IMG/VR virus record: IMGVR_UViG_3300024288_000031
Span: 1-31,770 of that record
From: a virus
DNA length: 31,770 nucleotides
Direction: 5' to 3' (one strand)
In this document: piece by piece, positions 1-31,770 of the stretch
Position numbering within the stretch: the stretch's first letter is position 1
Layout of the letters: each line of letters begins with the position of its first letter
The notes under the pieces: generated by a model
What the model was told of the DNA's origin: nothing
Databases searched by the model: none
The model's input: the letters and a program-made list of their open reading frames with translations, nothing else
Translations under genes and position numbers: made by a program

Positions 1-1
1 C

Positions 2-3000
2 GGCCATCATCGCGCGAACGCCATCCCCAAGGCGATGTACGATCGATACCTTCGCTTGATCCAAAAGCGCCACGACGCGGACCTAAAGGCATCCTTTGGC
101 CAAGCTGTGGTTGACGAAACCCGACAGCAGACCAAGGAATGGAAAGACAATCGTGCAGCGATTCGCGAACAGGTAGCAGGGGAAATCCATGACAAGTCAG
201 ATGTTATCGTCGATCGGCTTATGTCCGAGCGTGGTGGTGATCTCAAGATCGATCCTATGTCCATCCGCGAGGACCTACGTGAAGCCTTACCAAAGGAATA
301 CATGCGTCGAGTTAATTCCATCTCGGCTGACAATCTAGCTGCCCATTTCGGCTATCCCTCCGGGGACGCTCTCGTCCAATCTCTCGCTGAGTTAGCCAAG
401 GATCGCAAGGCCAAAGACCTATCCCATGCTGATTACACACGCAATCTCATCGACACCGAAACGGATCGCCGAATGGAGGCGCAGTACGGATGGATGGAGA
501 AGAACATTCTAGAGGAGGCAAAGGACCGTGCCCTCAGCGAGAATCAATTCGATATCCTTCACGAGGAAACCGTGTTCCTGGCGCAAAAGGCTGGAGTGGC
601 ACCACCATTGCCAAAGGGTGCTTTACAGGCTGCTCTGCGAGATGGATTCAACAACACCCCCATTGAGAATATCTCCAGCGATCTCTGGCTCAAGGCCGCA
701 GGCAAAGCCGGACGAAAGACCGAAGAGGCTCTTCTAAAGCTGGACGCACAAACCGCGTTTAAAGAAAAACAAGTGCAATTCAACGCGCTCTCGCAAGCGA
801 AGTGGGCACATGAATACGAGAAAGAACGCGGGAAGCTGGATAAGCTAGCCAAACGGCTGGGCAAGATTGTCCCCGGGCCGGGTAAGGAAACCCCGATCGA
901 GCCGGAGTACCTCAACCACGCGCAGGATTTGCTACAGCGGGTTGGATATAAGACCCGGCGAAGCGCGGAAAACATCCGCGAGAATATCGGACGCAGCCAA
1001 AGCACCACCGTGCAACAGTTTGTGGAACGTAAGCTCAACGACACAGGCGGGTTGATGGATATTCCACTGGCAGAATTCCTGTGGGACCCTAGCTTTGCCA
1101 AGCCGCTTGATGAACTCACCCATCAACAATTCGCTGATTTCAAGAACACGATCTCTGCGCTAGCCACACTCGGCCGTGAGGAACAGAAGGTCTATCGCGA
1201 AGGCGAAGCGTTTGACCGTAAGCAAATCGTCTCCGATATGAACACGCAGGTGCGGAGCTTTGGGAAGAAGGATATCCCACATGGGTATGAACCTAGCTTA
1301 GCTCGGCAATATATGGCAGGGTCCACCAGTGTCGAGACGTTGATGAATCGCTTCGATCGCAACGATCCGAAAGGCTTGTTCCACCGCTTTGTGGTATACC
1401 CGCTAGCTCGCGCTGCGAATGAACAGGCTTCGTTGGAGCGCGAGATTAGCGTCCCGTATCGCGAGTTACCAAAGGTCGATAACCTCAAGAAGCTCGTAAC
1501 CTCACCGTTCGATCAGCGGTTGTGGAAGTATTCCACCTTCACTCGCGAGAACGTTCTTGGCCTGCTACAAAACGCAGGCAATCGCAGCAATTGGAAAGTC
1601 GCTGCTCGTGGATGGGGCGCGGACCCTGAGGAGCTTATGAAATGGCTGGTAGAGAATACCACGCCGGAGGATTGGGCGCGAGCGCAACAGCAGGGGAAGA
1701 CAATCTTTGGCAAGCTTATCGGTATGGCGGATGCGAAGTATGAGCATCGTTATGGCTCCACTATTGATAAGATTCCGCTAGAGCCGATCGAGAATGATCA
1801 TGGAACATTCGAAGGTTGGTACCATCCACTGGTTCCCGATCCGCTATGGCATGGTAAGCAAACGCTTCGTGGTGGCGCATACGAGGACGCCGACTTCGGC
1901 CATATCGCAACCTCTAATGGCTACACACGTTCACGCACAGGGTCGATCTATCCAGTCGATCTCAGTTTCAATAGCACCCCAAAGTTGATTAAGCAAATGG
2001 TGCACGATATCGCGTTTCGGGACGCGGTGCTGGATGTGCAGAAAATCTTCAAGGACTCCAGTTTCAACGATACCGTCACGGAATACTACGGCAAGGAATA
2101 CGCGGACCTACTACTCCCCTACCTCCGCAACGTGGCTGGCCGCGAGTCGGTCCCGAGTAAGATGCTCTCGCGAATAAATGGCGCTAGCGAATACATGCGA
2201 CAGAATACTATCGGAACCTACATCGGCTTTAACCCCTACACCGTCATGAAGCACGCACCAACAGCGGCTGTAATGTCCGTCTCCGATGTTGGCCCTACAC
2301 GAATGGCGCGAGCGTATGCTAATCTCTACGGTCAATCGCCAGAGCTAGGCAAGACTTGGTACGACTTCGCGATTGATAAATCCGAAGAACTCCAACGCCG
2401 CGAACGCAATTGGCAAGAGACCCTTGCGGGAACGCAGAAGCAAATCTATGGCGAAGCCACCATGCGTGAGCGAATGCTCCAGTGGGGTTCATGGCCGGTG
2501 GCGCTTAGCGATAAAATGTCCGCGGTGCCGTTGTGGATCGCAAGGTTCCAGAAAGCAATGGACGAAGGCTCCAGCTTTGGTGAAAGCCGCGACATCGCCG
2601 ATCGTAGCGTGCGGCGGCAGCATGGCTCTACGGCAGTCACAAACCAACCGCTGCTTGTGCAAGGCGGTGGCCCGTTCCACGGTTGGCTCACGTCCGTCTA
2701 CGGCTTCTTCGGCACGGTGATGCAGCGCAGGATTGAGCTTGTGCATCAAGCCAACGACGCGTGGAAGCTTGGGCGTGAAGGAGAAATCCGCGCAGCAGCA
2801 GCGAAGATGCCGCAGTTGTTTAAGGACTTCATGACCTACGTGGTGGTGCCGACCGCGATCGAAGAATATGTCACAGGGCTAAGCACCGACAATCGTGAGG
2901 GCTATGGCACACATATCGCAAAGGCGGCAATCAAAGGCACCGCCGCAAGTTTCCTCTATCTCCGCGATCTCGCTTACGCTGCCACCAGCGGGCACGATCC

Positions 3001-3277
3001 AAGCGTTGGCCTTGCCACAAGCGTGGCAGCGGACACAGAGAAATCCATTCGTGCTGCAATGAAGGGTCGTGGAGCGTTCAACAAGGAACATGCCGGGAAG
3101 ACTGTGCAAGACTTCCTCACCACCTTTGGCGAATTCTCTGGCATGGCACCAAAGGAGTTTGCGAACATTGCCCGCTTTGGAATTGACTATGCTAACAAGC
3201 AAGCGCACCCGAAAGAGGTTAGCGATTATCTTCGCGGGTTGACTAGAGGCACCGAAAAGAAACGAGTGGAGAAGTGA
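2..3277 (+). CDS. Large virion-associated (probably ejected) protein, 3'-terminal part
   Basis: The reading frame is open to the left edge, so the gene starts before the window; the first internal ATG is at 35 and at least 1090 residues are visible. The protein is long, charged and mostly helical, with no recognisable enzyme motif. A hydrophobic stretch (FMTYVVVPTAIEEYV) lies near residue 930 counted from the ATG at 35, and a second one about 40 residues later. Giant proteins of this kind, placed just before the lysis genes, are typical of podoviruses and are often internal virion proteins ejected into the host; that role is inferred from size and position only. The stop is 1 nt before the endolysin ATG. 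Identity as a phage structural protein is fairly safe, exact function unknown. Confidence 0.7.
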   Translation, partial: GHHRANAIPKAMYDRYLRLIQKRHDADLKASFGQAVVDETRQQTKEWKDNRAAIREQVAGEIHDKSDVIVDRLMSERGGDLKIDPMSIREDLREALPKEYMRRVNSISADNLAAHFGYPSGDALVQSLAELAKDRKAKDLSHADYTRNLIDTETDRRMEAQYGWMEKNILEEAKDRALSENQFDILHEETVFLAQKAGVAPPLPKGALQAALRDGFNNTPIENISSDLWLKAAGKAGRKTEEALLKLDAQTAFKEKQVQFNALSQAKWAHEYEKERGKLDKLAKRLGKIVPGPGKETPIEPEYLNHAQDLLQRVGYKTRRSAENIRENIGRSQSTTVQQFVERKLNDTGGLMDIPLAEFLWDPSFAKPLDELTHQQFADFKNTISALATLGREEQKVYREGEAFDRKQIVSDMNTQVRSFGKKDIPHGYEPSLARQYMAGSTSVETLMNRFDRNDPKGLFHRFVVYPLARAANEQASLEREISVPYRELPKVDNLKKLVTSPFDQRLWKYSTFTRENVLGLLQNAGNRSNWKVAARGWGADPEELMKWLVENTTPEDWARAQQQGKTIFGKLIGMADAKYEHRYGSTIDKIPLEPIENDHGTFEGWYHPLVPDPLWHGKQTLRGGAYEDADFGHIATSNGYTRSRTGSIYPVDLSFNSTPKLIKQMVHDIAFRDAVLDVQKIFKDSSFNDTVTEYYGKEYADLLLPYLRNVAGRESVPSKMLSRINGASEYMRQNTIGTYIGFNPYTVMKHAPTAAVMSVSDVGPTRMARAYANLYGQSPELGKTWYDFAIDKSEELQRRERNWQETLAGTQKQIYGEATMRERMLQWGSWPVALSDKMSAVPLWIARFQKAMDEGSSFGESRDIADRSVRRQHGSTAVTNQPLLVQGGGPFHGWLTSVYGFFGTVMQRRIELVHQANDAWKLGREGEIRAAAAKMPQLFKDFMTYVVVPTAIEEYVTGLSTDNREGYGTHIAKAAIKGTAASFLYLRDLAYAATSGHDPSVGLATSVAADTEKSIRAAMKGRGAFNKEHAGKTVQDFLTTFGEFSGMAPKEFANIARFGIDYANKQAHPKEVSDYLRGLTRGTEKKRVEK

Positions 3278-3278
3278 T

Positions 3279-3929
3279 ATGCTTACATTAGATTTGTTAC
3301 GCAAGCTCTGGCCACATGGGAATATCACCATCCCCGGCTTAGTGGAGGGAATGGCAAAGACTGCGCCTGTGGTGTTCCCTAAGTATGGGATTGACTCAAG
3401 CTTACTCATCGCCCACGTGATGGCACAGTTCTCGGAAGAGACCGACTGCGGCCGCGAGATGCAGGAGAATATGAACTACTCCGCAGGGCGGTTATTGCAG
3501 GTGTTCCCAACCCACTTCTCGCATTCGCAGGCGATTCAGTACCAGCACAACCCACGACAGATCGCAGATCATGCCTATGGTGGACGAATGGGGAACCTGC
3601 CCCCGCCCTCGGATGATGGCTGGAACTTCCGTGGTCAAGGGCTGTCGCAGGTTACCGGCAAGAACGGTTACCAAGCATTGGCAAAGAAATGCGGCCTCGA
3701 TCTCGGTGCCCACCCGGAGCTTATTATCGCCCCAGATACCGCGCTCGAATGTGGCGTTGCGGACTTTGTCCTCTGCGGCTGCCTTCCATACGCACGCAAG
3801 GATGACATCGCCGGCGTTTCGTCAATGCTGAACGTCGGGCACTATACGTCCAATACAGCCCAGATCAATGGGTTTAGCGTTCGCCGAAATTGGTTGGGGT
3901 TGTGGAAACATGCATTGGATATCAAATGA
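3279..3929 (+). CDS. Endolysin, glycoside hydrolase family 19 (chitinase-like lysozyme)
   Basis: This 216-residue protein should cut peptidoglycan glycan strands for host lysis. It shows the GH19 pattern: a helix with the catalytic-acid region AQFSEETDCG (Glu53/Glu54), then ENMNYSAGRL with the second acidic residue near Glu63, then WNFRGQGLSQVTGKNGY around residues 115-131, which is the conserved substrate-groove segment. Length is normal for a single-domain phage GH19 endolysin. No signal peptide is seen, so release would need a holin. The ATG at 3279 has a GGAG Shine-Dalgarno 8 nt upstream. It heads a tightly packed lysis cassette; its TGA overlaps the next ATG (ATGA). Confidence 0.9.
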   Translation: MLTLDLLRKLWPHGNITIPGLVEGMAKTAPVVFPKYGIDSSLLIAHVMAQFSEETDCGREMQENMNYSAGRLLQVFPTHFSHSQAIQYQHNPRQIADHAYGGRMGNLPPPSDDGWNFRGQGLSQVTGKNGYQALAKKCGLDLGAHPELIIAPDTALECGVADFVLCGCLPYARKDDIAGVSSMLNVGHYTSNTAQINGFSVRRNWLGLWKHALDIK

Positions 3930-4105
3930 TCCTGCTTGCAACCGCCGCTTGGTTCTACCTCGCTACCTACGAAGGCGACCACCCAATGATTGGGCCGCTA
4001 AGCAAGCAGGACTGCCACACTCTCCAGCGTATTCGCATGCAGATTGGTTCATCAAAGGGCGCTTGCTTGCCTGCGATGCCGAAAACAAACAGAAAGGAAT
4101 ATTAA
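3926..4105 (+). CDS. Small membrane-anchored protein of the lysis cassette
   Basis: A 59-residue ORF whose ATG overlaps the endolysin stop as ATGA, a sign of translational coupling. Residues 1-13 (MILLATAAWFYLA) form a hydrophobic N-terminus that could be a membrane anchor or uncleaved signal. The rest is polar, with two cysteines and a basic C-terminus. Position between endolysin and holin candidate suggests a lysis role such as a spanin component, but no lipobox or typical spanin coiled coil is visible, so this is only a guess from context. Confidence 0.6.
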   Translation: MILLATAAWFYLATYEGDHPMIGPLSKQDCHTLQRIRMQIGSSKGACLPAMPKTNRKEY

Positions 4106-4106
4106 C

Positions 4107-4466
4107 ATGAACTGGAAGCTTATCCTCAGTATCCTCTCTAGCATCAACGGTGGCCTTATCACTGGTGCGGCGCTGTTCAACCCACTCATTGGGCAAAGCG
4201 CTTCGCTGAAGGTCATCTCGGTGCTTGGCATTTGCCAAATCATCGTTAGCTCTATCAACTCTAACTTATCCACGTTGGTGAACACCGTTAAGTCAGTCGC
4301 TGCGGTGACTGGAGATGATGGAAAACCTGCGATCCGCGTTGGCGTTAACTCCAACGCTGGTCCAGCGTTAGCCACCGTGGCGCTTGATCCAGCACAGCAA
4401 AACGTTGGTGCAACCACACCTGAGGTTCGTGAAGCCCTTAAGGAAGTCGTAAAGGCTGCGTCATGA
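4107..4466 (+). CDS. Putative holin (two hydrophobic segments)
   Basis: A 119-residue protein starting at the ATG at 4107, with AAGGA about 8 nt upstream. Residues about 4-24 and 35-50 are hydrophobic and could be two membrane helices; the C-terminal half is soluble, Ala/Val-rich and lacks cysteines. Holins of phages are small multi-helix membrane proteins encoded beside the endolysin, which fits, but no family-specific motif is recognised. The stop overlaps the next ATG (ATGA). Confidence 0.6.
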   Translation: MNWKLILSILSSINGGLITGAALFNPLIGQSASLKVISVLGICQIIVSSINSNLSTLVNTVKSVAAVTGDDGKPAIRVGVNSNAGPALATVALDPAQQNVGATTPEVREALKEVVKAAS

Positions 4467-4669
4467 AACCCGCAATCAAATTCGCTCTTGGTGTCGCTGG
4501 TATGCCTGAGAAGACAATCAACGACATCGATAAGGCCCTCCCAGCAATGGCTCGACTGGTGGACCTGTGGCAACATAAGGCAGAGCCGATCTATGAACAA
4601 GCTAAACCCGATCTCGATTTGGTCGCACCTGTCCTTAGCGAGATCATCAACTTTGTAAAAGGGGAATAA
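4463..4669 (+). CDS. Small protein of the lysis cassette, unknown function
   Basis: A 68-residue ORF whose ATG overlaps the stop of the holin candidate (ATGA). It begins with a mildly hydrophobic helix (KPAIKFALGVAGMP) and continues as an amphipathic helical protein with acidic residues, ending in INFVKGE. No enzyme motif or cysteine is present. Coupled translation with the holin candidate suggests a partner in lysis or membrane function; this is inference. Its last codons (AAAGGGGAA) contain the ribosome binding site of the next gene. Confidence 0.6.
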   Translation: MKPAIKFALGVAGMPEKTINDIDKALPAMARLVDLWQHKAEPIYEQAKPDLDLVAPVLSEIINFVKGE

Positions 4670-4670
4670 C

Positions 4671-5366
4671 ATGTACAAGGGTCTTCTATCTATCGCCTTC
4701 GCGCTGTCGCTGGGGAGCGCAGCCTTCGCGGCGGATTTGCCGCTTAAGTCGAATCCGCTACTCTCAGGGTACCCAACCGGTTGCGGATTCTACTACGGCG
4801 CAGGCACGGCTGGCTCTGCCGGTGCGGTGAACAGCGCTGTGGTTGGGACGCAGATCGTGCAAGGCGAACTCAACGCTCTGATCGGCTACACCTGCCCATT
4901 CGCTGCACAGGCCTTCTGGTTTGCGGAAGGTTCCGTCGGAATGGCGAACGTAAACGGCTCGGTAAACGGGCTGGCGCTAAGCGGTCCGCCGATCTTGCGT
5001 CAGCGTCTTGGTGCTGGTTCTCCGATCAATGCGGTGTTCAACCCGTTTGGCACCTCGCTCTCGGTTCCGAGCTTGCCGCTCTTGCCCAACGGCGTCACCG
5101 CCAACCCGAACGCACAGCCGTACTTCTTCGTGGGGCTGGAAGAGCAGGATATGACCCCACAGCTTGGTGGGCTCAGCGGTAGCGGCCACGTTTGGGTTGT
5201 GTCGGGAATGGTCGGTGTTGGCCTTCTTACCCGCCTTTCCAACAACGTCGTGGTTGACACTTGGGCCGGCTACGAGCCAAAATCCACCAGCTTCTGCCCC
5301 GGCAACGCCGTCGGCTGCGCCACGCTTGGCAATCGCGGTGCGGTTGGTGTGAGCTTCAAGTACTAA
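4671..5366 (+). CDS. Exported outer-membrane beta-barrel-like protein
   Basis: This 231-residue protein has a clear Sec signal peptide: Lys3, a hydrophobic core, and an AFA cleavage site after residue 20, followed by ADLPLK. The mature part is rich in Gly, Ala, Ser and aromatics with alternating polar/hydrophobic stretches, and ends in GVSFKY, a terminal aromatic compatible with a barrel-assembly signal. Such proteins resemble small outer-membrane proteins of Rhizobiales. In a phage late region it might alter the host surface, block superinfection or aid release; none of these is shown by sequence. Start ATG has AAAAGGGG just upstream. Confidence 0.7.
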   Translation: MYKGLLSIAFALSLGSAAFAADLPLKSNPLLSGYPTGCGFYYGAGTAGSAGAVNSAVVGTQIVQGELNALIGYTCPFAAQAFWFAEGSVGMANVNGSVNGLALSGPPILRQRLGAGSPINAVFNPFGTSLSVPSLPLLPNGVTANPNAQPYFFVGLEEQDMTPQLGGLSGSGHVWVVSGMVGVGLLTRLSNNVVVDTWAGYEPKSTSFCPGNAVGCATLGNRGAVGVSFKY

Positions 5367-5388
5367 CCTAGCTTAGGGGTAGCCTACC

Positions 5389-5685
5389 ATGATCGACTGG
5401 AACGTACGTGCCGGCGACTTGCTGGTTCTGGCAGGTTTCGCCGGCACAGGATTTGTTTACGCGTTCAAGTCTGGTCGACTAGCGGAAACGATTGAGATCA
5501 TGGAGAAGGAGATCGAGAAGTTGCAGGAGTCTTACAAGATGATTGCGTTAGCGTTGACTACCATGGCTGTGCAGAAGGTTCAGATCGAACGCATGGATCG
5601 CGATATCATAGACATGAAGCACGGACGGGGATTTATTTCAGAGCGCGATCAACGGAGGACATCTGTGGAGGGGGAATACCCGTAG
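5389..5685 (+). CDS. Small membrane-anchored coiled-coil protein
   Basis: A 98-residue protein. Residues about 8-27 (DLLVLAGFAGTGFVYAFKSG) form one membrane segment, followed by a heptad-like helix (about 30-80) rich in Glu, Lys, Ile and Met. The tail is basic and disordered. This layout resembles small phage proteins near lysis genes, including i-spanin-like proteins, although the expected length and Pro-rich region are missing. AGGGG precedes the ATG by about 10 nt. The TAG stop touches the stop of the opposing helicase gene with no base between. Confidence 0.65.
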   Translation: MIDWNVRAGDLLVLAGFAGTGFVYAFKSGRLAETIEIMEKEIEKLQESYKMIALALTTMAVQKVQIERMDRDIIDMKHGRGFISERDQRRTSVEGEYP

Positions 5686-7014
5686 CTATTGCAACCCAGC
5701 AGATTTGATGCCCAACGCCTCTGGCATCAGCGCGTCCATTTCCCCATTATCCACCACCCCAGGTGCGTAGAGAATCACGTTTTTATTCCTTGGATCAAGT
5801 CCGGCTTGTCGCAACATGCCGGACTTTTCCATGACGCCGATGACGCGTTCGACGCTGTGTAGTGGTACACGAGCCTTTGCGAAGTTGATGATCCGATAGG
5901 CGGGAATCTTACGTCCACCTGCACAAGAGGTTAGGACGTAGTGATAGATTTCGTCGATTGCCTTGGCGTCGGCGTTCCCTGCACCAGCCTTGAAAATGTC
6001 GGCCATTGTGTTTTCAGCATCAGTGAGCCAGCTAAGCGCTCTGGTGAAATCATCTCTCGTGAGGAGTAAGACATCACTTCGATCGATAGCTGATACCATA
6101 CTGAGTTTATACAAATGCACACGACGCCGGGTGGCGTAATGAAGAAGCTTTGGATGGGTGGGTGCTGGAGGCTCTCCAGCACCTCTCCACTCTTTAACGG
6201 CTTTTTGATATTCTTCCGTGACTTTGAATTCGCCGATGTTCGACGCGATGCATTTGAGATCATGGACAAGCTCCGGGTTAAGCGTATTGTTCACCATTAT
6301 GAAATCATCGCCGATGGTGCGTTCGTCAGAGAACACCATCACGACACGAGAAGTGAAGCCTTGCTCCCAAGCGTTCTCGGGCATTAGCTTCATTAGGTTG
6401 GAAGGTGTAGTACCGCAGAGAACGTTGAGTTGGGGATATTTGATTTGGATTCGCAATTCGTTTCCGCGTCGCCATTGTCCGTACTCACGTGGATCGTAGA
6501 AGGCGGACATGATTCCGATGACTTCGTCGTCATACTTGTGCATGAAAGCAGTGATTTCATCAGCGGTGATGAACATACTGTTATAATCAAGTGGTGCCTT
6601 CCCTTCTGGATCACGTGGGTCCTTTGCGCTGGGTATGAACCGCTTCGCCTTGATTAACGCATCCACCATGCTAGCGCCGGTGAGGCTGGTGGGGGCTTTG
6701 TGCGGTTCGGGGATTTGGAGATAGTACCGTTCCGCTTCCGTGATGGTTGTGGTCTTCCCCACCCCCGGATGCGCGATCAGGAAGCAATAGATATTCGGCA
6801 CAAGCGGACCGCGATTCGTCGTCAACCACACGCGTTGCTCCAGCGTTGCAGCGACGGTGCTAATCGCCGCCCATCGGCGGAATATCTCCGGGCTCTCCAA
6901 CCTAGCCGTGTTTGCGACGAATGACTCTATCCAAGATACCAATTTTCGGTGCGCGTGTCCGTTTGTCGCTGCCTTTGTAGTCTTTGAGACCGTCTGGATT
7001 GGTCTGCGAATCAT
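5686..7014 (-). CDS. DUF3987-like replicative helicase/ATPase
   Basis: A 442-residue P-loop ATPase. Walker A is AHPGVGKTTT (residues 81-90) and the Walker B-like strand is MFITADE (147-153); a sensor-like LNVLCGTTPSNL follows near residue 195. The N-terminal SPEIFRRWAAISTVAATLEQRVW block is typical of DUF3987-type phage helicases, which serve at replication forks. The ATG at 7014 has AAAGG about 6 nt upstream; a GTG two codons earlier is possible. The conserved N-terminus forces a start inside the polymerase gene, giving a 113-nt overlap. It is the last gene of the minus-strand region. Confidence 0.8.
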   Translation of the reverse strand: MIRRPIQTVSKTTKAATNGHAHRKLVSWIESFVANTARLESPEIFRRWAAISTVAATLEQRVWLTTNRGPLVPNIYCFLIAHPGVGKTTTITEAERYYLQIPEPHKAPTSLTGASMVDALIKAKRFIPSAKDPRDPEGKAPLDYNSMFITADEITAFMHKYDDEVIGIMSAFYDPREYGQWRRGNELRIQIKYPQLNVLCGTTPSNLMKLMPENAWEQGFTSRVVMVFSDERTIGDDFIMVNNTLNPELVHDLKCIASNIGEFKVTEEYQKAVKEWRGAGEPPAPTHPKLLHYATRRRVHLYKLSMVSAIDRSDVLLLTRDDFTRALSWLTDAENTMADIFKAGAGNADAKAIDEIYHYVLTSCAGGRKIPAYRIINFAKARVPLHSVERVIGVMEKSGMLRQAGLDPRNKNVILYAPGVVDNGEMDALMPEALGIKSAGLQ

Positions 7015-8404
7015 AGTCACCTTTATTCCACCCCGTCTTGCAGTCGTAAGGAATGCGCAAGGTGCGACCGTGCGCGAGAGGTATTTCGTGAACGAGGTTC
7101 TCTTGGAGGAACGAGACGACTTCGTCCTCGTGTTCGGTTGGATACATCCAAGTGGTAGCGTCGTGATCGTGCATCATAAGAATCGCACGACGGGAGCGCC
7201 AGACGCGGAGCATACCGGTGTTGACGATGTCGGCTAGGGAGCCTTGCGGATCATACGCTATGGCTTCTCGAACCGTAGAAGGATCGTTTCGTCGCCCAAG
7301 GAAATGTCTCTTACGGCCTGTGAGTGTAACCAGCTTTCCAGTTCGCTTGATCTCACTAGCCACCCATCCTTGCCAAGAAAGGTGAGACGGGAAGGCGGCG
7401 AAGTAGGTTGGCTGGAATTGCTGAACGACTCGGACGGGTAGTTCAGCTTGAGCCGCGAGCGTATCTGGCTCTCCTCCATAGTTGCTCCCATGTCCGAGCT
7501 TCTTGCACATAAATCGATATGTATAGTGGCGGTAGTACGGTTGTTCTGCGATGTTTTTATCTCTACCGATATTGCCTGTCCATCCGAGATTAGGCCAGCA
7601 GATTCTAGCCACTGCTGTATGAATGTCTCCAGATTCAACTGCATCTAGGTATCTCCCGTCTTTGAAGAGGTTCCATTCGATTCCGCCGACGCAGTAGGAT
7701 TCGCCAGCTTTTGCGTCGAGCTTTGCGAACTTATATCCCGCGTCAGCGATGAAGATGCTTCTAAGGCTTTCTTCGACGTTCTGCAAATTTCCGCCAGTGC
7801 CAAACTCGCTAAAAGAAGAACTAAAGCGGCCAGTGCTAGTTCCAGCGATATTGTACGAAGTACGCATTCTACCGTCATTGTCGATATCCGTTTGGAGGAC
7901 TGAGATTTTCTTCGCGAGATCACGCATTTTGAGGATGTGGTTGACGATCTGGCGAGCGCGAATGTAGAGCCAGAGCTTTTCGAGGGCCTTGCGATCGGTG
8001 GTAACAGAGCCTTTCTTGCGGATTTCTGGCAGGCCCAAGCGGGTGTAGAATAAGTCTTTCAGATCGTCGTTGCTACGCCAGTTGAAACGGAGGAGTCCTA
8101 CACCGTCGCAGACTATTCGGTGGAGTTGGCGGTCGAGGATGTCGATTTGGGTGTAGAACTCGTCGATGACCTCGGCCTTGCGTGCAGCGTCCACCAGAAC
8201 ACCCCGCAGTCGCATATCAAGTGCAGGTCCTTGCAAGGCACGGGAGAAAGCATAAGTGGGCTCTGTGTGTTCATCCAATTGGGGCAGTATACTTTCCAAA
8301 ACCTCGAGAGTAATTGCGCAGTCGAGTCCGTTGTAGATTTGCTCGCGCTCGAATTGGTCAGAGACGGAGTTTGGGGATTGTTCATGGGTGCGAATGATCC
8401 TCAC
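6902..8404 (-). CDS. Family A DNA polymerase, C-terminal piece (ExoIII motif plus polymerase domain)
   Basis: A 500-residue protein carrying the polymerase domain. The N-terminus has YNGLDCAITLEVLE, where Tyr24 and Asp28 form motif ExoIII of a DEDDy proofreading nuclease. TSTGRFSSS lies near 189-197. Motif A is FAKLDAKAGES (Asp230, Glu235), motif B spans Arg297-Gly310 (RFMCKKLGHGSNYG), and motif C is MHDHD (His412-Asp413). The rest of the exonuclease is encoded upstream, beyond an inserted endonuclease gene. I chose the GTG at 8404, 2 nt after the endonuclease stop; its Shine-Dalgarno is weak, and a TTG at 8452 would overlap that gene. It is the probable replicative polymerase when joined with its partner. 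Confidence 0.85.
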   Translation of the reverse strand: MRIIRTHEQSPNSVSDQFEREQIYNGLDCAITLEVLESILPQLDEHTEPTYAFSRALQGPALDMRLRGVLVDAARKAEVIDEFYTQIDILDRQLHRIVCDGVGLLRFNWRSNDDLKDLFYTRLGLPEIRKKGSVTTDRKALEKLWLYIRARQIVNHILKMRDLAKKISVLQTDIDNDGRMRTSYNIAGTSTGRFSSSFSEFGTGGNLQNVEESLRSIFIADAGYKFAKLDAKAGESYCVGGIEWNLFKDGRYLDAVESGDIHTAVARICWPNLGWTGNIGRDKNIAEQPYYRHYTYRFMCKKLGHGSNYGGEPDTLAAQAELPVRVVQQFQPTYFAAFPSHLSWQGWVASEIKRTGKLVTLTGRKRHFLGRRNDPSTVREAIAYDPQGSLADIVNTGMLRVWRSRRAILMMHDHDATTWMYPTEHEDEVVSFLQENLVHEIPLAHGRTLRIPYDCKTGWNKGDYDSQTNPDGLKDYKGSDKRTRAPKIGILDRVIRRKHG

Positions 8405-8406
8405 GT

Positions 8407-8841
8407 TTATTCGCCATATTTCTTTAGATATTCTAATGCTCTCAATACCCAATCTTTAGAACCTAACATACTATTACAACGAACGCATAAGATACCACGC
8501 ACATCGCCTGTGCTATGATTGTGATCGACGTAAGCTGTAACTCGATTGCCTACTTTGTCAAAGGTTAATGGCATTTCACAAATACCACATTTCCCTTCTT
8601 GTTCTTCTAGAAGTTTTTCTGGGTCACAATTTCTTCCATCACGACGTGCTCGCATAAATCGAGCAACACAGATTTTACAGGTGCTGTAGAAACCATCTAT
8701 GGTAGCTTTATCTTGTGAAAAATAATTGCTGAATAATTTGATGGATACATCCTCATCGTTAAATCCAACATGTGCTTTATCGCATCTAGGACATATTTTT
8801 GTGTATGCTTGCAGCTTTGGATCGTAACTATATTCAGGCAA
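8407..8841 (-). CDS. Endonuclease VII-like HNH endonuclease inserted in the polymerase gene
   Basis: A 144-residue zinc-rich nuclease. Cysteine pairs C17/C20 and C55/C58 form an N-terminal zinc ribbon region; C85/C88 and C119/C122 with VDHNHSTGDVRGILCVRCN (about 105-123) form the treble-clef HNH core seen in T4 endonuclease VII relatives. It starts with TTG directly after the TAA of the upstream gene, in the same frame, with GGGAGGAG as Shine-Dalgarno. The DNA is clearly richer in A+T than both flanking polymerase pieces, which points to later arrival. Likely a homing endonuclease rather than a resolvase, judged by its position inside an essential gene. Confidence 0.88.
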   Translation of the reverse strand: MPEYSYDPKLQAYTKICPRCDKAHVGFNDEDVSIKLFSNYFSQDKATIDGFYSTCKICVARFMRARRDGRNCDPEKLLEEQEGKCGICEMPLTFDKVGNRVTAYVDHNHSTGDVRGILCVRCNSMLGSKDWVLRALEYLKKYGE

Positions 8842-9942
8842 TTACTCCTCCCTTTTGATAGTTTCGGTGTGACGCCGTTCTGATTTCCAAGGCCCGTGAT
8901 TTGTATAAAGGCTTCCAAGGTACCCAAGGCCCTTTAGTGCTTCTGGCTGTAAAGCATGATGTAAGAGCATGCTATCGTGTAAAGCACCAAATACTCTTAT
9001 TCCGTAGCTTCGCAATAAAAATGCAATATCGTACAACCCATTCTGGAACACCTTGCGTATTTCTGCATCCTCAAGGACCGAACGTATAAGCTCCCAGCAT
9101 CGTCGTTCAAGCTCTGGAGTAGGCCAATAACTTTTTCCCGCCTTTCTGGGGTCATCGAACGGAATAACGAGAGCAAGGTCTCGTCGTGGAGCGAAGCCCA
9201 TGCATGTAATGCGCGTGCCAGAGGTTTCAATGTCGCAAGCAATAAGCTGGCTTGCTTTGATGTGGGTTTGGATGAAGGTATGTATATCATCTAAATCGGG
9301 CTCTATCCATATCTCACACGGTGGGCGATCTAACGTCCCTGTCTGGCTAGCCGAAACAGCCTTTGACAAATCCGCGATTGTTGTCGGACGTAGCTCATAC
9401 TGGCGGAGGACGGCAGCTGGATGATAGCAAACAAGCAGTTTGTAACCAGCAACGCAATGAGTGCTGAGTACAGTAGTCCCGCGGAGCTTGCTAACACCGG
9501 TGCGTCCAGTAAGAGCCCAGACAGCAGAATTACCAAGGCAGATAATAAGATTAGGATCGTGCTCCAGAATCTCATCGCCGAGACGATCAAGCTCGGGGGC
9601 GAATTCAGCGCGGGTGTATTTGCTTGGGAGTAGTGGCCCGTATCCCGGGATGCCATCGGCCTTCCCGCCGCAGAAGTGTTCGAGGCGGTTGCTGGGTGGG
9701 TGGCGGTTGAATACGTTCGTGCGGTAGACCTCCGGGTGGCCTTCCCATATCTTGGCGAGATGCTTAGGGTCTCCAGTTCGGTAATAGAGATCAATGCGGT
9801 TTCGCTCTCCTTGGGTAAGGGATATGACTTCCGCTTCATGGAGTTGCCTCATGAGTTCGACGCCGGAAGAGCCGACGAATGGGGTCGAGAGACGGGCCTC
9901 GTTCTCGCCCCACGCTTCGCCGACGAGGAAGATTGGTTTCAC
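8842..9942 (-). CDS. Uracil-DNA glycosylase-like domain fused to DNA polymerase exonuclease part (ExoI, ExoII)
   Basis: A 366-residue fusion. Residues 1-200 resemble the UDG superfamily: FLVGEAWGENEA (5-16) as motif 1, TNVFNRHPPSNR (75-86), and the CYHPAAVLRQ motif (172-181). Residues about 230-345 are a DnaQ-like nuclease with ACDIETSG (Asp237, Glu239; ExoI) and FQNGLYDIAFL (Asn301, Asp305; ExoII). ExoIII is missing because the gene is cut by the endonuclease gene downstream. It could remove uracil or scan template DNA at the fork. The GTG at 9942 overlaps the previous stop as GTGA; a GTG four codons earlier (9954) is an alternative. Confidence 0.85.
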   Translation of the reverse strand: MKPIFLVGEAWGENEARLSTPFVGSSGVELMRQLHEAEVISLTQGERNRIDLYYRTGDPKHLAKIWEGHPEVYRTNVFNRHPPSNRLEHFCGGKADGIPGYGPLLPSKYTRAEFAPELDRLGDEILEHDPNLIICLGNSAVWALTGRTGVSKLRGTTVLSTHCVAGYKLLVCYHPAAVLRQYELRPTTIADLSKAVSASQTGTLDRPPCEIWIEPDLDDIHTFIQTHIKASQLIACDIETSGTRITCMGFAPRRDLALVIPFDDPRKAGKSYWPTPELERRCWELIRSVLEDAEIRKVFQNGLYDIAFLLRSYGIRVFGALHDSMLLHHALQPEALKGLGYLGSLYTNHGPWKSERRHTETIKREE

Positions 9943-10256
9943 CGAGTGAGCCACAGCGTCATTTGGCGCAGCAAGAGTTTCACTTGATCATTGTTGAGGA
10001 TCAAGTCTTGCGATTCGCCTACGGTTGTGATTCGCAGTATGGGATAGCCATCATCTTCGAGGAAAGTAATGAGCGTGCGTTCGTTACCTTTGAGATTGAG
10101 GACAGTGAAGGCACTGTGTTCGATTTCAGTTGTAGCGGGTGCTTCAATTCGCACAGTCTGGGTTGTGGACAACGCACGATCGCGAAGGCTAGGGCTGCGT
10201 TTGGGAATGAACTTAGCGAGTTCGTTGTCGATGTCGTCTAGATTTGGTGCTTGCAT
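9939..10256 (-). CDS. Hypothetical protein upstream of the polymerase genes
   Basis: A 105-residue protein without a recognised motif. Residues 1-45 are polar and probably flexible; the C-terminal part has alternating strands and a final helix (NNDQVKLLLRQMTLWLTR). The ATG at 10256 has GGAG 6 nt upstream, better than an upstream ATG that would extend through a terminator hairpin. It is the first gene after that hairpin, and its TGA overlaps the GTG of the UDG-exonuclease gene, so it probably belongs to the polymerase unit. Confidence 0.6.
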   Translation of the reverse strand: MQAPNLDDIDNELAKFIPKRSPSLRDRALSTTQTVRIEAPATTEIEHSAFTVLNLKGNERTLITFLEDDGYPILRITTVGESQDLILNNDQVKLLLRQMTLWLTR

Positions 10257-10266
10257 TGGTGGCTCC

Positions 10267-10301
10267 AAAAAGGTGGGGGTGCCCATTTGCGGCGCACCCC
10301 C
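10267..10301 (-). terminator. Rho-independent-type terminator or attenuator
   Basis: On the minus strand, GGGGGTGC (10301-10294) pairs with GCACCCCC (10282-10275) across an 11-nt loop, followed by ACC and TTTTT (10271-10267). It lies between the ssDNA-binding-like gene and the polymerase unit. The ribosome binding site of the next gene begins right after the T run, so it may act as a partial terminator or attenuator. Confidence 0.7.
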
Positions 10302-10320
10302 GAGGTTGGGAGAGGGTTGG

Positions 10321-10764
10321 CTAGTCGGCGACCGGCGCGGTTTTCGCGACTTCCGCACGAAAGCCTTCGCGTCCCTGCAACGGCGTGTGTTTGATGTACA
10401 CCATTACCTCGCAGTTTGGTGCTTCGTCGATCATTCCCGCGAGCGTCTTGCCTTCCGAATCGATCCCGCAGTGTTCGAGGAATTCGCGGAGCATGAAGGC
10501 GGAGTTCTCCGTCAGCCACATGTCGTTGCGGATGATTTTGCCCTCCAGCCCGCCGATTGCCTCGAGTTCCTTTTCATCCACATCCTCGTCGATTCCGACT
10601 GGCTTGAGCAGGAAGCGTAAGCCGGGAGTTTTCTTCTGCGAGGATTCGATCTGCTCCGGCAGACCGGTGATAACGCAGTGGTAGCCACCGGTTGGCATTG
10701 GGGGAGGAGCGTTGAATTCCGTCGCGGGACGATCGAGGATAGTGGAGAGGTTTGCGTTTGCCAT
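10321..10764 (-). CDS. Probable DUF669-like / ssDNA-binding protein
   Basis: A 147-residue protein, acidic overall. After a disordered start (to about residue 25), the pattern PTGGYHCVITGLPEQIESSQKKTPGL..LLKPVG looks like the opening strands of an OB-type fold, followed by a helical segment (ENSAFMLREFLEHCGID) and a final strand with the conserved-looking KHTPLQGREGFRAEV. Small proteins of this shape are paired with RecA-like phage ATPases and often bind ssDNA; here the ATPase gene lies immediately upstream. The ATG at 10764 has AGGAAA about 10 nt upstream. Function is inferred from shape and context. Confidence 0.6.
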   Translation of the reverse strand: MANANLSTILDRPATEFNAPPPMPTGGYHCVITGLPEQIESSQKKTPGLRFLLKPVGIDEDVDEKELEAIGGLEGKIIRNDMWLTENSAFMLREFLEHCGIDSEGKTLAGMIDEAPNCEVMVYIKHTPLQGREGFRAEVAKTAPVAD

Positions 10765-10827
10765 GGTTGATTGGTTTCCTAAAGGTTGGTTTGGGAATAG
10801 GTTGAGTTGCATTGCGAATGCCTTGCG

Positions 10828-11703
10828 CTAGGCCCTCCGTAAGGTTATCGACTTCGGCTTTACCGCCGTGGTTGGGGCAGGCTTGGTTGGCTCCACGCTC
10901 ACGCTCTGCCCACGCAGCGTGGCGAAGATGGATGCGAGACCGGTGGAGATGTCGTAGTCCGGTTGCATGTCGAAGGGTTTGGGGTTGGCTAAGTCAATCA
11001 TCGGAGTGGAGTTGGTGCGGATCGTGCGCTTATCGTGCTTGTGGGTGTAGAGAATGACGGTAGAGAAGTATTGGGGAATCTTTGGCGAGAGCTTCTGGCC
11101 AACGCCTTGTGGGAAGCCCTTGGTTGTGCCGTCGGGCATCTCTTGGTAGGCCACGTGCGCGATCACGATCACATTGGTGCGGAAGTTATCACTCGTTAAA
11201 TGCGCAAGCAGACTTTCGATGCCATCTTGAGCGTTGCCATAAACTGCTCGGGGGTCAAAGTTCCCATCCTTCCCGCGAGGAACCAGTGGTTCATAGTGGT
11301 CGTAGGCTGCATCGCACAATCGGGAGAGTGAATCCACCACAAGAATGCATTCAGGCCCCCATGAATCAGGGCGGCCGAGAGAGGTGCCATCATCGGATTT
11401 CCATTCGTCGATTAGGTTAAGCGCTGCGCGGAAGGCCTTCGGCTTGCCAGCGATTACCGGGCCGAGGGCGGAAGATTTCCAGTTGTCGCGGAGGGTGATG
11501 AATTCGACGTTGCCGATTAGCTCGGGACATTCCTTGAGGATGTATTCTTTGAGCACATTGAGGAGGTTGTCGAGATCGAGGATGCGGAGCTTGTAGCCAG
11601 CTTTCACCAACGACACTAGCGAGCCAGTCTTGCCGGACTTCGCGTCGCCGATTAGCAGGAGTTTGGTGAAGCTATTACTCTGATGGGCTGCTAGGCTTGG
11701 CAT
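10828..11703 (-). CDS. RecA-like AAA ATPase (AAA_24 / Sak4-type)
   Basis: A 291-residue ATPase with Walker A GDAKSGKTGS (19-28) and Walker B CILVVDSLS (119-127). The C-terminal 30 residues are a Pro/Thr/Lys-rich tail. This layout matches small RecA/AAA_24 phage ATPases, including the Sak4 group that aids single-strand annealing or strand exchange. Adjacent genes (ssDNA-binding-like protein, RecB/Cas4-like nuclease) fit a recombination module. The ATG at 11703 overlaps the previous stop (TGATG), with AAGGA 8 nt upstream. Confidence 0.78.
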   Translation of the reverse strand: MPSLAAHQSNSFTKLLLIGDAKSGKTGSLVSLVKAGYKLRILDLDNLLNVLKEYILKECPELIGNVEFITLRDNWKSSALGPVIAGKPKAFRAALNLIDEWKSDDGTSLGRPDSWGPECILVVDSLSRLCDAAYDHYEPLVPRGKDGNFDPRAVYGNAQDGIESLLAHLTSDNFRTNVIVIAHVAYQEMPDGTTKGFPQGVGQKLSPKIPQYFSTVILYTHKHDKRTIRTNSTPMIDLANPKPFDMQPDYDISTGLASIFATLRGQSVSVEPTKPAPTTAVKPKSITLRRA

Positions 11704-11933
11704 CAACGATTCCTTTCGCGAACGCAAATTGATTCGCTTAGATTTTGAGCCATTTGCTTGGCCCATTGCTTATCTCGTTCCAATAGACTAATTAAAGACT
11801 GCTGTTGGGCAATTTGATCCTTTTGTTTTAATATTTCACGACTTTGCCATAATTCATGTTCTTTGCCTTTGTTTAATTCCCCTACAAGATACTCAATTCT
11901 TTCTTCAAGAGATTTAATTGTTACCTTCGCCAT
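11703..11933 (-). CDS. Small coiled-coil protein
   Basis: A 76-residue protein that is nearly all heptad-like helix, rich in Glu, Gln, Lys and Leu (SLEERIEYLVGELNKGKE and onward). It is clearly more A+T-rich than its neighbours. The ATG at 11933 has AGGAG 6 nt upstream and overlaps the end of the previous gene by 20 nt; its TGA overlaps the ATPase start. It may be an oligomerising accessory factor; no function is recognised. Confidence 0.6.
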   Translation of the reverse strand: MAKVTIKSLEERIEYLVGELNKGKEHELWQSREILKQKDQIAQQQSLISLLERDKQWAKQMAQNLSESICVRERNR

Positions 11934-12150
11934 TGCTTGCTCCTTGTGGTTTGGCTAACAACACTTCCGTGTACAACGTCAACAAATCACCGGCATTCAC
12001 ATCCATGTAGCTCTCCACCCCAACGGTCATGGTAGTGCTACCGCCGAGGGCGAGTCGCATGGAAGTCTCGGTGCGTTCGAGAACGCGGTATTTACCGAGG
12101 ACTAGACGAACGCGGAAAGATTTTCCTATCTGGGTTTCAATGGATTCCAT
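11914..12150 (-). CDS. Small beta-rich protein, unknown
   Basis: A 78-residue protein with strands such as GKSFRVRLVLGKYRVLERTE and a second beta block (TMTVGVESYMDVNAGDLLTLYTE), then a disordered Gly/Asn-rich tail. The ATG at 12150 lies inside the 3' end of the nuclease gene (25-nt overlap). No domain is recognised; placement between nuclease and ATPase suggests an accessory role in the recombination module, which is inference. Confidence 0.5.
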   Translation of the reverse strand: MESIETQIGKSFRVRLVLGKYRVLERTETSMRLALGGSTTMTVGVESYMDVNAGDLLTLYTEVLLAKPQGASNGEGNN

Positions 12151-13112
12151 CGGTCTTCGATCTCCCTTTTGATAAAATCCCCAGCCAACCATTTCTCACG
12201 CACCTGCGGCGACTTGCTGCAAATCCCGCGGAACATGCAGCCACCAAATTTGTCACATGAACTATCATTCATTGGCCAGTGGTCGGCCGTTGCGAATGCT
12301 TCCGCTTGCGCGAGCCAGTAGCGAAGATCAGAAAGCCATTCATCGAGTTGGTCCTGCGTGCGGTAAGTAACCCCGCGGGTGAAGAAGTTTGGCTCAACGA
12401 GTTTGATTTGTGCAGCTTCCACAATCACGCCTTTGACAGGGGCGCGGTAAACGACTTGGGTCGCAAGGGTGTAGAGGGTCATTTGGTTGTGGGGATTGAA
12501 ACCGTCGAAGAAGTAGGACGATGGGGTCGTGGTGGTGGTTTTGTGATCGAGGACGTAGAGATCGTTGTTGAAGGAGACTACACGATCGAGATGGCCGCAG
12601 AGGAGGTAGGGTTGGGAGATGTCGTTTTGGCTATCGTAGGCTTTGCTGTGGCTGGGTCCCCAATCAAGCTCGAACTTGAAGCTCAATTCCACCGCAGCGC
12701 GGCCATTTTCAAGGATATGGGTGGTTGCGGTGTCGTTAGCGAAGAAATCGAAGTAGTCGATCACGAGTTGGATCAAGGTGCGACGGTTTTTGTAGCGCCC
12801 CGCTTTCGTGTCGGTGTCGACATCCCAATCGAAGGTGCGGATCATGAGTTGGTGGACCGCGTGTCGCATGGCGTCCGCATGGTTGGCACCGGCCGCTTTC
12901 GCCTTGTCATAGTCCTCGATCGCGGAATGGTATTCCGCGCCGTAGCGTAGGTGGACGGAATCGTCCTTTGGGGACCAGCCCTCGATCATCACGAGGTAGT
13001 ATAGCTTCGGACAGGTTTTGAGATATCCAATCGAGGTGCTATCCCAAGCGAATTGTATATTAGTGCCTTCGAGGAACGGTGATGCAGGGACATCGCTTGC
13101 CGAGGTGTCCAT
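12126..13112 (-). CDS. RecB/Cas4-like PD-(D/E)XK nuclease with Fe-S-type cysteines
   Basis: A 328-residue nuclease. GAEYHSAIEDY (His62) is the first motif, GHLDRVV (Asp176) and YVLDHKT (Asp189, Lys191) are the catalytic D..DxK set. Four cysteines, Cys34 (LKTCPKLYYL) and Cys286, Cys292, Cys298 near the C-terminus, match the one-plus-three arrangement that holds a 4Fe-4S cluster in Cas4 and AddB nucleases. It probably resects DNA ends for recombination or replication with the ATPase and ssDNA-binding-like genes downstream. The ATG at 13112 overlaps the previous stop as TAATG. Confidence 0.85.
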   Translation of the reverse strand: MDTSASDVPASPFLEGTNIQFAWDSTSIGYLKTCPKLYYLVMIEGWSPKDDSVHLRYGAEYHSAIEDYDKAKAAGANHADAMRHAVHQLMIRTFDWDVDTDTKAGRYKNRRTLIQLVIDYFDFFANDTATTHILENGRAAVELSFKFELDWGPSHSKAYDSQNDISQPYLLCGHLDRVVSFNNDLYVLDHKTTTTTPSSYFFDGFNPHNQMTLYTLATQVVYRAPVKGVIVEAAQIKLVEPNFFTRGVTYRTQDQLDEWLSDLRYWLAQAEAFATADHWPMNDSSCDKFGGCMFRGICSKSPQVREKWLAGDFIKREIEDRWNPLKPR

Positions 13113-13357
13113 TATCCTGCGTTCCTCATGTTTATTGTTTTCATATCTTCGAGTGTATAAACGCCCCAAGATACAATTGCCGCTTGCATCCAACCAAGCC
13201 AGCGACAAAGTTTGGTATCTGACCAGTCGCGGTTTAAATTGATTCGTTCATGCATTTCACATAAATGATTGTACGAAAGATCAGGAACTGGATAATTACT
13301 AATTTGGCTTTTATGCGCTAGCTGCATTGTGTCCTCTATTGCTTGCCGAATATTCAT
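13112..13357 (-). CDS. Small phage protein of a widespread RWLGWMQ...LEDMK family
   Basis: An 81-residue protein. The C-terminal half carries RWLGWMQAAIVSWGVYTLEDMKTIN, a pattern I recall from many small phage early proteins of unknown function; the first half has LSYNHLCEMHERI. The DNA is A+T-rich compared with neighbours, as for a mobile accessory gene. The ATG at 13357 follows GGGGGA by about 8 nt. It is translated just upstream of the nuclease gene (TAATG). Family resemblance is from memory, not from a search. Confidence 0.65.
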   Translation of the reverse strand: MNIRQAIEDTMQLAHKSQISNYPVPDLSYNHLCEMHERINLNRDWSDTKLCRWLGWMQAAIVSWGVYTLEDMKTINMRNAG

Positions 13358-13359
13358 GT

Positions 13360-13605
13360 TTACATCCCCCGCCGCAAGTTGCCAATGGGCTTGATAACCT
13401 TGTTGAGGAGCTTCGCTACGCCAGCGGGGGCAGCAGCCGCAGGGCCTGCTTTGCGGCCCTTGCCAGCTTCGCGATTCGCACGGATGTTGCGGTGGTATTG
13501 GATGATGATATCGAGATCGGCACCACCGAGCTTTAGCGGATCGAGGGTCATGAGCATGTCGAGATCGAGTGGGACGGAGGCTTCATCAGGGTCGGTAGTG
13601 GTCAT
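13360..13605 (-). CDS. Small protein with basic Ala-rich tail, unknown
   Basis: An 81-residue protein in two parts: an acidic N-terminus (DLDMLMTLDPLKLGGADLDIIIQYHR) and a basic Ala/Gly/Lys-rich C-terminus (KGRKAGPAAAAPAGVAKLLNK). The split charge suggests a nucleic-acid-binding tail on a protein-interaction head. The ATG overlaps the previous stop as ATGA. No family is recognised. Confidence 0.6.
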   Translation of the reverse strand: MTTTDPDEASVPLDLDMLMTLDPLKLGGADLDIIIQYHRNIRANREAGKGRKAGPAAAAPAGVAKLLNKVIKPIGNLRRGM

Positions 13606-13790
13606 TCCATCTCTCCAAGGGTTTTCCGCAAGCTATGATACCCCGTAGTCGTCCGCATGTGTGCTTGCCATACTTCACGCAGCGTCCGCGACCAGCCGGT
13701 GCCGTAGTAGGCTTCTGCCGCGGCGACATCGGATTCGTAGAGGTTGAGGGTTACTTTGCGTAGTGGAGCGTCAGCGCCAGGGTTTGGCAT
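13602..13790 (-). CDS. Possible ribbon-helix-helix DNA-binding protein
   Basis: A 62-residue protein. Residues about 11-45 read strand-helix-turn-helix (RKVTLNLYESDVAAAEAYYG, then GWSRTLREVWQAHMR), the layout of Arc/MetJ-type ribbon-helix-helix repressors. It could regulate early genes by binding paired operator sites. The ATG at 13790 lies inside the tiny membrane-protein gene upstream (20-nt overlap) with a poor Shine-Dalgarno, so it probably depends on coupling. Confidence 0.55.
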   Translation of the reverse strand: MPNPGADAPLRKVTLNLYESDVAAAEAYYGTGWSRTLREVWQAHMRTTTGYHSLRKTLGEME

Positions 13791-13866
13791 AATACATCCA
13801 TATGATTAAGAAGAGTGTATAGAACCATACACCAACACATACGCCAATAATGTATCCTGTGGTCAT
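13771..13866 (-). CDS. 31-residue single-span membrane protein
   Basis: The frame encodes a peptide of 31 residues whose residues about 4-26 are strongly hydrophobic (GYIIGVCVGVWFYTLFLIIW), ending in a basic YYAKPWR tail, so it should sit in the inner membrane with the C-terminus inside. Support for translation: the ATG at 13866 overlaps the upstream stop as ATGA, GGAG lies 8 nt upstream, and the gene fills an otherwise empty gap between two coupled genes. Role unknown; small early membrane peptides can be inhibitors of host membrane processes. Confidence 0.65.
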   Translation of the reverse strand: MTTGYIIGVCVGVWFYTLFLIIWMYYAKPWR

Positions 13867-14102
13867 TCCTCCAACTCCGTTGCTTTCTTCGCGATGAAGA
13901 TTGTGTCTTCTGACACTTGGCAGATCATAAGCGCTTCCAGTTCTGGGTCGGCCGCTTCCTTTCGCGCGTCGTAGAGGGTGTTGACTAGCTTGATGCGATC
14001 GTTCGTGCGGATTAAAATCCCGATTTCTTCGTCGAGCGCGTTGTACCAGCAGGGAAGAAATTCGTGGGCGTAAGGGCGGATTTTGGGGGTAGATGGGGGC
14101 AT
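13863..14102 (-). CDS. Small early protein, unknown
   Basis: A 79-residue protein starting at the ATG at 14102 (GGAG 8 nt upstream). It has a Pro-rich start, then a mixed helical acidic body (ALDEEIGILIRTNDRIKLVN, DPELEALMICQVSEDTIF). No motif is recognised. It overlaps the 3' part of the upstream ORF by 91 nt in another frame and is coupled downstream to the 31-residue membrane protein by ATGA. Confidence 0.55.
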   Translation of the reverse strand: MPPSTPKIRPYAHEFLPCWYNALDEEIGILIRTNDRIKLVNTLYDARKEAADPELEALMICQVSEDTIFIAKKATELEE

Positions 14103-14209
14103 GAAGAAGGCTCCAATGGGATTGGTTCTACTCGTTTGTACCATGTCATGTCGTAGCCTTGTCGCACTGCTTCATCATATAAAGCTGGCGGAAGATAAAC
14201 GTACATCAT
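14012..14209 (-). CDS. Small ORF with doubtful 3' half
   Basis: A 65-residue ORF whose ATG overlaps the upstream stop as ATGA. The first 30 residues (YVYLPPALYDEAVRQGYDM and following) look like a normal protein, while the last 30 are Pro/Ser/Thr-rich and run out of frame over the next gene. This may be a truncated gene, or a small frameshift may have damaged its end. Confidence 0.4.
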   Translation of the reverse strand: MMYVYLPPALYDEAVRQGYDMTWYKRVEPIPLEPSSCPHLPPKSALTPTNFFPAGTTRSTKKSGF

Positions 14210-14535
14210 TCCTCCACCTCGCTAAGGCGTTCGACATCCGCTGGATTGATCTTATTCTGTCGCGCATAAACCCACCATTCGCCCTCGGAATCCGGAAGGA
14301 TTGTGAATTGCAACGGATCGTAGACACAACGCCCGTGTAGCGGTGCATCCCGCTCGGGGTATACCTTCGCGTTATCCTCGCGGCAGAGAGTGCGGAAGTA
14401 ATTCAACCGCACGCGGAATTGATGCGCTTGGCCTTCGGTGATGAAAGGAATGCGAGCGCCTTTTTCGTCCTCCAAGGCGGTGTCGAGGAAGCTCTCGCAA
14501 TCTGGGTAGGAGAGGCGGGATTTAGACGTTGGCAT
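14206..14535 (-). CDS. Early protein, unknown
   Basis: A 109-residue acidic protein containing YPDCESFLDTALEDEKG, QAHQFRVRLNYFRTLCREDN and a beta segment GEWWVYARQNK. The helix-rich centre with RVRLNYFRTLCR may bind nucleic acid, but no family is recognised. The ATG at 14535 has GGAGG 8 nt upstream and overlaps the stop of the inserted HNH gene (TAATG), so the HNH gene sits between it and the helicase. Confidence 0.6.
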   Translation of the reverse strand: MPTSKSRLSYPDCESFLDTALEDEKGARIPFITEGQAHQFRVRLNYFRTLCREDNAKVYPERDAPLHGRCVYDPLQFTILPDSEGEWWVYARQNKINPADVERLSEVEE

Positions 14536-14996
14536 TAAATGTGCCTCCAAGTCAGACGCTTTTCTATGCGGTAGATATTTGCGCTGGTTGTTTTATAGCG
14601 CTCCGCTATCTGCCATTTCTTTAGCCCGCCTTCGACGAGCAATTTTCGAATCTCTAGAACCTCGTTTTCCGTTAACCACACATTTGGATGGTTCATTCCT
14701 TGTGTGTTAGCTCCACGCCCTTTTAAATCACGATCGCGCATATTGTCTTGGTGTGTGCCAAGAAACAAATGGTCTGGATTTATACAACATCGCACATCAC
14801 ACTTGTGTAGTACATCTTTGTCTTTTGGTATATCTCCTTTGTGCACTATCCACGAAGCTCTGTGAGCTTTTAGTCCTCCACCTTGGTGTGTGATAATGCC
14901 GTAACCAAGTTCATCCGTGTAACCAGTATATAACCAGCATTGGTTGTCATCAATTGCTAGTTTTGATATTAGGCGTTCTTTCAAGGTGTCTACCAT
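14535..14996 (-). CDS. HNH homing-type endonuclease with C-terminal helix-turn-helix
   Basis: A 153-residue protein of the HNH_3-like group: CWLYTGYTDELGYG, then KAHRASWIVHKGDIP, then VLHKCDVRCCINPDHLFLGTHQDNMRD (His, Cys and Asn of the metal-binding fold), then KGRG. Residues about 105-150 form a homeodomain-like DNA-binding segment (LTENEVLEIRKLLVEGG..WQIAERYKTT). The DNA is A+T-rich. The ATG overlaps the end of the helicase gene by 7 nt, so it is inserted at the exact 3' end of an essential-looking gene without damaging it. Confidence 0.85.
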   Translation of the reverse strand: MVDTLKERLISKLAIDDNQCWLYTGYTDELGYGIITHQGGGLKAHRASWIVHKGDIPKDKDVLHKCDVRCCINPDHLFLGTHQDNMRDRDLKGRGANTQGMNHPNVWLTENEVLEIRKLLVEGGLKKWQIAERYKTTSANIYRIEKRLTWRHI

Positions 14997-16450
14997 TTGA
15001 TATTCTCAGAATCAATTTCTAGAAGCTTATTTGCTGATCGTGTAGAAATAACGTATGAAAGATTCTGGTTCTGTTCCGTTGGCTTATCCCTTACCAACCA
15101 TGGATCGAGATGGATAACGCTATCCCACTCCATGCCCTTGGCCTTGTGGCCAGTGGTGAGGAGGGTTTTGCCGTCGGCTTTGAGGACGTGCTCTGCGTAG
15201 GCGATCGCTTGGCCAAGGTCTCGCCCGTGCTCTGCGAATACCCGCATGCAAGCGGCTAGATCGTCGGCGGATTTGGATTCTGCGGAGAGTTTGTCGGCGT
15301 GCCAGGAGTCGATGAGAGAAATGGTTTGGGCTCTTGATAGTGTTTCAGGCCCAAGCTTTCGCATAGTTCCAATAAGCCTTGGGCCAATGTCTGAGCCTGC
15401 AATGGAGACAGATTGACCTGCCCCAAGCATACGAATTGCAAGTTGAAATAAGGGAGCGTTATTACGACAGATAACTGTCCACCGATCGTCGATGTCTTGG
15501 TTTCCCAATTCTTTTGGTGCGACAACTTCGCCTCCTTGCTTTGCGCTACGATAGTTCGGCACCCGCCAGCGGACATGGTCCACGATCGCCTGTGGGCAGC
15601 GGAAAGTGAGGGATAACGGGAGTGTGGTCATAGAGTAGGCGGAGATGGCGTCAAGCATACCGCCAGCTTTTGCTCCACGAAATCCATAAATGTTCTGGTA
15701 ACGGTCTCCCACTCCAATGAGACGGCCTTTGACAAATCGTTCGAGCAGTTTGTGATTAACTGGCGAGAGGTCTTGGTACTCGTCCACGAGGATTGTAGGA
15801 TAGGTAGCGAATGATCCACCGAACAATGCGGGCATGTAAACTTGATCGTTAAAGTCGATCGTGCCCTTGAATGCGAGCTTGATGGATCGCGAGAGAACAG
15901 CGTCAATAAGGTCACTTGCCAAATCGTCGGGCTCTTCATCGAGGAGCGCGTGGAAGGCGCCTTGCTTAAGGAGGCTTTGTGCTTGCGGGAAGCTGTCTGG
16001 GACGTAGCCGAAAGCCTTGGCTCGTGCCACACCATCGGTGATTGCGGAGAAGCTAGCCCAGATCGGGCCTTGCTGCGGCTTGGGCGTTTCATTGATGATC
16101 TCTCTGAGGATGTCGGCGGTCTTCGACTTGGAGAGCCGCAGCTTGGTGTAGATTTTGGCTTCCCAAGCGCGATGGCCGAAGGAGTTGAGGGTACGAACTT
16201 CCACGTTGTATGGCATGGAGAGGGTGGCTTCGTCGGCGTTGGCGCGATTGAATACCAAGTATAAAAGTGGGGCTTTGCCGGGGATTACGGAGGCGATTGC
16301 TTCCAGCGTCTTGGTTTTGCCACAGCCTGCGTAGGCTTCGATCATTAGGTTGTCGCGGGTGGAGCGTACCGCGTCGAATATCGCGGATTGCTCCTCTGTG
16401 GGCGGATGTTCGCCGGAAATCACGATTGGTGGGGATGCTATCGCTTCCAT
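14990..16450 (-). CDS. SF1 helicase, UvrD/Rep type
   Basis: A 486-residue helicase with all major SF1 motifs: AGCGKTKT (41-48, motif I), NSFGHRAW (Ia/b), ILVDEYQDLSPVN (II, DEYQ at 221-224), GVGDRYQNIYGFRGA (III), LSLTFRCP (IV), TGHKAKGMEWDSVIHLD (V) and NLSYVISTRSANKL (VI). It probably unwinds DNA 3'-5' in replication or recombination. The ATG at 16450 has GAGG 8 nt upstream and lies about 16 nt after the predicted start of its own promoter. The size is compact compared with bacterial UvrD (about 720), as usual for phage forms. Confidence 0.9.
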   Translation of the reverse strand: MEAIASPPIVISGEHPPTEEQSAIFDAVRSTRDNLMIEAYAGCGKTKTLEAIASVIPGKAPLLYLVFNRANADEATLSMPYNVEVRTLNSFGHRAWEAKIYTKLRLSKSKTADILREIINETPKPQQGPIWASFSAITDGVARAKAFGYVPDSFPQAQSLLKQGAFHALLDEEPDDLASDLIDAVLSRSIKLAFKGTIDFNDQVYMPALFGGSFATYPTILVDEYQDLSPVNHKLLERFVKGRLIGVGDRYQNIYGFRGAKAGGMLDAISAYSMTTLPLSLTFRCPQAIVDHVRWRVPNYRSAKQGGEVVAPKELGNQDIDDRWTVICRNNAPLFQLAIRMLGAGQSVSIAGSDIGPRLIGTMRKLGPETLSRAQTISLIDSWHADKLSAESKSADDLAACMRVFAEHGRDLGQAIAYAEHVLKADGKTLLTTGHKAKGMEWDSVIHLDPWLVRDKPTEQNQNLSYVISTRSANKLLEIDSENIKW

Positions 16451-16472
16451 ATTGCTTGCCTCATTTTATCTC

Positions 16473-16501
16473 ATTATGCCATAAAGGGCGAAGGAAGTCA
16501 A
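16473..16501 (-). promoter_or_regulatory. Sigma70-type promoter for the helicase unit
   Basis: On the minus strand TTGACT (16501-16496) and CATAAT (16478-16473) are separated by exactly 17 nt. Transcription would begin near 16466, giving a leader of about 16 nt before the helicase ATG. The -35 region is embedded in CTTGACTT, shared with two other promoters here. Confidence 0.75.
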
Positions 16502-16525
16502 GGCGCTTAGTGATCGGTGAGGGAT

Positions 16526-16753
16526 TTAATTCATCCTCCCTTGCGCCAGCTTGGTGACCATATGCTGCATCCTTCGCAGGTTCTCGGCGATTGAGAGCCA
16601 ACCATTCGCGAGAGCTTCATCGGCGACGTTGCCTTCGGTGTTGTGGAGGTGCGAAAGGATTGCGCAGCACTTCTGCGATTCACGAAGGTGGTCGAGGAGT
16701 TCCATGTAGGTAATGCCATGGGTGGGGAGGCCGCCGATGGTTTCGTAGGGCAT
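16526..16753 (-). CDS. Small helical protein, unknown
   Basis: A 75-residue protein, mostly helical (ITYMELLDHLRESQKCCAIL, then ADEALANGWLSIAENLRRMQHM). The ATG at 16753 overlaps the previous stop as TAATG and has GAGGAAAA upstream. It resembles small phage proteins with two amphipathic helices but no family can be named. The helicase promoter follows its stop, so it ends its transcription unit or is read through. Confidence 0.55.
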   Translation of the reverse strand: MPYETIGGLPTHGITYMELLDHLRESQKCCAILSHLHNTEGNVADEALANGWLSIAENLRRMQHMVTKLAQGRMN

Positions 16754-17121
16754 TAGGTTTTCCTCGCATTTGCGTCTGCCATTTGTTCATCGTGATCAAC
16801 TTCAAAGCGCCAAGATTCGAAGAAACCGACTTCTATCCATTCCTCTCGACTATGATAACAGCCATCGATTAGTTCCATCCACGGTTTAGGTTGTTCGACA
16901 ACGAAACCGTCGCGGTTGTAATCGTAATGCAGTCGGACACCATCGCTAGCGCGAACGGCCTCTTGATCAACCCAAACGTATCGACATTGATCATTTTTGT
17001 TGTCTGCATCAGTCCATGGTGGATAAGTAAGATCAACGCAAAGGGTATCATCATGTTTAACAACATTGAAGTTGAAAGGGCTGTCGCCGTATTCACTTTC
17101 ATGGATTTTCTTATGGCTCAT
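16753..17121 (-). CDS. Acidic early protein, unknown
   Basis: A 122-residue strongly acidic protein rich in Asp, His, Tyr and Trp (DLTYPPWTDADNKNDQ, MELIDGCYHSREEWIEVGFF, RFEVDHDEQMADAN). The composition suggests a DNA-mimic or metal-binding protein, as seen for some anti-defence proteins, but that is only a composition-based guess. The DNA is A+T-rich. The ATG at 17121 has AGGA upstream; the stop overlaps the next ATG (TAATG). Confidence 0.6.
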   Translation of the reverse strand: MSHKKIHESEYGDSPFNFNVVKHDDTLCVDLTYPPWTDADNKNDQCRYVWVDQEAVRASDGVRLHYDYNRDGFVVEQPKPWMELIDGCYHSREEWIEVGFFESWRFEVDHDEQMADANARKT

Positions 17122-17151
17122 AACGCACGTCCTCGCTTGGCGCGGCGATAG

Positions 17152-17571
17152 CTAATCTTCGCGATGTTTCGGCGTGCTGCGCGGTAGCTGACGCGATGGC
17201 GAAGGCTTCGTTTGCCCAAGCGTGTTGGCTTGGATAGAAAGTTGCTGACTTTCATCGGTGTAGGCCTTTTTGATCTCGGGGATAAGGACAGCTTGGATTC
17301 GCGCGGATTCGGCTTGCATACGGCGTTCGGTGATCGCCCAAGCACGAGAGACTGCGGAGCGGAGTTGCTCAGGGAAGCCAGAAGCGTTCATTTGATAGAC
17401 GAATTGGTCCATCTCGCGGAGATCGCGGACGAGTTGAATGTTGTTTTTGTTGAGGCTATCTATTTCTCGTGCCAACTCAAGTTGTCGGTCGAGATGGTGG
17501 CGAACATCTGCGCGAAGCTCTTGGATAATAGCTTTGAGCTTGCTTATCTCAGCTTGCTTCTTTCCGAACAT
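17152..17571 (-). CDS. Coiled-coil protein with disordered basic tail
   Basis: A 139-residue protein. Residues 4-60 are a heptad-like coiled coil (EISKLKAIIQELRADVRHHL and onward), followed by a helical domain with many Arg/Ala residues, and a disordered Pro/Ser/Lys tail. The ATG at 17571 follows AGGGGG by about 7 nt; that site is encoded in the last codons of the upstream gene. Possibly structural or replisome-associated; function unknown. Confidence 0.6.
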   Translation of the reverse strand: MFGKKQAEISKLKAIIQELRADVRHHLDRQLELAREIDSLNKNNIQLVRDLREMDQFVYQMNASGFPEQLRSAVSRAWAITERRMQAESARIQAVLIPEIKKAYTDESQQLSIQANTLGQTKPSPSRQLPRSTPKHRED

Positions 17572-17982
17572 TTAAAACCCCCTTCGGTTGATTGGTTTGG
17601 TTGCTACGCTTGGTGAGCGTTTGGCAAGGAGTGCAGTAAGGCCGGAAGGTCGCGTAGGTGTCGGCGCGGCGATTGCTTGGTAGTGATCAGGTACATCTGG
17701 ATACGGAGTGCCTGGAACTATATGCAGATATGATCCATCATGTTGTCGTCCGATGCCCCAATTCCAGTCCGGTAAACGATCTATGCCTATTTCTTCAAAC
17801 GAGGCGCTCCACCAAGGATACGCTCGATGCCCGCTGGTTGGGATCACCCACCAGAAGCCTAGCTGGTCGCACTCAGGGCACTCCGCCCCGGCACACTCTG
17901 GACAAACCACACGTGAAGCAATATCAAACGCTGGTTCTCCGCGGACCTTGTGTGCCACCAAGTATAGATCATGGGTACTCAA
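17572..17982 (-). CDS. Zinc-binding protein with CPEC-CPEC motif
   Basis: A 136-residue protein with two close cysteine pairs (VVCPECAGAECPECDQLGFW), a probable zinc knuckle, then a Trp-rich middle (YPWWSASFEEIG, DWNWGIGRQHDG) and a Pro/Thr-rich basic C-terminus ending in PINRRGF. It starts with TTG at 17982, overlapping the previous stop as TTGA, with a strong AGGAGG 6 nt upstream. Function unknown; the metal site suggests nucleic acid or protein binding. Confidence 0.6.
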   Translation of the reverse strand: MSTHDLYLVAHKVRGEPAFDIASRVVCPECAGAECPECDQLGFWWVIPTSGHRAYPWWSASFEEIGIDRLPDWNWGIGRQHDGSYLHIVPGTPYPDVPDHYQAIAAPTPTRPSGLTALLAKRSPSVATKPINRRGF

Positions 17983-18284
17983 CGCCGTCCTCCTGTGATT
18001 CCCTTGCGGCGGAGTAAATCCGCTACCATGTCCCGCTGCACTGGTGTGAAGCGCTTGTCTCTCGTGATCAGCGGCGCGGGCTGATGATACACTGCGCCGT
18101 GGCCTTCAACCACGTGGTGAGTTTTCATCAAGTTGAGCACATCGCTAAGCCCATGCGAGTCGCGAGGGTAGTCTAGCACGCAAGGGCCGTGTGTGCTAGG
18201 GAGTTGGATGTAAATGCGCGTGAGATCGCACCAGATGGAGATGGCCCAAGCTGGCGCGGCGGATGGGGCGGCGAAAGCGGTCAT
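17979..18284 (-). CDS. Early protein with basic C-terminus, unknown
   Basis: A 101-residue protein. The first half is Ala-rich then beta-rich (AISIWCDLTRIYIQLPS, GPCVLDYPRD), the second half helical with a basic end (KRFTPVQRDMVADLLRRKGITGGRR). The ATG at 18284 overlaps the previous stop as ATGA. No family is recognised. Confidence 0.55.
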   Translation of the reverse strand: MTAFAAPSAAPAWAISIWCDLTRIYIQLPSTHGPCVLDYPRDSHGLSDVLNLMKTHHVVEGHGAVYHQPAPLITRDKRFTPVQRDMVADLLRRKGITGGRR

Positions 18285-18475
18285 AGACGATCTTTCCATT
18301 GATTAAAGACATCAATAAGAAAATCGCGGACGCAACTTTCTTTATATTGTTTTATTTCTGCGGCTGACCATATTGTAATTTGGCCGCCGCTAGTATTGAT
18401 ATTATCCGATTCGATTTCTTCAAGTCGTGCCCAGATTTTACCGTCAATTTCACGTAAGTCTGCAATACGCGGCAT
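18281..18475 (-). CDS. Small A+T-rich accessory gene
   Basis: A 64-residue protein (RIADLREIDGKIWARLEEIE, then a Thr/Gln-rich strand, then a helical end FLIDVFNQWKDRL). The DNA is much more A+T-rich than its neighbours, suggesting recent transfer. The ATG at 18475 has AAGGGG about 9 nt upstream. A 15-nt repeat (GGGTACTTAGCGACG) lies 36 nt upstream. No function is recognised. Confidence 0.55.
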   Translation of the reverse strand: MPRIADLREIDGKIWARLEEIESDNINTSGGQITIWSAAEIKQYKESCVRDFLIDVFNQWKDRL

Positions 18476-18490
18476 GACTAAAACCCCTTT

Positions 18491-18790
18491 CTACGGTTCG
18501 TCCTGTGGCCGGGTACTTAGCGACGCTGATTCATCGAATTCTGGGTACTCATCCAGGTTGCTTTGTACCCAGCCGCCGCGATCGAAATCGTAGAACCAAT
18601 TGCTACCGACTGCATCTCGCTGGAAGAACTTGGGTAGCATATCGCGATGGCGGCAGCTAGGGCGAACGCCTGCGGGGCAATCACATTCGGAGAGAGTGCA
18701 GAGGTAGGAGGATTCGACGTTCATGTCTGTGTCGAACTTGGTGATGCGGTAGGTATCACCATCGTGGCGGCAATTATATAAGTGCGTCAT
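18491..18790 (-). CDS. SWIM-type zinc-finger protein
   Basis: A 99-residue protein with CDCPAGVRPSCRH (Cys-x-Cys-x7-Cys-x-His), the SWIM zinc-finger signature, after a beta strand block (DTYRITKFDTDMNVESSYLC). SWIM domains bind DNA or proteins. The ATG at 18790 overlaps the previous stop as ATGA with AGAGGA upstream; an ATG 8 codons earlier would extend into the previous gene. It may have an early regulatory or host-interaction role. Confidence 0.65.
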   Translation of the reverse strand: MTHLYNCRHDGDTYRITKFDTDMNVESSYLCTLSECDCPAGVRPSCRHRDMLPKFFQRDAVGSNWFYDFDRGGWVQSNLDEYPEFDESASLSTRPQDEP

Positions 18791-18981
18791 CTTCGCAGGT
18801 CCTCTCTGGCCCAACCGTCTCGCCCTTCGCGAGTTTGTTCAAGCGCGTCGGGGTGCTGCTTTGCGCCTGTGCTTGCATACCAAAGCGCGGTATTCACCTG
18901 TGCGTAGAAGCTATCGCGGTCTAGGGTTGGTTCGCCTATGCGAGTGGAATGGCGTTGGTAGAGTTCGTAGGTTGTTAGCAT
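18787..18981 (-). CDS. Small early protein, unknown
   Basis: A 64-residue polar, helical protein (TYELYQRHSTRIGEPTLDRD, YAQVNTALWYASTGAKQHPD) with a charged end. The ATG at 18981 overlaps the end of the Lar-like gene by 7 nt; the Shine-Dalgarno is weak, so translation is probably coupled. No family is recognised. Confidence 0.55.
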   Translation of the reverse strand: MLTTYELYQRHSTRIGEPTLDRDSFYAQVNTALWYASTGAKQHPDALEQTREGRDGWAREDLRR

Positions 18982-19340
18982 GACGGTTTGCTCTCGGTTT
19001 GGAAGAGGGCGAGTGCGGCTTCGGCCTTTAATGCGCGATCCATCCATGCATTGGACGTATTCTCAAAGAGCCGGGAAGCCTTTCGAACGATTTCAAAATC
19101 CTTTTTCAGATTGCTTAATGCCATAGCCTCGCCTGGAGCGGCTTGCGCAGCGAGGCGGATGTTCCACCAATCAATCGCAGCTTCACGTGAAGCGAGGTCA
19201 TTCTTTTCTAGGCCACAACCATCACACATAATCCAAAATGTATTGTATCCATTACAATCAATCTCGATATTCAAACTGCCACAACGAATGCATGGCAGAA
19301 GCTCCACCATCTCCCGCGCGCTCTGCGATTGGTCGATCAT
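18975..19340 (-). CDS. Lar-like (restriction alleviation family) zinc-ribbon protein
   Basis: A 121-residue protein. Residues 15-62 match the small Lar zinc-ribbon pattern: LLPCIRCGSLNIEI, then WIMCDGCGLE (two CxxC pairs), then REAAIDWWNIR. Lar of the Rac prophage lowers restriction of unmodified DNA; many phage relatives share only the zinc fold, so anti-restriction is a hypothesis. A C-terminal helix (LKKDFEIVRKASRLFENTSN) is an addition. The ATG at 19340 overlaps the previous stop (ATGA) with GGAG 8 nt upstream; the open frame also runs further upstream across two other genes, which I treat as chance. Confidence 0.7.
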   Translation of the reverse strand: MIDQSQSAREMVELLPCIRCGSLNIEIDCNGYNTFWIMCDGCGLEKNDLASREAAIDWWNIRLAAQAAPGEAMALSNLKKDFEIVRKASRLFENTSNAWMDRALKAEAALALFQTESKPSC

Positions 19341-19537
19341 TGAAGCTTCTCCGTTTTGAAAGCGTGTTGCTTGGCGTATAGCAACGCGCGAGTAGGGAGG
19401 CCACGGCGTGATAGTTGTTCTACCACGTCGCACTTCGTGGAGCGATCGAAGAAGTATTCGTAGCGGATGCCGTTGATTGCGATTGTGGTAGAACGATCGA
19501 GATCGTTGCGGCCGAGGTAGAGGATGGTGGAAGGCAT
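19337..19537 (-). CDS. Small early protein, unknown
   Basis: A 66-residue protein starting with strands (STILYLGRNDLDRSTTIAIN) followed by a basic helical end (QLSRRGLPTRALLYAKQHAF). The ATG at 19537 has GAGGAGG upstream and overlaps the previous stop (TAATG). No family is recognised. Confidence 0.55.
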   Translation of the reverse strand: MPSTILYLGRNDLDRSTTIAINGIRYEYFFDRSTKCDVVEQLSRRGLPTRALLYAKQHAFKTEKLQ

Positions 19538-19733
19538 TATTCTTCCTCCTCGCTTTCGTCATATTCATCCTCGATGATAAAAACCTGAATAGGCGCTTCG
19601 CCAGCGTATTCTTCGTTGTGACAGCGTTCTTGATAGCCTCCCGCAAAGCTTCGACTAACTCAACAGGAAGTTCTTGCGCTTCAAGTGCATTCTCAAGTAC
19701 GTTCGCGGGGATTCGTTTGAAAGCTTTAGTCAT
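19537..19733 (-). pseudogene. First gene of the second early unit, split by an apparent -1 frameshift
   Basis: The ATG at 19733 has GGAG 7 nt upstream and lies about 17 nt after a predicted transcription start. Its frame gives a good helical protein for some 33 residues (FKRIPANVLENALEAQELPV, ELVEALREA), then turns into unlikely Arg-rich sequence. The -1 frame picks up near 19640 with QERCHNEEYAGEAPIQVFII and an acidic EDEYDESEEEE end, whose TAA overlaps the next ATG. The join would give about 65 residues. No classic slippery heptamer is obvious, so an indel, an assembly error or a programmed shift are all possible. Confidence 0.5.
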
Positions 19734-19752
19734 GCTGCTGCTCCATTGTATC

Positions 19753-19785
19753 TGTGATCATATCACACAATTGCCACAAAGTCAA
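19753..19785 (-). promoter_or_regulatory. Sigma70-type promoter with palindromic operator
   Basis: On the minus strand TTGACT (19785-19780) and TATGAT (19762-19757) are separated by 17 nt; this is close to consensus. A palindrome TGTGATCATATCACA (19753-19767) covers the -10, so a dimeric repressor could block it. Two copies of GATTTAAATG (19787-19796 and 19807-19816, 20 bp apart) lie upstream of the -35 and could be an UP element or activator sites. Confidence 0.8.
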
Positions 19786-19828
19786 GGATTTAAATGAACG
19801 GAATGAGATTTAAATGGGGAAATGAAAT

Positions 19829-19856
19829 CGGGGAGAGCGATGGGCTGCTCTCCCCG
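19829..19856 (-). terminator. Terminator-like hairpin after the coiled-coil gene
   Basis: CGGGGAGAGC (19856-19847 read on minus) pairs perfectly with GCTCTCCCCG (19838-19829) over an 8-nt loop, followed by ATTTCATTT. The 10-bp GC-rich stem with a U-rich tail, 9 nt after the stop of the gene at 19866 and just before the next promoter, marks the end of a minus-strand transcription unit. Confidence 0.65.
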
Positions 19857-19865
19857 AAGGGTTGG

Positions 19866-20546
19866 TTAGGCGCGGTGAAGGGAGATGAAATAGTCCTCGT
19901 CAGTGCCGCCGCCAGCGATCCAATCTTCGTGGGAGACGTAGCCGGGGACGTTGATGTAGCGTTTGCCGAAGTAGGGGCCTGGGCTAGGCTGGGGTTCAGA
20001 AGCGGCCCCAATCGGGATGGTATTCGTTGTAATGTGCCCATCCTCCTTCGGGCTCTCGATAGTATCCGTCGTAGGGTCCACTACCTCCGTCTTGACCTCC
20101 GAAGGCTGGGGTTCACCCTGATCCTTCACTTCTTGATGGATCGTATCCGTTTCCGTCCAAACAGGCGGCTGATAGGGAGGCAGATCAGCTGGCGGGGGGC
20201 TTGGCTGCACCTCCGCCTTCGGCACGCTCGCCTCTACGGCCGACGACAGAGTAGCCTGCACACTTCGGATCGCCAAGAGGAGAGCATCCGCCTTGTCATT
20301 CGCCTCCAATGCCCGAAACCCGTAGTCATCACGCTCGACCTCCAGCGAGCGGATGGTGGAGCGTAGCGCATCCATCTCGGTTGCTCGATCCATGAGCCGG
20401 GTTTCCAGCCTTGCGATCCGTTCGCCGTCGGCTACGCTGGCGTTCTTTAGCCGATCGATGGTATCGAGCAGCGTTGGCTCCCGCTCCGCTGCGGCATAAG
20501 CATCCGCGATTTGCTTAATGAAATTCTGTCCTTCACCGTGTGTCAT
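19866..20546 (-). CDS. Coiled-coil protein with Pro-rich linker and C-terminal domain
   Basis: A 226-residue protein. Residues about 24-90 form a coiled coil (LLDTIDRLKNASVADGERIA and onward), about 110-185 are Pro/Glu/Thr-rich and disordered, and the end (FGKRYINVPGYVSHEDWIAG, GGTDEDYF) looks like a small folded domain. The ATG at 20546 has GGAG 8 nt upstream; a longer form from TTG at 20609 is less likely. It has an unusually long and folded 5' leader (20547-20807), so post-transcriptional control is likely. Function unknown. Confidence 0.65.
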   Translation of the reverse strand: MTHGEGQNFIKQIADAYAAAEREPTLLDTIDRLKNASVADGERIARLETRLMDRATEMDALRSTIRSLEVERDDYGFRALEANDKADALLLAIRSVQATLSSAVEASVPKAEVQPSPPPADLPPYQPPVWTETDTIHQEVKDQGEPQPSEVKTEVVDPTTDTIESPKEDGHITTNTIPIGAASEPQPSPGPYFGKRYINVPGYVSHEDWIAGGGTDEDYFISLHRA

Positions 20547-20565
20547 TTGCTTGCTCCAGCTTGGT

Positions 20566-20587
20566 ATAGCAACCTGATTGTTGCTAT
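20566..20587 (-). promoter_or_regulatory. Leader hairpin just before the ribosome binding site
   Basis: ATAGCAAC and GTTGCTAT form a perfect 8-bp inverted repeat around a 6-nt loop, ending about 12 nt before the GGAG of the gene starting at 20546. It could control access to the start region. Confidence 0.5.
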
Positions 20588-20687
20588 CTCGGGGATAGAA
20601 AAAGCCCAAACGTACTTACGCTTTTATGGTCGGCCCTAAGTGGCTCTAGGCCTAGTTGCGTTTAGGTTGTCGCTACTGGCGACTTAG

Positions 20688-20720
20688 TTGCATGGGTGGG
20701 CAATAGGGACACCCATGTAG
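20688..20720 (-). repeat. Further inverted repeats in the same leader
   Basis: CATGGGTG and CACCCATG form an 8-bp inverted repeat with an 11-nt loop, overlapping an alternative hairpin ACACC-CATGTA-GGTGT. A third hairpin, GTCGC-TACTG-GCGAC, lies just to the left near 20670. Together with the 82-nt element they make the whole 20547-20807 leader highly structured. Confidence 0.45.
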
Positions 20721-20723
20721 GTG

Positions 20724-20805
20724 TTGAGTGGGCGGGCAGATCATCGATTTACACGGCCAGCTTTAGCCAAGGTACAAATCAAGTCTTCGTGCCGTGCCCA
20801 CTCAA
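20724..20805 (-). ncRNA. 82-nt strongly folded RNA element in a gene-free leader
   Basis: Read on the minus strand, TTGAGTGGGC pairs with GCCCACTCAA (20805-20796 with 20733-20724, 10 bp), then GGCA with TGCC (20793-20790 with 20738-20735), then GATTTGTAC with GTGTAAATC (20780-20772 with 20754-20746, 9 bp including two G-U pairs that would be A-C mismatches on the other strand). It lies in the 261-nt stretch without a gene between 20547 and 20807, after the stop of the gene at 20808. It could be a cis-regulatory leader or a processed small RNA. It is not a tRNA. Confidence 0.5.
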
Positions 20806-20807
20806 TG

Positions 20808-21074
20808 CTAAAGTTGACAAGGCTCGGTCCAAACAGGCAGACATTTGAATTGTATTGTTTCATCAAATAAGGTGAAAAACTCTTCACCTTGAGCTTTGTC
20901 TACTCGTTTGCCTGTAACACGATATGTCACCTCATAACTTGTGCGTTCGGATTGTTCAATTTGCACGTCTATGCACCTTGAGTAACTAATCTTTACGCTT
21001 GGCAAGAGATGTTCAAATCGATTGAACACATGAATGTCTGTGTCGCTGTTTCTAAGCATCCATACCTGAGTCAT
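20808..21074 (-). CDS. Small A+T-rich beta protein, unknown
   Basis: An 88-residue protein rich in predicted strands (VKISYSRCIDVQIEQSERTS, YEVTYRVTGKRV, ETIQFKCLPVW). The DNA is A+T-rich against its surroundings, suggesting an accessory gene. The ATG at 21074 has GGAGA 6 nt upstream. No family is recognised. Confidence 0.6.
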   Translation of the reverse strand: MTQVWMLRNSDTDIHVFNRFEHLLPSVKISYSRCIDVQIEQSERTSYEVTYRVTGKRVDKAQGEEFFTLFDETIQFKCLPVWTEPCQL

Positions 21075-21085
21075 GTCAATCTCCG

Positions 21086-21754
21086 TTAGTGCGTGGTGGC
21101 TTCAGCCCCAGCCTTCGGTTTGCTACGCGGCGGGGCAGTCTTCCCCGCCTGCTTAGCCGAAAGCTGGCCTGAAGTCTTGGGCTTCGCCTTCTTTTCCTCA
21201 GCCTTAGCGACCAGCGTCGCGTCGGGCTTTAGACCAGCGAGAGAGATAGCAACCGGCTTGGTCTTGCGAGCTTCGATAGTCGCTTCGGCTTGCGTGTAGT
21301 ATGACGCATCCGCTTCGAGAAGCTCCTTCGCCCATTTGCTAACATCGCTCGCCTTGTAGTGAGAAGGCTTGCCGCCGTCTGCGCGGATTTGGTCCTTGAT
21401 AATATCGCGGGCCAACCGCATCGCTTCGGTGGTAACCTCACGCGAGACCTTGGACTTGGAGGCGGCGCCACGAGCGCCCTTGTGCTTAACCTTGCTGTCC
21501 ATGAGGGTCTTGAGGTTCTCTTCGGCCTTGGCGAAGGCTGCGTCTTGGGCATTGGAAAGCTCAGCGCCCTCCAAGTCCTTAACCGTAATCTTCGACATGC
21601 CGGCGTTCAGCACCTCAGCCAAGCCGCGGAAGATGATCTCCTGGAACATAGGGTCCGAGAGCATCGACGGCGTGACTTTGAGGCTCCGCTTCGCCTTTGT
21701 GATGGGGATTTCCATCACAACGGTTTCCGCGTTCGCTTGGTCTACATCAGACAT
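21086..21754 (-). CDS. Early protein with Lys/Ala-rich basic tail, possibly DNA-binding
   Basis: A 222-residue protein. The N-terminal 60 residues look folded (VVMEIPITKAKRSLKVTPSM, MFQEIIFRGLAEVLNAGMSK), the middle is helical (EVTTEAMRLARDIIKDQIRA), and the last 60 residues are Lys/Ala/Pro-rich and disordered, like a histone-type tail. This suggests binding to nucleic acid. The ATG at 21754 has AAGGAAA upstream; a GTG three codons earlier is possible. It is one of the larger early genes close to the main promoter, so it may be made in quantity. Confidence 0.6.
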   Translation of the reverse strand: MSDVDQANAETVVMEIPITKAKRSLKVTPSMLSDPMFQEIIFRGLAEVLNAGMSKITVKDLEGAELSNAQDAAFAKAEENLKTLMDSKVKHKGARGAASKSKVSREVTTEAMRLARDIIKDQIRADGGKPSHYKASDVSKWAKELLEADASYYTQAEATIEARKTKPVAISLAGLKPDATLVAKAEEKKAKPKTSGQLSAKQAGKTAPPRSKPKAGAEATTH

Positions 21755-21763
21755 AGTGTGCAC

Positions 21764-21934
21764 TTTCCTTTCTGGTGTCTCTAGTTAGTCGCAGACTTCG
21801 CGCTATTGCATTTGGGGCAGTCGCAGAGCGGCAAGCGTTCTATGCCTATGCAATCTCTGGCCTCGTCAGCAAGGGCGTTACCCTTGGAGGGGGATTAGTT
21901 CCCCCTTTCGGCCTGTGTTGTTGATCTAGGGTAC
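21764..21934 (-). other. Gene-free gap with tandem hairpins and a Cys-rich gene remnant
   Basis: Two hairpins stand side by side: AAGGG-cgtta-CCCTT (21871-21885) and GGGGGA-ttagt-TCCCCC (21889-21905). A minus-strand frame ending at 21781 encodes IERLPLCDCPKCNSAKSATN, a plausible CxCxxC zinc tail, but it has no good start, so it may be the 3' remnant of a deleted gene. Confidence 0.35.
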
Positions 21935-22177
21935 TTAGGGACGAAAGCGATTCCGATACACAGTTGCCATATATTCCGTACCATCAGGCAGATAGCGCTT
22001 CTCTTGATAAGGCTCAGCGCTGTAGAATGCCTCTTGACCGTTGTGATTGGCGTAAGTGGCAACGCCATTCGCAAGATGCACCCGGGCACGTCGATACGCA
22101 AAAGGATCGGAATTATCTGCGAGAGCGTACAGCTTCGCAGCTTCATGCATCGCCTGTGTGGTGTAGAATTTAACCAT
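21935..22177 (-). CDS. Small early protein, unknown
   Basis: An 80-residue protein (TTQAMHEAAKLYALADNSDP, YRRARVHLANGVATYANHNG) with Tyr/Arg-rich composition and a basic end (VYRNRFRP). The ATG at 22177 has AGGAGA 6 nt upstream. Its stop lies inside a copy of the 15-nt repeat GGGTACTTAGSGACG. No family is recognised. Confidence 0.6.
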   Translation of the reverse strand: MVKFYTTQAMHEAAKLYALADNSDPFAYRRARVHLANGVATYANHNGQEAFYSAEPYQEKRYLPDGTEYMATVYRNRFRP

Positions 22178-22203
22178 CTTAGTCTCCTATATTGGTCTCG
22201 TTT

Positions 22204-22241
22204 AGCCCTTGTGTAGCCAAGGCACAAATCAATCGCGGGCT
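22204..22241 (-). repeat. Hairpin sharing 18 of 19 bases with the 82-nt element
   Basis: On the minus strand TTGATTTGTGCCTTGGCTA (22232-22214) matches the copy at 20782-20764 except for one base. Here TTGTG pairs with CACAA (22227-22223 with 22213-22209) around the loop CCTTGGCTA, and AGCCC with GGGCT (22241-22237 with 22208-22204) closes it. It covers the stop codon of the gene at 22229. Confidence 0.45.
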
Positions 22242-22399
22242 TTTGCGGCAACTAGCACGAAGCTAGTCATTTCGGGTTCAGTGTCGCAAAGCTTATATAG
22301 AGCATTAATCAATTGCTCCAAGCTTAACTCAGATGGAATAGCTGCCTCAACCTCACAATCTGGATAATTCACTGTAAGCGTAACGCCTTTGAAATGCAT
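22229..22399 (-). CDS. Small early protein, unknown
   Basis: A 56-residue acidic protein with two strands and a helix (GVTLTVNYPDCEVEAAIPSE, LSLEQLINALYKLCDTE). The ATG at 22399 has a strong GGAGGA 6 nt upstream, better than longer starts in the same frame. A 15-nt repeat copy lies 18 nt upstream. Function unknown. Confidence 0.55.
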   Translation of the reverse strand: MHFKGVTLTVNYPDCEVEAAIPSELSLEQLINALYKLCDTEPEMTSFVLVAAKARD

Positions 22400-22484
22400 A
22401 TCGTCCTCCAGAGCTAGGGTACTCAGCGACGCATTGTGCGCCAGATGTAGAACGCGAGAATGTGGTGATCGTAGAACATGGGAT

Positions 22485-22652
22485 TTAATCCCAGCCTTTG
22501 AAGTAGCTAAGCTCAACTGTCTTAGCTACAATTCCATGATCCCGTAGATATTTGACAAGATTACTCGCTTCATCTTCGCTACGTGCTTGCCATGCGTACA
22601 GCATATCGCGCTTTTGATCTGCTAACTCAGTGACAACGATATCTTTTGCCAT
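22485..22652 (-). CDS. Small early protein, unknown
   Basis: A 55-residue protein with a short strand, a helix and a strand (DIVVTELADQKRDMLYAWQA, DEASNLVKYLRDHGIVAKTV). The ATG at 22652 has AAGGGG 8 nt upstream; an upstream in-frame ATG lacks such a site. A short palindrome GGGATTAAATCCC covers its stop codon. Confidence 0.55.
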   Translation of the reverse strand: MAKDIVVTELADQKRDMLYAWQARSEDEASNLVKYLRDHGIVAKTVELSYFKGWD

Positions 22653-22723
22653 TTTCAATCCCCTTCGCTTGCCGGGCTCTTGCCGCCCGCGATTAGCATC
22701 CCACATTTCGCAACGCAACACAA

Positions 22724-22755
22724 ATCACAATCCCGTGATGCTGCGCCGCACAATC
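22724..22755 (-). promoter_or_regulatory. Paired CACAATC sites and palindrome in a gene-free gap
   Basis: CACAATC occurs at 22726 and 22749, exactly 23 bp apart, the same spacing as at the main early promoter. The first copy sits in the palindrome ATCAC-AATCCC-GTGAT (22724-22739). The gap 22653-22815 has no convincing gene or good -35/-10 pair. Confidence 0.4.
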
Positions 22756-22815
22756 GTTGTTTGTTCGCAACAGTCACGATTTGTTCACGTGTTGCCGCTC
22801 GGCCACACCAAGCGC

Positions 22816-23091
22816 TCACATTCCTCTCCTATCACTCCGCTTCCCAGCCATGATATCCCTAATCAGTGTTGGGTTCGCCTTCGGCTTAGCCTCCGCGAAC
22901 TCGCCTTGCTTGTAGTGAAACTGCTTAATCACCCGCTTTCCGCTTTGCTCCAGCTGCGCCCATAGCGTGAGATGATCTTTGATCAAATGCTCATACTGCC
23001 TATCCGCTTGCTTGAGCGCATCCCACTCCCTTACCTGCACCGGCCCGATCCCGCGCTTGTCCCCCATCTGCCACGTCACCACGAACGGCAT
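22816..23091 (-). CDS. Early protein, unknown
   Basis: A 91-residue basic protein: strand start (PFVVTWQMGDKRGIGPVQVR), a helix with Leu/His/Gln (ADRQYEHLIKDHLTLWAQLE) and a basic tail. The ATG at 23091 overlaps the stop of the first early gene (TAATG), with AGAGG upstream; a longer start at 23109 is less likely. Second gene after the main promoter, so expressed very early. Confidence 0.6.
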   Translation of the reverse strand: MPFVVTWQMGDKRGIGPVQVREWDALKQADRQYEHLIKDHLTLWAQLEQSGKRVIKQFHYKQGEFAEAKPKANPTLIRDIMAGKRSDRRGM

Positions 23092-23273
23092 TAGATAACC
23101 TCTACGCATTTAATCGCAGCTTTAGCCTTCTCAAAGCATTTGAGATGCCAATAACCGCGGATTGTCGCGCCATCTTTGTACAACCTCAGCGGTTGCATTC
23201 CGGGACGTTGTGATCCGCACCACGCGCACTTACGCGCCATTGCCTGCGGCTTGTCCCATGGCTTACGTCGCAT
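23091..23273 (-). CDS. First early gene: small zinc-finger-like protein
   Basis: A 60-residue basic protein with Cys16-x2-Cys19 and His43-x2-Cys46 (KCAWCGSQRPG ... YWHLKCFEKAK), a CCHC treble-clef or zinc-ribbon pattern. The ATG at 23273 has GGGAG 6 nt upstream and lies about 25 nt after the predicted start of the strongest minus-strand promoter. Being first expressed, it is a candidate host-takeover or regulatory protein; the function is not known. Confidence 0.65.
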   Translation of the reverse strand: MRRKPWDKPQAMARKCAWCGSQRPGMQPLRLYKDGATIRGYWHLKCFEKAKAAIKCVEVI

Positions 23274-23296
23274 TTGCGTCTCCCTTTCCCGACCTG

Positions 23297-23344
23297 ACAA
23301 TCTCATCCTACCACAATCTCCACGCATTGTCAACCACAATCTCC
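23297..23344 (-). repeat. Operator-like GAGATTGT repeats over the main early promoter
   Basis: ACCACAATCTCC occurs at 23310-23321 and 23333-23344 (23 bp apart), and the core ACAATCTC again at 23297-23304. On the minus strand the copies lie just before the -35, just before the -10, and at the start site, an arrangement suited to repression by a multi-site binding protein. Confidence 0.55.
23305..23333 (-). promoter_or_regulatory. Main early promoter, sigma70 type
   Basis: On the minus strand TTGACA (23333-23328) and TAGGAT (23310-23305) are separated by exactly 17 nt, upstream of the whole minus-strand gene block. The perfect -35 suggests strong recognition by host RNA polymerase early in infection. 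Confidence 0.85.
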
Positions 23345-23429
23345 ATCAATCGCACCCACCAATCCTCAACCATCCTCATACCCACGTGATATCCTCTGAT
23401 CTACTGATTGACCGGTATTGACACCTGAC

Positions 23430-23570
23430 CCTGTGCCTTACCGTCCCTTGGGTTTCGAGGGGTCGAGTCCGTTTGTTCGTTCGTTCGTGTTTCTGGGTCG
23501 TATATATATGGTGGATAGACAAGCAAGACCGACTCGAAGGCACGAAAAGGCGATAACGGTAAGGGACAGG
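23430..23570. repeat. 141-bp imperfect dyad with TA-rich centre; origin or control site candidate
   Basis: Arms 23430-23472 and 23528-23570 match as an ungapped inverted repeat at 29 of 43 positions, in blocks: the outer 15 bp (CCTGTGCCTTACCGT, 14/15), TTTCG, and TCGAGTC. The 55-nt centre holds three TTCG repeats and TATATATATG. It lies in the 579-nt gene-free region between the divergent transcription units (23274-23852). Function is not proven; a replication origin is a reasonable idea. Confidence 0.5.
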
Positions 23571-23655
23571 TTTGCCTGCCACTTCCGGTCGATTAGTACG
23601 TGAGAGGATATGAGGGGTGATTGAGAGAGCTTGAGTGATCGCAGGTGCTTGCCTT

Positions 23656-23710
23656 GCGTGGGGCGTGGGCGCAGGCGTGGATGCGTGGATGTGCGCCTGC
23701 GTGGGCGTGT
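23656..23710. repeat. GCGTGG repeat cluster with 8-bp inverted repeat
   Basis: Five GCGTGG copies (23656, 23663, 23675, 23683, 23699) and one GCGTGT (23705) lie within 55 bp. CGCAGGCG (23670-23677) and CGCCTGCG (23694-23701) form a perfect inverted repeat with a 16-nt loop. The cluster resembles a protein-binding array such as iterons. Confidence 0.5.
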
Positions 23711-23852
23711 ACGCGCGCGAGGTGCAAACGCTGTGCCATGTTGCAGCGCAGCACGACTGTAACATTTCGTGATTGGACAAGCTGGCTGAGCCGTGCGATT
23801 GTCCCACCCATGGCCGATGCATTGGGCATGGCCGATTTGGGAGCACCCGCTC

Positions 23853-24128
23853 ATGGCTGACAAGAGCAACGAGACTTGGATTAACTTCGCCGCTGCTGAT
23901 CTCGTAGACGACCAGCGCGAAGCCTACGAAATGTTGTTAGAGGCCAAGCGCGCCTTCGAAGCCACCTTCCCCGTCCGTGACGGCTTCGAACTCCGCTTCT
24001 CCTACAAAGGCGCAGACTTCTCCCGCATGGGCTTCTGTGAGCTCGCTCGATCGAAGTCTAAGGACGAAGTGAAAACCAACCTTGCCGCTTGGCTCGCCGC
24101 TCGTAAGGCCGCTGGCGATCGCCACTAA
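23853..24128 (+). CDS. First rightward gene, small protein of unknown function
   Basis: A 91-residue protein starting with ATG at 23853 (GGGAG about 10 nt upstream); longer starts in frame are less natural. It has helical charged segments (DLVDDQREAYEMLLEAKRAF), a strand GFELRFSYKGADF, and an Ala/Lys-rich end (KTNLAAWLAARKAAGDRH). A strong hairpin follows its stop. No family is recognised. It forms a separate unit between the control region and the late promoter. Confidence 0.6.
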   Translation: MADKSNETWINFAAADLVDDQREAYEMLLEAKRAFEATFPVRDGFELRFSYKGADFSRMGFCELARSKSKDEVKTNLAAWLAARKAAGDRH

Positions 24129-24161
24129 CCCCACGCTGCACCATCGGCTGACCTACCTCAG

Positions 24162-24191
24162 GCCTCCCACTCATCGACGGGTGGGGGGCCA
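24162..24191 (+). terminator. Terminator-like hairpin
   Basis: GGCCTCCCAC pairs with GTGGGGGGCC (10 bp, one G-U) over a 10-nt loop, 34 nt after the stop of the first rightward gene. The tail is AAAATTCTGTCTC rather than a pure T run, so efficiency is uncertain. The rest of the gap 24129-24323 holds the next promoter and no gene. Confidence 0.45.
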
Positions 24192-24283
24192 AAATTCTGT
24201 CTCTTGCGTGGGCCCAGACTTGGTCACAGCAATGTGTGAGCATTTCCAAAGGCCCATATCCTTCCCCTTCAAAATCTTAAAGC

Positions 24284-24312
24284 TTGACTTCTGCTACGCG
24301 CGCGATTACAAT
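24284..24312 (+). promoter_or_regulatory. Sigma70-type promoter for the packaging/head genes
   Basis: TTGACT (24284-24289) and TACAAT (24307-24312) with a 17-nt spacer. Transcription would begin near 24319. This leaves almost no leader before the ATG at 24324 and a normal one before the GTG at 24339. Confidence 0.75.
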
Positions 24313-24323
24313 AGGAATTGAAA

Positions 24324-24728
24324 ATGGAGGATTGGGTCGTGGACGGGTTCGTGGAGATCAGCGCGGTGCTTCGGGCGGGGGTGTATCTGCTGATGCATCA
24401 CGAGCGCGTGGTTTACGTGGGGAAGGCGAAGGTAATGCTGGGTCGGCTCTACAAACACCGCGTTGCTTGGGGGAGCAAGAAGCGAACGCCGATCACTGGT
24501 GCGATTCCTGCGAAAGGTATGCTTTTCGACCGCGTGTTAATCCGTCCTTGTGGTTCGCACGAAGTGGATGATCTCGAAGCAGCGCTGATCGCACGCTACC
24601 AACCGCGATACAATATCCAACTCAAGACCTCCGTACCGCCTGAGATGGGCGACATTGTAGCCAAGATTGTCGCAGCCCGCGGGATAGCTGTCGCAACCCA
24701 AACCCGAATCGACCGAAGAGGATTCTAG
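24324..24728 (+). CDS. GIY-YIG nuclease
   Basis: A 134-residue protein with the GIY-YIG core: AGVYLLMHHERVVYVGKAK (the GIY and YIG strands), followed by RLYKHRVAWGSKK and a DDLEAALIARYQPRYN segment with the conserved Glu and Asn. It could be a homing nuclease, or a late DNA-processing nuclease, since it directly precedes the terminase genes. The ATG at 24324 has AGGA about 7 nt upstream; given the promoter position, GTG at 24339 with GGAGG 8 nt upstream may be the real start. It ends in RIDRRGF, 2 nt before the next gene. Confidence 0.8.
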   Translation: MEDWVVDGFVEISAVLRAGVYLLMHHERVVYVGKAKVMLGRLYKHRVAWGSKKRTPITGAIPAKGMLFDRVLIRPCGSHEVDDLEAALIARYQPRYNIQLKTSVPPEMGDIVAKIVAARGIAVATQTRIDRRGF

Positions 24729-24730
24729 TC

Positions 24731-25393
24731 GTGGCCCTTAAACGTGGTGCAGTTGGCACAGGCAAGCCGAAAATTCTCGAATCGCGCGCACTCACGCGCG
24801 ACGATCTTGCTTGTCTCACCGAACGCGCTGGGCCTGCCATCACGCAGCGCCTCCGCGACACTCACCATCGCGTCGCGCGACTCTTTGCCGCTGGCCTCCG
24901 TATTGACGAAATCGTCGAACGTTCCGGCTACAGCTATCAGCGCGTATACACGCTCTCCAAAGACCCCGCGTTCCAAGAACTCGTCGCCAAGTATCGCGCC
25001 ACCGTCGATGCCGCGTTCGAGAAGTCCCAAGACACCTACTTCTCGCTCGCGACTTCCAACATGCTCAAAGCTGAGACCATGCTCTCGGACAAACTCGACG
25101 ATGCGATCGAAGATGGCACCACGCTCCCAACCCGCGATCTAATCGCAATCTCCCGCGATGCCGCAGACCGCTTCGGCTATGGCAAGAAAACCTTCGTCAC
25201 CCACGACAATATCGGCTCTAAGCTGGAAGCCGCAATCGCACGCTCCGGCAAAGCCGTCACCATTGATGCTAAGGCAGTCCCCGCTGGTTCGACCTTGGCA
25301 CCAAGCCAGTCGGGGGGAAATACTCCCCAGTCTGACCCCCCGACTGTGCCAGCTTCACTTAAGGCACTCGCGCTGCTGCGGCGTGTGTCTTAG
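24731..25393 (+). CDS. Probable small terminase subunit
   Basis: A 220-residue protein with an N-terminal helix-turn-helix region (HHRVARLFAAGLRIDEIVER, SGYSYQRVYTLSKDPAF; about 45-85), a helical middle (TYFSLATSNMLKAETMLSDK) and a disordered Pro-rich C-terminus. It would bind the packaging site and load the large terminase. The GTG start at 24731 is 2 nt after the GIY-YIG stop. Position upstream of the large terminase supports the call. Confidence 0.75.
   Translation: MALKRGAVGTGKPKILESRALTRDDLACLTERAGPAITQRLRDTHHRVARLFAAGLRIDEIVERSGYSYQRVYTLSKDPAFQELVAKYRATVDAAFEKSQDTYFSLATSNMLKAETMLSDKLDDAIEDGTTLPTRDLIAISRDAADRFGYGKKTFVTHDNIGSKLEAAIARSGKAVTIDAKAVPAGSTLAPSQSGGNTPQSDPPTVPASLKALALLRRVS
25307..25346 (+). 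repeat. 11-bp GC-rich hairpin inside the small terminase gene
   Basis: CAGTCGGGGGG and CCCCCCGACTG form a perfect 11-bp inverted repeat with an 18-nt loop, near the 3' end of the small terminase gene. It lacks a T run, so it is not a standard terminator; packaging recognition sites are often inside this gene in other phages. Confidence 0.5.
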
Positions 25394-25404
25394 GGGAGGG
25401 GAGC

Positions 25405-25551
25405 ATGGGCGCCAGATCAAATGGAAGCTTGCCCCACGAGATCGTCGGCGACCTGCTCCCCTTTGCTCAGCTGAGCTGTCCTACGTCGGACGTTGTGCGT
25501 TCCCTAGCGTGCGCAGCACGTACCACGTGTGCGAAGGTGGCACATGGATGA
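25405..25551 (+). CDS. Candidate 48-residue ORF between the terminase genes
   Basis: This frame starts with ATG preceded by GGGAGGGGAG, a strong ribosome binding site, and its TGA lies 8 nt inside the large terminase gene, so it fills the 150-nt gap. The peptide (SNGSLPHEIVGDLLPFAQLS and four cysteines) has no recognised motif. It may be a real coupled gene or only a leader for terminase translation. Confidence 0.35.
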   Translation: MGARSNGSLPHEIVGDLLPFAQLSCPTSDVVRSLACAARTTCAKVAHG

Positions 25552-27079
25552 ACGCCTTGCTGATTGGTTGGCGTCCGTACGGGATGATCCGCTTGCGTTT
25601 GTTCTTGGTGCGTTCCCGTGGGGAGAAGTGGGCGGTCAGCTTCAAGCTTACGACGGCCCTGTCCCATGGGCTCGCGATCTAATGGGACGTATTCGCGATG
25701 GACTTGTTTCTGCCGCGGATGCTATTCAAGAAGCTGTCGCTAGCGGTCACGGTATAGGCAAATCAACAACTGTCTCCCAGCTTATGATCTGGGCGTTTAT
25801 GACCTACCCCGATTGTCGAGGGGTCATAACTGCTAATACAGAAACTCAGCTCAAAACAAAGACCTGGGCCGAGGTAGGTAAATGGTTTAATCTTTGCTGG
25901 TTTGCTCGAGATCACTTTACATTAAATGCAACTAGCTTAGTTGCAAAGGACCCCGAGCGCGAACGCACTTGGCGAATCGATATGATCCCATGGTCGAAGA
26001 CAAACCCCCAAGCATTCGCTGGCCTTCACAACAAAGGCAAACGTGTGTTGCTAGTGTTCGACGAAGCCTCCGAGATCGAAGACATCATCTGGGAAACCGC
26101 TGAAGGCGCAATGACTGACGCCGACACTCAGCTGATCTGGCTCGTCTTCGGCAACCCAACCAAGAACTCTGGCCGCTTCCGCGATTGCTTCGAGGGCGGC
26201 TCCCATCACACCGAATGGCACACTACCCAGATCGATTCCCGCACCGTTCCGATCACTAACAAATCCCGCTTCGAACGCTGGATTCGCATCTACGGTGAAG
26301 ACTCCGATTTCGTCCGCATCCGCGTCAAGGGCCAATTCCCGCGCCAAGGCATGATGGAATTCTTCCTCGCCTCAGACATCGATGCCGCAATGTCCCCCGA
26401 CAGAGAGGTCTACACCAATGCCGCAACGCCCCTCGCGATCGGTGTCGATGTCGCTCGATACGGCGCCAACAACTCAGTTATATTCCCTCGCAAGGGGCGT
26501 GATGCTCGTAGCATACCCCGACGGGTCTACCACGGTGTTTCCACTGTCGAACTAGCAAACCGTGTCTTTGACGCTCAACAAGAATGGCGACCTAGTGGCA
26601 TCTTTATCGACGGAGGTGGTGTAGGCGGCGGCGTTGTCGACAACTGTCGCGAGAAGCGTCTCTTAGTCACCGAAGTCCAGTTCGGTGGCAAGGACATAAT
26701 TTCCGGCATCTACACCGACACCGCAGGCGAGAAATACGCCAATATGCGCGCGGCGATCTACGGCGCCTGCCGCGCATGGACACGCACGGGCCTACTCCCC
26801 GCCAAAGGCAGCGATGGCGCAGACGAACTCCGTACCGCTATGCTCGCGATCAAATACACCTTCAACAAGAACGACGAAATCCAACTGGTCTCCAAAGAAG
26901 ACCTAATGGAAGACAACCCCGGCCTTGTCCTCGACGATCTCGACGCCCTTTGCCTCACCTTCGGCGGACCCCTCGCTACCCTCGCCAACACCGATGGCGG
27001 TGGCGACCATCCCCACGATTCCCTCGTCCAATCCGAATATGACCCTTACGCCCTCCTCGCCAAGGAACTCGCAGCATGA
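25544..27079 (+). CDS. Terminase large subunit
   Basis: A 511-residue packaging motor. Walker A is SGHGIGKST (67-75), Walker B VLLVFDEAS (168-176), followed by the coupling segment LVFGNPTKNSGRF. The C-terminal RNase H-like nuclease shows acidic motifs IGVDVARYG, FIDGGGVGGG and DDLDALCL. The ATG at 25544 has GAAGG 6 nt upstream; GTG at 25529 is a longer option. Base composition switches between A+T-richer parts (about 25700-25990, 26440-26660) and C-rich parts. Its stop overlaps the next ATG (ATGA). Confidence 0.92.
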   Translation: MDERLADWLASVRDDPLAFVLGAFPWGEVGGQLQAYDGPVPWARDLMGRIRDGLVSAADAIQEAVASGHGIGKSTTVSQLMIWAFMTYPDCRGVITANTETQLKTKTWAEVGKWFNLCWFARDHFTLNATSLVAKDPERERTWRIDMIPWSKTNPQAFAGLHNKGKRVLLVFDEASEIEDIIWETAEGAMTDADTQLIWLVFGNPTKNSGRFRDCFEGGSHHTEWHTTQIDSRTVPITNKSRFERWIRIYGEDSDFVRIRVKGQFPRQGMMEFFLASDIDAAMSPDREVYTNAATPLAIGVDVARYGANNSVIFPRKGRDARSIPRRVYHGVSTVELANRVFDAQQEWRPSGIFIDGGGVGGGVVDNCREKRLLVTEVQFGGKDIISGIYTDTAGEKYANMRAAIYGACRAWTRTGLLPAKGSDGADELRTAMLAIKYTFNKNDEIQLVSKEDLMEDNPGLVLDDLDALCLTFGGPLATLANTDGGGDHPHDSLVQSEYDPYALLAKELAA

Positions 27080-27264
27080 TGCCCGACACGCCGTCCCAAA
27101 CCCAAGCGCTCCCTAAGCTCCCAGACTCCACGCCACAACCCCCTGTCTTCACCTCCGAAGCTGGCACCAAGCCCGGGCGCAAATCCGCAACGCCAACCTT
27201 TCTCGGCCCTAACGCCTCGCCGAGCGTAGTGAACGCAGGTTACAAAAGCTTGATCGGACAATAA
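27076..27264 (+). CDS. Small Pro-rich protein between terminase and portal
   Basis: A 62-residue Pro/Thr/Ser-rich, probably disordered protein ending in TPTFLGPNASPSVVNAGYKS LIGQ-like sequence; the TFLG...G.KSLIG pattern is familiar from short phage proteins just upstream of portals. The ATG overlaps the terminase stop (ATGA), with AAGGAA upstream. Function unknown; perhaps a head-assembly factor. Confidence 0.6.
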   Translation: MMPDTPSQTQALPKLPDSTPQPPVFTSEAGTKPGRKSATPTFLGPNASPSVVNAGYKSLIGQ

Positions 27265-27267
27265 CCC

Positions 27268-27477
27268 ATGCCCACCGCCCCCACCATCCCCCCACTCCTT
27301 CCAGGCATGCCTCCATCCCAATCGCCTCAGGCCAAAGCCACACCTGCCTCCTTCCTAATGGCCGCAGCCGATCTTCACTCGCAAGGCAAGCTCTCAACCG
27401 CCCCGGTCCCTCGCGGCCAGCCGCTCCAAACTGGCCGCGTTCCTCGGCACAAGCGCAGCCTCCAGATCGTAAAGTAG
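27268..27477 (+). CDS. Second small Pro-rich protein upstream of the portal
   Basis: A 69-residue protein, very Pro-rich at the start (TIPPLLPGMPPSQSPQ), then a short helix (SFLMAAADLHSQGKL) and a basic end (RVPRHKRSLQIVK). It begins 3 nt after the previous stop. A weak Shine-Dalgarno suggests coupling. The dense C-rich codon use matches its neighbours. Function unknown. Confidence 0.55.
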   Translation: MPTAPTIPPLLPGMPPSQSPQAKATPASFLMAAADLHSQGKLSTAPVPRGQPLQTGRVPRHKRSLQIVK

Positions 27478-27485
27478 CCCCCTTC

Positions 27486-29237
27486 ATGCCCGGCCTAGCC
27501 TACGGCAACCCTGTAATCGCCTCCACCCGCGATCAAGACCTGCGCCGTTTTCAGCAAGGCCGTCTCCTCGGCATGCGAACCAATCGCTACTCTTGGTGGA
27601 CGCACGGCCGCGAACTCGCCGACTACATTCTCCCTCGGAGATACAAATGGCTGATCACGCCGAATCAAATGAATCGCGGCAGCCCAATCAACCAACACAT
27701 CTTAGATTCGACCGGCACACTGGCCGCCCGCAATTTAGCCGCGGGGATGATGTCTGGCATTTCGTCACCAACGCGACCGTGGTTCAAATTGAAAATCGGC
27801 CGTATCGACTCCACACAGACAAGTCCAATATCCTTATGGCTTGCCGAATGTGAACGTCTAATGTATCTCGTCTTCCAAGAATCCAATTTCTACACTGCGA
27901 TGGCGATCTTCTATTTCGACCTCGTCGTCTTCGGCACCGCGGTGTTGTTGATTTATGAGGATTTCGAAAACGTCTGCAAATGCTTCAACCCATGCTTCGG
28001 CGAATACTACGTCGACATCGACGGCTCCTATCGCCCCGTGATCTTCTACCACGAATTCACAATGACCATCGGTGCCCTCGTCGACGAGTTCGGCCAAGAA
28101 AACGTCTCTGCGATGGTTCTCGAGCAATACAACCTAAAGGACGGCGCAGGCCTCACCCGCGAAATCATCGTCGCCCACGCGATCGAACCCAATACCGATG
28201 GAGACAAATATGGCATTCCCAACTCCTTCGCCTTCCGTGAAACCTACTGGGAATGGGGCGGCACCACGAATCCACAATCTGGCTCCACTACCCTTGGTTT
28301 TCTTCGCAAACGAGGCTATCACGAACGGTGTGCAATCATTGGCCGATGGGACTTGGTGTCAAATGATCCCTATGGTCGTAGCCCTTCTATGGATGCACTA
28401 CCAGACATAAAGCAACTCCAACAGGAAACCCGTCGCAAGGCCCAAGGCATCGACAAAGTCGTCAACCCCCCAATGCTCGCGGATATTCAGCTGAAAAACC
28501 AACCCGCCTCACTCCTCCCCGGCGGCACTACCTACATCTCCGGCATGCTCTCCACCGGCAACGCCGGCATGACTACCGCTTACGGCAATTGGCGCCCGGA
28601 TATCAAATCAATCGGCGAAGACACCGCCCTTGTGCAAGCCCGCATCAAGCAGACCTTCTACAACGACCTCTTCCAAGTCGCCTCCCAATTCGAAACCCGT
28701 TCCAATATCACTGCGGTTGAATGGGACATGCGGAAGTCCGAGTCGCTCGTGATGCTCGGGCCTGTCCTCGAGCGCCTCCAAAACGAAGTCCTCGCCCCCG
28801 CCATCGACCGCGTTTGGGCCATGATGGTTCGCGCCAACATTATGCCACCACCCCCGCCTGAAATCGCTGGCCAAGAACTCACCGTCGAATACGTCTCCAT
28901 GCTCGCGACCGCCCAGAACGCCGCCCAAGCAGGCTCCATCGAGCGCATCTTTCAAATCTCCGGCCAACTCGCCTCGATCGATCCGGCGGTCGTAGACAAC
29001 ATCGACTTCGATATGGGGCTTGACATTTACAGCACGCTACTCAACACTAATCCTAGAATGATCAGGAGTCCGCAGGCTTTGGCCCAAATCCGCGCTCAGC
29101 GTCAGCAAGCACAAGCCGCGCAGCAACAGGCCGACTTGGTCGAGAAATACGCGGGCGCTGCACAGGCCGCTGGCTCCATCGATGTCGGTGGCGGACAGAA
29201 TCTGCTTAGCAAAACCATGGGTGGGGCGACGCCCTGA
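27486..29237 (+). CDS. Portal (head-to-tail connector) protein, podovirus type
   Basis: A 583-residue protein resembling the T7-like connector family. Near the N-terminus are WWTHGRELADYILPRR and a STGTLAARNLAAGMMSGISS block with RPWFKL, typical of these portals. Later come LPDIKQLQQETRRKAQGIDK and the stem helix region with VNPPMLAD. The C-terminus is Gln/Ala-rich and ends in GGGQNLLSKTMGG. It forms the ring through which DNA enters and leaves the head. Size is normal. The stop overlaps the next ATG (TGATG). Confidence 0.9.
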   Translation: MPGLAYGNPVIASTRDQDLRRFQQGRLLGMRTNRYSWWTHGRELADYILPRRYKWLITPNQMNRGSPINQHILDSTGTLAARNLAAGMMSGISSPTRPWFKLKIGRIDSTQTSPISLWLAECERLMYLVFQESNFYTAMAIFYFDLVVFGTAVLLIYEDFENVCKCFNPCFGEYYVDIDGSYRPVIFYHEFTMTIGALVDEFGQENVSAMVLEQYNLKDGAGLTREIIVAHAIEPNTDGDKYGIPNSFAFRETYWEWGGTTNPQSGSTTLGFLRKRGYHERCAIIGRWDLVSNDPYGRSPSMDALPDIKQLQQETRRKAQGIDKVVNPPMLADIQLKNQPASLLPGGTTYISGMLSTGNAGMTTAYGNWRPDIKSIGEDTALVQARIKQTFYNDLFQVASQFETRSNITAVEWDMRKSESLVMLGPVLERLQNEVLAPAIDRVWAMMVRANIMPPPPPEIAGQELTVEYVSMLATAQNAAQAGSIERIFQISGQLASIDPAVVDNIDFDMGLDIYSTLLNTNPRMIRSPQALAQIRAQRQQAQAAQQQADLVEKYAGAAQAAGSIDVGGGQNLLSKTMGGATP

Positions 29238-29716
29238 TGTACGATGGCAGCAACCGAAGGCACATCCGCCAAGCCGAGAAGCGCAGCAAACTCGCTGAAA
29301 ACAACCGCATCGCATATCTTCGCCAGATCATGCAAACACTTTCCGGGCGTGCTTTCATGCACGAGTGGCTTACAGACTGTTCCATGTTTCATGAGCCATT
29401 TTCCCCCATATCACCCTACGCCACGGCCTATAACTGTGGAAAACAATCAATTGGCCGTCGTCTATTTGACGATATTTTTACCCACTGCCCGGCCGAATAC
29501 GCCTTAATGATGCAAGAAGCGCAAGCAAAGGACCACGCTGATGACCGACGCACCGCTGACGAACTCCCCGGACGCGAGAACGGCCGATGGTACACTGAAG
29601 GATCAGGGGGGTACACCATCGATCCCTCCGGCTTCGTCCACGACGCCTCCAGCGACAACCCCGCCGACGACTCCGCCAGCAGCAACGGAGACACCAGCGA
29701 AGACCGCCGATACTGA
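29237..29716 (+). CDS. Bbp19-like phage protein
   Basis: A 159-residue protein. Residues 1-100 resemble the small Bbp19 family found between portal and capsid genes in Bordetella BPP-1-like podoviruses: AEKRSKLAENNRIAYLRQIM, GRAFMHEWLTDCSMFHEPF, then GKQSIGRRLFDDI and CPAEYALMMQEAQ. The last 58 residues are disordered and overlap the scaffold gene in another frame for 176 nt. The role is unknown but virion- or assembly-linked by context. Family call is from memory of the pattern. Confidence 0.7.
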   Translation: MYDGSNRRHIRQAEKRSKLAENNRIAYLRQIMQTLSGRAFMHEWLTDCSMFHEPFSPISPYATAYNCGKQSIGRRLFDDIFTHCPAEYALMMQEAQAKDHADDRRTADELPGRENGRWYTEGSGGYTIDPSGFVHDASSDNPADDSASSNGDTSEDRRY

Positions 29717-30278
29717 CAAGTCCCTTGTTAACGATGAAGGTAAACCACCCGCTGCGCAGCAGGGCGCTCCCGAAACCTACGCCGATTTCCGCGCTCCCGA
29801 AGGCTACACCCTCGATCCCACCGCCATCGCCAAGGCCCTTCCGATCTTTAAGGAAATGAACCTCTCGCAAGACTCCGCCCAGCGCCTCATTGATCTCTAT
29901 GCAGAGCAAACCCGTTCCGCTTCCGAAGCCCCTGTCAAGCTCTATGCCGAGATGCAAAAGGAATGGCGCACCGAAGCCGCTACCCGCTTTGGCAAAGCCA
30001 TCGAGCCCGGCGGAGCCATCTTCGCTAGCATCGCCAAAGCCATCGATGGTCACCTTCCCCCTTCGCTCGCAAAAGCCTTCCGCTCCACCCTCGACTTTAC
30101 CGGCGTAGGCTCGCACCCCGATTTCATCGAAGGCCTTTCCGTATTCGCAAAGCTGCTCTCCGAAGGCACCTCCGTGCGCGGCTCTGGCCCTTCCCCCGAA
30201 GGCCAAAAAGCCCCCGGTGCCGCACCCCTTTCCGTGGCGCAAGCCATGTATCCACACCTTCCGTCGGCGGGCCGTTAA
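29541..30278 (+). CDS. Capsid scaffolding protein
   Basis: A 245-residue protein with the usual scaffold layout: a low-complexity Pro/Thr/Ala N-terminus (to about residue 75), then APETYADFRAPEGYTLDPTA, a helical middle with LSQDSAQRLIDLYAEQTRSA, and a helical end (HPDFIEGLSVFAKLLSEG). It would guide capsid assembly and then leave. The ATG at 29541 has AAAGGA about 9 nt upstream. Its first 176 nt overlap the Bbp19-like gene in a different frame. Confidence 0.82.
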   Translation: MTDAPLTNSPDARTADGTLKDQGGTPSIPPASSTTPPATTPPTTPPAATETPAKTADTDKSLVNDEGKPPAAQQGAPETYADFRAPEGYTLDPTAIAKALPIFKEMNLSQDSAQRLIDLYAEQTRSASEAPVKLYAEMQKEWRTEAATRFGKAIEPGGAIFASIAKAIDGHLPPSLAKAFRSTLDFTGVGSHPDFIEGLSVFAKLLSEGTSVRGSGPSPEGQKAPGAAPLSVAQAMYPHLPSAGR

Positions 30279-30279
30279 A

Positions 30280-30807
30280 ATGCTTACGCAAGAACGCCTC
30301 AAAGAGCTATTTGATTACGATCCAGAAACTGGTTGGTTTACCAATCGATTCTCTCGTGGTCGAGCAAAGGCAGGTGAGATTGCTGGCTCTTACGCTGGAC
30401 ATATTCAAGGCTACCGTAGGATTGTGATCGACTACGGAAAATACTACGAACATCAACTCGCTTGGTTATTTGTGTACGGTGAGTGGCTTGATGAAGTTGA
30501 TCACATTGATACGGATGGTAGTAATAACGCTATTATAAATCTACGTCCGTGTACTCGTACGCAAAACAACTGCAATCGATCCCAACAGCCAACTGGCGAG
30601 TCCGGCCTCAGAGGGGCGTACTTGGATAAAAGAAGCCTCAAATGGTATTCGCATATCCAATTCGGCGGTCAAGTAACGCATTTGGGCACATTCAACACAG
30701 CAGAAGAAGCGCACTTAGCCTATGAAGCTGCTGCTGAAAGTCTCCATGGGGAGTTCTATATCCCTCAACGCAACTCTGACAAGGAAAACGAAACATGGCA
30801 ACTTTAG
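30280..30807 (+). CDS. HNH-AP2 homing-type endonuclease inserted before the capsid gene
   Basis: A 175-residue protein with an N-terminal RLKELFDYDPETGWFTNR segment, HNH core (HQLAWLFVYGEWLDEVDHID, then NNAIINLRPCTRTQNN), and a C-terminal AP2-like DNA-binding domain (GVRGAYL-type strand, KWYSHIQFGGQVTHLGTFNT, AEEAHLAYEAAAESLHGEF). This is a typical phage mobile endonuclease. The ATG at 30280 follows the scaffold stop by 1 nt. Its DNA is A+T-richer than scaffold and capsid genes. Its end overlaps the capsid start by 13 nt. Confidence 0.88.
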   Translation: MLTQERLKELFDYDPETGWFTNRFSRGRAKAGEIAGSYAGHIQGYRRIVIDYGKYYEHQLAWLFVYGEWLDEVDHIDTDGSNNAIINLRPCTRTQNNCNRSQQPTGESGLRGAYLDKRSLKWYSHIQFGGQVTHLGTFNTAEEAHLAYEAAAESLHGEFYIPQRNSDKENETWQL

Positions 30808-31770
30808 GAGCCACGGCACTAACTTATGCCGATTGGGCCAAAAGGCTCGAAGATGGCTATAAAATCGCCGCCATCATCGAACTGCTTTCCCAGACAAACG
30901 AAATCCTCGATGACATGATGGTCGTCGAAGGCAATCTCCCAACCGGACACAAAACCACTGTTCGCACCGGCCTGCCGCAAGCTACCTGGCGCCTCCTCAA
31001 CCAAGGCGTCCCGAATGCGAAATCCACCACCGCACAAATCGTCGACACTTGTGGCAACCTCGAAACCTACTCTGTCATCGATAAAGACATCGCGGACCTG
31101 AACGGCAACACTGCTGAATTTAGGCTTAGTGAGTCTCGTGCCTTCCTCGAAGGCATGTCCCAGCAGGTCGCTTCGACCCTTATCTACGGCAATCAATTCG
31201 TGAACCCGGAACGCTTCACCGGATTCGCCCCCCGCTATTCCACCGTCAACACTGCCAATTCCCAAACCGCCAACAACGTCCTCGACGGCGGCGGCGTTTC
31301 CTCCACCAACACCACGATCTGGATCAACGTCTGGGGCTCCGACACCACCCACGCCATCTTCCCGAAAGGCAAGATGACTGGCCTCCAGCAACGCGATATG
31401 GGCGAATGGCCAGTCACGGACTCCAACTCCAACACCTATCAAGCCTATCGCGAGCACTTCAAGTGGGAAATCGGCCTCTGCCAGCGTGATTGGCGCTACA
31501 CTGTTCGTGTCGCTAACGTTGACGTAACCCAGCTTACCGGCGTCTCGGCCGCTAACCTGATCAACCTTATCGTCCGTGGCCTGCATCGCCTCCCCACCCA
31601 GCCCGTCTCCGCTGGTCCGGTCCAAACCTCCGACACCCCTGCCGTTCGCGCTGACATGGGTCGCACCGTCATCTACTGCAACCGCATCATCCGCACCTAT
31701 CTTGATCTCCAGGCGATGAACAAGACCAACGTCTTGCTTCGTCTCGAAGAGTTCAACGGCAAACCCATCA
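30795..31770 (+). CDS. Major capsid protein, 5' part (cut by the window end)
   Basis: At least 325 residues, open at the right edge. The ATG at 30795 has AAGGAAAACG upstream. The sequence has the pattern of a common podovirus capsid family: TALTYADWAKRLEDG near the start, EGNLPTGHKTTVRTGLPQAT, WRLLNQGVPNAKSTTAQIVD, LSESRAFLEGMSQQVASTLI, YGNQFVNPERFTGFAPRY, and a later WEIGLCQRDWRYTVRVANVD. It forms the icosahedral shell. The gene follows the scaffold but is separated from it by an inserted endonuclease gene. Confidence 0.9.
   Translation, partial: MATLGATALTYADWAKRLEDGYKIAAIIELLSQTNEILDDMMVVEGNLPTGHKTTVRTGLPQATWRLLNQGVPNAKSTTAQIVDTCGNLETYSVIDKDIADLNGNTAEFRLSESRAFLEGMSQQVASTLIYGNQFVNPERFTGFAPRYSTVNTANSQTANNVLDGGGVSSTNTTIWINVWGSDTTHAIFPKGKMTGLQQRDMGEWPVTDSNSNTYQAYREHFKWEIGLCQRDWRYTVRVANVDVTQLTGVSAANLINLIVRGLHRLPTQPVSAGPVQTSDTPAVRADMGRTVIYCNRIIRTYLDLQAMNKTNVLLRLEEFNGKPI

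Follow-up and report, generated by a model that had tools for sequence, protein, structure and literature searches.

A family A phage polymerase encoded in two genes cut within the exonuclease site, and the small genes at its junction

The locus and its two polymerase chains

The stretch of viral DNA analyzed here (the window; positions 1 to 31,770, the whole 31,770 nucleotides, of IMG/VR record IMGVR_UViG_3300024288_000031) carries three neighboring minus-strand open reading frames (ORFs), which encode a UDG-exonuclease, an EndoVII-like endonuclease, and a family A DNA polymerase. All three had been described in an earlier note on this DNA, and we found them as described. The features are as follows.

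8842..9954, minus strand: UDG-exonuclease gene, 370 amino acids (aa) from a GTG start, with an alternative in-frame GTG at 9942
9226..9234, minus strand: ExoI, codons of Asp241 and Glu243, invariant in 71 split homologues and in fused homologues
9028..9042, minus strand: ExoII, codons Asn305 to Asp309, invariant in 71 split homologues
8845..8862, minus strand: C-terminal tail TIKREE of the UDG-exonuclease, conserved and specific to split proteins
8405..8844, minus strand: 440-nt stretch inserted at the old gene junction, missing in the nearest relative (L020/L110)
8407..8841, minus strand: EndoVII-like endonuclease gene, 144 aa, with a TTG start directly after the UDG-exonuclease stop
6902..8404, minus strand: polymerase gene (family A palm, fingers, and thumb), whose first element is the last exonuclease helix
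8336..8404, minus strand: N-terminal extension of the polymerase, VRIIRTHEQSP..., the 23 aa that precede Tyr24; conserved among split homologues and absent from fused ones
8321..8335, minus strand: ExoIII, codons Tyr24 to Asp28 of the polymerase protein, Tyr and Asp invariant in split and fused proteins

The span 8842-9954 for the UDG-exonuclease corrects the one given earlier. Counting from the GTG at 9942, the earlier note had placed ExoI and ExoII of the UDG-like protein at residues 237, 239, 301, and 305; these are Asp241, Glu243, Asn305, and Asp309 when counted from the GTG at 9954, and the assignment stands. The position of ExoIII (Tyr24/Asp28) at the start of the downstream polymerase was likewise borne out, with numbering from the GTG at 8404; the open polymerase frame extends back to a TTG at 8452, but its relatives point to GTG 8404 as the true start. 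The EndoVII-like gene does lie exactly between the two pieces, covering 435 of the 440 nt from the last sense codon of the UDG-exonuclease to the polymerase GTG (8844-8405), and it is in the same frame as the UDG-exonuclease, separated from it by one TAA.

The upstream protein consists of a type-4/UdgX-like UDG followed by the opening portion of a DnaQ-like 3'-5' exonuclease. It matches the Pfam families UDG (PF03167; 1.7e-13) and DNA_pol_A_exo1 (1.6e-6), the latter covering residues 232-350 only. In its single-chain AF2 model (pLDDT 94), residues 4-207 match UDG structures (Z 17.6 to 1ui1 and 6l6s), so that fold and sequence agree on type-4/UdgX membership, and residues 211-370 correspond to Klenow 324-497 (Z 15.9); the top Foldseek match of the model is the phiLo polymerase structure, 9qhs. 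Uracil excision or cross-linking would be the putative activity of the UDG domain.

The downstream protein belongs to family A (Klenow type) by its match to DNA_pol_A (PF00476; 4e-30) and by the motif A Asp, the motif B Lys/His/Tyr, and the motif C His-Asp, all conserved in an alignment with its relatives; the position of Escherichia coli Phe762 is a His. Exonuclease-bearing family A polymerases such as Klenow have ExoI, ExoII, and ExoIII on one chain, whereas here ExoI and ExoII are on the UDG-exonuclease and ExoIII is on the polymerase. The ExoI and ExoII residues are invariant in the 71 aligned split UDG-exonucleases and are kept in the fused homologues, and the ExoIII Tyr and Asp are invariant in every aligned polymerase, split or fused, while the middle letters vary (YNGLD, YCGLD, YNGID). 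With all six residues invariant in the aligned relatives, coincidental motif matches can be dismissed. By regular-expression count, 102 of 116 split loci have the complete set of three motifs, and most of the misses that this count printed were variant letters (YNGID, YNGVD, YNGTD) or an upstream frame open beyond the search window; in one locus, L024, the exonuclease is encoded in a third ORF.

The break falls at a defined place in the fold. In the model of a fused homologue (L257; pLDDT 92), the equivalent site is a loop that follows helix 324-331 and precedes the ExoIII helix, 352-378. The model of the window's UDG-exonuclease ends at Klenow 497, and on Klenow the break maps to a loop immediately ahead of Tyr497/Asp501. 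At both broken ends there are conserved extensions that are absent from fused proteins. Split UDG-exonucleases continue for a median of 13 aa after the WK motif and have TIKRDE-like endings, most commonly TIKRD(E/D/A), and split polymerases have a median of 22 aa before ExoIII (103 split loci), beginning M[RK]IIxT, compared to a linker of 17 aa in all in fused proteins. The conservation of these additional ends suggests that they may form an assembly interface.

A split lineage and its fused sister

A first polymerase scan of viral contigs returned 25 loci; wherever these reached far enough upstream, the UDG-exonuclease and the polymerase were two ORFs, and EndoVII was present in none. Widening the search with profile scans and with fused proteins as seeds brought the number of loci with a polymerase match to 327, of which 235 were split, 75 were fused, and 17 had no upstream UDG-exonuclease match, mostly because they were cut by contig ends. 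A few of the 235 are members of the fused lineage broken elsewhere, either after ExoIII or between UDG and exonuclease. In some fused-lineage relatives (L033, L303, L325, L327, and L330), the polymerase domain itself is interrupted, immediately downstream of NLQN.

Dereplication left 123 split and 35 fused polymerases, from which a tree was built. The two genes, and the position of the cut, are the same in all 123 members of the split lineage, counting the window, and the sister lineage encodes one continuous UDG-exonuclease-polymerase protein. The tree contains exactly one change between the split and fused states (SH-aLRT 100), as does a second tree built with a mixture model and other rows (support 97). 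The trees by themselves do not fix the root; we take the split to be the derived state because Klenow-like family A polymerases have ExoI to ExoIII on one chain. The alignment to uninterrupted UDG-PolA homologues that the earlier note had called for was thus possible. Homologues in which the pieces are independent genes, which that note had named as evidence against its reading, are also found within this lineage.

The nearest complete relative, L020, is 75% identical to the window in the polymerase and 70% in the UDG-exonuclease, and in relatives down to ∼40% identity the split position is unchanged and EndoVII is lacking. Metagenomic contigs make up nearly all of the split loci; the isolate that carries the split is Caulobacter phage Kuura (OQ067476), whose UDG-exonuclease and polymerase are in separate genes; between them lie two unrelated small ORFs, compared to EndoVII in the window. 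The Kuura UDG-exonuclease is annotated as a "hypothetical protein," and the consulted passages of the genome paper (PMC9959647) report only a DNA polymerase and do not mention the split. Matches among genome contigs came from MAG contigs of mixed phyla, which are probably stray viral contigs, and we therefore claim no host.

The junction and its occupants

Among the 123 split loci, the gap between UDG-exonuclease and polymerase is at most 30 nt in 30, and 21 of these 30 junctions have a 1- or 4-nt overlap of stop and start codons, in forms that include ATGA, GTGA, and TAATG. In 92 the gap is at least 100 nt and is usually filled with small ORFs of many unrelated families; occupants include DUF7768, DUF7220, DUF1937, MazG-like, HNH, LAGLIDADG, GIY-YIG, and EndoVII genes. 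The two genes can be up to ∼1.2 kb apart, but they remain neighbors of each other in a constant order. Occupation is far more frequent at this junction (92/123) than at the seam between the polymerase and DUF3987 just downstream (20/121; p ∼1e-20). Endonucleases, counted as Pfam matches plus proteins that cluster with them (such as L210, which has no Pfam match of its own), were not significantly enriched (11/123 versus 6/121; p 0.31). Together these counts indicate that the junction tolerates insertions generally and does not attract endonucleases in particular.

In L020, the UDG-exonuclease TGA overlaps the polymerase GTG (...GATGAGTGAGGATAATC...); at the equivalent spot the window reads ...GAGGAGTAATTG, then the EndoVII-like gene, and then ...GAATAAACGTGAGGATC.... 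The same seam differs within a well-supported clade of three rows, the window, L110, and L034 (support 97-99): it holds EndoVII in the window, is empty in L020/L110, and holds a different endonuclease, HNH, in L034, which points to fast turnover.

The window's occupant is a member of the Endonuclease VII family. It matches the Endonuclease_7 profile (PF02945; 1e-15), has the zinc ligands Cys85, Cys88, Cys119, and Cys122 and the active-site residues Asp106-His107...Asn123, and matches T4 EndoVII (1e7d; E 3.6e-4) with the pattern C-x2-C ... DH ... C-x2-C-N. Its GC content is 0.37, compared to 0.52 in the flanks. This deviant composition and the gene's patchy presence at the same site among close kin are the marks of a free-standing homing endonuclease, and the protein is probably of the homing type. 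Our search of viral contigs for relatives of this protein confirmed none; the sole other junction with an EndoVII gene, in L096, was found only via its polymerase; L096 is 36% identical.

The insertion also changed the context of the start codons. Read by eye, GGGAGGAG in the UDG-exonuclease tail resembles a Shine-Dalgarno sequence and lies immediately ahead of the EndoVII TTG. Since the insertion placed it there, the EndoVII-like gene may use a ribosome-binding site that served the polymerase in the ancestor; polymerase translation may now rely on reinitiation. Both suggestions come from reading the nucleotides.

Origin and consequences of the split

The account that we favor, and hold with considerable confidence, is that one old fission was fixed across the clade, that proofreading is completed in trans by a two-chain polymerase, and that the junction later became a slot. 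A single ancient break would have opened the UDG-exonuclease-polymerase gene in the loop that separates ExoII from ExoIII, and the broken form would have gone to fixation in the common ancestor of what is now a large phage lineage. Made from adjacent, often overlapping genes, with the overlaps perhaps providing translational coupling, the two chains would reassociate, and the polymerase would contribute its ExoIII helix to complete proofreading on the UDG-exonuclease chain, a trans assembly that we infer. The junction would then have been a tolerated slot for small genes, and the EndoVII-like gene, presumably by homing, very likely entered it in this phage recently, after the split.

The earlier note had read the endonuclease gene as the splitter. 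It was right that the polymerase is divided, with the cut between ExoII and ExoIII, but the cause that it proposed is rejected because relatives lacking EndoVII have the same split. The gene's exact position between the pieces and its AT-richness would fit such an origin, as would the splitting of nrdA and gene 60 by homing endonucleases in T4-like phages (PMC2988022). In cases of the mobE/nrdA type, however, the nearest uninterrupted relatives are continuous, and here they are still split: most have no endonuclease, many have overlapping stop and start codons, EndoVII is missing down to ∼40% identity, and L096 is not close to the window in the tree. The split came before this endonuclease, and it is very improbable that the gene was inserted into a polymerase gene that was still whole in this phage or a recent ancestor. 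An older mobile endonuclease, since lost or displaced by other small genes, might have caused the original fission, and this we regard as a possibility to be entertained tentatively: HNH, LAGLIDADG, GIY-YIG, and EndoVII genes are in the seam today, and HNH-looking or other ORFs accompany breaks elsewhere in the same superfamily, between UDG and exonuclease (L310/L331) and after NLQN (L033, L325, and L330). About a quarter of the junctions are empty, however, most occupants are not endonucleases, and the ancestral occupant cannot be reconstructed.

The earlier note had also held that proofreading would need either assembly in trans or RNA splicing; the former is the better reading, and splicing is unlikely because the EndoVII gene takes up 435 of the 440 nt, an intron could not fit into the overlapping junctions of kin, and an Rfam search of 7800-9500 found no group I or II catalytic core, its only match up to E 1 being an unrelated sRNA (E 0.87). 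That EndoVII is in frame with the UDG-exonuclease across a single TAA might suggest readthrough, and group I introns in other phage polymerase genes are cited in PMC10580990, but with ATGA, GTGA, and TAATG overlaps in some kin and unrelated small ORFs at most other junctions, we give almost no credence to a rejoining of the pieces by splicing, frameshift, or stop readthrough. Programmed frameshifting was rejected as a general rule, since unrelated ORFs or gaps separate the two frames in many loci. Alternatively, the UDG-exonuclease could act alone in repair, leaving a polymerase without proofreading; the distance that can separate the two genes is compatible with this, but the invariant ExoIII Tyr and Asp would have no evident use on the polymerase unless the other chain were present, ExoI and ExoII are invariant in the UDG-exonuclease, and the genes stay neighbors in the same order, all of which makes it quite unlikely.

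Several known phage systems are comparable in part. In Aeromonas phages 44RR and 25, gp43 is split into 43A and 43B; in phage 25, a seg endonuclease lies at the split, its entry into an already split gene is considered possible, and the chains copurify and show polymerase activity (PMC2988022). The window resembles these phages in having a replicative polymerase in two chains, but gp43 is a family B polymerase without UDG, known as split from a few phages, whereas ours is family A, split clade-wide, and cut inside the exonuclease active site. The nrdA gene of phage Aeh1 likewise encodes, in two chains, an essential enzyme that remains active, with an HNH endonuclease gene, mobE, between the parts (PMC2988022, a review of T4-type mobile elements); the enzyme is a ribonucleotide reductase, and there the review regards the endonuclease as the cause, unlike here. 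The OM43 phages MEP401 and MEP402 divide a family A polymerase over two genes separated by a small ORF, an arrangement common in their group (PMC10580990), but the exonuclease domain is intact and the break is within the polymerase domain. The polymerases of Microcystis phage Mel-JY34 and phiLo (9qhs) have the same domain order and homologous sequence but are single continuous chains. Split phage polymerases are known, but our search of the open-access literature turned up nothing that matches a UDG-PolA split, nor any description of a family A split that is clade-wide and falls inside the exonuclease site.

The usual account of split phage polymerases makes them recent accidents caused by endonucleases. 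Dense sampling here reveals the reverse order, an old fixed fission in the active site and then the endonuclease. It seems reasonably probable that the whole lineage uses an obligate two-chain family A polymerase with a shared proofreading site, that tails which arose after the split (C-terminal TIKRDE and N-terminal M[RK]IIxT) hold the chains together, and that the seam has long been a place where small genes, among them homing endonucleases, can land. Half of a polymerase thus goes unrecognized behind annotations like "hypothetical protein" next to a short PolA, Kuura being an example. The split lineage makes it testable whether a proofreading center can be shared between two polypeptides with the tails as assembly devices, and whether a phage may tune its fidelity through the separated chains.

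Further breaks in split and fused polymerases

Among the homologous polymerase loci from scans of viral contigs, one split-lineage contig, which holds both L024:1911-5515 and L176, has a broken UDG-exo (UDG plus exonuclease) gene as well as a separate family A polymerase gene (Pol). The polymerase at L024 appears to be in three pieces, in the following order:

UDG, ending at 2690
121-aa HTH-like ORF
3029-3439, exonuclease-only ORF
two small ORFs
Pol

Breaks were also observed in the sister, fused lineage, which is characterized by one continuous UDG-exo-pol protein. In two of its contigs, UDG and exo-pol are kept apart by an ORF that, judged by eye, looks like an HNH gene:

L310:678-3383, locus with the HNH-looking ORF between UDG and exo-pol
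L331:3994-6666, locus with the HNH-looking ORF between UDG and exo-pol

Another recurrent break point in this lineage precedes polymerase motif A and immediately follows NLQN(I/L)P (L303, L325, L326, L327, L330, and L033, the last being Vibrio phage VS-ABTNL-3). An unrelated ORF intervenes there at some loci and none at others; that of L330 resembles a dUTPase by eye.

The polymerase domain

Four fused polymerases (L305, L307, L308, and L311; ORFs of ~1,092 to 1,116 aa) carry ~280 additional in-frame residues inside the polymerase domain. This insert, which had no Pfam match, is possibly an intein or a domain insertion. Split and fused members alike align His (KKLGHGSNYGG in motif B; window Pol, 6902-8404) with E. 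coli Phe762, a position at which a PolA survey treated Tyr, Phe, and Leu (PMC6302109).

The gene downstream of Pol

The next gene after Pol in the window overlaps its end:

5686-7020, DUF3987 protein

This gene order is retained in most relatives, and several kin carry HNH genes in the Pol-DUF3987 junction.
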